NCBI GenBank assembly: GCA_016840515.1
Contig: JAEOSF010000012.1
Coordinates: 1 to 64,000 of the forward strand
Direction of reading: 5' to 3'
Source: Candidatus Borrarchaeum yapensis
GTDB lineage: Archaea > Asgardarchaeota > Sifarchaeia > Borrarchaeales > Borrarchaeaceae
Length of the DNA stretch: 64,000 bases
The position numbers and the translations under genes were made by a program. Below the pieces are notes generated by a model. It had not been told where the DNA came from. It was given only the letters and a program-made list of their open reading frames with translations, and did no database searches. Shown here in pieces: positions 1-64,000 of the stretch (the first letter of the stretch is position 1; each line of letters begins with the position of its first letter).

Positions 1-209
1 AATTTTCTCTTTATTGGATGACTTTTTCTTTGCCATACAACTGAAAAAACATGTTCTGCAACAGATCTAAGATCTAAATCTCCAAAAAAGTCAATCGCAA
101 GGACATCATAATTTGCTTTTTTAGCAGAAGTTGCAATGGGTCTTGCATTGAACGCAACAACTAAACAGAAGTTGCGATCGTTCTTAGAGTATGCGATATC
201 TTCTTCCAT
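1..209 (-). CDS. N-terminal fragment of an ATP-grasp-like protein (truncated by window edge)
   Basis: Reverse-strand reading from ATG at 209: MEEDIAYSKNDRNFCLVVAFNARPIATSAKKANYDVLAIDFFGDLDLRSVAEHVFSVVWQRKSHPIKRK. It is open to the window edge and absent from the ORF track. The 'NARPIA.SAKKA.YDVLAIDFFGDLDL' start resembles archaeal ATP-grasp proteins. Confidence 0.6.
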   Translation of the reverse strand, partial: MEEDIAYSKNDRNFCLVVAFNARPIATSAKKANYDVLAIDFFGDLDLRSVAEHVFSVVWQRKSHPIKRK

Positions 210-355
210 TATCTTCCCACAGGAATAATAAATACATTAACGAAATCTTCATAATAAATTGAAATGATGTTCATAATGTTAGCATCATAAGAGAATATTG
301 TTAGGACATCTATCTCAAAAAATTATCATATTAAATCTAAAACTAGGGGGATTAG

Positions 356-817
356 TTGAGCTTAAGTGATGAAGATTATTGGGCCAGGCTGGCTTATGAA
401 GCAAAACATGTTAAAAGTGAAGAACCTGGGTTTAAACCTGAAAAGGGGGATATTCGCAAATGGCATGGTTTCATCCTTGGTACTGAATTGTACGAAGGTG
501 GCGTTTTTCAGATCGAAATTGAAATCCCTCGACAATTTCCTTTTTCACCTCCACATGTAAAATGGCTCACAGAAATCTGGCACCCGAATATTTACAAAGA
601 TAAAGTTTGTGTTGGGTTATTAGGTAAGGACTGGTCCCCATCGAATAGCTTGGTTGATGTCATTGAGACTCTTAGAATATTGTTGGCAGCGCCAAACCCT
701 GCAGATCCTCTAAACACTTCTGCTGCTAATCAGATGGAAAATGATCTAGAACGCTTCAAGAAAACTGTAAAAGATTTTACTCAGCAATATGCTACTTGGG
801 AAAAATTACAAAGTTGA
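356..817 (+). CDS. E2 ubiquitin-conjugating enzyme-like protein (UBC fold)
   Basis: Contains 'FPFSPPHVKWLTEIWHPNIYKDKVCVGLLGKDWSPSNSLVDVIETLRILLAAPNPADPLNTSAANQM': HPN motif, catalytic Cys (KVCVGLL), W.P....V..I...LL..PNP.DPLN. TTG start preceded by 'aggggga'. Confidence 0.93.
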   Translation: MSLSDEDYWARLAYEAKHVKSEEPGFKPEKGDIRKWHGFILGTELYEGGVFQIEIEIPRQFPFSPPHVKWLTEIWHPNIYKDKVCVGLLGKDWSPSNSLVDVIETLRILLAAPNPADPLNTSAANQMENDLERFKKTVKDFTQQYATWEKLQS

Positions 818-941
818 TAAATTCTCTCAAAATAAATGCACACCCATTGCGCATCTTATTTTTAAGATTTAATAATCGCTAATCTGATAATTTAAAATCA
901 AGAATCTCTCGGGATGATTGTGTCTTCCTTTGGTGATCAAA

Positions 942-1952
942 ATGAGCAAAAATAGCGACAGATATCATAGGCAAACTATAATGCCGAACTGGGATCAAAG
1001 AAAGATTTCTAATGCTACAATTTTTCTAGCTGGAATTGGGGCACTTGGGTGTGTTGTGGCAGAAATATTAACGATGATGGGTATTGGTAAATTAGTGATT
1101 GTGGATTTCGATACTGTTGAACTTTCAAATTTGAACCGTCAATGGCTATTCCGTGACGAGGATATTGGAAAATCAAAAGCTTTAGTTGCAAAAGAACATC
1201 TTAAAGTGCTAAATCCTTCTGTCGATGTTATTGCTTTTAATCAAAAGATAGAAGACATTCCAGAAAGCATTTATGCAACGTGCGATCTAATTGTTTCCTC
1301 TTTAGATACCTTTGAGGCACGCCGCTGGCTAAATTCAATGTGTGTTTCTGTAGGAAAACCACTGATTGATGCAGGTCTTTACGAATTCTTTGGTCATGTT
1401 CAGGTAATTATCCCTGGGTCAGATTCCGCCTGTCTTGAATGTCAACCCCTAATCCCCGAAACTCGATTACAGCAAGTATGCACACTCCCAGGTGAACCGA
1501 GGAAGAAGGAAAGAGATGAACCGAAGGAGGTATTTCCATCGGTTGGAACGATTTCTGCCGTAATTGGAGGAATTATGAGCCAAGAAGTTGTGAAACTGCT
1601 ATTAGGGCTTGGGAGTCCTATTGGATATCTCTTTTACGATGGTTTTTCTGAAGAATTCACAAAAATTGATCTTACTAGAAGATTAGATTGTTTTGTATGT
1701 GGTGAAAAATGGAAACTTGATGAATTAAGATATTTCGCAGAAGGAGATGAAAAAATAGGCGAATTACGGAAGAGAATAGCATTGATCTACGGTCTTGCTG
1801 ATCCTACGATGATCGTGGGAACAAAAATAGTTGACGACGAAATGAGCATTACTGAAGCAGAAATATCTGAGTTTGCACCGATCTTCGTTATCGATTCGAC
1901 TGTGGCTAAACCGATACGAATAAGAGTTGTCTTAACTCATAATTCTGTTTGA
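942..1952 (+). CDS. E1-like ubiquitin/UBL-activating enzyme (ThiF/UBA family)
   Basis: Adenylation-domain motifs 'GIGALG', 'VDFDTVELSNLNRQWLF', 'DIGKSKA'; CxxC pairs (CLEC...CFVC); catalytic-Cys-like 'QVCTLPGEPR' resembling eukaryotic UBA3/UBA2. ATG at 942 has 'ggtgatc' upstream; the ORF track starts at 918. Confidence 0.92.
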   Translation: MSKNSDRYHRQTIMPNWDQRKISNATIFLAGIGALGCVVAEILTMMGIGKLVIVDFDTVELSNLNRQWLFRDEDIGKSKALVAKEHLKVLNPSVDVIAFNQKIEDIPESIYATCDLIVSSLDTFEARRWLNSMCVSVGKPLIDAGLYEFFGHVQVIIPGSDSACLECQPLIPETRLQQVCTLPGEPRKKERDEPKEVFPSVGTISAVIGGIMSQEVVKLLLGLGSPIGYLFYDGFSEEFTKIDLTRRLDCFVCGEKWKLDELRYFAEGDEKIGELRKRIALIYGLADPTMIVGTKIVDDEMSITEAEISEFAPIFVIDSTVAKPIRIRVVLTHNSV

Positions 1953-1998
1953 TAATATAACCTTATGCAAGAATCAAGATTAATCGGAAGGAAATCTT

Positions 1999-2790
1999 AT
2001 GTCTTTCAAACTAGCTATTGTTGGTAAAGGGGGTGTAGGAAAGACCTTTTTAGCGGGAACTTTGGCAAGATTATTTGCGCAAGATGGTAAAAATGTTCTT
2101 GCTGTTGATGCAGACCCAAATATGAATTTACATGCAACAATGGGGATTTCTACAACTGAACTTCCTACTCCCATTGGTGAAATGAAAGAACTTGTTGAAG
2201 AAAGGACAGGAGTCCCTGCAGGAGCATCAGGAATGTTTGTTTTGAATCCGAGGGTTGATGATATACCTGATAAGTATCATGTTAGACAAGATGGGGCAAA
2301 ACTTATTGTACTTGGAACAATAGAGACTGCTGGAGGTGGCTGTATTTGTCCAGAAAGCACTCTTTTGCGCGCATTGCTAAGCCACATAATTCTAAAACGT
2401 GATGATATTGTCATAATAGACTTTTATGCAGGTCTTGAGCATTTAGGAAGAGGTACAAGCAAGGGTGTAGATGCAATGATAACCGTTGTTGAACCAGGAA
2501 CTAGATCATTAGATCTGGCAAAAAGAATTAATTCTCTTGGGGCAAGCCTTGGAGTTCCTCGCCGTTATATTGTGGGGAATAGGATTTCTAACGAGCAGGA
2601 AGAGAACTTCATAAAAAATGCAGCAATAGGATCTGATTTAGAATTACTTGGTCTCATTCCCAGAGATCCTGCCATTATCCAATCTGATATCATGGGTATT
2701 GCACCTATTGACTTTGCACCAGAATGTCCAGCGCTCGTTGCGATTCAAAATATCAAAGAAATACTAGAAAAGAAACTCGCTCCTCAGTGA
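1999..2790 (+). CDS. CooC-like P-loop ATPase (CO dehydrogenase nickel-insertion/maturation family, MinD-type)
   Basis: Deviant Walker A 'GKGGVGKT', 'VDADPNMNLHATMG', CxC in 'GGGCICPE', 'DFYAGLEHLGRGT'. Confidence 0.85.
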   Translation: MSFKLAIVGKGGVGKTFLAGTLARLFAQDGKNVLAVDADPNMNLHATMGISTTELPTPIGEMKELVEERTGVPAGASGMFVLNPRVDDIPDKYHVRQDGAKLIVLGTIETAGGGCICPESTLLRALLSHIILKRDDIVIIDFYAGLEHLGRGTSKGVDAMITVVEPGTRSLDLAKRINSLGASLGVPRRYIVGNRISNEQEENFIKNAAIGSDLELLGLIPRDPAIIQSDIMGIAPIDFAPECPALVAIQNIKEILEKKLAPQ

Positions 2791-2949
2791 AATAAGAGTT
2801 ATCGAGCAGAATTGATGCATTAAACATCTAGATTTTTGCAAGGATTAATTCATGTCAGGTATATCTAACGTATTGCTAGAGATAATACGAATATTAAATA
2901 CTTCAATTTCAGTTTGTAAATGTATAATCATTTTTTGGCGGCGACAAAA

Positions 2950-3633
2950 ATGACACAATCTGAAATTGAAGTTGATGGAAACATCATTATCAATGGAAAG
3001 GCGTATCCTGCTATTGAACTTCTAAAAGCAATTAACAGGTCAGGTGCACTTTCTTTCGATGATGAAACTGCACAATTGATACTTAATGATATGCCTATTC
3101 AGCCAATTTATGGATCCACAAGAAAAAACGTATTTTCTCTATTATGTTATCATAGCTTGGCGTATTGTTGCCCTAGAACTCATAAATGTGATAAACGTGA
3201 CGCTACATTGAAAATGCTTAACATCTCATTGGATGAGTATTCTCGTATTAAAGATGAGCATCATTCACTTTTTCTAGAGTTTGAACACACACATTCACAT
3301 ACCACTTACAGTGAGAATTCACCGTCTCGTGTAAATGATAATCTAGATCTTTCATCCTTTTTCGGTAATCCAAATGTAGATTCAAAGACAGAAAAAGAGA
3401 ATACAGAGGATTTCCTTAAGGAATTTCTCTCAGGGGATGATTTTGACAGCAATAGTATGTGGGATAGTTCTTTAAACCAAAAAGAAGTCCGTTATGGTAG
3501 AAAAAATGTTCCTCCATCAACAGAAACAGGTTCACGTCACTTGAGTTATTCTGGCAAATGCCCGCGCTGTAGAAAGCGAAACTCTCCTGATGATAAATTC
3601 TGTTCTCGTTGTGGAGCTGAACTTAGAGATTGA
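2950..3633 (+). CDS. Uncharacterised protein with Cys-rich N-terminal segment and C-terminal zinc ribbon
   Basis: C-terminal 'CPRCRKRNSPDDKFCSRCGAEL' is a double-zinc-ribbon-type motif; 'CYHSLAYCCPRTHKCDKRD' is a second Cys cluster. ORF track starts at 2920; ATG at 2950 is an alternative start. Confidence 0.65.
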   Translation: MTQSEIEVDGNIIINGKAYPAIELLKAINRSGALSFDDETAQLILNDMPIQPIYGSTRKNVFSLLCYHSLAYCCPRTHKCDKRDATLKMLNISLDEYSRIKDEHHSLFLEFEHTHSHTTYSENSPSRVNDNLDLSSFFGNPNVDSKTEKENTEDFLKEFLSGDDFDSNSMWDSSLNQKEVRYGRKNVPPSTETGSRHLSYSGKCPRCRKRNSPDDKFCSRCGAELRD

Positions 3634-3775
3634 TACGTTCTTAAATATTCTAAATTCTCCCTAATCAGCCATTTTTCATTTTTCAAGGATCACCCTATTG
3701 GCGAGACTCTATCCATGTCCGGTAGTATAAATCAACGATGTGAGGGCTTATTTAATTAGTATGCATTGAATCTTG

Positions 3776-4786
3776 TTATGTTAATCCAAGATGGATTTCT
3801 CGTCTCTCCTTATAAGTCTGAGGGTAGCCCTCTAAAAGGAACAGATATGTAGCCTTAATGTCTGCTTTCATTTTTTCTAAAGTCTCAATTTCTGGGTCCG
3901 TAACCCCCCAATTGAAAATACTATACCGTCTTCCAATTCGATTTAAATCGCGTGTGAAAGCTAATTCTGAAAGGACTCTTTCATAATCTGGGGTTTCAGG
4001 TTGTGGGAGTGTTGGTGTAAGTGGTAAAACATTGAATAATAATTGGTCTGCAACATCAGATAATTTCATCACGTCTTGTCCAAAATGTTTTTTAGCTCCT
4101 TCAATATAATCGGTTTCTGGATCTATATCGACGGTTAGTAGGACTTCAATATCTGGATTTAATTCCTTGATTGAACTTGTAGTTTTAGAAAGGAATGTAG
4201 TTATTTTATTGGCTCGCCATTCATACCATTGAGAAAGGATGTCCGGATCATTGAGCAATGTATCAAACACGAATTCTCTCTCTAAGTTCATTAATTCTGA
4301 AAACTCTTTTCTACATGTTTCACAAAAACAAAACTCCTGTCTAGCAAACTGATTATCCATCAGTATTATACCATTTATTTGAAATGTGAGGATTTCCTTA
4401 ATCACAGCCATAAGATATTTCCAGTACGACTCTTGGACGGGGCATACAAAAGTGCCTACGGGAGCCCTGGTAATACCAGATCTATATGCACCATATTTTG
4501 GATCCTGAGCAAAATAATCATCTACAAAGGTTGAAACTATAGCATAAACATCGACGGCGATGTCAGAAGCAATCTGGGAGAAACTTGAGAAAAATTCAGA
4601 ATACTTCTGATCACTCGGTGCGCTCATGCTTCTATAAAGTGTGTATCCAGTATCTCTCTTCGCCATTAACGCAATTCGCTCTAAAAAACTCCCATAACTC
4701 GCGAAAAACTCATCGGAAGTCTCGTTAAGCATATAAGGGTCAAGTACGGGGATATGTCCTCTTGTTAATATTTCACGGAGTTCCAT
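3776..4786 (-). CDS. Uncharacterised protein, possible glycoside-hydrolase-like TIM barrel
   Basis: 'INGIILMDNQFARQEFCFCETCRKEF' and 'SSIKELNPDIEVLLTVDIDP' resemble GH-like hypothetical barrels with a C.C..C insert. Confidence 0.45.
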   Translation of the reverse strand: MELREILTRGHIPVLDPYMLNETSDEFFASYGSFLERIALMAKRDTGYTLYRSMSAPSDQKYSEFFSSFSQIASDIAVDVYAIVSTFVDDYFAQDPKYGAYRSGITRAPVGTFVCPVQESYWKYLMAVIKEILTFQINGIILMDNQFARQEFCFCETCRKEFSELMNLEREFVFDTLLNDPDILSQWYEWRANKITTFLSKTTSSIKELNPDIEVLLTVDIDPETDYIEGAKKHFGQDVMKLSDVADQLLFNVLPLTPTLPQPETPDYERVLSELAFTRDLNRIGRRYSIFNWGVTDPEIETLEKMKADIKATYLFLLEGYPQTYKERREIHLGLT

Positions 4787-4858
4787 ATGATCACCATTAA
4801 TTAGAAATAAACCATAAGAGAACTATGCAATTCTTAGATTTAACATTTTCCGTCTCTA

Positions 4859-7462
4859 TTACATGAAAAGGTCAAGTCTTCTTATACCGATAATAGATCC
4901 AAAATCCACGTTTAATGCGTCAAGAACCTGAGTGAAGATACTTTCAACATGTTTTTTGTATTTTTCTGTGTCTATTTCATCAATCGAAGCTATTTCAACA
5001 GGTTTTACACCAGGCTCACCCCTCACCTTCACAAATGAAATAATGCTACCTGGCTCGATGTCTCTGTTCAATAATCTTGCTGCCTTTACATGTTGAGGTG
5101 TCGTCTTTTGATAACTTTTCAAGTTTCTAGTCATTTGAACACGAAATGCGAGTTCCTCTAAAGAATATTCGAGATTTTTCAATTTATCTAGACATGTCTT
5201 TACTATCGTACGTATTTTATTCCTAGCTATTTCGAAGTCATTTTGAACTTTAACTTCCGAAAGTACATTCATCATTTCGAAAAATGCGTCTTGAAGGAAT
5301 AAAGGCGTATGACGTTTTTTGCCTGTTAGTCCCTTGATATCAACAGATCCGCTTCTGTATACGCCTACGTAATTCTTTTTCCTCTCTGAAAGAGCTACAT
5401 ATCTGTAAATCTTGTCAATATCTAACTCAATATCAAGCGTTTGTTTACACCATTGCGTAAGTTTTTCGATTTGTGACTCCGAGGGATTTTCTAAGAAAAC
5501 ACTGTCAGTATCTCCATAGATAACAGAAATATCCATCTTTTGAGCCTTTTCAATTGTTTGTGTAATGATAAATCTCCCAAGAGCTGTTGTGCTTTCAGCC
5601 ACAGGCAGACAATACAAGGGAAAATGTTCTGCGCCAAAGACGCCATAAAACGCATTAATAATTAGTTTTAACGCTTGTTGAATGACATAGTAGAGTTCTT
5701 GTGTTTCCTTGCCCAACATTTTGTTTTTTGACTGTGGCTTAAACCATTTCAGTCTAATGTCTCTTAGAAATCCAATAATAAGACCTGCAAGGCCTCGTTG
5801 TTTTTTACAAACCCAATGGTCTGTACCTGGTATAAGGTTTTGTTTGCATTCTGGATGTGTACACCTTACAGTCTCATAACTAAGGTTATGGACCTTTATG
5901 ATGGAAGGATACAAACTTGCGAAATCAAGCACTACAACGTCAAAATGGACGCCTGGCAAAGGGTCAATAACAATGGCACCTTTGTATTTCTTTCCTTTTA
6001 TTATTGCCTGCGTTGAAGCCTCTTCCCCTTTTGCCTCCTTAATTTCGTTTGGTAACGGGATCAGATAATCATTCTTTCTATGTTCATAATAAAACAAATT
6101 TTGAATCCAAGAAGATACACTTTGACGTGTAACATCTTCAAGTGATAAATGGGAAATTCTCATCAATAATATTATCAATTTCCAGACGAGGTTTTCACTA
6201 TAGCGAGTAAGATTTAAGGTAATTTTTCCATCCCTATAGCAATAACTAGCTAAATCTAATAGAGGTAACTTCAAAAGGGGTTGCTCTACTTTTATTTTTT
6301 CCATACCCAATAATGCGTTGGCTACGGTATTGAGGTCAGTAGTTTTATATTTTGCAGAGAACGCATATATTTGAACAGCTCGGTTATTGAAGAATCTGTA
6401 GAGATCTACATGGATATTTTTCGACAATGCAACAAAATCTTTTCTGATGATCATTGGAATTTCGTCTCTTCGAAATCCAAGATGATTGAGAGCTCGATAA
6501 TACAAATAAGGCATATCGAATTTGTCACCGTTATATGTCAAAATAACTGGATATTCGTTGAAGACTTGAAATAGTTCTTGAAAAAGTTCTTTTTCCTTTG
6601 TAAAATATTCTATACTTACATCTTCAAGGTTATCTTTGGCGTCTCCAATTTCCACATCTTTTCTTTCAAGTAGTAGTATTCGCTTTTGCCCATCCGACGC
6701 AACAACAGAGACACATCCAACAGGATAATTTGCTTGTTCGGGTCTTGGAATTGCGTCTGCAAAAGGTGAGATAACTTCAATATCAATAGCTACACGTTTT
6801 ATATCAGGTATTGGTGACAAAAAGAGAGGCATATTCTTTTCCAGAAGTTCCTTCACTTCTTTTGGTTCATCTTCAAATAGTTGATTAATTTCTTCTTTAA
6901 TCTCTACTGGTACGATTGCAGCACTATTAAGCTGCTCATCAAAGACTTCATAAGGTAAACCGGGTGTTAACGCTAAATCCGCTATGTAACATTTGTGATA
7001 TGGAATATTTGCTTCCCATGCCGTTGGTAATAACTCTCGAATAGCCCCCGTTTTCCCGCCGATTGCAAGCGGATCTTTAGCAATTATTTTTGTCATTTTT
7101 ACAGACTTATCTAGTAAAAGATCCTTTTTTTCAACCGTTTCCATATCCAAAAATCCTGTATGGTTCGTTATTTTAGAGTTATTTTTCAGATCTTCAATGG
7201 AAATATTTGAAAAGCAATAAGGATGATGATCTGAGCAATCATGCCAGAAATAAATTGAGTGATTTCTTGGATCATAAAATCGTGCCGCAGCACAACTATT
7301 CTTTCCATCATATTCTACAGAGAGTAAAAAATCTGTCTTTTTGGTTGTAAGTTCTTTAATCTCTAATTCAGTTATTTTCTCTTCCTTTGAGGATTTTTCT
7401 TTCTTTTTTCGTGGTTTATAGGATTCAAAAAACTGATCAAGTATCGTTTCTGATAAATCCAT
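4859..7462 (-). CDS. Family B DNA polymerase (PolB1-like) with exonuclease domain
   Basis: Exo motifs DIE, 'YNGDKFD', 'YRDGKIT'; Pol motifs 'DFASLYPSII', 'KLIINAFYGVFG', 'YGDTDSVF'; Zn segment 'CTHPECKQNLIPGTDHWVCKKQRG'. Start at 7462 (MDLSETILDQ) has a GAGGAGAAA SD; the ORF track extends to 7507. Confidence 0.95.
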   Translation of the reverse strand: MDLSETILDQFFESYKPRKKKEKSSKEEKITELEIKELTTKKTDFLLSVEYDGKNSCAAARFYDPRNHSIYFWHDCSDHHPYCFSNISIEDLKNNSKITNHTGFLDMETVEKKDLLLDKSVKMTKIIAKDPLAIGGKTGAIRELLPTAWEANIPYHKCYIADLALTPGLPYEVFDEQLNSAAIVPVEIKEEINQLFEDEPKEVKELLEKNMPLFLSPIPDIKRVAIDIEVISPFADAIPRPEQANYPVGCVSVVASDGQKRILLLERKDVEIGDAKDNLEDVSIEYFTKEKELFQELFQVFNEYPVILTYNGDKFDMPYLYYRALNHLGFRRDEIPMIIRKDFVALSKNIHVDLYRFFNNRAVQIYAFSAKYKTTDLNTVANALLGMEKIKVEQPLLKLPLLDLASYCYRDGKITLNLTRYSENLVWKLIILLMRISHLSLEDVTRQSVSSWIQNLFYYEHRKNDYLIPLPNEIKEAKGEEASTQAIIKGKKYKGAIVIDPLPGVHFDVVVLDFASLYPSIIKVHNLSYETVRCTHPECKQNLIPGTDHWVCKKQRGLAGLIIGFLRDIRLKWFKPQSKNKMLGKETQELYYVIQQALKLIINAFYGVFGAEHFPLYCLPVAESTTALGRFIITQTIEKAQKMDISVIYGDTDSVFLENPSESQIEKLTQWCKQTLDIELDIDKIYRYVALSERKKNYVGVYRSGSVDIKGLTGKKRHTPLFLQDAFFEMMNVLSEVKVQNDFEIARNKIRTIVKTCLDKLKNLEYSLEELAFRVQMTRNLKSYQKTTPQHVKAARLLNRDIEPGSIISFVKVRGEPGVKPVEIASIDEIDTEKYKKHVESIFTQVLDALNVDFGSIIGIRRLDLFM

Positions 7463-7496
7463 AAATTTCTCCTCAAAGTTACTTCTAATTGTGAAA

Positions 7497-8654
7497 TCAT
7501 TTATCATTATTTGAAGCAGTCCTTAATATCCTTTCAATTCTATCAATAACGTGTTGCCACCTATAATTCTCTACATTTTCTAAACTCTTTTCCACCAGTT
7601 TCTTATAGGTTTGTTTATCGTCAATAAGTCGCAAGATTTCATTTTTTAGCGAAACCTCGTTATTTGGTTCAAATACGACTCCTCCCAGGCCAATTGTTTC
7701 AGCAATTGCAGTACAATCTGAGCCAATAACTGGCGAACCACAAGCTTGAGCCTCTAAAATCGGTAACCCAAATCCTTCGTAGAGGCTTGGTATGACAAAA
7801 ATGTCACTTGCAGCATAATAGCTTGGCAATTCCTCCTCTGAAACGTGTCCTGCAAATATTACGATCTCAGATACATTCAATCGTTTTGCAAATGTTTCAA
7901 GGTTTTTTCGTTCCCTTCCACTCCCTACAATCATGGCTTTAATCTTTATATCTTTTCGTTCGTTTCTTATTAGGCTTAATGCCTTTAAAAACCATTGCAA
8001 TCCTTTATGTGCTTCTAAACGACCAACATACAGAAGTACCGTAGCATCTCTTATGTTTAAGCGATTTCTAACGTCATTTCCAGAAATAGAAGGATTAAAT
8101 CGAGTTAAATCGACACCATGAGGTATGATCTCACTGTTTATACGGTATCGTTGTCTTATTTCTTCTCTAATGTACTTGCTATGCACAATAATATAATCAA
8201 ATTGTATAAATGAAAGCCAAAATCGAAACATTGCATCGTATTTTAAAAGCGATAGTTTATCTATGCCTTTCTTATAGGCAGAAAATGTAAGACCATGATG
8301 GTCAAACACACAGGGTTTATTATACAACTGCTTAATAAGAAAAATCAAGAAGAAGTCCATAAATGAATGTGTTTCTACACAGAACACGTCATATTGACTT
8401 AAGAAGCTCAAAACTTCTTTAAGATAAGGAAGCAAAGAAATTTCATGGATAAGAGGCGTTCTTGAGACTATTTTTGGAAAAGGAAATACTTTATAATTTG
8501 CAAGACTCCTAACTGCCTGAGAATCGAACCAAGGACCTGTAACGAGTACGGTAACTTTATGACCTTTTTTTTCCAAACCCCACGCAATTCTCTTGATGTA
8601 GTCACCTCGGCTGTCAGGTGACTTAAAATAATGTGTTAAGATCGCTATTTTCAT
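7497..8654 (-). CDS. GT4-family glycosyltransferase
   Basis: 'MKIAILTHYFKSPDSRGDYIKRIAWGLEKKGHKV' start, 'YVGRLEAHKGLQWFLKAL', 'PSLYEGFGLPILEAQACGSPVI'. Start set to 8654 rather than the ORF-track 8744. Confidence 0.93.
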   Translation of the reverse strand: MKIAILTHYFKSPDSRGDYIKRIAWGLEKKGHKVTVLVTGPWFDSQAVRSLANYKVFPFPKIVSRTPLIHEISLLPYLKEVLSFLSQYDVFCVETHSFMDFFLIFLIKQLYNKPCVFDHHGLTFSAYKKGIDKLSLLKYDAMFRFWLSFIQFDYIIVHSKYIREEIRQRYRINSEIIPHGVDLTRFNPSISGNDVRNRLNIRDATVLLYVGRLEAHKGLQWFLKALSLIRNERKDIKIKAMIVGSGRERKNLETFAKRLNVSEIVIFAGHVSEEELPSYYAASDIFVIPSLYEGFGLPILEAQACGSPVIGSDCTAIAETIGLGGVVFEPNNEVSLKNEILRLIDDKQTYKKLVEKSLENVENYRWQHVIDRIERILRTASNNDK

Positions 8655-8700
8655 CTTAAACCACCGAAGAAGACTCTCGGAGAAGAATGGGGTAATTGAA

Positions 8701-10062
8701 TTAATATTTTTTGATGAGATTATGAATAAGAATGTCAGGTCCATTTCTTGCTAGGTCATTTACTTTTCCTGGAAGAATATATTCATGATTACCCACTAAT
8801 GGTGAAGTGAGTACCCCAGCAACTTGTGTAAATATACTAAATCCAAGTAATATGTAGAAGAGTATCCAGAAATACTTATTGGATGAAAATTTTTCTAGAG
8901 TTTTTCCCAACGGTAAAACAATCACTGGAAGAATATCTGTTAAATATCGTGGACCAAACGCATTACCAGGCCACCATGTGTATGCTGAATAGAACGACAA
9001 AATTACAAGAGAAATAAGAGCAAATAATATTGCTTCTTCTTTATTTGATTTAAAGAAATAATAAAATCCAGGAATTGACAAGATTAAAATTGGTGAGTAT
9101 ACAAATAAGCCACTTCCAGGACTGAACAGAAGACCATAACCACCGACTAATGGGTTTGTTGAAAATGTAGAAGATATTGATGAATAGTCATACAAAGGAT
9201 CATACTGATATCCCATTACTAATGGATCGTCAAAGCATAGAAAGTTGTAAAAAAACAGCAAAGAGAGTGCTGGTATTGTGCCGATAATCAAGTATATCAA
9301 AGTTTGAGGCTTTTGGGCTTTTATTATTAGATAGACTAAAATGGGTATACCCAACAAAATATTTGCCGTTCTTACTGTAATAGCTATACCTATCACAATG
9401 CCTGCAAGAAAATATCTATTTATTTTTCTATACCTTGTAGCTGAAATAACTAGATATAAGCCCAAAAAATTCAAGAACATCGACAATGAATGAGAATAAA
9501 AAGTTTTTCCATATACCCATGAGGTTGTGCCAAAAGCAAGCGTTATTGATGTTAAGAGGGAAGAGGTGGTATCAATTTCTAGCTCAATTAAAAGTTTATA
9601 AAGAAGATTGACAGCTAAAGCAGCAGAAATTGAACTGAGCATTGCCATAGGGATATAGGTAACTGAAAGATATGAAAAGGTCATTCCGAAAGAACGTAAC
9701 ACTATCCATATACCTTTTCCAATCAAAAAGAAGGGTATAGCTATAAAAGATTGACCGGGTGGTGTTTTGGCGTAATAATGTCCATCATAAGAAGCAATAC
9801 CCATTTTTAAATCTAATTTCCAAGGTGTGTACATTTCCATAGCCTGATCTATGTATAATGTGTTAAAGTCAGTGACTGATACAGTTAACAACCAGTAACT
9901 AGATTCATCAGGGGCATAGTAATGTGAAATTGAAAACGAATAAACTAAGAGAGTTAGAACAAATAATTTAAGTCTAGTCTTATCATACCAGACAAAACCC
10001 GAAATAAATCCAATAACGTCCTTTAAAGCATTATTGATTGATGAGCATTTCACTCTGATCAC
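8701..10062 (-). CDS. Polytopic membrane glycosyltransferase-like protein (GT39/ArnT-like, GT-C)
   Basis: Multiple hydrophobic segments; early acidic 'APDESSYW' loop; 'YDGHYYAKTPPGQSFIAIPFF'. Confidence 0.75.
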   Translation of the reverse strand: MIRVKCSSINNALKDVIGFISGFVWYDKTRLKLFVLTLLVYSFSISHYYAPDESSYWLLTVSVTDFNTLYIDQAMEMYTPWKLDLKMGIASYDGHYYAKTPPGQSFIAIPFFLIGKGIWIVLRSFGMTFSYLSVTYIPMAMLSSISAALAVNLLYKLLIELEIDTTSSLLTSITLAFGTTSWVYGKTFYSHSLSMFLNFLGLYLVISATRYRKINRYFLAGIVIGIAITVRTANILLGIPILVYLIIKAQKPQTLIYLIIGTIPALSLLFFYNFLCFDDPLVMGYQYDPLYDYSSISSTFSTNPLVGGYGLLFSPGSGLFVYSPILILSIPGFYYFFKSNKEEAILFALISLVILSFYSAYTWWPGNAFGPRYLTDILPVIVLPLGKTLEKFSSNKYFWILFYILLGFSIFTQVAGVLTSPLVGNHEYILPGKVNDLARNGPDILIHNLIKKY

Positions 10063-10113
10063 ACTATATCTTTCTTATAACTTACTTTCTCATTGTGGTA
10101 AAGAGGTAGTTTC

Positions 10114-11739
10114 ATGTCTAAACTATGGCGATCTAACACGTTTAGATTCTTTTTACTGTTTTGTATTTCTGTTCTTATTAGAGTTATTCCTATGCGCAAA
10201 TGGGTTTATGGACTAGACGAGGCATTTTACCTAATTGACACTTCTTTTATATTTGGTGAAATAACGCCAGGTGCTGGATCTAAGCCAGGTTATGCCTTTA
10301 TGCTGGGCATAATTTTCATAATTCTCAATACGCAGCACCCTTTTTTTATAAGGTTACTTACGGTAATCTTCACGAGTTTTTTACCCTTTGTTGGCTATTC
10401 TTTTGGCAAGAAATTGGGAGGCGAAAAGATCGGATGGTTAACTGGACTTTTCTTGGTATTTCATCATAAGATTTTTGATTTTTCCTATTGGATCATGACA
10501 GACATTCCATTCACGTTTCTCACATTTCTTTCTATATATTTTATCCTCTTAAATTTTGAGAAATTGGAGAATTCTGAAAGTAATAAGCGGTTCCCTTTCA
10601 TTGCGGGTATACTTTGTGGTCTTTCAGATTTAGTTCGACAAGCAGGGATCTATCTAATCCTCTTGACAATTCTATTGTATTTTCTAACAAAGGGTATAAA
10701 CTTGAGACAGAAATTCGATAATGCTATTAGATTTTTTGTGGGAGTAACAAGTATGCTGTTGCCTTGGTTTCTCTGGAGCTACATTCATCTTGGTGTCTTA
10801 GATCCTACTTTGGAATATGTTGCTACTACTCCCTCCCCAACTTATATAACTTTATTTTCGCGTCTTCTTTATTATGTCGTACAAATACCAGGGATGGTAT
10901 TAGGTTTCCATTTAATTAACCAGTACCAAGTTACTTTTTCTGCAATTATCATTTCAATAGGTGTCTGCCTAATAATAATAATTGGTTTGGTAAATGGATA
11001 TTCCCAGAATAAATTACTTACGAGAATTACTATACTCTCAACACTTCTCTTGCTCATATTTTTGTTAATTTTAGAATACCAAGTGACGCGATACTTTTAT
11101 CCGATTATACCCTTGTTAGCACCATTTTTGTTTATTGGACTATTTAAAACTAAGGATATTATGATATCTGCTATAAAATATATCTCCAATCGTTCTACTA
11201 TATGTTTTAAAAAGAAGGGTTTATTCTCGTTTCATGGAAAATTTCATCTTCTCATAAACTTGATGTTTATTGCAGCGATATTATTGCCAAATATTGTAGC
11301 AGATACATTAGCAAACAAGAATTATTTATCGACTGATGACATGGTTGTTACATCTCCATTATGGAGAGCATATATTGAAGCTGCTCTTTGGGTTAAAGAG
11401 ACTAGTGATCCACAAGATAAAGTGATTACCTTTAAAAACTTTGATTTTGAATATTATTCGCAACGAAAGTGTATCGCACCGTCTCAACAAATATATAGTG
11501 AATACTTTAGAAACAATAAACAAGCATACGTCACGGAATTAATGAGTTATATGTACGCAAACAACATAACTCATGTCGTTATTGGGCCTTTTGGATATAC
11601 AGATAATCTCCTCTTTTGGCTTTCAGACCCTAATACAGCACCTTCTTATGTGGAAGCAATATACTTAAGAAATTCGCCCAAAGTAATAATATATTTGATA
11701 CAATGGTCCACATTTATGACAACATCTCCTTTTGCTTAA
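10114..11739 (+). CDS. Polytopic membrane glycosyltransferase (GT39/PMT-like)
   Basis: 'GLDEAFYL...' acidic loop after TM1, 'SYWIMTDIPFTFLTFLSIYF' PMT_2-like motif, C-terminal extracytoplasmic domain. Confidence 0.8.
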   Translation: MSKLWRSNTFRFFLLFCISVLIRVIPMRKWVYGLDEAFYLIDTSFIFGEITPGAGSKPGYAFMLGIIFIILNTQHPFFIRLLTVIFTSFLPFVGYSFGKKLGGEKIGWLTGLFLVFHHKIFDFSYWIMTDIPFTFLTFLSIYFILLNFEKLENSESNKRFPFIAGILCGLSDLVRQAGIYLILLTILLYFLTKGINLRQKFDNAIRFFVGVTSMLLPWFLWSYIHLGVLDPTLEYVATTPSPTYITLFSRLLYYVVQIPGMVLGFHLINQYQVTFSAIIISIGVCLIIIIGLVNGYSQNKLLTRITILSTLLLLIFLLILEYQVTRYFYPIIPLLAPFLFIGLFKTKDIMISAIKYISNRSTICFKKKGLFSFHGKFHLLINLMFIAAILLPNIVADTLANKNYLSTDDMVVTSPLWRAYIEAALWVKETSDPQDKVITFKNFDFEYYSQRKCIAPSQQIYSEYFRNNKQAYVTELMSYMYANNITHVVIGPFGYTDNLLFWLSDPNTAPSYVEAIYLRNSPKVIIYLIQWSTFMTTSPFA

Positions 11740-11749
11740 TTGTGGTTCT

Positions 11750-11943
11750 TTGAGAAACAATGTGCCTTTTCGGACAGATAGTTGAATTTGTGTTAAAGAT
11801 TTTACAAAGTTAGATTAGTGAACTACCACCCAACAAGTTGAGGGGTCTTCTTGAGGAGAAAAGATAAAATGGCTTGAGAAACAATGGACGAACTCACATA
11901 GTGTATTAAAGATGCATTATGAAATTTGTATAGAGTGAAAGTA
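11750..11943. repeat. Degenerate tandem intergenic repeat
   Basis: 13-mer ttgagaaacaatg occurs at 11750 and 11874, each followed by a related 'tgtRttaaagat' string. Confidence 0.5.
11819..11858. repeat. IS200/IS605-like terminal hairpin remnant (copy 1)
   Basis: gtgaactaccacccaacaagttgaggggtcttcttgaggag; right arm shared with copies at 40.4 and 56.6 kb. Confidence 0.5.
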
Positions 11944-11988
11944 ATCTATGTATCTTAGTTTAACAAAAAAGATTATCTCTGTAGAAAC

Positions 11989-14358
11989 TTGAAAAAAAGT
12001 AAGATTGGAGTTCAGCAATTTATGCGTGGTGCCCTTTTCGGATTAGGTATTCTTAGTTTCTCACAAATTTTATTAATCCTTTGGCGATATGAACTTTTCT
12101 CCATTCCTTTTGTTTACCCTATCATTTTGATCTGTTCAGCTGTTATTATACTGGTGGTTTCTGAATTATTATGGCACGATGTAACAGCCTTCTTTGAATT
12201 AGTAACCACTTCTCACAGATATGCACTGGGTTTCATCATTCTTATTGCCATGTTAGCGAATCTTACTTTTATAGGTCCAGGCTATATCCATGCAGACGGT
12301 ATTACTCATGCGTTTAAGGTATGGTATCTCAGGAAGGCATGGCTAAATGGCAGTTTTTATCCACTTTGGTGTCCATATTGGTATTCAGGATATCCATTCC
12401 TGGAATTTTATGGTCCTTTATTTTATGTCTTCGCAGCTTTACTTTCCTTAGGTTCAGATTGGATGTTTGGCTCTAAACTGGCTCTGTATCTGGCATGTAT
12501 AATGTCTCCCCTCGCCATGTACGGGCTTATATATGTCATTACTCAAGATAGACTTGGAGGAATAGTGGGAGGGGTAGCCTATACCCTTACCTACTATAAA
12601 TTTCCTCTATTAACGAAGTATGGACATCTTGCCAGCAGTTTGGTGTTGATTTTTCTTCCTTTATTATTCTTATCTTTTGAATTAGCCATTAGAAAAGAAA
12701 AACAAGTGTATGCGATATTAGCAGGTTTTTGTTGGGCTGGGGTATTCCTTTCTCATCAAGGAGCTGGATATATGGTCTCTCTTTTGGTATTTTTTTATTT
12801 TCTATTTTCCTGTGCTATTAAGTTCAAATTTGAAAATATCTACTTAATCGGTCGCATTTGCTTAATTTCAACAGTCGTAGCATTAGGCTTGTCTTCCTTC
12901 TTCATTATACCTTACTTTGTAGATGGTATTGGAGCAAATACAAGAATCTTTGATTCACATTGGCTAGGATATCCTATATCTCTACCCTTAATTCTGACAA
13001 GAGATTTTGTAAACGTTTATCAACCGTTTCCTGTATATATTGGGGATTCTATATTGGGAATAGCTTTTGCAGCGATATTTCTGCGTAGAACTCGGTCAAC
13101 CATCGTATATACTGCATTGTTGCTTTTTTCGTTCTTTCTTGTAATCGGATCAGAACTTCCATTCTATACGGCAATTCCTTTTATTGTCAGTCTTGAATAT
13201 CCGTATCGATTCCTCATACTAGTTAGTTTTGTGGCATCAGTATTGTCTGGCATTGCAATTTCATCAATAAAGAATATACAAAAACCATTTTCAGGGTATC
13301 TTATGAAACTTAAGTCGAATCCAAGAATTCAAAAAAGGATAATCGTAATATTGATGGTCATCATAATCATTGATCTATGGCCAGGAACCTTAGTTTCCAA
13401 AAACAGACCTTTGGATTGGTTAGTTGATGATGAATGGTTAGGTGCCTATAATTGGCTTGATACACAGACTGGTTACCATAAAATCATGAGATTTGGGGAT
13501 TCTGGACCCAGTTATGTAGTTTCTTCTTCTATTATTGGAAATACATTCGACACCGCAGGCTACTTTAGACAATCTACGAATAAAGACTATGGTGAGTTTA
13601 CCTCCATGTTTAAGGGAGAAATAAGATCATTGAATAATGCCCCTAAAAAAGGGCTTCTAACTCCTCTTCAACTTTTAGGAGTTAAATATGTGCTTTTAGA
13701 TACCTCCAAAAATTATGCTACGCACTTAACCAAATCATCTGAATTAGAAGTAGTGCATACTTCCGGCAAGGTAACTATTTTGGAATATAGTGGATACACT
13801 TCCCCGATCATAATTTCTCAGTCTGCAGCGCTTGTTGGAGGCGAAAACGAAATCGATACTTTCTATGATTATGTAACAAATCCAGATTATGATCCTTCAA
13901 AAATGATTTTTCTCAAAGAAGATCAGTATTATAACGACATTGAGACCCCTCTCCAATCTTTTGAGGACTCAATAGAGTATGACGACAGTTTTATGTCACA
14001 AATTATTGATTTAGAGGTGAGAGAAGACACTATCTTGACAAATATATTTGTTTCTGCATCTTCTTTTGTATTTTTCAGTTTTAATTTCTTCCCTGGCTGG
14101 CATGCTTTAGTTGATGGAAAAGAAAGTAAAATCCTAATTGCGGAACCCTTTTTTATGTGTATATATCTTAACGAAGGCGGAACGCATAATATCTCGCTTA
14201 AGTACCAGCTTAATACACCTAAAACAGTAGGATTACTAATTACACTGAGTACATTATTTGTAGCACTCTTTGTTACGTTTTGGTCATATAAACAGAAAAT
14301 CAAAGAGATAATAGAACAGAGTTTATTGAGCAAATACAGAGGATGGAGAACTAAATGA
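11989..14358 (+). CDS. Large polytopic membrane protein, GT-C/YfhO-like, with extracytoplasmic C-terminal region
   Basis: 789 aa; 'HADGITHAFKVWYLRKAWLNGSFYPLWCPYWYSGYPFLEFYGPLFY' typical of 6-pyruvoyl-tetrahydropterin-synthase-related/YfhO-type membrane proteins; 'FFPGWHALVDGKE' C-terminal segment. Confidence 0.75.
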   Translation: MKKSKIGVQQFMRGALFGLGILSFSQILLILWRYELFSIPFVYPIILICSAVIILVVSELLWHDVTAFFELVTTSHRYALGFIILIAMLANLTFIGPGYIHADGITHAFKVWYLRKAWLNGSFYPLWCPYWYSGYPFLEFYGPLFYVFAALLSLGSDWMFGSKLALYLACIMSPLAMYGLIYVITQDRLGGIVGGVAYTLTYYKFPLLTKYGHLASSLVLIFLPLLFLSFELAIRKEKQVYAILAGFCWAGVFLSHQGAGYMVSLLVFFYFLFSCAIKFKFENIYLIGRICLISTVVALGLSSFFIIPYFVDGIGANTRIFDSHWLGYPISLPLILTRDFVNVYQPFPVYIGDSILGIAFAAIFLRRTRSTIVYTALLLFSFFLVIGSELPFYTAIPFIVSLEYPYRFLILVSFVASVLSGIAISSIKNIQKPFSGYLMKLKSNPRIQKRIIVILMVIIIIDLWPGTLVSKNRPLDWLVDDEWLGAYNWLDTQTGYHKIMRFGDSGPSYVVSSSIIGNTFDTAGYFRQSTNKDYGEFTSMFKGEIRSLNNAPKKGLLTPLQLLGVKYVLLDTSKNYATHLTKSSELEVVHTSGKVTILEYSGYTSPIIISQSAALVGGENEIDTFYDYVTNPDYDPSKMIFLKEDQYYNDIETPLQSFEDSIEYDDSFMSQIIDLEVREDTILTNIFVSASSFVFFSFNFFPGWHALVDGKESKILIAEPFFMCIYLNEGGTHNISLKYQLNTPKTVGLLITLSTLFVALFVTFWSYKQKIKEIIEQSLLSKYRGWRTK

Positions 14359-15434
14359 CCAAAGCACAAAAAAAAGTGTTAAAACTCCTTACGCCAGGTT
14401 TTATTACACCTCATAAGGGGGTTCATTTAGTCTTTGACGCTATTGATGGGCTCAATGACGTGGAATATATTGTTGCAGGTTCAATTAGAACTGATTCACG
14501 TGTTCATAAGGCATACTTGACAAAAATAAAAGAAAACGCTCCTTGTAATGTGAAAATAATTGAAAAATTCTTTTCGAAAGATGAGTTTCTTGAAATAATT
14601 GCAGATAGCGATATAGTTATTTTACCTTATTTAGATGTATCTCAAAGTGGCTCTGGAATTCTCCATTTATCATTAGGTCTTGGAAAGCCGATTATTGCCT
14701 CAAAAATTGGCGAATTCGTAGAATTATTAAGAGGAAACGCGTTATTGGTCGATCCTTACGATAAAATTGCATTAAGAAACGCTATTCTTAAAATGAAGAA
14801 TAGCAAATTGAAGAAGTTTTATGAATCTCGTACAAAAGAATTAGCCTCTAAAACATCATGGGGCAACATTGCTAATGAACATCTCAAAATATATCGCAAT
14901 CTGCTAAAAACATATCATCCTTCACACATAGCGATAGTTAGTACTTTTGGGGAACGTTGTGGCATAGGCGAATATGCATCATTCTTGGCAAACTCGTTAG
15001 AAAATCAACAACTGAAAGTTCTGCGGATTAAGCTTAAGAAGAACTGGAGTTTTGGCATCGCTTTAGTGAAAATTGTTGACCGGTACCATCCCCAACTTGT
15101 GCACATACAGTTTGAATATGGTTTATTCAAATGTTTCCCATTTCTCCAGATAGGCTCTTCTATCTTACTCTTCTATTTCCTCTCAAAATTATTTAACGTT
15201 AAAACAATAACAACAATGCACACTGTTTATAACCCTCATTATCTCTGGAAAAAAAAGTGGAAGAATATATTCTCAAGAGTTGCAGGAACGTTCTTGCGAG
15301 TATTTCTTGTGAAATTAATAACAGTAATGTCAAATCGAATTATAGTACATACAAATGAATCTAAAAAGGCGCTTTCAAACGACGAGAAAACGTTTGTAGT
15401 GCGTCATGGCACATTGATTAAAAGGCACAAATAA
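14355..15434 (+). CDS. GT-B (GT4-like) glycosyltransferase with apparently permuted lobe order (C-lobe then N-lobe)
   Basis: Residues ~1-185 match a GT4 C-lobe (KKVLKLLTPGFITPHKGVHLVFDAI; SQSGSGILHLSLGLGKPIIAS). Residues ~190-359 match a GT4 N-lobe (HIAIVSTFGERCGIGEYASFLANSLE; IIVHTNESKKALS..KTFVVRHGT). ATGA overlap with the upstream gene supports the start. Confidence 0.8.
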   Translation: MTKAQKKVLKLLTPGFITPHKGVHLVFDAIDGLNDVEYIVAGSIRTDSRVHKAYLTKIKENAPCNVKIIEKFFSKDEFLEIIADSDIVILPYLDVSQSGSGILHLSLGLGKPIIASKIGEFVELLRGNALLVDPYDKIALRNAILKMKNSKLKKFYESRTKELASKTSWGNIANEHLKIYRNLLKTYHPSHIAIVSTFGERCGIGEYASFLANSLENQQLKVLRIKLKKNWSFGIALVKIVDRYHPQLVHIQFEYGLFKCFPFLQIGSSILLFYFLSKLFNVKTITTMHTVYNPHYLWKKKWKNIFSRVAGTFLRVFLVKLITVMSNRIIVHTNESKKALSNDEKTFVVRHGTLIKRHK

Positions 15435-15447
15435 GGTAGAGCGAGAA

Positions 15448-16323
15448 ATGGATGCTTCTATAGTTATTTCAACTTATGGGAGGGAAATAGACGTAGTAGA
15501 TTGTATTAACAGCCTTCTTAATCTCAACAAGCATAATTTTGAGATTATTGTTATTGAGTCATCCCCCAACGTGTTAACAGCGCTTGATTTAAAAAAAAGA
15601 TATAAGGATAATTCATTAGTAAGAATAATTCATTCTAAAATTCCCATAGGTCTGTCCAGAGCCAGAAATATCGGTATTCTCCTTGCTAAGAATGATATTG
15701 TGGTTTTTATTGATGACGATTGTGTTGCCTGTCCTAATTGGCTTCAAAGTCTTTTAAATGGATTTAGTACTAAAAAAACAGGCATTGTTGGGGGTCGATC
15801 AATCCCGCTTTTCTTAACTGAACGCGTTCCTCGATGGTTAGATGATCGATTGACTCCAGCAATAGGAATTTCACATTTTTCAAATAAAAGGCAAAAAGTT
15901 GAATATGTACTTGGCTGCAATTTTGCAGTCCGAAAGGAATTATTCAATGAAATGAATTTGTTTAGAGAAGATTTAGGTCGTAGAGGAAAACTTCTTCTAT
16001 CAAACGAAGAGGTCGAGTTTTGTAAGAGGGTTAAGGAAACAGGTTATCTCGTTATTTACACGCCCAAAGCTGTGGTGAGACATAAGGTATACCCTACAAG
16101 GTTGAACAGAAGTTACTTTTTCAAACGATTTTTCTATGGAGGTTTGAGTGAGGGCATAATGCATACTTTTGGCATTAGAAAACTGTTTTTTGTAGCGAAA
16201 GAATTGCTGAAAAATATAATATATTTCTTTAGAAATGCCAATATGTTTTCCTTGTGTTCAATTTTTGAAAAGTTAGGTCTATTTGTAAGTATTCTCTATA
16301 TACCCAAAAGTGGTACATCTTAA
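15448..16323 (+). CDS. GT2-family glycosyltransferase
   Basis: 'DASIVISTYGREIDVVDCINSLL', 'SRARNIGILLAKNDIVVFIDDDCVACPNWLQSL'. Confidence 0.93.
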   Translation: MDASIVISTYGREIDVVDCINSLLNLNKHNFEIIVIESSPNVLTALDLKKRYKDNSLVRIIHSKIPIGLSRARNIGILLAKNDIVVFIDDDCVACPNWLQSLLNGFSTKKTGIVGGRSIPLFLTERVPRWLDDRLTPAIGISHFSNKRQKVEYVLGCNFAVRKELFNEMNLFREDLGRRGKLLLSNEEVEFCKRVKETGYLVIYTPKAVVRHKVYPTRLNRSYFFKRFFYGGLSEGIMHTFGIRKLFFVAKELLKNIIYFFRNANMFSLCSIFEKLGLFVSILYIPKSGTS

Positions 16324-16381
16324 ACAGGTCTGATCTCATAAAGGACTATAAAAGAAAGAGTTGTTGGAGTTCTACAGCGCA

Positions 16382-17575
16382 ATGTCAATAAAAATAGACA
16401 CCCACAGAGAAATTGACGCTATTCGTCTTACTCTGACTCAAATGCTCGAAGAACGGGATAGATTATTCCCAAAACGTGATCCTCAAAATACAAAAAATAC
16501 GCGCGAGACTCTCACTGCATATATAAATGCTCTTAAGAGTATCAAAAAACCAAATTGGAAGCCTGATGATAAACTTATTGAATCAGCAAAAAAAATCTCT
16601 GAGAACTGTGTGTTCATTTGTGGATATATGAAAAGCGGAACAACGCTACTTTTGGAACTCTTAGACGGTCACCAAGAACTCATTGTTATGCCAGGCGATT
16701 CACGCATGATAGCTTGGATCGATAAGCACAGCAATATGTCTTGGATAGAATGTTTAAAAGGATGGGATACACATTGGGTCTCTCGCCTCATCAATCCAAC
16801 TGGTCAAAAACCATTCTGGATTATGGGCGAAAATGAAACTCCTTACTTGGATTTTCTTAATTATTTAACCTATTGGCTTGATAATTTACCTCAATCCGCC
16901 CGTGGTCTTTTCCTTGCTGCTGTTTTGGCTTTTTACTGTGCAAATAGTCGACGTGCAACGACTCCTAAGTTATGGATTGAAAAAACACCTGGGAATGAAT
17001 TGAATGTTAAACAAATCTTGAATTTATTTCCTTCTGCACGTTTTATTCATATAATACGCGATCCACGTTCTAATATTGCTTCCTTGAAGCGACTTTTTAA
17101 AGTGCGTAATTGGAGTTGGGATACAGAAGCTTACGCATATTCAATTCGAAATTCTATAGAAATTGGCGTTCTGAACCAAGAACGTCTTGGAGAAGATAAA
17201 TATCATATACTACGCTATGAGGATTTAGTGACAAATCCTGAGGCTAAAATCAAGAATGTCGCTCGTTTTCTAGGGGTCAAAATGAACAAAGTTCTATTAA
17301 GTCCCTCTGTTAATGGCTTGCCTGCAAAATCAAATACAATGTTCGAAGATAGGCAGATTCAAGGGAAGATTTTTACTACTCTTACTGATAAATGGAAGAC
17401 TGAATTGGATTCCCAAGAACAAAAAATGATATGGGCTATTTTATATTCTGTTGTAAATCGTTTAGGCTATAAATGGGATGTAGGATTTACTAAATGGGTT
17501 TATTATTTGTATTATTATCAAATTCGTGTGCGTCATTTTTTATTTCGAATATTGTCTCGGACAAAGAAAAATTAA
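16382..17575 (+). CDS. Sulfotransferase (PAPS-dependent type)
   Basis: 5'-PSB-like 'VFICGYMKSGTTLLLELLDGHQELIVMPGDSRM' and 3'-PB-like 'ARFIHIIRDPRSNIASLKRLF'. ATG at 16382; ORF track starts at TTG 16361. Confidence 0.88.
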   Translation: MSIKIDTHREIDAIRLTLTQMLEERDRLFPKRDPQNTKNTRETLTAYINALKSIKKPNWKPDDKLIESAKKISENCVFICGYMKSGTTLLLELLDGHQELIVMPGDSRMIAWIDKHSNMSWIECLKGWDTHWVSRLINPTGQKPFWIMGENETPYLDFLNYLTYWLDNLPQSARGLFLAAVLAFYCANSRRATTPKLWIEKTPGNELNVKQILNLFPSARFIHIIRDPRSNIASLKRLFKVRNWSWDTEAYAYSIRNSIEIGVLNQERLGEDKYHILRYEDLVTNPEAKIKNVARFLGVKMNKVLLSPSVNGLPAKSNTMFEDRQIQGKIFTTLTDKWKTELDSQEQKMIWAILYSVVNRLGYKWDVGFTKWVYYLYYYQIRVRHFLFRILSRTKKN

Positions 17576-17645
17576 ATTTAGTTGACACAAAAACACCAAG
17601 AAATAATGTGCCTGAAAACCGTCTGTAGATTGTACTCGTTCATTA

Positions 17646-17672
17646 TATTCAGCGAGATTATTATGCTGAATA
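17646..17672. promoter_or_regulatory. Inverted repeat TATTCAGC-N11-GCTGAATA upstream of the ABC exporter
   Basis: Perfect 8-bp arms, read directly. Confidence 0.5.
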
Positions 17673-17699
17673 AACACCCGCCTTAATCTCAAGTAACAG

Positions 17700-17708
17700 A
17701 TATAAATC
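17700..17708 (+). promoter_or_regulatory. Candidate TATA box (atataaatc) for the exporter operon
   Basis: AT-rich TATA-like string about 50 bp before the start codon at 17759. Confidence 0.35.
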
Positions 17709-17758
17709 CACGGTTTAGTTATCTTGAAGTATATCTGAAAGACTTTGTGGTTTGACTT

Positions 17759-18607
17759 ATGAGAGAAAAAAAAATTGCGATATATGAACCGGATCGATCA
17801 ATAAAACAGGGTTATTTTACGCTTTGGAAAGAGAATTTCCAAGATTTAAAAGAAAATTTATGGCTAATACGTCAACTTTTTTTAAGAGATTTTAAAGGAC
17901 AGTATAGCCAATCTCTGTTGGGTGTTATATGGGCCTTTATATTACCTCTTGTAACACTTGCAATCTTTATTTTACTAAGAAGTTCTGGTCTATTTAACGT
18001 TGGTGCTATAGAGGTGCCCTATGCGATCTATGCGCTTCTAGGATTATCTTTCTGGCAACTTTTTGTCACAGGAATTGTTCAGAGTACAAATTCTTTGGTT
18101 AATGCGGGATCTATGATTAAAAAGGTCAATTTCCCTAGAGAGACCTTAATATTTGCATCATTGGGCAATTCACTTTTCTCATTCACTCTTCAGATGATTA
18201 TTGTTTTTATCTTGTTTGGTGTTTATGGATTCATGCCACACTGGCAATTCGTGCTATTTCCATTAATGCTAGTTCCGATAGTATTACTAACCTGTGGATT
18301 AGGCTTCATCTTTTCAATAATAAATGGCATAATAAGAGATTTGGGAAGAATTATAGGTCTCGGATTAACGTTTTTGCTATTTATTACACCTATCGCGTAT
18401 GAACTCCCTGAAATTGGATTTGTGGCAACATTGGCTCGTATCAATCCCTTATATTATCTGTCTATAGCCCCAAGGGATATCGCCTTAACAGGAACATTAA
18501 ATCACCCGCTTGGTTACTTTATTTCTTGTGGTCTATCAATTGTCATATTTTTCTTTTCATGGATGACATTTCATTTGACAGAAACCAGAATTCCAGAGAG
18601 GCTCTAG
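17759..18607 (+). CDS. wzm: ABC-2 type polysaccharide export permease (Wzm/TagG-like)
   Basis: 'LIRQLFLRDFKGQYSQSLLGVIWAFILPLVTLAIF', 'GLSFWQLFVTGI'; paired with the ATPase downstream. Confidence 0.9.
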   Translation: MREKKIAIYEPDRSIKQGYFTLWKENFQDLKENLWLIRQLFLRDFKGQYSQSLLGVIWAFILPLVTLAIFILLRSSGLFNVGAIEVPYAIYALLGLSFWQLFVTGIVQSTNSLVNAGSMIKKVNFPRETLIFASLGNSLFSFTLQMIIVFILFGVYGFMPHWQFVLFPLMLVPIVLLTCGLGFIFSIINGIIRDLGRIIGLGLTFLLFITPIAYELPEIGFVATLARINPLYYLSIAPRDIALTGTLNHPLGYFISCGLSIVIFFFSWMTFHLTETRIPERL

Positions 18608-18611
18608 TAAT

Positions 18612-19910
18612 ATGTCTTTAAGAAATGAGGAGAATCACCTTTTAAAACATAATGAAGTTGTTATCAACGTTAAAAACGTATCAAAGAAATTTTCCAAGTC
18701 TCTTAAACGATCTATGATATATGGCATGAAAGATATTTTTCGAAATACTTTTATGATGTCGTCAAAATCTGAGAGACTCAGAAACAGTGAATTTTGGGCA
18801 GTAAAGGATGTATCATTCCAAGTAAAAGAAAGTGAATGCCTAGGTATAATTGGTCCTAACGGTTCTGGAAAAACGACCCTCTTATCTATGTTGAATGGCA
18901 TTTACATGCCAGATAAAGGTAAGATCATGACAAAAGGAAAGGTAGGCGCACTAATAGCGGTTGGAGCTGGTTTCCACCCTATGTTATCAGGACGGGAGAA
19001 CATTTACATAAACGGTGCAGTATTGGGAATGAACAAAGAAGAAATTAACGAGAAATTTGATTCTATAGTTGAATTTGCCGATATTGGAGATTTTCTCGAT
19101 ATGCCTGTGAAACACTATAGTTCTGGAATGTATGTAAGACTTGGATTTGCGGTGGCTATTCACTGTGAACCAGATATACTCTTAGTCGATGAGATCTTGT
19201 CTGTAGGAGATATCAGATTTCGGGATAAATCACAAAGGAAATTTATGGAATTACTAGAAGAAGGTACTTCAGTTGTTTTCGTTTCTCATAATCTTAACAC
19301 TGTAAGACGTGTATGCGATAAAGCACTTATGTTAAACAAAGGAGAAGTTGTTGACTATGGAGCGGTTGAAGATGTCGTTAATAATTATAGTCAGTTAATG
19401 AACAGAGAGGAGCTAAAATCTCTCAAAGAAAAAAGTGAACTGGCTACCTTGACGAGGAAAGGAGAAACCGGAAGGATAGAACTTTTTAACTGCAAGGTTT
19501 TTGAGGAAAGAGGAAATCCTGAATCTAATGAGATCGAATTTGGTCAAAATATTGTAATTGAATTTGAGTATCAATGTTATGAGAAGTTAAAAAACCCTGA
19601 ATTTCGCATAACTATCTCTTCAGCTTTTAATAGAAAACCAATTGCAAAGTTAAGTTCTTACTCTATACCCAACTTACCTGAAACATACGAAGGAACTGGG
19701 AAAATTAGATTTACGATTACAAACAATAATCTACATCATGGTGTTTTCCTCATCGGTCTTTCAGTTGTAAAAGAAACTTTTGGCCATCTATTTACTATTA
19801 ACAATTGTCAACAATTTATTATCAAAAGCCAAGATCCTAAAGCTCATCTTGTAGAATATTCGAATTTGCTATCAGTTTTTGATTTTGAAGTGGAACATTT
19901 TAGTGAATGA
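18612..19910 (+). CDS. wzt: Polysaccharide ABC exporter ATPase (Wzt-like) with C-terminal extension
   Basis: 'GIIGPNGSGKTTLLSMLNGIYMPDKG', 'VGAGFHPMLSGRENIYING', 'HYSSGMYVRLGFAVAIH'; about 150-aa C-terminal beta-rich region resembling Wzt_C. Confidence 0.92.
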   Translation: MSLRNEENHLLKHNEVVINVKNVSKKFSKSLKRSMIYGMKDIFRNTFMMSSKSERLRNSEFWAVKDVSFQVKESECLGIIGPNGSGKTTLLSMLNGIYMPDKGKIMTKGKVGALIAVGAGFHPMLSGRENIYINGAVLGMNKEEINEKFDSIVEFADIGDFLDMPVKHYSSGMYVRLGFAVAIHCEPDILLVDEILSVGDIRFRDKSQRKFMELLEEGTSVVFVSHNLNTVRRVCDKALMLNKGEVVDYGAVEDVVNNYSQLMNREELKSLKEKSELATLTRKGETGRIELFNCKVFEERGNPESNEIEFGQNIVIEFEYQCYEKLKNPEFRITISSAFNRKPIAKLSSYSIPNLPETYEGTGKIRFTITNNNLHHGVFLIGLSVVKETFGHLFTINNCQQFIIKSQDPKAHLVEYSNLLSVFDFEVEHFSE

Positions 19911-20947
19911 GGAATCAAGTTGTTAAATATTCAGTGGAGGTAAATTCGATTTCAAATGTAAAGAATTTTTTGCCTAATGTTGTTGTACTTGGTGCTCAAA
20001 AATGTGGGACAACTTGGTTGTTTAAAAATTTACAAACGCATCCAGATATTCTAATTCCAAGAAAGGAGATCCATTACTTCACTAGACATCATTCAAAAGG
20101 GATTGAGTGGTATTCGAATTATTACAAAGACGCCTATAATGGGCAGAAAATTCTAATGGATATAGCTACTAACTATCTTTATGATCATGATTATTTTAGA
20201 AGATATATGCTTACTTATCATAGAAATATTGCAGAAGAGATTTACAATACACTAAATGAAGCAAAATTAATATTAATGGTCAGAGATCCAATAGATCGAG
20301 CGTTTTCGCAATATATCAACTTATTACAAGAAACAATTACTTATGGTGCGATTTATAGCGGTAAAATTAAACCAATTGATTCTCTAAAAGCCAGAAAAAT
20401 GGGGTTTAAATACCCTAAACACTGGCCGTTAGGTTTTAAATTACAAGACCGTGACGCTTTCTTTTATGTGCCAGATACGTTTGAGAAAGCAATAATTACT
20501 CATCCTTATCTACTTATGCGTGGTTTTTTTGCTACATATTTAAAAAAATATTTAGAGTATTTCAAGAAAGATCAATTTTTATTTTTAGAATTTAATATGC
20601 TAAAAAAGAATCCAAAAGGGCTTCTAAATTCTGTCTACGATTTTTTGGGAATAGAAAGGTATTATGATGAGGAATTTTTGTACAAGAGAATCAATCCAGC
20701 TAGCAAAAGAAAAATTGTTAGAAATTGGAGTTTAGAATCATATATAATACGGATTTTAAGAGAAGAAACTATTCCACACAAATTCAAAATCCCTTTAAAA
20801 ATTCTATCGAAATTGAATTTAGCTTTAGGTAAGAAAGCACAACCTAAACCAAAAAAAGAAACGATAAAAATACTGTCTAGATGGTATAAGCCACACAATC
20901 TAGAATTGGAAAAAATTACTGGCTTAAATTTAAGCCATTGGAAATGA
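19907..20947 (+). CDS. Sulfotransferase
   Basis: 'NVVVLGAQKCGTTWLFKNLQTHPDILIPRKEIHYF', 'AKLILMVRDPIDRAFSQYINLLQ'; ATGA overlap with wzt. Confidence 0.92.
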   Translation: MRNQVVKYSVEVNSISNVKNFLPNVVVLGAQKCGTTWLFKNLQTHPDILIPRKEIHYFTRHHSKGIEWYSNYYKDAYNGQKILMDIATNYLYDHDYFRRYMLTYHRNIAEEIYNTLNEAKLILMVRDPIDRAFSQYINLLQETITYGAIYSGKIKPIDSLKARKMGFKYPKHWPLGFKLQDRDAFFYVPDTFEKAIITHPYLLMRGFFATYLKKYLEYFKKDQFLFLEFNMLKKNPKGLLNSVYDFLGIERYYDEEFLYKRINPASKRKIVRNWSLESYIIRILREETIPHKFKIPLKILSKLNLALGKKAQPKPKKETIKILSRWYKPHNLELEKITGLNLSHWK

Positions 20948-21065
20948 GACAACCCAATTATTGTTTATTTGATCAAAAACAAAAGCGAAGAACAGTTACA
21001 TAACATTCTGTTCATAAATAGGAGGCAATTCTTACAGATACATTATCGAAAAGGAAAGATAAAGA

Positions 21066-21965
21066 ATGTTGCCAAATTTCTTAATTATAGGTGCACAGAG
21101 ATCTGCTACTACTTTCGTCCATAAATGTTTAGAAGATCATCCCAATATTTTTATGCCTCCAAAAGAAAAAGCCTTTTTTGAGAATCCATATTACTTTCAA
21201 AAAGATTTCAATGAATTTGAAAAACTATTTGAAAATTTATCTCAAAAAGCTATTGGAATCAAACGCCCTAATTATTTAGGTAAAATAGAATGCCCAGAAA
21301 GAATCTATCAGTATATTCCAAATGCTAAACTTATAGTGATACTTCGAAATCCAGTGGAGAGAGCGATATCTGCCTATTTTCATCAGATGAAATCAGGTTT
21401 TATCCCAATAAAACCTGTTGAAAAAGGATTACTAGATGTGATCAACCGAAAATACGACAAATTGTATCCTAGATCCAAGGAAATAATTGAGTTCGGCTTT
21501 TATCATAAGCATTTGATGCGTTACTTACATTATTTTAAAAAAGATCAATTATTAGCAATCCTCTATAGTGATCTTAGAGCGGATCCACTTAAATCAATTC
21601 AGTATATTTACAGGTTTCTTAAAGTTGATGATAATTATATTCCAAAAACATTGAAAAGCAAACAAAATCCAGGTGTGTACTCGTTAACAAGGCTCAGACT
21701 ACTCAATATCCGTCATCGATTTATTTCAATTTATAATGAAGATAAAACTGCAAGATATGGTAAGAAACAAAAGACAATACTAGATAGACTAATTGATAGA
21801 ATCATTCTTACAATTGATAGAAAATTACTCTCTCGAATTTGTAAAAACTCGAGGTCAAAGCTAAGTGCTAAACTTGCTAGAAGTCTATTCGAAATATATG
21901 AAGAAGACATCACTGGGCTGGAAAGTTTCTTAGGCAGAAAATTAACACATTGGATGAAGTACTAG
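21066..21965 (+). CDS. Sulfotransferase
   Basis: 'LPNFLIIGAQRSATTFVHKCLEDHPNIFMPPKEKAFFE', 'AKLIVILRNPVERAISAYFHQM'. Confidence 0.92.
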   Translation: MLPNFLIIGAQRSATTFVHKCLEDHPNIFMPPKEKAFFENPYYFQKDFNEFEKLFENLSQKAIGIKRPNYLGKIECPERIYQYIPNAKLIVILRNPVERAISAYFHQMKSGFIPIKPVEKGLLDVINRKYDKLYPRSKEIIEFGFYHKHLMRYLHYFKKDQLLAILYSDLRADPLKSIQYIYRFLKVDDNYIPKTLKSKQNPGVYSLTRLRLLNIRHRFISIYNEDKTARYGKKQKTILDRLIDRIILTIDRKLLSRICKNSRSKLSAKLARSLFEIYEEDITGLESFLGRKLTHWMKY

Positions 21966-22138
21966 TAAATGCAAGATAGCGACTTGTAACACCTGTATTT
22001 CTACAGAATGACGAAAAGGATTTTATTATATTTTTTTATTGATTATGTCGAAGATGTTTTTCAGTAAAGAGAACTATTTAAGATACTAACAGGATTTCTC
22101 TTTGCTGTTTGCTAAATTTAAGTTGTTGGAAGAGGAAA

Positions 22139-22999
22139 ATGGATATCAATAGATTTCTTTATCAAATTAACAAGTATATTGTTCGAACACGAGTTAAAGA
22201 TAAGAAGTCCAAAAAAATTACAAAGGTATTAGACCGACTTGCTTCATTTCCTTGGAAAGGTTTATACACCAAATTGAATCCAGAAAGTAAATTTATTATA
22301 AGAGTGGATGATTATCCTCGCTTAGATCATAAATTCGACAATTTTAAAAGATTTCATTTACTTACAAAGAAGTATAGAATAAATTACTTGTTATGTGTTA
22401 CTCCATTTGAGAATTTCTATGGTAGAGAAGTTGATTTCCTAAACTCAGAGTATTTTGATTATTTGTTAAAAGAGCAAATAGAATTTGGGTTACATGGGCT
22501 CACACATCAGAGAAGAAATGGTAAGAGCGAAATATTACTAATGGGAATACGGGAATTGAGAGAAAGAATTGTAGAAATACTGAACTTGTTTTCAAAATAT
22601 TCCAATTTCAGAAAAGTTTTCATTCCACCCTTTAATCAGCTCGATTATGATACATTTATTGAATTATCGAGACATTTTGAAATAGTGACGGGCGGTCCTG
22701 AGACATTACATTTGTTTGGAGCTTATCCACCAATGATATTAAATTCTTGTGCATACTTACCTTCATATTATGGTTTTTACGGTCGCTCAGAACGGATTAA
22801 TGAATTTTTAAAGAGTGGTAGGACTTATTTCAACAATCTCATGCCGATCACATTACATTGGGCTTGGGAAATTAGAGACAATTTCAAGAATTTGAATACT
22901 CTCCTGCTAAACATTAGTGGCAAGACGAGGACATGGAAGAAGACAATAGAATTATTTAAAACTCATAGAAATATTTGGATGTCTTGGTTTAAAAGATAA
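22139..22999 (+). CDS. Polysaccharide deacetylase-like protein (NodB/DUF2334-type barrel)
   Basis: 'FIIRVDDYPRLDHKF' (DD motif), 'FGLHGLTHQRR' (HxxxH), 'FIPPFNQLDYDTF' (PP.N.LD). ATG at 22139 preceded by gaagaggaaa; ORF track starts at 22109. Confidence 0.7.
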   Translation: MDINRFLYQINKYIVRTRVKDKKSKKITKVLDRLASFPWKGLYTKLNPESKFIIRVDDYPRLDHKFDNFKRFHLLTKKYRINYLLCVTPFENFYGREVDFLNSEYFDYLLKEQIEFGLHGLTHQRRNGKSEILLMGIRELRERIVEILNLFSKYSNFRKVFIPPFNQLDYDTFIELSRHFEIVTGGPETLHLFGAYPPMILNSCAYLPSYYGFYGRSERINEFLKSGRTYFNNLMPITLHWAWEIRDNFKNLNTLLLNISGKTRTWKKTIELFKTHRNIWMSWFKR

Positions 23000-23057
23000 T
23001 GAAATGAATACTTATGATTGAAAATACTTCCATATACAACTAACTAAGGTCGCTCTA

Positions 23058-23074
23058 ACTTATTAAAAATAAGT
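23058..23074. repeat. Perfect 7-bp-arm hairpin ACTTATT-AAA-AATAAGT
   Basis: Read directly in an intergenic region; followed by 'cttctccc'. Confidence 0.4.
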
Positions 23075-23144
23075 CTTCTCCCTAGCCAAAATTCAACTAT
23101 TTGAAAGCATTTGGTTAATGGGCACAGAGAGGAGATGTAACTGA

Positions 23145-24386
23145 TTGAGCAAGATTTCCATTAAATCAATAAGCTGGTTATTTCAAATCAACTTTGGTGG
23201 AGTTGAAAATAGAGCCCATAATATGGCAACTTATTTATCTAGATTTGCAGATGTAGAATTAATATTTGCAAAAGCGATTTTTTCTAATACAAATCACCAA
23301 AGATACCTACCAGAATTTGCTAAAAAGAGGACTAATAGAATAGCAAAATTCTGGCTAAACTTTGCAGATATAGAATTCCTTCTTGAAAGAACAATTTTTT
23401 CTAAATCCAGCTGTCAAATTAAAGATACTCTCCGTTATCATCCTATACAGATCTATTTTGACCCATATATATTTTATAGAAAAAGATTTTGGGAAGAATT
23501 CTTTGTTAATAAGACAACAAAATACTTAGAAAGATATAAGAATGAGATAGATCTTGTCCACGGTCAAGGGGTTAGTGGGGCAGTTGGGATTAATTTAGGT
23601 GTGCCTACTATAACGATAATTCGTGGAGTTGATCGATGGGGGAGAAATCCGCCAGAATTGAAAAGAATGGTTGTTAAGAAGTCAAATAAGCTTATTGCAG
23701 TAACGGAACGAAATCGCAAATTATTATTAAAAAGAGGTGTAGAAAAAGAAAGAATTTCTGTTATTCATGCTGGTGTTGATTTTCACGGAATTTCTAATAC
23801 AATACTTGAATCAAACGATTTTTTAGTGAAATATGGCATCAATCCTGAAAAGAAAATAATTCTCTCAGTTCATAATTTCCATCAAGTTAAAAACACTAAA
23901 GGAATTATTGATCCCTTTATTAAAATCAAAATTAAACACCCTGACTATCAATTAGTACTTATTGGAGACGGTTCGGAACGACTACATTATGTTGATTATG
24001 TTAAAAAGAAAAATATTAAAGATGTTTATTTTCCAGGAAAAATATTTGGAAAAGATCTTTATCAGTTTTATAAATCAGCTGATATTTTCATTTTACCAAG
24101 CTTTCATGATACCTTTCCACTCACTTGTCTTGAGGCAATGGCCGCTAAATGTGCGGTAATTATGACCAAGAATACTAGCATGATAGAAATAGCAGAAAAT
24201 AAGAAACACGCAATTTTTATTGACCCAACTAGCCAACCAGAGATTGAGCAGGCATTGTCAACTTTGATAGAAGACAAAAACATAAAAGAATACATAAAAC
24301 AGAATGGATGCAAACTTGCTTCTACACTTAATTGGGAAAAACAAGGCTACTTGCTCTGGCAGGAAGTGCAAGAAATATTGAAATAA
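23145..24386 (+). CDS. GT4-family glycosyltransferase with internal duplication in the N-lobe
   Basis: 'LSVHNFHQVKNTKGIIDPFIKIK', 'LPSFHDTFPLTCLEAMAAKCAVIMTKNT'; near-repeat FADVELIFAKAIFSNTNHQ / FADIEFLLERTIFSKSSCQ. Confidence 0.88.
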   Translation: MSKISIKSISWLFQINFGGVENRAHNMATYLSRFADVELIFAKAIFSNTNHQRYLPEFAKKRTNRIAKFWLNFADIEFLLERTIFSKSSCQIKDTLRYHPIQIYFDPYIFYRKRFWEEFFVNKTTKYLERYKNEIDLVHGQGVSGAVGINLGVPTITIIRGVDRWGRNPPELKRMVVKKSNKLIAVTERNRKLLLKRGVEKERISVIHAGVDFHGISNTILESNDFLVKYGINPEKKIILSVHNFHQVKNTKGIIDPFIKIKIKHPDYQLVLIGDGSERLHYVDYVKKKNIKDVYFPGKIFGKDLYQFYKSADIFILPSFHDTFPLTCLEAMAAKCAVIMTKNTSMIEIAENKKHAIFIDPTSQPEIEQALSTLIEDKNIKEYIKQNGCKLASTLNWEKQGYLLWQEVQEILK

Positions 24387-24399
24387 TTTTGAAATTCTG

Positions 24400-25356
24400 G
24401 TGATTTTTATTCTCTCAATCGTAATTCCAACATTCAATAGAGCAAAATCTATGAAGGCAACACTTGAGTCGTTACTTCAGCAAAACTATACTGATTTTGA
24501 AGTCCTTGTAGTTGATAACGGTCCTTCAACTGATAAGACGAAAGAACTAGTAGAAAATATTGCAAAAAAGGACAAACGTTTCAAGTATTTATCAACTGAA
24601 CTAAAGGGATGCATTTTTGCGAGAAATATAGGAGCTGAAAAAGCAAAAGGAGAAATCTTTCTAACCCTTGATGATGATATTGAGTTCATAGAGTCAGAAA
24701 CGCTAAAAAATCTTATGGAAACTTTTAAGGTGGATGATAAGATCGGAGTTGTAGGTTCTATTGAACTCAGGAAAGCAAATCAAATAGTTCCTAGGGGTCC
24801 AAACCCTCTTCCCTCGGAAACAGGCCGGATTCTTCAAAACGGAGAGATAAATACCGCTTTTGGATGGATTGAAGGTCATGGAATTACTGAAGTGGATCAT
24901 GTAAGGAGTTTATTCATGGCTATTCGAATGGATCTATTAAAATTAGTTGGTGTCTTTGACGAAACGTACGATGCCAAAGGTATGGGATTTCGTTACGAAA
25001 CTGATCTTTGCTTAAAAATTAAAGAGATTGGGTACAAAGTGATAGTAAATCCTGAAATTAAAATATGGCACAAAGTCACAAAACGTCCACGAGGATTTCG
25101 AAGAAAAAGAGGTCTAGACTATTTCTATTATGCAAATAGAAATCATATTTTTTTTATGAGACGCTTTTTTTGGAAAAAACACTCCTTTACAAACCTAATA
25201 AGAGACATTCTTAGAGGCACAAGAAGTTGTCCAGGTGTCAGACGGGGCTTGGTTAATTTCAAGCATGAGTTGAATTTAATATGGACTGTTTACATCCTTG
25301 TGTCAATAATTGGAAAAATCTCTGGCTATTTGAGGTACTTAAAATATGGCTCTTAA
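24400..25356 (+). CDS. GT2-family glycosyltransferase
   Basis: 'LSIVIPTFNRAKSMKATLESLLQQNYTDFEVLVVDNG', 'ARNIGAEKAKGEIFLTLDDDIEF'. Confidence 0.93.
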   Translation: MIFILSIVIPTFNRAKSMKATLESLLQQNYTDFEVLVVDNGPSTDKTKELVENIAKKDKRFKYLSTELKGCIFARNIGAEKAKGEIFLTLDDDIEFIESETLKNLMETFKVDDKIGVVGSIELRKANQIVPRGPNPLPSETGRILQNGEINTAFGWIEGHGITEVDHVRSLFMAIRMDLLKLVGVFDETYDAKGMGFRYETDLCLKIKEIGYKVIVNPEIKIWHKVTKRPRGFRRKRGLDYFYYANRNHIFFMRRFFWKKHSFTNLIRDILRGTRSCPGVRRGLVNFKHELNLIWTVYILVSIIGKISGYLRYLKYGS

Positions 25357-26716
25357 GAAGATCTTGATTACTTGTGATAGCTATTACCCCATCCCGGGTG
25401 GAATTCAGCAATACGTCCGAGGACTCGGATTAGAATTGCGTAAGCAGGAGTATGAAATTACCATTTTAACAAGTTCAATTGAAGGTCACTCCGAACGAGA
25501 ACAAATGCCAGAAGGGCTTGTGATCAGAACACCGTTAATGAACGAAGCCATACGGCGTCCAGAAATTGTTTTATCCAAATGGAAACGACTTGTCCCTTTA
25601 ATTGGCTCGATTAAACCTGATATAGTTTTTGCAAACAATCATGCATCTATTGCAATAATCAAAGCCGCAAAGGCATTAGATCTCCCAATTATCCATTGCT
25701 GTCGAGGCTGGGGATTACTTTGTCCTTTGAGGGTTAGATTGATTAAGCCTAAAACTGAAGAACTTTGCTTTAATGAACGATCATTTGAAAATTGCTCGAT
25801 ATGCGCCAAGAGAAAAGGGAAATTTTTTCATTATATTGAGAGACAGGAGCCTGCAAAGAATGAATTATTCGGTAAAAAACAGATTTCTTTAAAACGAAAA
25901 TTGAAATTATGGTTGACTAATGTTTCTATTTTTCCTAAACTAAGTGTTGCGCAATCTAAAAAGAAATACAAATCTTTGATAGATCGTTATGACAAATATC
26001 AAGAAATTCTCGAATCTGCTGATAAAATAGTATCTCTATCAAACATGTATAGTTCCTTTTTCGATTCGAAAAAAACAACAGTAATCCCTACAGGGATAGA
26101 TGAATTATTTTATTATAAAGTGGATGACACTTCTCTCCTAAGTCAATTGGGCATAACAGGACCTTATATCCTCGTTACAAGTCGTATTCATCATAATAAG
26201 GGTCAAAAATGGGCTGTTGAAGCGATGAAACATCTATCTGAGAATATAAAACTTGTTCTGGCTGGGAAACTAAAAGATAATTTTCATACTAGGGAGATTA
26301 TAGAAACAATAGAACAATCGAATCTTAAGAGTAGGGTAATTTTCACTAATTTTTTAATGCCAGAAGAGTTGAGGCAATTATATTCCCATGCAATTGCAAC
26401 AATTGTTCCTTCGATTTGGGCAGAACCTTATGGACAAGTTACAATAGAAGCTATGGCTTGTGCGTGTCCAGTGATTATTACAGGAAATTCTGGCTCTGCT
26501 GAAGCCGTGGACAATGGAATAGATGGCTATATTGTTCCTCGGAAAAATTCGAAAGCAATTGCTAATGCAGTAAAAATGATACAGTATAAACGAGATGAAT
26601 TTGGGAGGAATGCCCGTAACAAAGTTCTGAGACAATTTGCGTGGCCAATTTTGTCTAAAAAGATCCTCGAGCTCTTCTATGAGCTCTTAAAAAGTCGAAC
26701 ATATGATGTTCCTTGA
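25346..26716 (+). CDS. GT4-family glycosyltransferase
   Basis: 'CDSYYPIPGGIQQYVRGLGLEL', 'VPSIWAEPYGQVTIEAMACACPVIITGNSGSAE'. Confidence 0.93.
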   Translation: MALKKILITCDSYYPIPGGIQQYVRGLGLELRKQEYEITILTSSIEGHSEREQMPEGLVIRTPLMNEAIRRPEIVLSKWKRLVPLIGSIKPDIVFANNHASIAIIKAAKALDLPIIHCCRGWGLLCPLRVRLIKPKTEELCFNERSFENCSICAKRKGKFFHYIERQEPAKNELFGKKQISLKRKLKLWLTNVSIFPKLSVAQSKKKYKSLIDRYDKYQEILESADKIVSLSNMYSSFFDSKKTTVIPTGIDELFYYKVDDTSLLSQLGITGPYILVTSRIHHNKGQKWAVEAMKHLSENIKLVLAGKLKDNFHTREIIETIEQSNLKSRVIFTNFLMPEELRQLYSHAIATIVPSIWAEPYGQVTIEAMACACPVIITGNSGSAEAVDNGIDGYIVPRKNSKAIANAVKMIQYKRDEFGRNARNKVLRQFAWPILSKKILELFYELLKSRTYDVP

Positions 26717-26807
26717 AAAGTTAAACAGGAAAGACTGGATAATCAAAATTGTAAAAGAGATTCCAAAGTTTATGTAGAAAAACTATGTCAATACATGAGG
26801 TAGCCTA

Positions 26808-28532
26808 ATGGAACTAAAAAAATACGATAAAGGTTTAGCATTAGTGATATTAGCGAGTTCATTTATCAAATTTATTGCACATCTGTTCAATTATGTCTTC
26901 TACAACGGTTATTTCATTGTTAATGGATTAAATAGGGCTTATGATGTACCCCAGCATCTAGTTTATACTATGGAGATCTTAAGAGGAGAATGGCCATTTC
27001 AAAATCCATTGGCTGTTGGTTTTTCAATAGATTATCCAATAGGTCTCCCGCTTTTGATTGCAGTTCTTGTAGGAATAACAGGCGCACCTGTTCTTCATAT
27101 ATTTAGATTTTTTCCTGTAGTTTTGAATATTTTTGTTGGATTAACAAGTTACGTAATGGTCTCTTCGTTATGTAAAAGCAAACGTATTGGCTTTTATGCA
27201 ACGTTCTTCATTATCTTTTCAGGAGGATTTTTGTGGACTACAGAATTTTTCCCGATCTTAAGAGAGTTTTGGACTTTATACAAATATCTTCGTATAGAAG
27301 ACAGTTTTTATGCTGCTTCAATTAGTGCTAACCTTTTTAGGCCATTATCGAGGACTTTTGGATTTGGTCTATTTTGTTTTTACCTTTATTTTCTAAATCT
27401 ATTTCTAGAATCAAACAGAACCAAACTCATTTTTATCAACGGTATTCTTCTAGGGATTTTGCTTAATACTTCACCTGGCATGGCATTTGTACTCTTTATT
27501 TTATCAATAATAGCCCTATTGCACTTTAATATTACTTCAAGCAATATATTGAAATATTTGCTAATAATAGGTCTAGTATCTCTTTCATCCAGTCCATTAT
27601 TATTTCAACTTGTTGTGGGGTTCTCGAAAGGCGAAGGACTTTTATCTTTATTATCTCATGGATGGAGATACTTGTCGCCTGTATTTTATCCATCATTTTT
27701 TGGAATAGCTTTCTTGTTTATGGTTCTTGGTGTATTTTCTTATTCGATGGAAAATAAAACTCGAAACTTTTTACTTTTATGGCTAGCTATGGCTTTATTA
27801 TTAGCCAATCTAGTTCCGGTTGGAATAGCATTGCAAACACACACTTTCACTTTGTTACTAAACATTCCTGTCTATATTTTTTCAAGCTTAGGCTTAATTA
27901 AAATCCTTGAATTAGATTTGTCAAAGTATCAAAGTAATTGGTTAATTAAAAAACTCGAAACCGCAAGGACTCCTTCGTTTTTCAATATTAACACTTTAAA
28001 ACGTTATATAGTCACACTTTTGTTGATATCTTGTTGCATTTCCCCTCTTTTTCAATTTGTTTATAATCTGGGTTATGAAAAGAATATGCTTGTTGAAGAA
28101 CAAGAGTATAATGCTCTGATATGGCTTCGAGAAAATATTGATGAAAATGCCGTGTTTTTAACTTTTCATTATATAAACATAGAAAAATCTAAAATTAGCG
28201 GAACTTATGCCAGGGCCGGCAGAGGGCATTCATTAGTTACAACAATAGGTGAAAGAAGAGTTCTATTAAATTTAAGAGCAGTATTTCTTTCGAAAGGAAT
28301 GGACCATAATGAAACTATGAGACTTGCAGCTGATATTGATTTTATATATACATCCAATGATTTACAAGAAAGCATTCACTTGCTTGAATCATATTCAGTT
28401 AAGTGCATTTATGTAGGACCTGACGAACAAGAAAGATATTCTGTTGCGATTCACAAGTTCGAGAATCAGAAATACTTTGAAAGTGTTTATTTAAATAATT
28501 TAGTAACGATTTACGAACTAAAAACCACCTGA
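26808..28532 (+). CDS. Polytopic membrane protein, GT-C-like glycosyltransferase candidate
   Basis: Many TM segments plus C-terminal soluble domain 'YNALIWLRENIDENAVFLTF...GRGHSLVTTIGERRVLLN'. Confidence 0.65.
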   Translation: MELKKYDKGLALVILASSFIKFIAHLFNYVFYNGYFIVNGLNRAYDVPQHLVYTMEILRGEWPFQNPLAVGFSIDYPIGLPLLIAVLVGITGAPVLHIFRFFPVVLNIFVGLTSYVMVSSLCKSKRIGFYATFFIIFSGGFLWTTEFFPILREFWTLYKYLRIEDSFYAASISANLFRPLSRTFGFGLFCFYLYFLNLFLESNRTKLIFINGILLGILLNTSPGMAFVLFILSIIALLHFNITSSNILKYLLIIGLVSLSSSPLLFQLVVGFSKGEGLLSLLSHGWRYLSPVFYPSFFGIAFLFMVLGVFSYSMENKTRNFLLLWLAMALLLANLVPVGIALQTHTFTLLLNIPVYIFSSLGLIKILELDLSKYQSNWLIKKLETARTPSFFNINTLKRYIVTLLLISCCISPLFQFVYNLGYEKNMLVEEQEYNALIWLRENIDENAVFLTFHYINIEKSKISGTYARAGRGHSLVTTIGERRVLLNLRAVFLSKGMDHNETMRLAADIDFIYTSNDLQESIHLLESYSVKCIYVGPDEQERYSVAIHKFENQKYFESVYLNNLVTIYELKTT

Positions 28533-28668
28533 TTGCAATTTAAAGACACAAAGATGACTTATGCCAAAGAAGAGAGTTTTTTAAAAAAGAAAAATTTAAT
28601 GAGGTCGACTTAAAAAAAAGCAAGTTGTATTTCTGTACTCCGAGTATCAAAATTAGAGGCTACTCGAT

Positions 28669-29859
28669 ATGTCTACTAAAAAAGTGTTCATTTTTTCGCC
28701 AATTCCTATCTTTCCGGCAATTGCGGCAAATCAAAAAGATATTTTGGGCCATGTCTTGTTATTCAAAGAACTAGGCTATGAAATTACTCTTTTTTGCTAC
28801 AATAGGGAACGGTATCCAACTGATTTCGATCTGAATCGCCAAAACGCTCTTAAATATGACATAAACATTGAATTCTTGGAAAAAAAGAGAGAAAAAGATG
28901 ATATATATACCTATTGGTATCAGGTAGCCCCACTTGTCAATCTTCAAGCAATTCAAACAATACAGTCTTACATTGAGAGCGAAAAACCTGATATACTTCT
29001 TTTTGAGTACACTCGTTTTGCTTATTTATGTTCGTTATTGAAAAAAGGTGACGCTAAAATAATATTTAGAGTTCATAACTTCGAGATCCTTCATAATTAT
29101 GACAAAGCGAAAATAAATGCGGGTGATGGGTTATATAATTGGTTAAAAATGACAAAAAAAGGATTGCGCAGATGGCTAAGCATTTTATTCAGTGAATGGC
29201 TTATGTTAAAACTGTCTGATAAAATTCTTTGCATTTCTTGGGGGGATTTTCAACTCTATAAGAAGATATTCAAAGCAATGAAAGTTGTTTATTTTCCTCC
29301 ATACTTGGGTGATCTTAAAGAAGTCAGTGTGAAAGACAAGGAAGTCCTTGATGTCTTCTATATGGGTAGTAATTTCAGTAATAATTTGAATCGCAGTGGC
29401 GCAGAATATCTCATACAAAACATAATCTCAATGGTCAATAAAGCATTTCCAGGAAAATTTAGATTTCATATTATAGGAAAAGGCTCAAAATTATTATATG
29501 GTCAGACTAGAATAAGAAATCTTCTAGTTCATGACTTTATTGATGATATTGAATTTTTTTACAATGATATGGATATCTCTTGTATTCCAGTAAAAGAGGG
29601 GAGAGGTTGCAAAATAAAGATGTTTGAAGCTCTTGCGAAAGGTCTGCCTACTATTGGATTTAAGAGAACTTTTTCAGGAATTCGATATGAAAGAAACTGT
29701 TTTATTTATGCTGAAAATGATAAAGAATACAAAGAGGCATTTGAAAGATTACTCTCTTTAAAGTTTCGTCGAATACTATCTCGAAACGCAAAAAGGAAAA
29801 TTGCTGCTCTCACCGACAAAGGTCATATTTTAACTCTTCTGCAACGTGTCTTAGAGTGA
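28669..29859 (+). CDS. GT4-like glycosyltransferase
   Basis: GT-B-like layout: 'VLLFKELGYEITLFCYNRERY', 'FRVHNFEILHNYDKA', 'VKEGRGCKIKMFEALAKGLPTIGFKRTF'. Confidence 0.8.
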   Translation: MSTKKVFIFSPIPIFPAIAANQKDILGHVLLFKELGYEITLFCYNRERYPTDFDLNRQNALKYDINIEFLEKKREKDDIYTYWYQVAPLVNLQAIQTIQSYIESEKPDILLFEYTRFAYLCSLLKKGDAKIIFRVHNFEILHNYDKAKINAGDGLYNWLKMTKKGLRRWLSILFSEWLMLKLSDKILCISWGDFQLYKKIFKAMKVVYFPPYLGDLKEVSVKDKEVLDVFYMGSNFSNNLNRSGAEYLIQNIISMVNKAFPGKFRFHIIGKGSKLLYGQTRIRNLLVHDFIDDIEFFYNDMDISCIPVKEGRGCKIKMFEALAKGLPTIGFKRTFSGIRYERNCFIYAENDKEYKEAFERLLSLKFRRILSRNAKRKIAALTDKGHILTLLQRVLE

Positions 29860-29893
29860 ACTACCTCACGCTGAAGCTGTGGTGCTTTCTTGC
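29856..29893. repeat. IS200/IS605-like terminal hairpin remnant (copy 2)
   Basis: gtgaactacctcacgctgaagctgtggtgctttcttg; imperfect hairpin CAC-GC-TGAA-GC-t-GTG; begins at the stop codon of the upstream GT. Confidence 0.5.
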
Positions 29894-29995
29894 TTAGCTA
29901 CTCGTATGCATTTTCATTTTACAATATGTTAAAATGACATCAAATATTGATTATTCATCACTGTAATAGATTTTTGACCTTCCTGCAGATTTTTA

Positions 29996-30904
29996 TCAAG
30001 ACTTCTTTATATAAAAATTACTAGTTTTGAGATTTTTAATTTTCTGCTCTTGAGGTATTGAATAACCATGTTTCTTCAAATGCTCAATAAATTCTTCACT
30101 CATTTTCCATTTTCTTATTTTAGGATTATCGGATATAGAATATCTACCAATATTAATCGGTCTTATATGATCATATGAGTGAGGATAATCACTTAAGCCA
30201 CATAATTTGAATATCATGGGGGCATAAAGCGAAGGAGATTGGCTAAAATCTTCATATCTAAATAAAGGAATAGTTTCATATCTTTGCTCTAGTTCCTCAA
30301 GATGCCCATATTTTTCCAACCATCTTGCTTCTCTCTTTTTTGGAGAGTCCTTCCCAAATAAAATATATTGACTCGTTATCGCATCTCTTGGATCTCTGAT
30401 AAATGCAAAAATTCTAACATCGTTTCCTAATTCTTTGTATTTGTAAATTAGTTCAAGAGCAGTTCTGTTTCCTAAATATTGTGGGGATTTATCGAAAACA
30501 ATCGGTCCTAAGCGTTCTAAGATTGAATCCCATAATTGGAAAACCTCAGTCTCAGAGAAAGTTGCTGGAATCTTCAAATAGGGATGCGATTTTTTAAGAC
30601 GCGAGATAAATGGCGTTTTGTCACCTTTAAGTGCTCTTCCAGCAAGATCCCAAAATCTGGGCTCCCAATTCTCAATCAGTTGATCAATATGACAAACGCC
30701 AACATCTGAATGTTTTTGAAACATTCTAAATACTGCTGTTGAGCCACATCGTTTTGCACTTAGCATTATAATTGTTCGTTTTTTTTCTTTTGACGATAGT
30801 TTTTTTGTAGCATTCACATTTATTTCTCCCATCATTTTCAAGAGTTTTCTTAATTCATAAAGGGAAATAGTTGCAGTTAGATGCCTATTGCTTATTTTTA
30901 GCAA
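29996..30904 (-). CDS. Sulfotransferase
   Basis: 'RTIIMLSAKRCGSTAVFRMFQKHSDVGVCHIDQL', 'VRIFAFIRDPRDAITSQYILF'. Internal Met near 30832 is an alternative start. Confidence 0.85.
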   Translation of the reverse strand: MLKISNRHLTATISLYELRKLLKMMGEINVNATKKLSSKEKKRTIIMLSAKRCGSTAVFRMFQKHSDVGVCHIDQLIENWEPRFWDLAGRALKGDKTPFISRLKKSHPYLKIPATFSETEVFQLWDSILERLGPIVFDKSPQYLGNRTALELIYKYKELGNDVRIFAFIRDPRDAITSQYILFGKDSPKKREARWLEKYGHLEELEQRYETIPLFRYEDFSQSPSLYAPMIFKLCGLSDYPHSYDHIRPINIGRYSISDNPKIRKWKMSEEFIEHLKKHGYSIPQEQKIKNLKTSNFYIKKS

Positions 30905-31988
30905 AGTCCTTACGGAGAATTGAGCGGTTCCATACTTCCTGTAGCATACTCAGAATCCGATGATATGGCTGAAATTTGGTAGAAGACTTTTGCCATTTAA
31001 TCCATCCCTTTAGTTTAAAATCAAGATGACCAACGCTAAAGAAATTAATATCTTTGGAACGATAATTCCCCTCCAAATATTCATTATAGATAGATTGAGC
31101 GAAGTTATAATACTCCTTTCCAACTTCATTTAACGTTGACAATCTGATCTGTTCTTGAAATCGCAAAAAGTCATTCGATACCATTTCAATTGCCTTTAAA
31201 ACACCCGTTGTATCCTCAAATAATTCACCTGCATTACAAATAATTTCTGGATGGCCACCATCATTTCTTGCTACCGCAGGTAAACCGCAATGAAGGGCTT
31301 CAATCAAGGCATTAGAACAGGGATCGCTTCTACTTGCTATAATGTAAATATCGTGTTCTTTTAATAATTTAGCAACCTGCTGATTTGGAACGGGTTTAAT
31401 CCATTTAATGTTCTTGAATTTTATGTGAGAATTTCCTACAAAAGTCATCTGATATCTATCAAAATCTAAGTTATTATCTATGAATTTGTATATATCAAAC
31501 CCCTTTCTGATGTTTGCAGACCAAGAAGTAGCAATCAATCGAATCCTTTTTCTCTCGAATGGTTTTTTTCCTTCTCGGTTAAATATTTTTGGATCTGGAG
31601 CATTAACGATGACCCTTTCGTTCAAATTTCGACTTAATCCTAATTCATAATTCTTAGTTCTGCTCCAATTCGATTGAAAAACAGTCCCATCAGCAAAAAT
31701 CTTATTGGCCTGAAAAATTATTTCATCAATTAACTCGTCTTTTCCTCTTACACAAAATATGGGACCATCTATTCGGTGTATTAGAATTTTTTTGGGATAT
31801 TTCTTCTTAATATTATACACTTCTTTTAAACAATGATGACTATTAAATAAAATCATATCTGCATTTTTTGGATCTTCTGAATATACTCCAGTGTCCCTAA
31901 AATAATTTTGAAGCGCTTTTAAGAACTGATTACCTCCTCCCCAGGGCCCAACCGTGAATTTATACAAAATATGTATTGTAGGGAACAT
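30885..31988 (-). CDS. GT4-family glycosyltransferase
   Basis: 'LIATSWSANIRKGFDIYKFID', 'IIASRSDPCSNALIEALHCGLPAVARNDGGHPE'. Confidence 0.88.
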   Translation of the reverse strand: MFPTIHILYKFTVGPWGGGNQFLKALQNYFRDTGVYSEDPKNADMILFNSHHCLKEVYNIKKKYPKKILIHRIDGPIFCVRGKDELIDEIIFQANKIFADGTVFQSNWSRTKNYELGLSRNLNERVIVNAPDPKIFNREGKKPFERKRIRLIATSWSANIRKGFDIYKFIDNNLDFDRYQMTFVGNSHIKFKNIKWIKPVPNQQVAKLLKEHDIYIIASRSDPCSNALIEALHCGLPAVARNDGGHPEIICNAGELFEDTTGVLKAIEMVSNDFLRFQEQIRLSTLNEVGKEYYNFAQSIYNEYLEGNYRSKDINFFSVGHLDFKLKGWIKWQKSSTKFQPYHRILSMLQEVWNRSILRKDFAKNKQ

Positions 31989-32161
31989 TCTAATCTCCTA
32001 AGCAGTATGCTCTTAAAAGCAGATCCTTTTATATCTGTCATTCTACATGATTAATTTGAAATAAAGTCCAGATATTGCACATTAATTTGTATCAAGTCCA
32101 TGGAAGGGTATGTTTTAATCCAAATATCAAGTCAGATATTCTCTTATACAGTCTTCTTTTT

Positions 32162-33253
32162 TCACCTTTGTAATTTGCTGTAAATTTTCTCATAATATTT
32201 CTTAGAGATTTTATCCCATGAATATTTTCTAATTGAGTTTAATGCATTATTCACCATTTGATTCGCTAAGGTCTTATTCTCTATTATGCTTGTCGCTTTT
32301 TCAGAAAGGTCTGCAACATCATCAACTTCCGCTAAAAGCCCGTTGTCCCCCTCCTTCATAATATCAGTTGCCATACCAACCTTCGTTGATATAACAGGCA
32401 CTCCTGATGCCATTGATTCTAGTATCGCCTTCGGACCGCCTTCTACTCGTGATGCTACAATATACAAGTCCAATGCGTTGTAATATTTTGGAATTTCTAA
32501 ATAATTCCTTAAGAAAACATGTTTATAAGGAATATTTCTTTTAGCCAATTCTCGTTTTATATAGCCTCTAGCGGGTCCTAAAAGTAAAATAAATATAGGA
32601 AAGTCTTTTTTCATCTCATCTGCAACACTTACAAATGTATCCGGGCCTTTAACCCATTTTGGCTCTAAACCTTCGCCCCATCCAAGTCCATCCTTTTGAA
32701 ATGATCCGACTACTATCTTATCTTTTGGAACCCCCAGTTTTTCTTTTATTTTTTGCTTTTCTATGAGAGAAATGGGTCTAAATAGTTTTAAATCTACACC
32801 AAGGGGGATAACAACGATTTTTTCTTCTGGAATGCCGATTTCGATAAGATTTTCTTTTGTGATTGTAGATGCGGTATGAATAGTATCTACAAATTTTTGT
32901 GCCGCTTTTGCATATTTGATCCTAGGATGATCTGGCATGACATGAAACCATGTTAAAACAATTTTGTTCTGTTTTTTTGGTTTTTGGAATCCTTCAGAGG
33001 TAAGAAAAGTATTAACTGCTCCAAAGTGGATTATTTGATCTTTGATACCTTCCTGGGTTATAGTTGATCTTGCTTTCAATAATCTTTGGGCGTTTAAATT
33101 TTCTGTTATGTATTTTCCATCCCATTTGATTGACCAGTCAACAGGTACTCGTTCTATCACATAGTATAGCCTAGAATATGGTTTCCCAATCTTTCTCCAT
33201 AAAATATTTTTAATTTTCTCACGTGAAATAACGCTTAAAGGTATCCAGTGCAT
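32162..33253 (-). CDS. GT4-family glycosyltransferase
   Basis: 'IPLGVDLKLFRP', 'LYIVASRVEGGPKAILESMASGVPVISTKVGMATDIM'. Confidence 0.92.
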   Translation of the reverse strand: MHWIPLSVISREKIKNILWRKIGKPYSRLYYVIERVPVDWSIKWDGKYITENLNAQRLLKARSTITQEGIKDQIIHFGAVNTFLTSEGFQKPKKQNKIVLTWFHVMPDHPRIKYAKAAQKFVDTIHTASTITKENLIEIGIPEEKIVVIPLGVDLKLFRPISLIEKQKIKEKLGVPKDKIVVGSFQKDGLGWGEGLEPKWVKGPDTFVSVADEMKKDFPIFILLLGPARGYIKRELAKRNIPYKHVFLRNYLEIPKYYNALDLYIVASRVEGGPKAILESMASGVPVISTKVGMATDIMKEGDNGLLAEVDDVADLSEKATSIIENKTLANQMVNNALNSIRKYSWDKISKKYYEKIYSKLQR

Positions 33254-33636
33254 TTGAATGCCTCTAAATTATTTAATTTTCTGTCCATTTCAATTATGAA
33301 CTCCAGAATAATCATACTCTCTGAAAATGCATCAATCGTCTTTATAACATATTTAACTACCTTTATCTTTCAGACGTTTTTTTCATTCAAATTACTCGTA
33401 CAGAAATAATCCAACTTTGTTAACAATTAAAAAAGTGTATTCAACGAAGTAAATAAAGAAGACGGACGTATGTTCCTTTGAATATACTTGAAGCTTTTGA
33501 TTAAAGTTCCAAAGGATGAGATATAAAAGACTATAGGAAACCTGCAACAGAAGATGGTAGCTTTCATATTGTTAATAATACCCCTAAAACTATTGATTGA
33601 GATCGATAAAAATCGAGCACAAAGAGGAGCAGAATA

Positions 33637-34749
33637 ATGAAGTTATTGATGGTAGGATTTGATGGGCTGGAGCCTACAATGATCACGAAACTTCCAACAT
33701 TTGGAAAATTTCGAAAGAAACTCCACTTATTACGCACCGTGCCGAGTACAATGACCGAGGAGGCTTGGGGAGCGATGTACACAGGTCGATCTCCGTCAGA
33801 GATCAATGTGATCGCTTTGTCTCGTGACCCAGATAGAGTTTCAACGTTGAAAGGGATCGGTGCACAGACAATATTTGAGGCTTTAGGAACTGCGGGATTA
33901 CGAATTGGCTGTATTGGGATGCCAATGACGTTTCCTGTTAAAAATATTGATGCTTTCATGGTTGCCGGTTTTCCGATTACAGCTCCTCAATATCGGGATG
34001 ACGATGAGTATTTCTACCCGCCTGCTATCAAAGAAATCGTCTTGTCAACTTATTATGCTTACTTATGGGCTAATGAGGAAACACCTCCTCGCAAAGAAGC
34101 TGTAACTTTTGAAGCCATTGATTATTCGATTGTAAGAGAATTGGAAAAAATAGCTTGTGTTCGCCAGATATTAAGGAAACTTGGTTATTTGGATTTGGAT
34201 TTCTTAGCAATAGGTTTTTCTTTTACCGATATTGCTGCTCATTGCCGCAGAATTTATCCTATTGACCAAACCTATAATGCAGCAGATAAAGTGCTACGAG
34301 AGATTTGTGAGATCTTTGAATTCGATAACTTGCTAATCGTCAGCGATCATGGGTTAGCTATGGTACCTTGGCGAGGCAAACCGTTCAAAAAAACCCCCGA
34401 AACTACCCATCGCCGATATGGGACATGTATTTGTGTAGGAAGAGATATTGAACACGTGCTAACACAACTCAAAATTAGAAAATATCTACAGTTTATCCGG
34501 AAAATGCGAAGCCGTCCATTTTCTTTCATAATAAAACTTGTCCGAAAATTAAAACGTGCATGGAAATTCAGAGAATATGGGATTTTGTTTTATCTACTTA
34601 ATTCTATCGATATCACTGATGTGTATAGTCTTATAACTCAAGTCTACGGACTCCCACAGAAATCAAAACTTGTGAAGCAAGAAAGTGAATACACTGAGGA
34701 AGAACTCCAGTCAATCAAGGATCAACTGGAACTCTTAGGATACATGTGA
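33637..34749 (+). CDS. Alkaline-phosphatase-superfamily protein (type I phosphodiesterase/nucleotide pyrophosphatase-like)
   Basis: 'MKLLMVGFDGLEPTMI', 'TMTEEAWGAMYTGRSP', 'FDNLLIVSDHGLAMVP'. SD aggagcag. Confidence 0.85.
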   Translation: MKLLMVGFDGLEPTMITKLPTFGKFRKKLHLLRTVPSTMTEEAWGAMYTGRSPSEINVIALSRDPDRVSTLKGIGAQTIFEALGTAGLRIGCIGMPMTFPVKNIDAFMVAGFPITAPQYRDDDEYFYPPAIKEIVLSTYYAYLWANEETPPRKEAVTFEAIDYSIVRELEKIACVRQILRKLGYLDLDFLAIGFSFTDIAAHCRRIYPIDQTYNAADKVLREICEIFEFDNLLIVSDHGLAMVPWRGKPFKKTPETTHRRYGTCICVGRDIEHVLTQLKIRKYLQFIRKMRSRPFSFIIKLVRKLKRAWKFREYGILFYLLNSIDITDVYSLITQVYGLPQKSKLVKQESEYTEEELQSIKDQLELLGYM

Positions 34750-34770
34750 GCTACCTCACGAGTGGTTTGA
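34746..34770. repeat. Partial IS200/IS605-like end remnant (copy 3)
   Basis: gtgagctacctcacgagtggttt; shares gtgaRctacctcacg with copy 2 and also abuts an upstream stop codon. Confidence 0.35.
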
Positions 34771-34772
34771 TT

Positions 34773-35822
34773 ATGATCAATGAACCGATAATTAGCGTAG
34801 TAATGGCAGTTTATAACAGCGAAAAATATATTCGTGAAGCTGTAGACAGTATTCTCAATCAGACATTTAAGAATTTTGAGTTTATTATCATAAATGATGG
34901 ATCTATCGATAAAACACAAGAAATTCTTGAGTCTTACAATGACCCACGCATTGTTCTGACTCATCAAAAACGTATGGGGCTTACAAAATCATTAAATAAA
35001 GGAGTCTATCTAGCAAAGGGAAAATACATTGCACGACAGGATGCTGATGATATTTCACTGCCGGATAGGCTCGAAAAGCAAATCGAATTTTTGAAACTAC
35101 ATAATGATATTTCACTCCTTGGCACTGCAGCCAAAATCATAGATATCAGAGGTTTTTATCTAAAAACAATCAAATATCCAACAGACCACTCTTCACTAAG
35201 GATTGCCATTAAACATTCTAATCACTTTTGGCATGGTTCGGTGATGTTCAGAAAGCAAAGCTTTGTTGAATTAGGAGGATATCAAGAAATACTCTTTACA
35301 GCACAAGATTACGACCTATGGTTGAGATTTGTGGAGAAATTCAAGGTCGCAAATCTATCAGATCCTCTCTACAAATACCGTCTTAACTATCATTCACTTT
35401 CCTTCAAAAAAATTGTTTATCAAAGGAGAATGGCAATATTTGCAAGAGAGTTGGCTCGTGCAAGAAAAAAAGGGATTAAAGAGAAGCAGATCATCAATGT
35501 ATTGGAGAGTTACTTGAAATTACCCTTGAGCGTGAATGAGAAGAGAGAAATAATTCAAATTTACAACCCATGGGGCCGATTGTTATTGAGGCATAATAAG
35601 AAAAACCAAGCCTTTTTATTGATGAATGAGATTTTTGAATATCATCCCTCTAGCCTCTTTAAATTACTTTTTAGAATCACAAAAACGTTAAAGTCAGCAT
35701 TCTTCCTTGAGGTGCTTATAAGAATGTGGTTCTTCCTTGAGAAGCTTAGAGGATTAAGAAAAAAGTCACAATATTTTAAATACACTACTGTCCCTCTACT
35801 CCCGCTAGATTTTTCTTATTAG
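34773..35822 (+). CDS. GT2-family glycosyltransferase
   Basis: 'IISVVMAVYNSEKYIREAVDSILNQTFKNFEFIIINDGS', 'YIARQDADDISLPDRLEKQ'. ATG at 34773 preferred over GTG at 34746. Confidence 0.95.
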   Translation: MINEPIISVVMAVYNSEKYIREAVDSILNQTFKNFEFIIINDGSIDKTQEILESYNDPRIVLTHQKRMGLTKSLNKGVYLAKGKYIARQDADDISLPDRLEKQIEFLKLHNDISLLGTAAKIIDIRGFYLKTIKYPTDHSSLRIAIKHSNHFWHGSVMFRKQSFVELGGYQEILFTAQDYDLWLRFVEKFKVANLSDPLYKYRLNYHSLSFKKIVYQRRMAIFARELARARKKGIKEKQIINVLESYLKLPLSVNEKREIIQIYNPWGRLLLRHNKKNQAFLLMNEIFEYHPSSLFKLLFRITKTLKSAFFLEVLIRMWFFLEKLRGLRKKSQYFKYTTVPLLPLDFSY

Positions 35823-35851
35823 CATCTGTCAGTTTTAATTTACTTTCCAAA

Positions 35852-38041
35852 TTATCTGAAAAATTGCTTTAGTCTTACTATCGCTCTAAACGAGAGATAT
35901 GCGGCGGCATTCACTAGAAGAAAGATCGCTGCAAGCGCTATTCCGAAAAAGAGGCCCGGGATCGCACTATTTATAAGCGTATAGGGGTTCATCTCACCAA
36001 GGCGCATTAATCCTCTGGCTAACAACGGAATCATAATTATATACACAGGCGTGCGTATCCTTCTTGAGAGTTTTCTGGTTATCGTCAATGGAACCACAGA
36101 CGCGAAGAAGAGCATTATACCACGTGAGTAATTCCCTAATTCTAAGAAATCAGAGAATGTAAGAAGAAACAGTGATATGTCTGCAGCCAATATTCGAGGG
36201 GCTCCGGAAACGGGGCCAATGCCCGATGTAACAAAAACCACTGCCAATCCTATAATGAATGGACCAAAATAGGGGGATACCGCAAGTACACTTAGCCCTC
36301 CTAATAGGCACACAAAAAGTGTGAAATCGAGTTTTATGATATTATTGTTGTGATTAATTAGGATTATTGTAACTATTCCTAAGGCGCTGAATGCAGCACG
36401 CAAAAGATTGCCTCCTCCGAAAGAAGGAAACGGTGGAGGAAGACTTGGAAGGTATCCAACCAAAGTCATTGGATATCCGTCAACAACTCCTGATGCACCA
36501 TGGACTGAAGGAAGGACAGTTAATAACTTGCCTACAGTAAACAGAGAAATCATACTAAAAGAAAATACCGCGAATGTTGATATAATCGCTTGTAAAAACA
36601 CCTCAGTTATTGATTTTGTATATGGAGGTGTCGCTGCTGCAGTTACTACCATTCCAGCAGCATAGAAATGTAAAAGGGATAGAAATGCAATAATGGAGCA
36701 GGTTTCTATAAATAGTTCAGAAGATGGTGTATATAAACGATGAAGCGCTTGTCTCTGTTTGTACATATTTCCAACCTGTCCATCTAAACTTCTCAATGGA
36801 ATTATCCTTAGATTGTCGCCTCTGCCAGCTTTGAATTCTTCAAGTATCGCTGATGCAAGTGGAGTGTCTTGGTGTTCCAGTAATATTATTAATCTTACAC
36901 CTGATTCAGAAGATACAATAATATCATCAACGATAAATTGCGCTGGATTTGGATAATATCCTACGATGAACATATCAATTTGTTTCACATCTCGTAATTG
37001 ATTTAATCGTTTTTGAACTGACCAATAGTGAAATATCTTCGCATTTGGATAATCATCGTGAATATCTTCGGAGATTTGGTCAAAATTGTCTGCAATGACA
37101 ACAATTGTTGCATCTGGATTGGGTCCTACTGATATTGATAATGAAACCATTAACATAGTTGTAAGTATATAGAACGCAATAGCAAAGCGCATAGGCTGAA
37201 TCTGACGAATCATGTAATTGCATTTTTTATAAATGCCTGATCGGGTGATTTTCCTTATACTTCGTTGGAAATATCTTTGTGTAGTTGATATAAACATAAA
37301 TGGGATAATCAAGAAGGCTGGAAATGAGAGGAGTGTCGAATAAATCTTCAATCTCACGGGTTGATAGGCAATATGTAGATAAAGCCTATTGTTCACTCTC
37401 ACGGTAAGTTCGCGTTCAGTATATCTGATAGTAGAATCTTCCCTTACTCCCCAGGGAAATCCATACAAAAATTCGGCATCAACTGGCAGTATAAACGACA
37501 TGTAGTATTGGACATCATAGGAAAGATTGTTAATTCTAATAAATTCAATCGTTGATTCTGCATAGTAGATTTTCATATAATTCCGATACATTATCGAAAG
37601 TAAGTTTTGTTCTTCGTATTCTACAGAGATTTTGGCATAGTCTGTCGTTCTCGGGATATTAAATTCAATCACGTTATGACCCCAAACGTCTTGACTATAC
37701 TTATACGAAATGAATGATGGATTTCGAATTGCTTTTACTTCTCCAAAGTAGGGAACTGAGAGAACAGGGTTTGTTTCAGGATATTTTATAATGTATATTT
37801 CTGCATCAATTACAATAGAGGACGATGGTTCGCCATATACTGCAAACTGATCGCTCAGATAAAACGTCTGAGTTATAATTGCAGTATTTTGCGTAATATT
37901 TGGCACTTGGTTTTTTGAATCTGCGGAGACAAGCGTTGAATTATTAACGTGAGAATTAGAAGTCGCGCTGCTATATGACGACAAAACGAATAATGTAGAA
38001 ATTATAATGACCAATAATATGAGAATTCGACGTTGTTTCAT
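35852..38041 (-). CDS. Orphan membrane protein with signal-like N-terminus, extracytoplasmic beta-rich domain, central Rossmann-like domain and polytopic C-terminus
   Basis: Hydrophobic N-terminus 'RRILILLVIIISTLFVLSSYSSA', beta-rich ~30-230, 'DATIVVIADNF...', then multiple TM segments; no family recognised. Confidence 0.7.
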   Translation of the reverse strand: MKQRRILILLVIIISTLFVLSSYSSATSNSHVNNSTLVSADSKNQVPNITQNTAIITQTFYLSDQFAVYGEPSSSIVIDAEIYIIKYPETNPVLSVPYFGEVKAIRNPSFISYKYSQDVWGHNVIEFNIPRTTDYAKISVEYEEQNLLSIMYRNYMKIYYAESTIEFIRINNLSYDVQYYMSFILPVDAEFLYGFPWGVREDSTIRYTERELTVRVNNRLYLHIAYQPVRLKIYSTLLSFPAFLIIPFMFISTTQRYFQRSIRKITRSGIYKKCNYMIRQIQPMRFAIAFYILTTMLMVSLSISVGPNPDATIVVIADNFDQISEDIHDDYPNAKIFHYWSVQKRLNQLRDVKQIDMFIVGYYPNPAQFIVDDIIVSSESGVRLIILLEHQDTPLASAILEEFKAGRGDNLRIIPLRSLDGQVGNMYKQRQALHRLYTPSSELFIETCSIIAFLSLLHFYAAGMVVTAAATPPYTKSITEVFLQAIISTFAVFSFSMISLFTVGKLLTVLPSVHGASGVVDGYPMTLVGYLPSLPPPFPSFGGGNLLRAAFSALGIVTIILINHNNNIIKLDFTLFVCLLGGLSVLAVSPYFGPFIIGLAVVFVTSGIGPVSGAPRILAADISLFLLTFSDFLELGNYSRGIMLFFASVVPLTITRKLSRRIRTPVYIIMIPLLARGLMRLGEMNPYTLINSAIPGLFFGIALAAIFLLVNAAAYLSFRAIVRLKQFFR

Positions 38042-38089
38042 TCTAACGCCAATTAACTTACTGTCAATTTTTTTTAAGTCTTCTGATTA

Positions 38090-39244
38090 TTACTTTAATT
38101 CCAAATAAATCTTTTCAAGTTGTGCTGCTAATTCTTCGTATGTATATTGTCTTGCTTTCTTTCTTCCTGCGTTACCAAGTGCTCTACTTAGTTCTGGGGT
38201 AAGAAGAATTTGTTTTATTTTAGAAGCTAATTCCTCATAGTCTCCGTATTTTACTAGAAATCCTTCTTTTTTGTCAGTCACTACATTTGGAATGCTTCCA
38301 GCATTTGTAGCAACAATAGGCTTTCCTTGAGCCATCGCTTCAACTAAAACTTGACCAAATCCTTCGTATCCACTAGGTAAAACAAAAACATCACACGAAG
38401 CATAAGCCTGCATTTTTTCCTTAATATTATAGATCGGATCAAGGATATGAACATAATCTTCTACATGAAGTTTTCTCCTCAGATTTTCAAGAATTTTTTT
38501 ATAGTTAACTTGGTCTGGTCCTATAATAACGAATTTTGCATCTGGTATATCCTTAATAATATTTGGAACTGCTTTTATTAGCACTTGTGGACCTTTCATT
38601 GGATGAAGCCTGCCTAAGTATAGTATAATAGGTCCATCAATTCCAAATCTCTTCTTGAAAATATCGCCATTATATTCTTCAAGACTTTCTGATCGTATCC
38701 CTGAGGGTGTAATCCTTATTTGATCCTTTTTTGCACCCATTTTAAGAATTGGATCTATTAAAAGACTGGTTCGAATTAAAAGTCTGTTATAACGCCTTAA
38801 AACCAATCGAGAAAAGTATTTATCAAAAAACGCTAATGGGATATATTTGACTGGGCGTCGTGGCACGAGATGATGAATATCGTAAATCATTAGGACTGTT
38901 TTTATGTCTTTTAATACCCTTAATAAGGGTACAAGCATCGCATGCATCGTTATATAGTCATATACATGGATTACATCGAATTTCTCTCTTAAAATTCGAA
39001 ATAGCAATGTTGGCCAAAATTTTAGCCGATAACTAATATCAAATAGGATTGGCAGCCGATGAATGTGTATTCCTTCGAAAACTTCTTCCGAAGGCCCTAA
39101 TGATTTCCCATCTTTAGCATTTACTGTAAAAATGTGGACCTCATGACCTCTTTTGACTAACTCTTTCGAAATGTTACGTATATACCACTCTATGCCGCCT
39201 ATCATTGCAGGATAAAAATATACGCTCACTTGCGCGATTTTCAT
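38090..39244 (-). CDS. GT4-family glycosyltransferase
   Basis: 'MKIAQVSVYFYPAMIGGIEWYIRNISKELVKRGHEV', 'YLGRLHPMKGPQVLIKAVP', 'PSGYEGFGQVLVEAMAQGKPIVATNAGS'. Start 39244 rather than 39262. Confidence 0.95.
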   Translation of the reverse strand: MKIAQVSVYFYPAMIGGIEWYIRNISKELVKRGHEVHIFTVNAKDGKSLGPSEEVFEGIHIHRLPILFDISYRLKFWPTLLFRILREKFDVIHVYDYITMHAMLVPLLRVLKDIKTVLMIYDIHHLVPRRPVKYIPLAFFDKYFSRLVLRRYNRLLIRTSLLIDPILKMGAKKDQIRITPSGIRSESLEEYNGDIFKKRFGIDGPIILYLGRLHPMKGPQVLIKAVPNIIKDIPDAKFVIIGPDQVNYKKILENLRRKLHVEDYVHILDPIYNIKEKMQAYASCDVFVLPSGYEGFGQVLVEAMAQGKPIVATNAGSIPNVVTDKKEGFLVKYGDYEELASKIKQILLTPELSRALGNAGRKKARQYTYEELAAQLEKIYLELK

Positions 39245-39372
39245 TTTCTGTGAAACCCTCATTAAATAAATTATAGATTTAGTGGTATTGATGATGATGA
39301 ACTATTTATCTTCTTAAGTGAAACTGGTTACTCAATATTGATTATAATTATGTCTCGTAGTGGGATGATCCA

Positions 39373-40395
39373 TTGAATATCACGACATCTGAGTCTACTA
39401 TTTCGCCTGTAAATGTTTCTCTGATATTATCATTCTATAACGATGAACAGTATGTTAAAGAATGTCTTCAATCTCTAATGATGCAAGACCTGAGTTCATT
39501 TGAAGTTATTTGTTTATTTGACAAGGGAAGCACTGATCGAACCTATGAAGAGTTAATGAAATTTGAATATGAACCTAGAATAATAATCTCTGAAATAGAT
39601 CATGTTGATAGATCTACAGCAAGAAACATAGGGTTTTCGAGGTCCAAGGGCAATATAGTAGTATTCTGTGAAACAGACGCGATTTATCGACCAGATTTTC
39701 TCTCCATGATATATCAGACGATTAGTAAGGGTTACGATATGGTTCATCCGATTGGAGATGGTCTCAATGTAGCTAATAAGCTGACTAATATTCTAGAAGC
39801 TGAGATTTGGGCAAGAAATAGAAAAATGAAAAAAGGCACGATTAAGCCTCAATCTGCGTGGGCATTTAAAAGGCATATACTTGAGGAAACGGGTGGGTTT
39901 AAACAAAACGTAGAAATAGCTGAAGATAGAGAATTATGGGCTCGTGCATCTAAACTTGGTTATAAAACTGTTATCACACCTCATGAAGTTTGGAGTCATC
40001 GTCTGACAGAATCTTGGATACAGTTCTTAAAACGTTCATTCAGGCATGGTAAGGGGCGACAGGTATTCATAGATACTTATGGATTATCAAAAAGAGACAA
40101 GATACAAATCTTTTTTACACTTTTTGGCACACTTGCTATTCCTTGCTTGATTTGGCTGCTTCAACGCTTTTTTGTATCACTAATCATTGGATTCACATTG
40201 GCATTTGTATTAATCTATTTTCTAATGACAATAAGAGCAAAATATCTTTTTAAAAACAAATTAGAATGGAGAGTTCTTGTTTTGTATCCCCTTTTACAGT
40301 TAATTCGTAACATTTTTTTTAGTTATGGCTTATTAATTTCCGTCATATCATTATACTTAACTCGTTTTTGGAGAACTATGAGAAAGGTTAATTAG
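39373..40395 (+). CDS. GT2-family glycosyltransferase with C-terminal TM segments
   Basis: 'VSLILSFYNDEQYVKECLQSLMMQDLSSFEVICLFD', 'STARNIGFSRSKGNIVVFCETD'. Confidence 0.92.
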   Translation: MNITTSESTISPVNVSLILSFYNDEQYVKECLQSLMMQDLSSFEVICLFDKGSTDRTYEELMKFEYEPRIIISEIDHVDRSTARNIGFSRSKGNIVVFCETDAIYRPDFLSMIYQTISKGYDMVHPIGDGLNVANKLTNILEAEIWARNRKMKKGTIKPQSAWAFKRHILEETGGFKQNVEIAEDRELWARASKLGYKTVITPHEVWSHRLTESWIQFLKRSFRHGKGRQVFIDTYGLSKRDKIQIFFTLFGTLAIPCLIWLLQRFFVSLIIGFTLAFVLIYFLMTIRAKYLFKNKLEWRVLVLYPLLQLIRNIFFSYGLLISVISLYLTRFWRTMRKVN

Positions 40396-40400
40396 TAAAT

Positions 40401-40435
40401 TTACTATCCTCTAACAATTTGAGGGGTCTTTCTTG
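40401..40435. repeat. IS200/IS605-like terminal hairpin remnant (copy 4)
   Basis: ttactatcctctaacaatttgaggggtctttcttg; CCTC-N9-GAGG stem; similarity to copy 1 continues into 'gataaaatRg'. Confidence 0.5.
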
Positions 40436-41650
40436 CGAGGTAATGATAAAATAGTTTGTCGACTGGTCAGATCCTTTCCACAAAAAAGACGAATGACTTT
40501 TGGGTTAGAACCGGTTTTTTATTTTATTTCTAAAGAGCAGGTCAAACTAGGGGCTGAAGTTCACGTAATCGCTGCAATAGATAAACACACTCCTCAATTA
40601 GAATCTCCTGATGGCATTATTGTACATAGAGTAAGAAATCCGTATAATTTCTATGCAATTAAAAAACTAAAGGAATTAGATAGAGCAAGGAGCATTGATG
40701 TAGTTCACACTCATGCCACAGCGAGCCTTCTATACAGCCTAACAAGACGTTTTACTACTGTAAAGAAACCATTATTTAACCATATTCACACCACCACACT
40801 TGGAGGGATGGCACAGAATATTGCCTCTCCTGTACAGTATTCATTTTCTGCTGCAATAAGGACAAATTTTTGGAATAATGTATCTCTTTTAAGACAAAAA
40901 GCCATGTGGAAGCGAGCCGATATTTTAATTGCAGTCAGTAAAGCAGTAAAAGGCGAATTAATAAAATACTATGGAATTCCAAGCCAAAAAATCCGTGTTG
41001 TTCATAATGGGGTAGATATAGAGCTATTTAAGAAAACACAAGAAGGCTTAGAACTAAAGGGGCAACTTGGTTTAAGTGAAAAACGAGTAGTACTATTTGT
41101 TGGACATTTTGGTCTAAGAAAGGGTCTTCCTTACTTACTAAGAGCGATACCAAAGGTTTCCAAACGTTTTCCAAATGTATTTTTTCTCGCAGTTGGGGGA
41201 ACACCAAAATGGCTACGAACTGATGTATATTGGAATATACTCAGAGAAAATATCAAAAGTCTTAAGATTACTCCTTTTGTAGGATTGATGGATAAGATTC
41301 CAAATCAAGAATTACCGAAATATTATTCGATGGCAGATGTTTTTGTGCTTCCAACTCTCTATGATCCTTGTCCGAAAGTCATTCTTGAAGCAATGGCATG
41401 CGCAACCCCTATAATTGCATCAAAAGTTTCAGGAATTCCTGAATTAATCAAAGATGGACATGAAGGAATTCTTATTCCCTCAAAAAACTCAAATCTACTT
41501 GCAGACAAGATAATAGATATTTTAGAGAATCAAGATAATGCCAAATTGATGGGGAAAAATGCAAGGTCACGAGTTGAAAACGATTTCACATGGAATTTAT
41601 GTGCAAAAAAAATATTACAACTCTACAATAATGAATTAGAAGGTGCCTAA
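40433..41650 (+). CDS. GT4-family glycosyltransferase
   Basis: 'VVHNGVDIELFK', 'FVGHFGLRKGLPYLLRAIP', 'LPTLYDPCPKVILEAMACATPIIASKVSGIPELI'. TTG start lies inside repeat copy 4. Confidence 0.93.
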   Translation: MRGNDKIVCRLVRSFPQKRRMTFGLEPVFYFISKEQVKLGAEVHVIAAIDKHTPQLESPDGIIVHRVRNPYNFYAIKKLKELDRARSIDVVHTHATASLLYSLTRRFTTVKKPLFNHIHTTTLGGMAQNIASPVQYSFSAAIRTNFWNNVSLLRQKAMWKRADILIAVSKAVKGELIKYYGIPSQKIRVVHNGVDIELFKKTQEGLELKGQLGLSEKRVVLFVGHFGLRKGLPYLLRAIPKVSKRFPNVFFLAVGGTPKWLRTDVYWNILRENIKSLKITPFVGLMDKIPNQELPKYYSMADVFVLPTLYDPCPKVILEAMACATPIIASKVSGIPELIKDGHEGILIPSKNSNLLADKIIDILENQDNAKLMGKNARSRVENDFTWNLCAKKILQLYNNELEGA

Positions 41651-42610
41651 TTGAGCAGAAACGTATCATCATTGATTTCTGTCATTATTATCACATATAA
41701 CCGTTGTAGAGAATTAGAGCGCTGTTTGAATTCGTTAATGGCTCAAAAAAATTCAAATTTTGAAATTATTGTAGTTGATGGTGGTTCAACGGATTGCACT
41801 ATTGATCTAATTAAGCAGTATCCCATTAAATTCGTTAGAGAATCAAAGAGATCTGGAATTTCAGCAGCACGTAACCTAGGGATTTCTAATAGTGAGGGTG
41901 ATATAGTTGTTTTTCTTGATGATGATGCAATAGCTGAAAAGGACTGGTTAGAAAGCCTTGTTAAACCCTTTGAAGATGAAGGAATTGCTGGAGCAAGCGG
42001 AAAAGTAATCCCCATCACAAATACTTTGTTCAATCGTGAATTTGCTCCTGATTACGATCAGGGTCCAGATATTAAAGAGACAAAATATTTTATTGGATGT
42101 AACATGGCTTTCAGAAAATCTGCTATAATTGAGGTTGGTCTTTTTGATACTAAAATAAAATATGGTCATGACGAAAACGAACTTTGTTCGAGACTTTTGA
42201 ATGCCGGTTATCGTCTAATCTTCACTCCTTATGCAGTGGCGCATCACGACTACGTTCCATCGTTCTCTGCGCTTATGAAGAAGAAATTCAAGATGGGAAA
42301 AAGTCGGGCATATTTGGAAAAAAAGTCGGGCAATCATTTAGACAGTAAAAAAAGGATAATCTATTTCATTCTAATTCCTGTTGTAATAGTGGTTCTCTCT
42401 CTGGGTGCCGTCTCATTTTTTTTCAGCATGGTTAAGCTTTACTTTTGGAGTTCATTATTTTTTACAGTTGGTTATTTTGTCTTACTTACAGCTGTGATTA
42501 AATATAGAACAAAAAAATCAATGATTGGTGCTTTTTTGACCATATTTACAGAACTTGCAAGAGAACTCGGGAAGATTTATGGCAGGTTATTCCCTAACAA
42601 ATTAAACTAA
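41651..42610 (+). CDS. GT2-family glycosyltransferase with C-terminal TM segments
   Basis: 'ISVIIITYNRCRELERCLNSLMAQKNSNFEIIVVDGGS', 'ISAARNLGISNSEGDIVVFLDDDA'. Confidence 0.95.
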   Translation: MSRNVSSLISVIIITYNRCRELERCLNSLMAQKNSNFEIIVVDGGSTDCTIDLIKQYPIKFVRESKRSGISAARNLGISNSEGDIVVFLDDDAIAEKDWLESLVKPFEDEGIAGASGKVIPITNTLFNREFAPDYDQGPDIKETKYFIGCNMAFRKSAIIEVGLFDTKIKYGHDENELCSRLLNAGYRLIFTPYAVAHHDYVPSFSALMKKKFKMGKSRAYLEKKSGNHLDSKKRIIYFILIPVVIVVLSLGAVSFFFSMVKLYFWSSLFFTVGYFVLLTAVIKYRTKKSMIGAFLTIFTELARELGKIYGRLFPNKLN

Positions 42611-42623
42611 AGAAGGCAAGATT

Positions 42624-43655
42624 ATGAGCTTTGTGTCAATTGTGCTTCCTACAAGAAACGAGGAAAAGAATATTGAGACCTGCCTAAAAAGTATCCTTAA
42701 CTTAGATTTTCCAAAAGAACGGTATGAAATTCTCGTTATTGATGGAAAGTCCACTGATAGAACAGTTGAAATTGCATCGAAATATCCTGTCCGTATTATC
42801 GAAAATCCAAAATATAAGATAGGACCTGCACATAATATAGGCGCTAAGGAAGCTAAAGGCGATATTATAGTTTTTACAGATGCAGATGTAAGGGTAGATG
42901 TCCATTGGCTAACGTTTTTATTAGAGCATTTCAATAATCCAGACGTTGGATGCGTAATTGGTGGACAAACTTGTATTTTTGGAGACCAATTTATCTCACA
43001 GATAAGAGCTGCTTTTCATGACTATTATGACGCAAAGGTGTCCAACACGCTTAATAGAGATCCACACAAAGTAACTTGGAGAAGTATGTCTACCTTTGGG
43101 ACGGCATTTCGAAAGGATGCCCTTATCAAAATAGGGGGATTTGATGAAAGTATTGATTACCCAGACAAGGATATCGGCTATAGACTCTCACAAGACTATC
43201 AAATAATTAAGGATAGGAGAGCGATAATTAGTCATCATCTCAATAAGCCTTTCAAAAAATTCTGCAAACAAATTTATCGAGCAAGTATCACAGAAGGAAC
43301 ATTATATCGACGATACGGAGTTTTTCTTAATAAGAAATCAATTATTCTATCGTTACTGGTTTTAATTTTGCTGTTTGGCTATTTATTGTCCCCACTCATC
43401 TTATTTGTATCTATAATGCCCTTTATAGGGGTTCTCGGACTGTTAATTTTGCCTATTATTGGATTAATAGCTTATTACTTTATTAAGGGCCTAAAAATTA
43501 AAATACAGAAGAGAATTGGTATGAAAGGACTAATTGTTCTACCATTTATTTCGATACTATTTATTATATTGAAAAGTTTTGGAATTATGAGAGGTCTGTT
43601 AAAACTTGATGTAAAGGGAATATTTCCGTTAAAAGACATTGAAATAGAAAATTAA
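42624..43655 (+). CDS. GT2-family glycosyltransferase with C-terminal TM segments
   Basis: 'VSIVLPTRNEEKNIETCLKSILNLDFPKERYEILVIDGKSTDRT', 'AKGDIIVFTDADVRVD'. Confidence 0.95.
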   Translation: MSFVSIVLPTRNEEKNIETCLKSILNLDFPKERYEILVIDGKSTDRTVEIASKYPVRIIENPKYKIGPAHNIGAKEAKGDIIVFTDADVRVDVHWLTFLLEHFNNPDVGCVIGGQTCIFGDQFISQIRAAFHDYYDAKVSNTLNRDPHKVTWRSMSTFGTAFRKDALIKIGGFDESIDYPDKDIGYRLSQDYQIIKDRRAIISHHLNKPFKKFCKQIYRASITEGTLYRRYGVFLNKKSIILSLLVLILLFGYLLSPLILFVSIMPFIGVLGLLILPIIGLIAYYFIKGLKIKIQKRIGMKGLIVLPFISILFIILKSFGIMRGLLKLDVKGIFPLKDIEIEN

Positions 43656-43660
43656 GTTCT

Positions 43661-45706
43661 CTAATCATAGTTTATTTGATAAAGCAGGTAGTTCCAGCCT
43701 TCCATACTATTGGAAATATTCAATACTAATTCAAATTGATAGAATTTAATCAAATATTCCATTAACCTTGGAGTAGATTTTGGTTCATCTATCAATAAGA
43801 ACACATTTCTTTTTTGCTCTAAAAACCAATTGATTATTTGTTTTAGTTCTTCTTCCTTTCCTTCTATACTTTGATACCACTGAGGGTGATATGTAATATA
43901 TATAGTGTATCTTTCAGCATAAATTCGTAATGGAGTTGTCAGTGCACCACAAAGGATCGCTGAATCTTCTTGCGTTGCGTTTCTTATTTGATAGACGGCA
44001 TCAAGTTTACTCTCTGTGAGCCACGAATTGCTGGCATTGAGCCATTCTCGATTCGGTAGTAATGGATGGTATCGTACTGTGATCGATAACAAACATAGTA
44101 TCAAAATTAGTGTTATTATCCCCTTAGTTATGTTTTTTTCATATGGGATCTCTTTTATGAATCGATAAATTTCCTGTAAGCCTTTTCCTGAGAGAATTGC
44201 TAAAATAGGAAAAGCTGGGAGCATGAATCGTCCCACAGTGTATATATAGAAGGCGTAAGGTGCAAAGGCTGCGATAATGAACCCTAGAAGAAATAATGCT
44301 CTCTTCTGGTTTTTTTTGAAAAACACATAGAACCCAATAAAAGCTAATGGGATAAACACTCCAAAATTCCATACGATCTCTTGTGTATACATGATAATCT
44401 GTTGGACTAATCTCTGTAGAGTAAACTCATAATATATCGAAAGAATCCAACTTTGACTTTTTAGAGGCGTACCAAAAAGTAAATTGTTGTATATAAGTGC
44501 AGGGCTCGCTACAGTGACTATAGCTACAAAATAAATATATAGTCTAGCATCAGTGATAATTTGCGGTTTTTCCACAAGCAGCAATAATATTACGGGAATT
44601 ATTATAAGGATGTTTGTTGGACGCGTCAAAATAGCATATCCAAAACTAGCGCCAGAAATAAGGAAAAAACGTATACCATTCTTCTTCTTTTGTTTTAGAA
44701 GACAAAAAATTGACAAGATTATACAAAATTCAGAAATTATATCACTCAAAGTAAAGCCACAAAGAATTAGATGCATAGGATTAAAGGCTAGAGCCGAGAC
44801 AGAGATTGCCGCTATCTGACTTCGCTTCATTTCATTTTTAAAAATCTCTTGTGCAAAAAAGTAAGTTACAAGATTAGTCAAAAATCCAAAAATAACGTTT
44901 ACATAAAGTGCTGCATTTTTTCCAAATAATAAGATACTTAATGCAAAAACAAGTGGTGCCCCAATGGATTTGTCGGCATATACCTTTCCTGTTGTTCTAT
45001 CATATACGTAAGTATTCGGAATCGTTAAGAAGTTTAGATCTGACTTTCCATTTAATAATTCATTCATTAAAGGTATGAGCGGATCCTCATAATAAAATGA
45101 TGAAAGTGCTGGATTTTCTGAAAATCGTAATGCCATAAAGTATAATGTTGCGGCATCTGCCCCGCTTACACCAGCTGGAACTATTAAAATATACTCTAAA
45201 GCGCTAGTCAGTAGTATTATTATAACAAAAAGCATGGGTAGCTTTGATTCTATCTTCTCTTTTTCAAAAAATACGCCACTAAGTTGAATATTACAAAATA
45301 GCGTCCATAAGATGATCAAGAAGAGAATAGACAATGTTGTACGAATGAAACTGCCTAAAAGTAGATAGAAGATTATTGAAAGTGGTAGTAATATAACAGG
45401 TAAAGATGCAAAGATAAATATCAGAAATCTGTGCGAAACTATTTGTATCCTACTTTTTTGAGCAATAATCCATGTTACAATAGCGAAGCCGAAAGAAATC
45501 ATTGTTGGGATCAATGATAGAAGTCCAAATATATTAACAAGGTGAATCTCTGCTACAAAGAGATAAAAAAACAGATAGGTTAATATTATTGCGCCAATTT
45601 CTAATACGGCGATTTTTGCAAACTCACCTGATTTTTCTTCTTTTAATGAGTCATATGATTTCTTATCAAGCAAGAAAACGCCAATTATGGTGTCTATTAG
45701 ACCCAT
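43661..45706 (-). CDS. Polytopic membrane glycosyltransferase (GT39-like)
   Basis: Many TM segments; 'GVSGADAATLYFMALRFSENPALSSFYYEDPLIPL' acidic loop; C-terminal soluble domain. Confidence 0.75.
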   Translation of the reverse strand: MGLIDTIIGVFLLDKKSYDSLKEEKSGEFAKIAVLEIGAIILTYLFFYLFVAEIHLVNIFGLLSLIPTMISFGFAIVTWIIAQKSRIQIVSHRFLIFIFASLPVILLPLSIIFYLLLGSFIRTTLSILFLIILWTLFCNIQLSGVFFEKEKIESKLPMLFVIIILLTSALEYILIVPAGVSGADAATLYFMALRFSENPALSSFYYEDPLIPLMNELLNGKSDLNFLTIPNTYVYDRTTGKVYADKSIGAPLVFALSILLFGKNAALYVNVIFGFLTNLVTYFFAQEIFKNEMKRSQIAAISVSALAFNPMHLILCGFTLSDIISEFCIILSIFCLLKQKKKNGIRFFLISGASFGYAILTRPTNILIIIPVILLLLVEKPQIITDARLYIYFVAIVTVASPALIYNNLLFGTPLKSQSWILSIYYEFTLQRLVQQIIMYTQEIVWNFGVFIPLAFIGFYVFFKKNQKRALFLLGFIIAAFAPYAFYIYTVGRFMLPAFPILAILSGKGLQEIYRFIKEIPYEKNITKGIITLILILCLLSITVRYHPLLPNREWLNASNSWLTESKLDAVYQIRNATQEDSAILCGALTTPLRIYAERYTIYITYHPQWYQSIEGKEEELKQIINWFLEQKRNVFLLIDEPKSTPRLMEYLIKFYQFELVLNISNSMEGWNYLLYQINYD

Positions 45707-45768
45707 TCGTCTTACACCGTTAATTCGCTGTAATAATAATACCGTAGTTTGTGTTAGTCTTCTAAAAA

Positions 45769-46938
45769 CTACATGATTTGGGAATATACTTTTTCATAAG
45801 CGCTGGCTATTACTTCCCAATCGTATTCTTCCTCAATTCTATGTCTTGCATTAGATCCTAATTCTTCAGCCAAATTATGATTGGTGAGTAACGTAATCAT
45901 TCGTGCCGCTAATTGCCTAATGTCCCCAGGTTGAACTAAATATCCTGTTCTTTCATCAATTATTAAGTCCTTTGGCCCTCCTATATTAGTAGCTATTGCT
46001 GGTTTTCCACATGCCAAGGCTTCTACCAATGCCCGACCAAAAGGTTCTCTCAGACTCGGAAGGACGAATATATCGCAGCTGCTATAAACGGTGATCATTT
46101 TGTTATTTGGAATTGGGTCAGTATGAAATCTTATGGAATCTTCAATCCCCAAATGACTTGCTAAGTTTTTTAAAGGTAGATATAGCGATCCTTTTCCTAA
46201 AATTACCAGTTTTGCAGAGGGTACCTTCTTTGTTACATACTTCATTGCCTTTATCAAATTTGGTAATCCTTTATTTGGATGTAGCCGAGCAACTGTCAAA
46301 ATAAGTGGTGAATTGTCATACCCTAAAGTTTGCTTGAATGTGGTATCATCTTTTGGATAAAACTCTTTAATATCAACACCCGCTGGTATCACTTTAATTT
46401 TTTCAGCCAATGCTTTATTTGTTACTAAGAATTCTTTGGCAGCTGTAGATCTAGCAACTATAGCATCAGCACTCTTCTGAACTATTTTGCATATACTTTT
46501 TTCGTAAAGTTGATAAACTTGTTTCCAAGGAGGTCTTGGGTAGTAGTAGCGTTCCTGTGTATACATAAATGGGATTCCTTTAACTTTACAACTTAGCATT
46601 GCAAACAATGTGACCGGTTGAAAGTCTTCATGAGCATGTACTAAATCATAATCAGATTCAAGGATCTCGGGAATAATAGTTGGAACAAAAGGCTGTTCTG
46701 GGAAATCAGATAGTGTAGGTAAATAGATTACTTTAAAACCGTCAACGGTTTGTTCCTTTCTTGTTCCAAGCCCAAAATACTTCTCTTTGCTAAAGAACTT
46801 CCTCATTCGTCTATTAGAAGTTAAAATGGTAACTTGGTGTCTTTTAGAGAGGGTTTCGGCTAAGCCGTACTCATGTTGCTTAAAAAAGGTCGTGAAGTAA
46901 GGACTAATTACGGCAATTTTCAATATAGTCTCACTCAA
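45769..46938 (-). CDS. GT4-family glycosyltransferase
   Basis: 'LTVARLHPNKGLPNLIKAMKYV', 'LPSLREPFGRALVEALACGKPAIATNIGGPKDLI'. Confidence 0.95.
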   Translation of the reverse strand: MSETILKIAVISPYFTTFFKQHEYGLAETLSKRHQVTILTSNRRMRKFFSKEKYFGLGTRKEQTVDGFKVIYLPTLSDFPEQPFVPTIIPEILESDYDLVHAHEDFQPVTLFAMLSCKVKGIPFMYTQERYYYPRPPWKQVYQLYEKSICKIVQKSADAIVARSTAAKEFLVTNKALAEKIKVIPAGVDIKEFYPKDDTTFKQTLGYDNSPLILTVARLHPNKGLPNLIKAMKYVTKKVPSAKLVILGKGSLYLPLKNLASHLGIEDSIRFHTDPIPNNKMITVYSSCDIFVLPSLREPFGRALVEALACGKPAIATNIGGPKDLIIDERTGYLVQPGDIRQLAARMITLLTNHNLAEELGSNARHRIEEEYDWEVIASAYEKVYSQIM

Positions 46939-47008
46939 TTGAGTTTCTAAGATTTTATAATTGGTTGAATGTAGTTTTCGTTTTAAAAATATTATTTCCT
47001 AAAATGAG

Positions 47009-48220
47009 CTATATAATCAAAGCGCTTCTTAATATTTGTTCGATCTTTTTTGTGACGCCTTTCCATGTATATTTCGTTTCAACTTCTTTCCTGGCGTTAT
47101 TTCCTATTTTTTCAGACAGTTTACGGTTTTTCAAAAGGAAAAGTATTGCATTTGCTAATTCTTCTATGTTTCCTGGTTCAAATAAACATCCGGTTGTTTT
47201 ATCCCTAATGATTGTAGGTATACTTCCACACGAAGATGTGACTATGGGTCTCCCGCAAGCCATATATTCGAAGAGCTTGATCGGCGAATAGAAGAAGCCA
47301 AATTTTCGTGTTTCGACATAAGCTGAAGGGTTATATGGAGCAGCTAATATATCACATACACTTAAATAACTAGGAACCTCGTTATATGGGACTAAATCCG
47401 TAAATATGAAATAGTTCTCTAAATTCATTCTACGTACCATAGGCAGAACTCTTACAGATGAATTCGGGCCAATCATTAAAAATCTAACTTGGTCAGTCTT
47501 TGAAATCACCTTTTTGCTTGCTTTTACCAAGTCTAGAACACCATGCCATTCGGCAAAGCAACCTGCATAACCTACTATTGAATAGTTCTCAAGCCCATAT
47601 TTTCTTCGAATTCTTGTTCCATCTATTTCTGGAGTGAACATCTCAATATTTGCAGCAGCGGTGACAAGTTCTGTCTTACCAATATATTGCTTTGGAAGGA
47701 TATCATAAGAGTAAGCAATAATTTTCCTAGCAATTTTTAAGGAAATTTCTTTAAAATTTGTCCCAATTATTTCTGAGACCATTGCGCGGCTGCTAAAAAC
47801 ACTTGCAATCGCTCCTGCACCTAACGAAGATCCACGTTCAAGAATAACATCAATTTTATGTTTTTTAACAATTTTAGCAATAATAATTGCAAAGTAAAGA
47901 GGAAACACATACTTTAGATATAGCATATAGAGTTTTATGAGGGTTGAACGGAATACGGATTGTTTTTGAACGGTTTTCTCTGTCATTATCTCTTCAAAAT
48001 CTGAACGAGGTTTAATGGGGAATATAATGCCTCTGTAATGTCTATGAATGAATAGATTACCTATTTTTGCAATTTTTATCTCTGTGTTTGAGAGCCGTCG
48101 GCATATTACATGAACTTCGTTTCCCAAATTGACTAAATTTTTGGCGATTTCCATCGTATGTGTGCTAGATCCTCTAAAAAGTTGAGGAGCTACATCAAGA
48201 GCTACATACGCAATTTTCAT
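47009..48220 (-). CDS. GT4-family glycosyltransferase
   Basis: 'MKIAYVALDVAPQLFRGSSTHTMEIAKNLVNLGNEVHVI', 'KLFEYMACGRPIVTSSCGSIPTII'. Start 48220 rather than 48253. Confidence 0.93.
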   Translation of the reverse strand: MKIAYVALDVAPQLFRGSSTHTMEIAKNLVNLGNEVHVICRRLSNTEIKIAKIGNLFIHRHYRGIIFPIKPRSDFEEIMTEKTVQKQSVFRSTLIKLYMLYLKYVFPLYFAIIIAKIVKKHKIDVILERGSSLGAGAIASVFSSRAMVSEIIGTNFKEISLKIARKIIAYSYDILPKQYIGKTELVTAAANIEMFTPEIDGTRIRRKYGLENYSIVGYAGCFAEWHGVLDLVKASKKVISKTDQVRFLMIGPNSSVRVLPMVRRMNLENYFIFTDLVPYNEVPSYLSVCDILAAPYNPSAYVETRKFGFFYSPIKLFEYMACGRPIVTSSCGSIPTIIRDKTTGCLFEPGNIEELANAILFLLKNRKLSEKIGNNARKEVETKYTWKGVTKKIEQILRSALII

Positions 48221-48385
48221 AGGTTTCTTCTTTTCTATAGCCACTGAAAACACCCAAGATTGGAATCATATGATGCAATCGTGGTTATGATTTTAAAGGT
48301 TCATACGTAACTATGCTGGACAAAGTTAGAGAGTATGAAATTTACTTCAATTTGATAAGTATCTTTTCATGGATGCGAGTGAAAG

Positions 48386-50407
48386 TTGAGAAATGAGTTT
48401 TCAGTAGCAAAATCCCTTATTATAAAAGCGTGGAACACTGAAAGATACCTTTTCTTGGCGGTAATTCTTACTAATCTCTTCATTCTTTTTCCAGATTTTG
48501 TTCGTATTCCTTCTTACTTATTCTTGTTTAACATTGTACCGGGTTGGATATTTCTCAAATTATACTTACGTATCAAAATAGATAAAATTCGAATGGCAAT
48601 TCTTTCCCTTTCATTAAGTATTATAATTGGCTCACTTCTGTTCCTTATTCAAGCTGTTATACTTGGCTACCTTTCTCCTCTCTTTAGTTTATTCTTTTTT
48701 GATATATTTCTTTTATTAGGGATAGTCTTGTCAAAATATCGAGAAACTTATGCTTATCAAGGGCATCTAATTTCTAAACATTCTTTATTGTTTTTACTCG
48801 CCTTAAGTGCTTTTAATTTGATTGCACACAGCGTATATTTGCTTTTAATCATAGTTTTCTCACCAGATAGCATTATTTTCGTTAGTAATCCCAGTGATTA
48901 TTTTATGTATATTAGTTTCATCGAAGAATCACGAAAAGCGATGCCTCCACAATGGCCTGAGTTTTCTGGTACTCCACTCACCTATCCATGGCTTTTCATT
49001 ATATTTTATTCTGGAATTGGCGAGTTAACAACTTTAAATTCGTTTTTTCTCGCGATTATAATGAATGGGATCTTGAGTACAGCACTAGGTTTGTTGATTT
49101 TTCTCTTCTGCAATGATAATTTCAAAAATGAGCTTATTGGTGTGATTTCAGCATTTTTCTTTTCTTTTGGTACAGAAGCTACGTGGCTTCTTCAGTTGAT
49201 GCGTGGTACCCCTCCACTTTGGAACTATTTACCTCCACAAATTCCAAGTCCAGGAATTGCTTTTTGTTCGTCATTAGGAATAGATCAGTTTATGAAAGGA
49301 TTCATGCACACACCTGCTTATATAATAGCGATACTTTCGTTGTTTTTCTTAAACAAATTTGTTGAGGAACGAAAGAGGAGGTTTCTCGGCACTTCAATTC
49401 TTCTATTTGTTATGTTCCCCTTCTATCATACGCTCATCTATGCTGTTATCCTCATTGTACTCTTAATGTTCGGAATTTTTCTTCTTTTATGGCGTGATTG
49501 GAGTAATGCAGTTCTAGTATTTGCAATTAGTATAGTGTCCGCCCTCCCACTTTATCTGTATTGGCAATTCTTCGCACCCTATTTAATTGAAATAGGAAGT
49601 TCAAATCCAGGCAGGTTCATAGGATTTAAATTCTTTTATGGAGCCTTCGTCCCTGGGCAGTCATTAGCCGCTCTCCTTTCCTATATTGGTTTTGCTATTA
49701 TTCTCACTGTCATTGGCTTTGTGTTTTCAATAAAGAGTACTCGCTTCTTGGATCGTTTTCTAGGGTTATGGCTAATTGTAATCACTTTCCTAATTTTTTT
49801 CACCGATTTCAGGGTCGGCAATTTCTATTACTACTGGACATTTTCAATTCCTGCCATTTTTTATGCTGGAAAGGGTTTAACGAAGATATTTTCGTATAAA
49901 CTATTTACAGATAAATGGAAGAAATACGGGCTTCTTCTATTTTTCTTCATGGTTTGCTTAATCCCAACAATCCAATTGTTTAGCGCAGCAGTTAATTCTC
50001 CCGCATACCTGACACTCCAACAAGATGAACTTGAGGCATATAGCTGGATTAGAGAGAACACACCAGAAGAATCAGTATTTCTTGTCGCCCCCTCTAACGG
50101 AAGTTATCCTCCCAGTCCTATAACATCTTTTAGTGGACGAAGGATTGTTTTAGGGAATGAATTTCATGTTGAACCGTATAAATTAAATTATGAACGCCGA
50201 TACCAAGATGTTCGTGTTATGTACACTTCCTCAGATATTGGTGAAGCGATAAATCTAATGAATGGCTATGATGTGGATTATATTTTCGTTTCAATAAGGG
50301 AATATGAAAGTTTTGGAAAAGAGAATCTAATTAAATTTGCAGAATATCCCCAACATTTTACCTTAGTCTTTAAGAATAGTCATTGTGACATATATTCATT
50401 ATCTTAG
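48386..50407 (+). CDS. Polytopic membrane protein, GT-C-like candidate
   Basis: Many TM segments; 'NPSDYFMYISFIEESRKAMPPQWPEFSGTPLTYPWLFII'; C-terminal 'SWIRENTPEESVFL...FSGRRIVLGNE'. Confidence 0.65.
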   Translation: MRNEFSVAKSLIIKAWNTERYLFLAVILTNLFILFPDFVRIPSYLFLFNIVPGWIFLKLYLRIKIDKIRMAILSLSLSIIIGSLLFLIQAVILGYLSPLFSLFFFDIFLLLGIVLSKYRETYAYQGHLISKHSLLFLLALSAFNLIAHSVYLLLIIVFSPDSIIFVSNPSDYFMYISFIEESRKAMPPQWPEFSGTPLTYPWLFIIFYSGIGELTTLNSFFLAIIMNGILSTALGLLIFLFCNDNFKNELIGVISAFFFSFGTEATWLLQLMRGTPPLWNYLPPQIPSPGIAFCSSLGIDQFMKGFMHTPAYIIAILSLFFLNKFVEERKRRFLGTSILLFVMFPFYHTLIYAVILIVLLMFGIFLLLWRDWSNAVLVFAISIVSALPLYLYWQFFAPYLIEIGSSNPGRFIGFKFFYGAFVPGQSLAALLSYIGFAIILTVIGFVFSIKSTRFLDRFLGLWLIVITFLIFFTDFRVGNFYYYWTFSIPAIFYAGKGLTKIFSYKLFTDKWKKYGLLLFFFMVCLIPTIQLFSAAVNSPAYLTLQQDELEAYSWIRENTPEESVFLVAPSNGSYPPSPITSFSGRRIVLGNEFHVEPYKLNYERRYQDVRVMYTSSDIGEAINLMNGYDVDYIFVSIREYESFGKENLIKFAEYPQHFTLVFKNSHCDIYSLS

Positions 50408-50510
50408 CATTTTAAAATTCAAAAGGTTTTTTTAAAGGCCAGAAATATATTAAATTTGGACTTATCTGCTATTCTTTGCATCGTGTCCTGGGAATTGAAA
50501 CTCAAAATAG

Positions 50511-52886
50511 CTATATCATTTTTAGACTATAAACTGTAAATTTTTCATTTTTGAACCCAAGATTAAGCATTGGATCTGATTCAAGTCGAGCTTCACATCC
50601 TGGGTAAATTCCCCGTTCATAAGGACCAACAACAATATAACTTCCTTTTCCTTTCTGAAGCAGTTCAAGTCGTAAAGTTGAGTTCTGTGTTTTGTAGATT
50701 GCCCTTACATCCTGATTCTTTAATATTGCATGTGCTCTTCCTGAGACGAGTGATATCCGTAGATAGACATAGTAATCCTTATCAAGAAGCCAAGTTCCAC
50801 TAACGGTAGATATTTCTGTGTAAAATACGAATCGACTCGTTATTGGTGTGTTTTCGCGAAACCAGTTACCAACCGCTTCTTCTTCCGGGCTTAGATATGT
50901 CCATTGAGTGTGTCCAACAGTTGGCCAAAAACCGTCATGTGCCCATAAGAATCTTGGATACCAGTGTTGTGAGAGATGTTTCTCATAACTATCAAATCGT
51001 GTTCTTACATTAGGTACGAAAGGATTTGGCATTATAATAAACAAAATGAAAAGAAATATAGCTACATGCATTTTTTTGATATTGAATTTAGAAAAAAAGC
51101 GAAAAATGGACGGCATGATTTTAACGTCATCTAACCTTTTATAGACTGCAATAATAAAATCTGCAGAAAGAAAACAGAGAAATACAGGTAAAAAGTATTC
51201 ATACGATTTTGCAATTAAGTTTCGATATAGTGGAGGCAATAGCGCATCCCAATCAGCATGTAAACGTAATGCAGTAAAGATTAGTGATTGTGGAATTATT
51301 ACAGGTAGCATCTGTGTTATAAAAACCACAGGCAAGATCGTTAGCGCTAATATGCGATAAAAATCCTTTTTTTCGGAAAAAAAAGACATAATTATTGTGA
51401 CGAAGCCAAAAGCTTCCAAAAAAACGTATGTATTCAATATATACAACAGATCTCCAGTGTAAAATGGTTCAATAAATGGTGTTGCCAGTACTCTTAAGAT
51501 AATGATTATGAGATAGATTACAATCAAGATACTTGTAGGATATCTGTACTTTTTTAATTGGTCAAGCGGTTTGTTGGATTCAGCTAGATGTCCGATGAGT
51601 AATAAAACAATGAAAATCAGAATGAATAAAAAAATTACTGCGATGGGTAGCAATAAATTTCCCTTATGAGTCCTAGTTCCAAGGATAAACATCCAAATAA
51701 GATAGGGAAGTGCGCATATCCATCCAATTAATAGGCACCATGATGTTATTTTCATATAACGGTAACTTTTGGTAATGAATCCAAAAATGTAAACCCCAAA
51801 TAGAAGGATTAAAGACAAAATACCTGTTGTTAAATGAGTAATGACAATTGCACCAAGGGATAGGCCACCCAAAACTAGAAAAACTTTACTCTTATCTTTG
51901 CTTCGTTCATAAGCAACGATTGAAATTAATAAACTCATTACAAAGATATACACAAAGCAGGTAGATCGTGCATCCATTATTCTGTTATTAACTTGTGTGA
52001 AGAGAAAAAATGCAGATGCAATCATTCCAGTTTGTATATTCCTAAGTTTCCTGCCGGCTGTAAAAACCATCAATGGGATAAAAAAGGATAAAATTATACC
52101 AGACACTCCTGCAACCTCAACACAAAGTACATTTGCAGAGAATGTCGATACAATTATTGTTACCATAGCAAGAACAGCAACTCCTAAAGGAAAGACAGAA
52201 GTATTATTCAAAAAACCTGATGGAGCAGCGTCTATTGGAGAATAAAAGCCACTTACTACTAATCTTTCGGCAGGTTCGATAAGAAATAGGAAATGATCAT
52301 CATTCATTGCCCATGGATTCGTCAAATGTAATACTATGCTAGGTATTAAATTCAAAATTAGAATAACGACTAAGAGACCATAGATTAATTGATTTCTCCA
52401 GACTTCTGAAATGAATGTTTTCCATTCACTAATTAAAATGGAATATCGTTTCTTGACAAATAGTATTATTATCCAGAATATTGCAAACGCCCAGATTAAA
52501 GGAGCAATTATTATACTGAATGGACCAAAAACTATCATCAGATATGTTAAGAGCATTGATCCAATCAGCACAGCATATATCAGTCTCTCTAACAAAAATT
52601 TAGCCTCTCTAATAATGAAAGTAGATATCACAAAACCTGGAATAATGAGGAGAAGTAGATAGGCCACGAATGATAACAATAACAAGCTAGTTTGACGTGG
52701 TGCCCAAACTAACAAGTTATTAAAGATCACAAAACTAACTGCTGCATAGTTTTCAATTTTCACTCTTGCGAACGAGAGTATAAAGAGAAGTAAAAGCGAA
52801 ATACTTGTCCACACTAAGATATTACGAAAAAAACTAACTCTTTCTTTTGTAAAGAACTCTATCACTTCCTTGCAACTCTTCAACAT
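50511..52886 (-). CDS. Large polytopic membrane protein, GT-C-like candidate
   Basis: 791 aa, many TM segments, C-terminal 'VGNWFRENTPITSRFVF...VSGRAHAIL'. Confidence 0.65.
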   Translation of the reverse strand: MLKSCKEVIEFFTKERVSFFRNILVWTSISLLLLFILSFARVKIENYAAVSFVIFNNLLVWAPRQTSLLLLSFVAYLLLLIIPGFVISTFIIREAKFLLERLIYAVLIGSMLLTYLMIVFGPFSIIIAPLIWAFAIFWIIILFVKKRYSILISEWKTFISEVWRNQLIYGLLVVILILNLIPSIVLHLTNPWAMNDDHFLFLIEPAERLVVSGFYSPIDAAPSGFLNNTSVFPLGVAVLAMVTIIVSTFSANVLCVEVAGVSGIILSFFIPLMVFTAGRKLRNIQTGMIASAFFLFTQVNNRIMDARSTCFVYIFVMSLLISIVAYERSKDKSKVFLVLGGLSLGAIVITHLTTGILSLILLFGVYIFGFITKSYRYMKITSWCLLIGWICALPYLIWMFILGTRTHKGNLLLPIAVIFLFILIFIVLLLIGHLAESNKPLDQLKKYRYPTSILIVIYLIIIILRVLATPFIEPFYTGDLLYILNTYVFLEAFGFVTIIMSFFSEKKDFYRILALTILPVVFITQMLPVIIPQSLIFTALRLHADWDALLPPLYRNLIAKSYEYFLPVFLCFLSADFIIAVYKRLDDVKIMPSIFRFFSKFNIKKMHVAIFLFILFIIMPNPFVPNVRTRFDSYEKHLSQHWYPRFLWAHDGFWPTVGHTQWTYLSPEEEAVGNWFRENTPITSRFVFYTEISTVSGTWLLDKDYYVYLRISLVSGRAHAILKNQDVRAIYKTQNSTLRLELLQKGKGSYIVVGPYERGIYPGCEARLESDPMLNLGFKNEKFTVYSLKMI

Positions 52887-53004
52887 GTATTATACTTTGA
52901 TTGTAATATGTGAAAATGTGTTTTCTGCAAGGTAATGTGACTTCAACACTGCATTAACTTTATATTTTTTCCGTCGATGCAATGTTGATATTGACAACGA
53001 AAGA

Positions 53005-54495
53005 GTGAGATTTTTCTTGAAAGTTAGTGAGAATATGACTTACAACAAGATTTTCTCTAGGCTTATCAGTCCTGAAAAACTAATTCTTTACGTCATACTA
53101 ATTCTAGCTGTGATTCTTAGGATCAGCCAAGTCGGGTGGTATAACAAAGACGCTGTAATATATGCGCTAATATCCCGTCGAATCGTTATTGAAGGATTTA
53201 GCAGTTTTTTCGAGAGAAATGGTTATTGGACATCAATAGATTATAGATTCGGTGATCATCCACCGCTCTTTTTCCTGCTCGTATCGTTCTCATTTTTGGT
53301 TCTGGGAATGGATTATATTAATGGGTGCATCGTTTCATTGATAGCAGGAATCTTTGCTGTGTTACTTATTTATTTTCTAGCAGTAGCATTATATGATGAG
53401 AAAGTAGGTCTTCTTAGTTCCTTTCTTACTGCAATTTTGCCTTGGCATGTGTTTTTTAGTTCAATTATTCTTGTTGATATGTTAGGATCAACATTAATTC
53501 TTCTGACTATGCTGCTCTTCTTCTACGCCTACAAAAGAGGAAATTTGTCAGCGTATATTCTTATGGGCGTCTCTCTTGGAATAAGCCTTCTTACAAAATA
53601 TTATGCTATAATGGTTCCACTAATTATCGTATCTTTTCTATTGTTATCAAATAGAGAGCTATTATTGAATAAACATTTATGGTTGGCTTTTGGTATTGCG
53701 GGAGTTATTTTCGCTCCTTGGTTGTTCTTTGTTGGATCTTATCCACTTCGGCATTATGCTTTTACGATAACTCTTAGAGAAAAGGTACCTAATCCTAACC
53801 CATTCTTTGTACTAACGTTTCTGTTTGCAGAGTTGACCTTTCCTCTATTCATGTTCTTTGTAATGGGGTTTCTTATGGCGCTTTTTAGATCATACAGATT
53901 AAAAGGAAAACTTAAAGAAGATCTTCTCTTGTTAATATGGATTATTATACCTGCTCTCGTATATACTTTTGGAGCAATAGTTAATGATCTTTTACATCCC
54001 TATTGGAACATTTCTGGGTATTTATTGCTTGCAGTTCCTGCAATTGCAATATTAGCAAGTAATAGTCTTTTTGATGTGTATTCTCATTTGAGAACTTCAA
54101 TTTCAAAAATAAAAGCTAACATAGTAACAGCTAATTTTATCCTGCTTATTACAATATCTCTTTCGATTTTAATGTGGGGGCGTACAACAGTAGGCGCATT
54201 TCGTTTTAACGGATTCTTTCCGTTTTATGATTATTATGATACAATTGGCGAGGTGACTGTATATATTGAGGAAAAAATTCCTGAAGGTGTAACTCTTACT
54301 TCACCTCTCTCATCAGATTTGTTTCTAATAAGATTCTACTTAGAATCAAGCTACAACATTATAAAGTCTGAAGATATATCTCAAAATGAGAGTTATTACT
54401 TAGTCACCCGTTCTACGACGGATGGACATCTCCTCAAAGTATTTGAAAGCAAAACACATCCCAACTTTGCTTTCTACCTGTATTATATCTCTTAA
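53005..54495 (+). CDS. Membrane glycosyltransferase (GT39/PMT_2-like)
   Basis: 'GWYNKDAVIYALISRRIVIEGF...FGDHPPLFFLLVSFSFLVLGMD', 'FFSSIILVDMLGSTLILLTMLLFFYAYKRG'. Confidence 0.88.
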   Translation: MRFFLKVSENMTYNKIFSRLISPEKLILYVILILAVILRISQVGWYNKDAVIYALISRRIVIEGFSSFFERNGYWTSIDYRFGDHPPLFFLLVSFSFLVLGMDYINGCIVSLIAGIFAVLLIYFLAVALYDEKVGLLSSFLTAILPWHVFFSSIILVDMLGSTLILLTMLLFFYAYKRGNLSAYILMGVSLGISLLTKYYAIMVPLIIVSFLLLSNRELLLNKHLWLAFGIAGVIFAPWLFFVGSYPLRHYAFTITLREKVPNPNPFFVLTFLFAELTFPLFMFFVMGFLMALFRSYRLKGKLKEDLLLLIWIIIPALVYTFGAIVNDLLHPYWNISGYLLLAVPAIAILASNSLFDVYSHLRTSISKIKANIVTANFILLITISLSILMWGRTTVGAFRFNGFFPFYDYYDTIGEVTVYIEEKIPEGVTLTSPLSSDLFLIRFYLESSYNIIKSEDISQNESYYLVTRSTTDGHLLKVFESKTHPNFAFYLYYIS

Positions 54496-54512
54496 ATGGA
54501 GGATTACCCTCT

Positions 54513-56465
54513 TTGGATTCAATCGAAAGAAGAAAAAGTTGGAAATTTGTTTTTCAAGACGATAGTAAGTTTTTATCCTTACTATCTTTTTTAATATTCA
54601 TCCCAATCACTGTATTTGCATTGTTTGTAATGACTTACTACTCTGTAAGGTTTGTAGAGGCGAATCAACTCATATTGATTATCATGGCCATGATTCTTTC
54701 TCTTTTATTTCTTCTTATAGTTGTTCAAAAACCTAGAATCGGTTCTCATGCCATAATTCTTGTCTCTGTTGCATGTATTCTCATGTTGTTTTCCTCTCCA
54801 GTTTTTTTTAATAACCAATGGCTTCCTTATGATGATTCAAGGTACATCATATCAGTTATCCATTCATATCTCGATCCTTATGCTTTTGAAAGAGATCCTA
54901 GTATTGTTTATCTAAAAGAAGTTCATCCACCAGGACTTCCTTTTTTAGTTATCTGCCTCTCTCTAATTTCCGGGTTGGATTTAATTTTTATTTTGAAAAT
55001 AATCATTTTATCTCTTGGTTATCTAACGCCACAACTTTACTACAAAATATCAATGAACTTAACAAAAAATAAGCAGTTTGGTCTTGCAACGGCATTTTTG
55101 TCCACAACCGTTCCTGCATCAATAAATATTTTTGCAATCGGTAGTTATTCTTCAATAGGGGCTTTTTTATTCTTGTTAGTCCTTTATTTTATGACCTTAC
55201 CTTTAAAGAACTTAAAATGGCTTGTTCTCATTGGAATTTCTGTAGGCATAAGTATCATATTCCATCCCTTTTCTGCACTTGCTACTGCTGTAGGATTAAT
55301 TGGTCTAAGTATTCTGACCACAATTAGGAGGCGTTCTTTTCGGCCTATAGTAGACCTCTTCGTAATAGGGATTGTAATGGTTCTTTCGAGTGCACTTTAT
55401 TTAATTCAAGCACTTGGTCGAGATGCAGGTCCTTTGGTAACTCCAACATTCTTAGTGACAACAGGTGTTGGTTTAACAGGAGGAAGGGCTGAAGGATCAC
55501 TAATTCAACCAGTTACCTATCTAGTTTACCTAGCGACTGGAGGTCTGCTAGGTCTAAGGAGCCCATTTTCTGTAGGTTTGGAAGAATTTGTCTGGATGTA
55601 CCATTTTACGGTCATCCATATGATAGGTTTAATTGGTTCTGTTTTGTTTGTCATCGGTATTGTTTGTGCTTTGAAAAGTAGAAGAGATGTGTTTTGGAAA
55701 CCTTTTCCTCTCATGCTATCGATCCTAATTCTTATAGTGTTGCTTCTCTTTTCGACACAAATTTTTGGTGTTCTTGTAACGTTAAGACCTCCAAGATATC
55801 TTCCATTCATCATTGCAGTAACACCTATTTATTCGGGCATCGGATTCGTAAAGATAATTGATAAAGTCCAAAGAATCGAACTAAAAATATCCGCTAACTA
55901 TATTACAGCTGCATTTATCGCGTTTATATCGATCTTTGGAATACTTGAGGCAACTTTGTATCCTCCTAATTTCTATACCTCTTCAGAGCTTTATGACACA
56001 TGTCTTTGGTTAAGAACTTATACAGAATCCGATAACGTTGTTTCAGCTTTGCCTAGATATGCTGATTCGATTAGAATGTATGCTAAAAGACCAACTATTT
56101 CAAGTCATGAATTAGGAGGCTTCTCTTGGATTTACCAAAATGCCTATTTCATTTGGAAAGAAACTGCCATAGACACATACAAAGCACACTTTACTCAACA
56201 GGAAGCGCAACTCATTGAATATATTCAAAAATACTCAATCAATTTTTTCTTCATTGATAGTGAATCTTATGGGGAAAATCAAGTGGAAAGGAATCTTTAT
56301 TATGATTTAAGCCCTGATATACTCCCATATTTGAAAAACGGCAATCCCTTGTTAAATGAAATTGGTTCAAACAATATGGAGTTGCATTTCTTAGAGGTCG
56401 TCTACATGAATGGAAATCTCATAATAATTCATGTTTTAGACCATCGAATTGCCTCATATTTCTAA
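54513..56465 (+). CDS. Polytopic membrane protein, GT-C-like candidate
   Basis: 'WLPYDDSRYIISVIHSYLDPYAF...LKEVHPPGLPFLVICLSLISGLD', multiple TM segments, C-terminal 'DTCLWLRTYTESDNVVSALPRYADSIRMYAKR'. Confidence 0.7.
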   Translation: MDSIERRKSWKFVFQDDSKFLSLLSFLIFIPITVFALFVMTYYSVRFVEANQLILIIMAMILSLLFLLIVVQKPRIGSHAIILVSVACILMLFSSPVFFNNQWLPYDDSRYIISVIHSYLDPYAFERDPSIVYLKEVHPPGLPFLVICLSLISGLDLIFILKIIILSLGYLTPQLYYKISMNLTKNKQFGLATAFLSTTVPASINIFAIGSYSSIGAFLFLLVLYFMTLPLKNLKWLVLIGISVGISIIFHPFSALATAVGLIGLSILTTIRRRSFRPIVDLFVIGIVMVLSSALYLIQALGRDAGPLVTPTFLVTTGVGLTGGRAEGSLIQPVTYLVYLATGGLLGLRSPFSVGLEEFVWMYHFTVIHMIGLIGSVLFVIGIVCALKSRRDVFWKPFPLMLSILILIVLLLFSTQIFGVLVTLRPPRYLPFIIAVTPIYSGIGFVKIIDKVQRIELKISANYITAAFIAFISIFGILEATLYPPNFYTSSELYDTCLWLRTYTESDNVVSALPRYADSIRMYAKRPTISSHELGGFSWIYQNAYFIWKETAIDTYKAHFTQQEAQLIEYIQKYSINFFFIDSESYGENQVERNLYYDLSPDILPYLKNGNPLLNEIGSNNMELHFLEVVYMNGNLIIIHVLDHRIASYF

Positions 56466-56554
56466 AATGATCTCTTCCTTCATTATGATTGTACGATGTA
56501 AGATAATTTAAAAAGACACACACTTTAACAAACGGAATCCTACATTAATCATGT

Positions 56555-56628
56555 CGTGAACTACAACCCTGCAAGTAGTCTGGCTTCCTTAATCACTCAT
56601 CCTTCCAACAAGTTGAGGGGTCTTCTTG
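56555..56628. repeat. IS200/IS605-like terminal hairpin remnants (copy 5, possibly two tandem ends)
   Basis: gtgaactacaaccctgcaag... at 56555 and ccttccaacaagttgaggggtcttcttg at 56601. Confidence 0.5.
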
Positions 56629-56674
56629 CAATAGAGATAATTAGACGTTTGGTTACAATTTGGATGGACAAGTA

Positions 56675-58234
56675 ATGAGCGAATCAAAAACTCAGAGCAC
56701 CACAAAAAAAGTAATGACAGGAATCTATTGGAATTTGATTGGAAAAATCCTGACGATGATAGTTACCTTACTCGTTTCAGTTGTGATTGTGAGAAGTTTA
56801 GGTGTAAGGAATTATGGTACCTATGCCTTTGTCTTTACTTTATTTTACCTAGTTGCGCCACTCTGGAAATTAGGAATTGAAGACACACTAAACAAATTTG
56901 TTCCCGAGTTTTTAGCGTTGGGGGACTCCAGTTTGGCAAAAGCCATCATAAAATATGGTGCTCTCGTTCAATTAACTGTAGCGGGACTCTTCAGTATAAT
57001 AATTTACTTCTGGATTGAGAGTCTAACTGCGACGCTAGGTTCCATTGGGTTATTTCCAAACGATCCAGAATTAATACCTTTTTTACGATTGATTAGTCTT
57101 TGGATCGTTCCTAATTCATTTTCTGCCTTAACGGGTGTTATTTTAGTAAGCATATTTGATCAAAAATTTCTAAATATAGTTGTAGCACTGAAAAATCTCG
57201 CGACTTCCAGTCTTGTAATAGCTGTTCTATTGTCTGGATTTGGAATAACTGAAATTATTATAGTAACAATTTTAGTCGAAACTTTTTTTGCGTTAGTAAA
57301 GTTCATTCGCACAGTTCTTAAATTTAGAATCCCTTCAGAATCGGCGAATACGCCAGTACAAAGTAAAAATGTAAGAAAACGTCTAATCAGATACGCTGCA
57401 ATAATGATTGCTATTCCTCTAGTCAATTTTATCATTTGGAAACGATCTGAAAATTATCTAATCGGTTTGTTTAGATCTTTAGAAGAAGTAGGTTTTTACA
57501 ATTTAGCATATTCTTCATCTCAAAACATGCTTGAGAAAACAAATCAATTAATTGGTGAAATGGGCATTGCAGCGTACGCTGAAGTGCAAGTACAAGGTTT
57601 TTCAGGATTAAATAAGGCGTGTAAAATGCACGCAAAATTTCTCTACCTTTATGCAGTGCCAGTTGCCCTTGGCGCTTTAACTTTAGCTGAACAATTCATC
57701 ATAATTCTTTACACTGAAGCGATGCGCCCTTCAATATTCCCATTGCAAATACTCCTCATAGCTTTTTGTGTGGGCTTACTGGGGGCACCAATGCATACAG
57801 CCCTCAATGTGCTTGAGAAAAATGACCTCATATTAAAAATAAATGCAATATCAGCAGTGGCATTAGTTGTGACACAAATATTCCTTATTACACGATTTGG
57901 CATACTAGGGGCAGTTTTTGGTGTATTAATATTCCAAATAGCAAACAATGGCTTTTTCTTGTATATTACTCGCAAATATGTTGGTGGAAACTTTTTGCCA
58001 TTTAAGAATCTAGCAAAATATCTGCTTTCAGGAGCATTAATGGTCCTGATTCTATTAGTTGGGAAATTCTTCATTATAACAGAATTATTCACTTTCATAG
58101 TTTTCGTATTAATCGGTGCGGGAGTTTATCTGCTTGGATTGAAGTTAGTAAAGGCGTTTGATTCGGAAGATCTGCATGTTATTCGCCAATCTGATTTTCC
58201 TCTAAAAAAATTTATTCTCAAGTTCTATGGCTAG
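56675..58234 (+). CDS. Polysaccharide flippase (Wzx/MATE-like)
   Basis: 'GIYWNLIGKILTMIVTLLVSVVIVRSLGVRNYGTYAFVFTLFYL'; repeated TM segments. ATG 56675 preferred over TTG 56660. Confidence 0.92.
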   Translation: MSESKTQSTTKKVMTGIYWNLIGKILTMIVTLLVSVVIVRSLGVRNYGTYAFVFTLFYLVAPLWKLGIEDTLNKFVPEFLALGDSSLAKAIIKYGALVQLTVAGLFSIIIYFWIESLTATLGSIGLFPNDPELIPFLRLISLWIVPNSFSALTGVILVSIFDQKFLNIVVALKNLATSSLVIAVLLSGFGITEIIIVTILVETFFALVKFIRTVLKFRIPSESANTPVQSKNVRKRLIRYAAIMIAIPLVNFIIWKRSENYLIGLFRSLEEVGFYNLAYSSSQNMLEKTNQLIGEMGIAAYAEVQVQGFSGLNKACKMHAKFLYLYAVPVALGALTLAEQFIIILYTEAMRPSIFPLQILLIAFCVGLLGAPMHTALNVLEKNDLILKINAISAVALVVTQIFLITRFGILGAVFGVLIFQIANNGFFLYITRKYVGGNFLPFKNLAKYLLSGALMVLILLVGKFFIITELFTFIVFVLIGAGVYLLGLKLVKAFDSEDLHVIRQSDFPLKKFILKFYG

Positions 58235-58244
58235 TTGAATAGCA

Positions 58245-59915
58245 ATGTGGTCAGACAATAAAAATAAGGTAATTCTCATCGGGATTTTAAGCCTTGCTTT
58301 CCTTTTAAGGTTTCATAACATTGGTTACGCCGAATTTACTGGTGATGAAGCCATTGTAGTGGCTAAAGCCTTAGGAATTGTAAGAGCTGGAAGTTATTTC
58401 CGTAAGACTCCATTTCTTGATGAAGAAGTTAATTTTTGGACGCTTAGTATCATTTTAAAGCATCATCATCCGCCAATGGAAATCACAGCCCATATTCCGA
58501 TTCTAGTGTTTTTTGGAGTGACAGAATTTGTGGCGAGAATTCCTTATCTTTTTTCAGGTGTAATTTCAGTATTGCTTTTCTATAAAATTGCCGAGGAATT
58601 GTATGGGGCACCAGCCGCTCATCTTGCCGCCACTCTAGCTACAATAAATGGATATTTTATTGCATTTTCTCGCCATGTGCAGTTCATGGTGTTATTCTTG
58701 CTTTTTAGCTTATTTACAGCGTATTATTCAGTTAAATACTATAAAAGCAATGCTCTAAAAGATTCTGGCCTCGCTGCATTTTTTTTGGGCTTAACTCTCT
58801 TATCACATCATTTCGGTATATTTATGGTGATTCCTTTACTTTATGTAATAGTACAAAAACGGTATGAGAACTCATTGGAAACCAAAAATCTAGTAGTCTC
58901 ATTAATTATTCTAGCAATTATTATACTACCCTTTTTCATTCCTTGGATGTTTGCTTCATATTTCTTCCCTGAATTAATTCCTCCTGGTACTGGTTATGCT
59001 TCTACGTCACAAAGAGCTTCACCTTCTCTGCAATTCAACTTTTTTATATTTCGAATATGGTTAAGATATAATCCTCTTTTCTTCTCTGTCATTCTAATTT
59101 GGGGTGCTTTGATCTCTCTTTGGTTCAGAAATTGGAAACATTATTTTTTTGCAACGTGGTTCTTAGCGTATTTCATTCCTTTAACATTCTTAATACTTCC
59201 ATCGCCCACTTACACATACATTCTTCTTGCTCCATTGGTACTTTTAGCGAGTTTCGGAATTTATAAATCATATTTTATGGTAATTGATAGAATTAAGAAA
59301 GAAAGAATAAAGACTGCGAATGTTTTTGTAATTCTTGCTGGGGCATGTTTTCTCTCTTTGTCTGTATGGAACTGCTACATCACTTTTCTTCAATATGACA
59401 TTTATCCCGCCAGTGCACCATTATTCTATAACTCTAGAAGTTACAAAACTGAACAGGATATTCCATATGGTGCAAATTATGGACGAAAAATCGGTTATAA
59501 AGCAGCAGGATGGTTCATAAGGCATAATTCCAATGAAAATGATATTATTTTAGGAGATGACCCAGCTAAGGCTGCATATTATTGCGATCGTCTAATTAAG
59601 GGAGATATTAAAAATCCTGAGGATTTTGAAGTAATTAAAAGAGAATTACCTAAGAACCTTTTTATACTATTTCCATCCCATCTAATAGATCAATATGCTG
59701 AAATATGGACTTTTACAAGAGAGAACTATAATTTAGTGGCAGTTGTTTCATATGACGGCCAAACAACGATGTATATATTCGGGTCTTCACCTTTAAGTGA
59801 AATAACTGAACTTAATACCGAAAAGTATGAAAAATTATTTGATGAAGAATTTGGTAGTATTGAAAATAGCTTGTATAAGTATTTTGGAGGCTCTTATCCA
59901 ACTACAATGGTCTGA
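58245..59915 (+). CDS. Membrane glycosyltransferase (GT39/PMT_2-like)
   Basis: 'RFHNIGYAEFTGDEAIVVAKALGIVRAGS...HHHPPMEITAHIPILVFFGVTEFVARIPYLFSGVISVLLFYKIAEELYG'. Confidence 0.9.
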   Translation: MWSDNKNKVILIGILSLAFLLRFHNIGYAEFTGDEAIVVAKALGIVRAGSYFRKTPFLDEEVNFWTLSIILKHHHPPMEITAHIPILVFFGVTEFVARIPYLFSGVISVLLFYKIAEELYGAPAAHLAATLATINGYFIAFSRHVQFMVLFLLFSLFTAYYSVKYYKSNALKDSGLAAFFLGLTLLSHHFGIFMVIPLLYVIVQKRYENSLETKNLVVSLIILAIIILPFFIPWMFASYFFPELIPPGTGYASTSQRASPSLQFNFFIFRIWLRYNPLFFSVILIWGALISLWFRNWKHYFFATWFLAYFIPLTFLILPSPTYTYILLAPLVLLASFGIYKSYFMVIDRIKKERIKTANVFVILAGACFLSLSVWNCYITFLQYDIYPASAPLFYNSRSYKTEQDIPYGANYGRKIGYKAAGWFIRHNSNENDIILGDDPAKAAYYCDRLIKGDIKNPEDFEVIKRELPKNLFILFPSHLIDQYAEIWTFTRENYNLVAVVSYDGQTTMYIFGSSPLSEITELNTEKYEKLFDEEFGSIENSLYKYFGGSYPTTMV

Positions 59916-59958
59916 ACATGTTTTAAATCAACTAAAAAACTAAAACTGCAGTTCTTAT

Positions 59959-61137
59959 TTAATATGAAGAGAAAACCTGCTTATAAATGTCCTCTGTTCT
60001 GTCCGCGACCGTTCTAATATCATATTCTGTCTGCACTACATTACGTCCATGTGTACCCATTTTTTTGGCCATTTTCTTATCTGATAAAAGTAGATTCAAT
60101 TTTTCAGAAAGTCTGGAGATATCTGAAAAACTATATCCGAACCCACACTTTTTTTGTTCTAACTCGAATGTGCCTCCAGTATATGCTCCAACGAATGGTG
60201 TTTCGCATGCAAGTGATTCAAGAAGTACCAATCCAAAATTTTCCCATCGACTTGGCATTGCAAGAACATTTGCACCTCTATAGCCGCTTAAAAGGAGGTC
60301 ACGGTCGGTAAAACTGATTGGACCAGTAAATACAATATTCTTATCAACCTGTAATTTTTTTGCCAAGTCATGGCAAAGTTGCATATATCCTTCTTTTCCT
60401 TCCCAGCCAACGAACACAAACTTTGTATCGGGATTCTCACTTAGCACACTGGGAATTGCTTTTATGAGATAATCTGGTGCTTTATTGCCAAAAAAATTCC
60501 CAACGAATAGTACCATGTTTTCATTATTGATATCAAATCTCTCTTTGAATAACTCTGGAGAAGGCAACTGTTCATATTTCCCGAAATCTATGCCTGGAGG
60601 AATATGCGGGACCTTTTCCTTTTCTATATTATATAGGTTCAAAATTGTAATTTGTTCATATTTCGTCCAGGCAATAATTGTATCAGCTACTTTCAGCATC
60701 AAAGGAATCCAAAATCTGTAATAAAGCCTATTAACCCACCAACCCGACTTATGGAGATGAGAAAAGCCAATAGGGGAGAAAATAACTGGCTTTTGTAGAA
60801 GTTTCAGCTTTTTTAATGGCAATGCAGAATCTGTAGTCCAGACATATTGCATCTGAAAGTTAATCAGATCAAATTCTTTAGCATGTCGAAGAACTGCAAG
60901 AGGATAATAGGGCTGAACACGATGATGTGGAATGCCATATGGCTTCCATGGGATGACACCAAATCTTCTTACATTAACTCCTTCAATTACTTCTCTTTTT
61001 GGAGTTTCTGGGAGTTTATGTGTAAAAACGGTGACAGTATGTCCTTTTTCAATCAAGATTTTTGACAAATTGTGCACATAAATCTGTGCACCACCAACTT
61101 GAGGCCAATAGGTGTGGATAGTCTGAAGAATGCGCAC
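59959..61137 (-). CDS. GT4-family glycosyltransferase
   Basis: 'MRILQTIHTYWPQVGGAQIYVHNLSKILIEKGHTVTVFTHK', 'MPSRWENFGLVLLESLACETPFVGAYTGG'. Confidence 0.95.
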   Translation of the reverse strand: MRILQTIHTYWPQVGGAQIYVHNLSKILIEKGHTVTVFTHKLPETPKREVIEGVNVRRFGVIPWKPYGIPHHRVQPYYPLAVLRHAKEFDLINFQMQYVWTTDSALPLKKLKLLQKPVIFSPIGFSHLHKSGWWVNRLYYRFWIPLMLKVADTIIAWTKYEQITILNLYNIEKEKVPHIPPGIDFGKYEQLPSPELFKERFDINNENMVLFVGNFFGNKAPDYLIKAIPSVLSENPDTKFVFVGWEGKEGYMQLCHDLAKKLQVDKNIVFTGPISFTDRDLLLSGYRGANVLAMPSRWENFGLVLLESLACETPFVGAYTGGTFELEQKKCGFGYSFSDISRLSEKLNLLLSDKKMAKKMGTHGRNVVQTEYDIRTVADRTEDIYKQVFSSY

Positions 61138-61300
61138 TAGTTATACCTCATTTGTAGAACATATTTGAACAGATAGAAGTCGGTTGATTAAAAGCGTTCA
61201 TATTTGTTTCTAATATAATGGATTTTGTTAGCAAGATTCCTTCAGTTTGCAGTTTGTCCTTTGGAAAGAAATATGAATAGAGTTTTAGTGAAAAGAATCT

Positions 61301-62425
61301 TTACAAGACACTTAAATATGTCTCTTCTGTTTTGTCAAAGACGTTTGACCAATCATAATTTGCTAAAACAAAATTTCTATAGTCTCTTGCATTTTCTGAA
61401 AAACGGTCATCTTTTATAACTCTAATAATCTTTTTTGCTAAATCATCTGGATCGCTATGATTGCAAAAGAATCCTGTATCATCGTCTTTTATTATGTCAA
61501 AAGCGACTCCAACTCGTGTCGACACAATTGGTTTTCCACAGGCGGCAGCTTCTACCAGAGTAATCCCAAATGATTCGTGTAATGACGGAAGAACGAATAC
61601 ATCAGCAAGAGCATATGCTTCAAGTAATGTTTTAGAATCTACGCGCCCCATGAAAATGACAATATCTTGTATCCCTAAATGTTTCGCTAAGATTTTATAT
61701 TCGAAAATACGCTCGCCACCGCCAATTAACAAACATTTGACATCTGTTTTAAATTGATGGCGTAACTTACTTATAGCCTTAATTAGAGTATCTGTTCCTT
61801 TGTGGCCAGCCAATTTTCCAACTGACAGGATTATTTTTTCATCCTGTAGATTAAACTTTTCTTTCAAATGGTGTTCAGGTAAATGTAGAAATCGCGATGA
61901 ATCAATTCCAGTAGGGATTTTTTGAATCTTAGATCCTTTTATAAAGCGTGATAAGGCATTAAACTCGCTTTCGCATTGTGCAATAATCTTATTTGCGGAC
62001 TTGATGAGTTTAATTCCAGCATTATTCGCGTAGATAGTTCCCCATGGGTGATATTGAGGTGTAAGAAGGCATGGAGTGTTTCGTAATTTTCCAATTGTAA
62101 CTGCTAAAAGTGATTGAAATGTGCAATAGCCAAAACCATGAATTATGTCAACATCTTGCACATCGGATGAAAGCAGATATGGAAACATTTTGGGCGTTAT
62201 ATATCTTGGATGTTTTAGAAATCGTGACAAAAAGTGTGGTTTAAGTTTGAATCTTCTTATAACAGTACCTTCTCTAACTTCAAAATCAGGCTGATTTGGA
62301 TGTGCAGAAGTATAAACCGTCACAAAATGTCCTTTTTTTCTAAGTCCCTGTACAATATTGTAGGCAAGGATTTGAGTACCACCAATTGATGGTGGATATC
62401 TATGAACCATGAACAATATCTTCAT
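61301..62425 (-). CDS. GT4-family glycosyltransferase
   Basis: 'MKILFMVHRYPPSIGGTQILAYNIVQGLRKKGHFVTVYT', 'LPSLHESFGITLVEAAACGKPIVSTRVGVAFDII'. Start 62425 rather than 62515. Confidence 0.95.
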   Translation of the reverse strand: MKILFMVHRYPPSIGGTQILAYNIVQGLRKKGHFVTVYTSAHPNQPDFEVREGTVIRRFKLKPHFLSRFLKHPRYITPKMFPYLLSSDVQDVDIIHGFGYCTFQSLLAVTIGKLRNTPCLLTPQYHPWGTIYANNAGIKLIKSANKIIAQCESEFNALSRFIKGSKIQKIPTGIDSSRFLHLPEHHLKEKFNLQDEKIILSVGKLAGHKGTDTLIKAISKLRHQFKTDVKCLLIGGGERIFEYKILAKHLGIQDIVIFMGRVDSKTLLEAYALADVFVLPSLHESFGITLVEAAACGKPIVSTRVGVAFDIIKDDDTGFFCNHSDPDDLAKKIIRVIKDDRFSENARDYRNFVLANYDWSNVFDKTEETYLSVL

Positions 62426-62466
62426 TGTAGCCTCACCTAACCTGCAATAAAATACGTTTTTAGTGA

Positions 62467-63411
62467 CTAAGAGTTTCTTTTGCAATTTAAATGTCGCAAT
62501 AAACGATACGGACATGTTAAGAAGGCTAGTAAAGCACCTTCTATCAAACCTAATAAATAATAAATAGATGCTAAAAAGGAGAGTCTTTCTCGTGCACGGC
62601 TAAGAATCATATTTCCATGGTTTTTTAGAAATCCAATGAAATGTAGAACCCGAGACGCAAATATGTTTTTGAAATAGAAATATGAATGATTTCTTGCCCT
62701 CCAATAATCTATTAAGATATTTCTTCTAATAGCATGAGAAGTTTTTGGGCCAATACGTTTATGTAACACTTTTGCATTAGGGGAATATATAATAAGGCAA
62801 CCTCTCTTTTTAAGCCTCATACATACGTCTGTTTCCTCTCGATATGCTCTACCCCCATATAAATTATCAAATCCATCCATTTCAATTAAATGCTTTTTTA
62901 AAAAACTCATATTCGTTCCTTTGATGTGATCAACTTCGATTCGTTCTTCTCCTAGATCAAAATTACTAATCAGTTCTCCTGATTTCTCTATTTTCCCTAT
63001 TACAACATGCTTTCTCTTTTTTCTTCTAATAAGTCTGTCCTCAATGACTTTTCCTCCAACTCCTCCGACATTTGTATTATTATAATTCTTCAGGATTTGC
63101 TTTATCCAGTTTTCATCAGCTATGGCGTCATCGTCAAGAAACGCAACGATTTCACCCCTTGCTTTACAAATCCCGATATTTCTTGCTACAGTCATGCCTT
63201 TGTATTTTGTATGGACGTATTTAACAGCATAGTTTTGTACAAGTAACTTTGTTTCATAGATATGAGTAGTAGAACTGTCAACAACCAGCACTTCATAAAA
63301 ATTTCTGGGGAGTTTCTGTCTTTTTAAGGATTCAAGGCACTCTTTTAACTCCTCTGGGCGGTTATGCGTCACAACGACCACTGATATAAATAATTCACGA
63401 GATTGTGCCAA
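62467..63411 (-). CDS. GT2-family glycosyltransferase
   Basis: 'FISVVVVTHNRPEELKECLESLKRQKLPRNFYEVLVVDSS', 'TVARNIGICKARGEIVAFLDDDAIADENWIKQ'. Confidence 0.95.
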   Translation of the reverse strand: MAQSRELFISVVVVTHNRPEELKECLESLKRQKLPRNFYEVLVVDSSTTHIYETKLLVQNYAVKYVHTKYKGMTVARNIGICKARGEIVAFLDDDAIADENWIKQILKNYNNTNVGGVGGKVIEDRLIRRKKRKHVVIGKIEKSGELISNFDLGEERIEVDHIKGTNMSFLKKHLIEMDGFDNLYGGRAYREETDVCMRLKKRGCLIIYSPNAKVLHKRIGPKTSHAIRRNILIDYWRARNHSYFYFKNIFASRVLHFIGFLKNHGNMILSRARERLSFLASIYYLLGLIEGALLAFLTCPYRLLRHLNCKRNS

Positions 63412-63475
63412 TTATGTTTCATTCCCCTTCTTTTTTCAGGTCAAAGTGATATTGTTTCGAGCCTTAAGTTCAGTC

Positions 63476-63955
63476 TTAATTGGGTGAACTTTTGGAGCGG
63501 ATCCTTCCAATAGCCCCTAGAATAACTGTTCCAATATGTTTGACTAAGACTAAAAGCGTTAACAACAGCAATGCAATAATGGCTAATTCTTCGTTCCACT
63601 TAGTATTTGGTATCAACGTAATATGTCCAACTTCAAAGAAAATGAAAAGCGGAATCAGGGCTAAACTAATGGCGAAACTCATAGCCAAAATCTCTAGTTT
63701 GTTTGTGTTTTCATAAAAAGAGAGTTGCGTGATTGCATATCCTGGAACAAAAAAAAGCAGTGGAAATGTAACGATTATCTGTATATCATCACTTGTGTTC
63801 CTAATATTCAAGAAACTGATGGCTATACTCCCATAAATTAGTAACCCTATATTAAAAAGAGCTTCAGCAGTAAGAAGGTCATTTTGCCTCAAGAAAGTGA
63901 TGAAAGACAGCATTTTGTCCTTTATTATTGTTAATTTTTCTCGTATTTCAACCAT
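63476..63955 (-). CDS. DUF1616-like small membrane protein
   Basis: 'IIVTFPLLFFVPGYAITQLSFYENTNKLEILAMSFAISLALIPLFIFF' matches the DUF1616 N-terminal pattern. Confidence 0.65.
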   Translation of the reverse strand: MVEIREKLTIIKDKMLSFITFLRQNDLLTAEALFNIGLLIYGSIAISFLNIRNTSDDIQIIVTFPLLFFVPGYAITQLSFYENTNKLEILAMSFAISLALIPLFIFFEVGHITLIPNTKWNEELAIIALLLLTLLVLVKHIGTVILGAIGRIRSKSSPN

Positions 63956-64000
63956 ATAGGGTCCTTCTATGAACTAAGTTAGGCGGCTCCTGACTAAATG

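Follow-up and report, generated by a model that had tools for sequence, protein, structure and literature searches.

Results

The permuted gene and its boundaries

The window analysed here is a 64,000-nucleotide stretch of the genome of Candidatus Borrarchaeum yapensis (contig JAEOSF010000012.1, positions 1 to 64,000). On its forward strand, an ORF at 14355-15434 encodes a candidate GT4 glycosyltransferase of 359 amino acids. It overlaps an upstream gene for a PTPS_related membrane protein (11989..14358, +; PF10131, 9.5e-13) and is followed by a conserved neighbour, a GT2 glycosyltransferase gene (15448..16323, +; PF00535, 2.6e-23). Further downstream lies a Wzm/Wzt-type ABC exporter pair that places the region in a polysaccharide-export context (17759..19910, +; Pfam PF01061 9.6e-14, PF00005 1.8e-22, PF14524 8.1e-11) and comprises a permease (17759-18607, +) and an ATPase with a Wzt_C domain (18612-19910, +). 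The start of the GT4 gene is sharply defined. Its ATG shares the sequence ATGA with the stop codon of the upstream gene, and an in-frame TAA at 14352-14354 directly abuts the ATG (together 14352..14358, +). The gene is therefore unable to extend upstream, which rules out an N-lobe hidden 5′ of the ORF.

The sugar-nucleotide lobe (C-lobe) comes first, at residues 1-187 (14355..14915, +; PF00534, PF13692 and the canonical profile described below), and ends with the crossing-helix motif SWGNIANEHLKIY. The acceptor lobe (N-lobe), of the same GT4 subfamily, is placed second at residues 188-359 (14916..15431, +; PF13439 and the canonical profile), and its first strand begins at residue 191 (nt 14925). 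The chain terminates shortly after the residues VVRHGT, which align to the canonical hinge motif VIPHGV. The break point lies after the VIPHG hinge motif and ahead of the first C-lobe strand, in the stretch by which the two lobes are connected in normal GT-B enzymes. These boundaries agree with a first-pass annotation of the same DNA, in which the start had been described as coupled by ATGA to the upstream gene, the acceptor lobe as beginning at about nt 14916, close to the strand found here, and the chain as stopping after a hinge-like motif.

When the two halves were submitted separately to Pfam, residues 1-187 matched Glycos_transf_1 (PF00534; 2.1e-9, 37.6 bits, cut-off 26.4) and Glyco_trans_1_4 (PF13692; 2.5e-9, 37.9 bits, cut-off 27). 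Residues 188-359 matched Glyco_transf_4 (PF13439; 2.6e-5) with 24.7 bits, slightly under the curated cut-off of 28.5 bits. Only GT4-type domains were returned by the Pfam scan, and no lobes of the MurG/Alg13-14 (GT28) type. The identity of the N half is settled by a 406-column profile (alignment A7) in which ten canonical relatives were combined, since this profile matches the two lobes in reversed order: residues 5-186 fall on columns 214-405 (141 bits) and residues 191-353 on columns 6-195 (55 bits; N-lobe scores against this subfamily profile are 55-62 bits), the opposite of the N-lobe and C-lobe succession usual in GT4, a family of retaining GT-B enzymes. Re-joining the halves N then C in silico produced a single continuous match to the parent family spanning columns 6-404 of 406 (202 bits), as defines a circular permutation. 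The product of 14355-15434 is thus confirmed to be a GT4-type GT-B protein with the C-lobe preceding the N-lobe, the order originally proposed. Profile and Pfam matches also support the view that the halves are complementary lobes from one GT4 subfamily with their order swapped. The suggested alignment of each half to GT4 HMMs gave GT4-type matches for both, that of the N half under its Pfam cut-off, and the alternative of two unrelated domains gave way to complementary blocks of one profile.

Distribution and origin of the swapped order

A search for the same order in other genomes, also suggested at the outset, found it in all four genomes of the genus Borrarchaeum that we examined. Profile A1 was run against a set of 228 genomes from the phylum, an overlapping set of 393 relatives, and three further archaeal groups (23, 156 and 345 genomes). 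Outside the four genus members, no full-length C-N match was present among these archaeal genomes, with the proviso that this profile might not pick up a permuted GT4 if it belonged to a different subfamily. The remaining matches correspond to the C-lobe, a few of them extending beyond it, and the other genomes searched contained canonical relatives only, or none at the thresholds used. Where a match did run past the C-lobe, it dissolved on inspection: in genomes G654 and G644 a TAG divides the match into two distinct genes, in G674 the ORF encodes a single canonical GT4, and in G611 a canonical GT4 is followed by a further domain. The plasmids searched yielded C-lobe matches only, and the phages and viral contigs gave no match to the permuted GT4. 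The head-to-tail pairs of canonical GT4 genes, in the same frame with a lone TAG between them, lie at loci L098 (865-3108) and L099 (1237-3459), in two genomes of another archaeal group.

It is plausible that the order arose by tandem duplication of a GT4 followed by loss of the outer lobes, as the first-pass annotation had suggested. By analogy with Alg13-Alg14, a split followed by reversed re-fusion would be an equal rival to the tandem route. In trees built separately for each lobe, the four permuted proteins form one clade, whose placement is weakly supported; by tree path, the N-lobe is nearest to G032 and G025 and the C-lobe nearest to G144 and G036. This difference could indicate a chimera, in which the lobes stem not from one permuted gene but from two different head-to-tail GT4 genes that became fused, an origin that would still give a GT-B enzyme and is compatible with the mode of action proposed below. 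In G654 and G644 only a TAG interrupts the shared frame of the two consecutive GT4 genes, so that such junctions can arise easily; losing the TAG, and then the outer lobes, would yield the observed C-N order. However, the diverging placements are weak in both lobe trees, and both lobes are of the same subfamily and fit one profile. On balance, a chimeric origin seems possible, though less likely than not.

Predicted structure

An AlphaFold2 model of the permuted GT4 computed with 14 sequences has a mean pLDDT of 78 and a pTM of 0.73, and strands and helices alternate in both lobes. The C-lobe is confident and the N-lobe weaker (block pLDDT about 40-84); the underlying alignment is deep in the C-lobe only, because MAFFT misplaced N-lobe fragments of canonical proteins beside the C-lobe. 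A canonical relative used as a control reached a pLDDT of 92.5 and a pTM of 0.89, and in a Foldseek comparison its full chain aligned with GT4 structures, among them MshA, BshA and PimB′. The permuted model gave low-rmsd matches (2.6-3.2 A) to ~165-195 columns of GT4-like proteins, the partial length expected when a sequential method meets a permuted fold. The prediction, which had been suggested as a means of telling a single cleft from a domain-swapped dimer, supports two Rossmann-like lobes.

In the model, a long helix (residues 169-187) runs directly into the first strand of the N-lobe at residue 191. The short linker between the crossing helix and the N-lobe, at about residues 187-190, might be taken to mean that the permuted chain functions only as a domain-swapped homodimer, whose two GT-B clefts would each be built from the C-lobe of one subunit and the N-lobe of its partner. 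Yet the C-terminal helix of GT-B enzymes already crosses back onto the N-lobe and packs there, and a short linker is thus in keeping with closure within one chain. The monomer prediction itself reached a pTM of 0.73, although two loosely tied lobes in one chain would also yield such a middling value. An obligatory domain swap therefore appears unlikely.

Conserved residues

All 16 columns that are invariant in the ten canonical relatives are retained in the window protein, across both lobes, and include the glycine loop, the TxH histidine and the KG lysine; by these residues the permuted GT4 belongs to the same subfamily. Among the permuted orthologs, two keep 16/16 and the other two 15/16, and identity to the consensus in the other aligned columns is 30%. 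Many GT4 enzymes typically carry an E-x7-E motif, whose acidic residues are replaced in the C-lobe of the permuted proteins. Their absence, together with the tight coupling to a membrane gene, could suggest a catalytically dead GT-like scaffold or regulator of the PTPS_related protein. However, canonical relatives of this subfamily lack the two acids as well, which makes this a subfamily trait and not an effect of the permutation, and a dead scaffold is hard to reconcile with 16/16 invariant residues. We consider such a role very unlikely. Since nearly all residues that define the normal enzyme remain, the permuted GT4 is probably a working enzyme, re-wired by evolution.

Orthologs and selection

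The order of the lobes, the ends of the protein and its neighbours are the same in 4/4 Borrarchaeum genomes. The copy in Candidatus Borrarchaeum weybense is 97% identical to the window protein, and two further genus genomes carry full-length orthologs with 72-74% identity in which order and ends are unchanged. At all orthologous loci the PTPS_related gene lies upstream and the GT2 gene downstream, the latter with a 69% identical counterpart in both distant loci. For the C-lobe, dN/dS (NG86) was estimated at 0.13-0.16, and the N-lobe gave 0.11-0.24, values which indicate purifying selection on both lobes. The permuted GT4 is thus genuine and selectively maintained. An assembly artefact or pseudogene remnant, for which the fragmented assembly and its estimated contamination of 10% might speak, can practically be dismissed given intact frames, purifying selection and an order and neighbours conserved in four genomes. 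In particular misassembly, which the first-pass annotation had named as what might overturn its reading, is ruled out by orthologs at 97% and 72-74% identity with the same neighbours, the order being kept in three genomes besides the window.

Discussion

We consider it likely that the protein encoded at 14355-15434 is a genuine GT-B glycosyltransferase of GT4 type that is circularly permuted and kept by selection, a reading in which catalysis, an intramolecular cleft, substrate and partnership are what we infer. Counting against it are the weaker model of the N-lobe, the PF13439 score which taken alone stays under its cut-off, and the absence of the E-x7-E acids, which the canonical relatives share. 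The chain runs from the sugar-nucleotide lobe through the crossing helix to the acceptor lobe. Its new termini lie where a hinge peptide usually connects the two lobes, and the original C-terminal helix leads through a short linker into the initial strand of the N-lobe. Both lobes would most likely close within one chain into an ordinary GT-B cleft. There, a nucleotide sugar may serve as donor for sugar transfer while a glycan of the cell surface is assembled, possibly in partnership with the membrane protein encoded by the coupled PTPS_related gene and with the adjacent GT2.

On the usual view, GT-B enzymes function through opening and closing movements about the hinge between their two lobes. 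More tentatively, and with somewhat less than an even chance of being right, we suggest that the permuted GT4 is an active monomer in which the hinge break alters the opening and closing of the cleft and leaves the ends of the hinge available for contact with the PTPS_related protein. A natural enzyme whose hinge peptide is cut, and whose lobes are tied via the crossing helix only, would offer a direct test of the requirement for the hinge and an example from nature of how GT4 enzymes can be re-wired. A domain scan misses such permuted proteins if it counts lobes and ignores their order.

The permuted GT4 shares both lobes, the invariant residues and the crossing helix with canonical Asgard GT4s of the same subfamily (e.g. 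the fusions at loci L065 and L066, and L070 and L071), but these have the N then C order. Reversed lobe order is already known in one GT-B chain: reversed Alg13-Alg14 fusions occur in two amoebae, Entamoeba histolytica and Dictyostelium discoideum, and their origin in Amoebozoa has been inferred to be a split and then a re-fusion in the opposite order (PMC8993221). As in the permuted GT4, the sugar-nucleotide lobe of these fusions precedes the acceptor lobe within a single GT-B chain, but they are eukaryotic, belong to the MurG/Alg13-14 family and consist of two subunits that were split and then re-fused. GH70 glucansucrases, the circularly permuted relatives of GH13 (PMC11046441), are likewise carbohydrate-active enzymes with a natural permutation and preserved catalytic motifs; unlike the permuted GT4, they are TIM-barrel proteins permuted inside one domain and not between two lobes. 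The GT4 case was not found described: no report of a circularly permuted GT4 was found in the open-access papers searched, subscription papers being outside the scope.

The product of the PTPS_related gene has homologs in the membrane halves of GT4-PTPS_related fusions (blastp, 2e-19 to L066 and 3e-15 to L065), which occur as single chains of about 1058 residues in two other Asgard genomes (G025 and G032). Such fusions elsewhere support a functional link between the permuted GT4 and the upstream gene. The PTPS_related linkage is common to both arrangements, but in the fusions the membrane protein is attached behind the C-lobe of a canonical GT4 (L065 1013-4177; L066 1014-4190), while next to the permuted GT4 it is a separate upstream gene. 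Because the cluster around the permuted GT4 also contains further GT2 and GT4 genes, the Wzm/Wzt-type exporter and sulfotransferase genes, a role as a glycosyltransferase in surface-glycan assembly appears likely from gene context. The presence of sulfotransferases alongside the exporter in an archaeal glycan cluster suggests a sulfated surface glycan. Sulfotransferase genes of the window are found at 16361-17575 and 19907-20947 (by Pfam), and at 21066-21965 and 29996-30904 (by sequence resemblance only). At the Candidatus Borrarchaeum weybense locus (L021), two large adjacent genes (1174-3534 and 3635-6004) lie upstream of the permuted glycosyltransferase; by their N-termini they resemble PTPS_related paralogs, the second being the counterpart of the single gene in the window.
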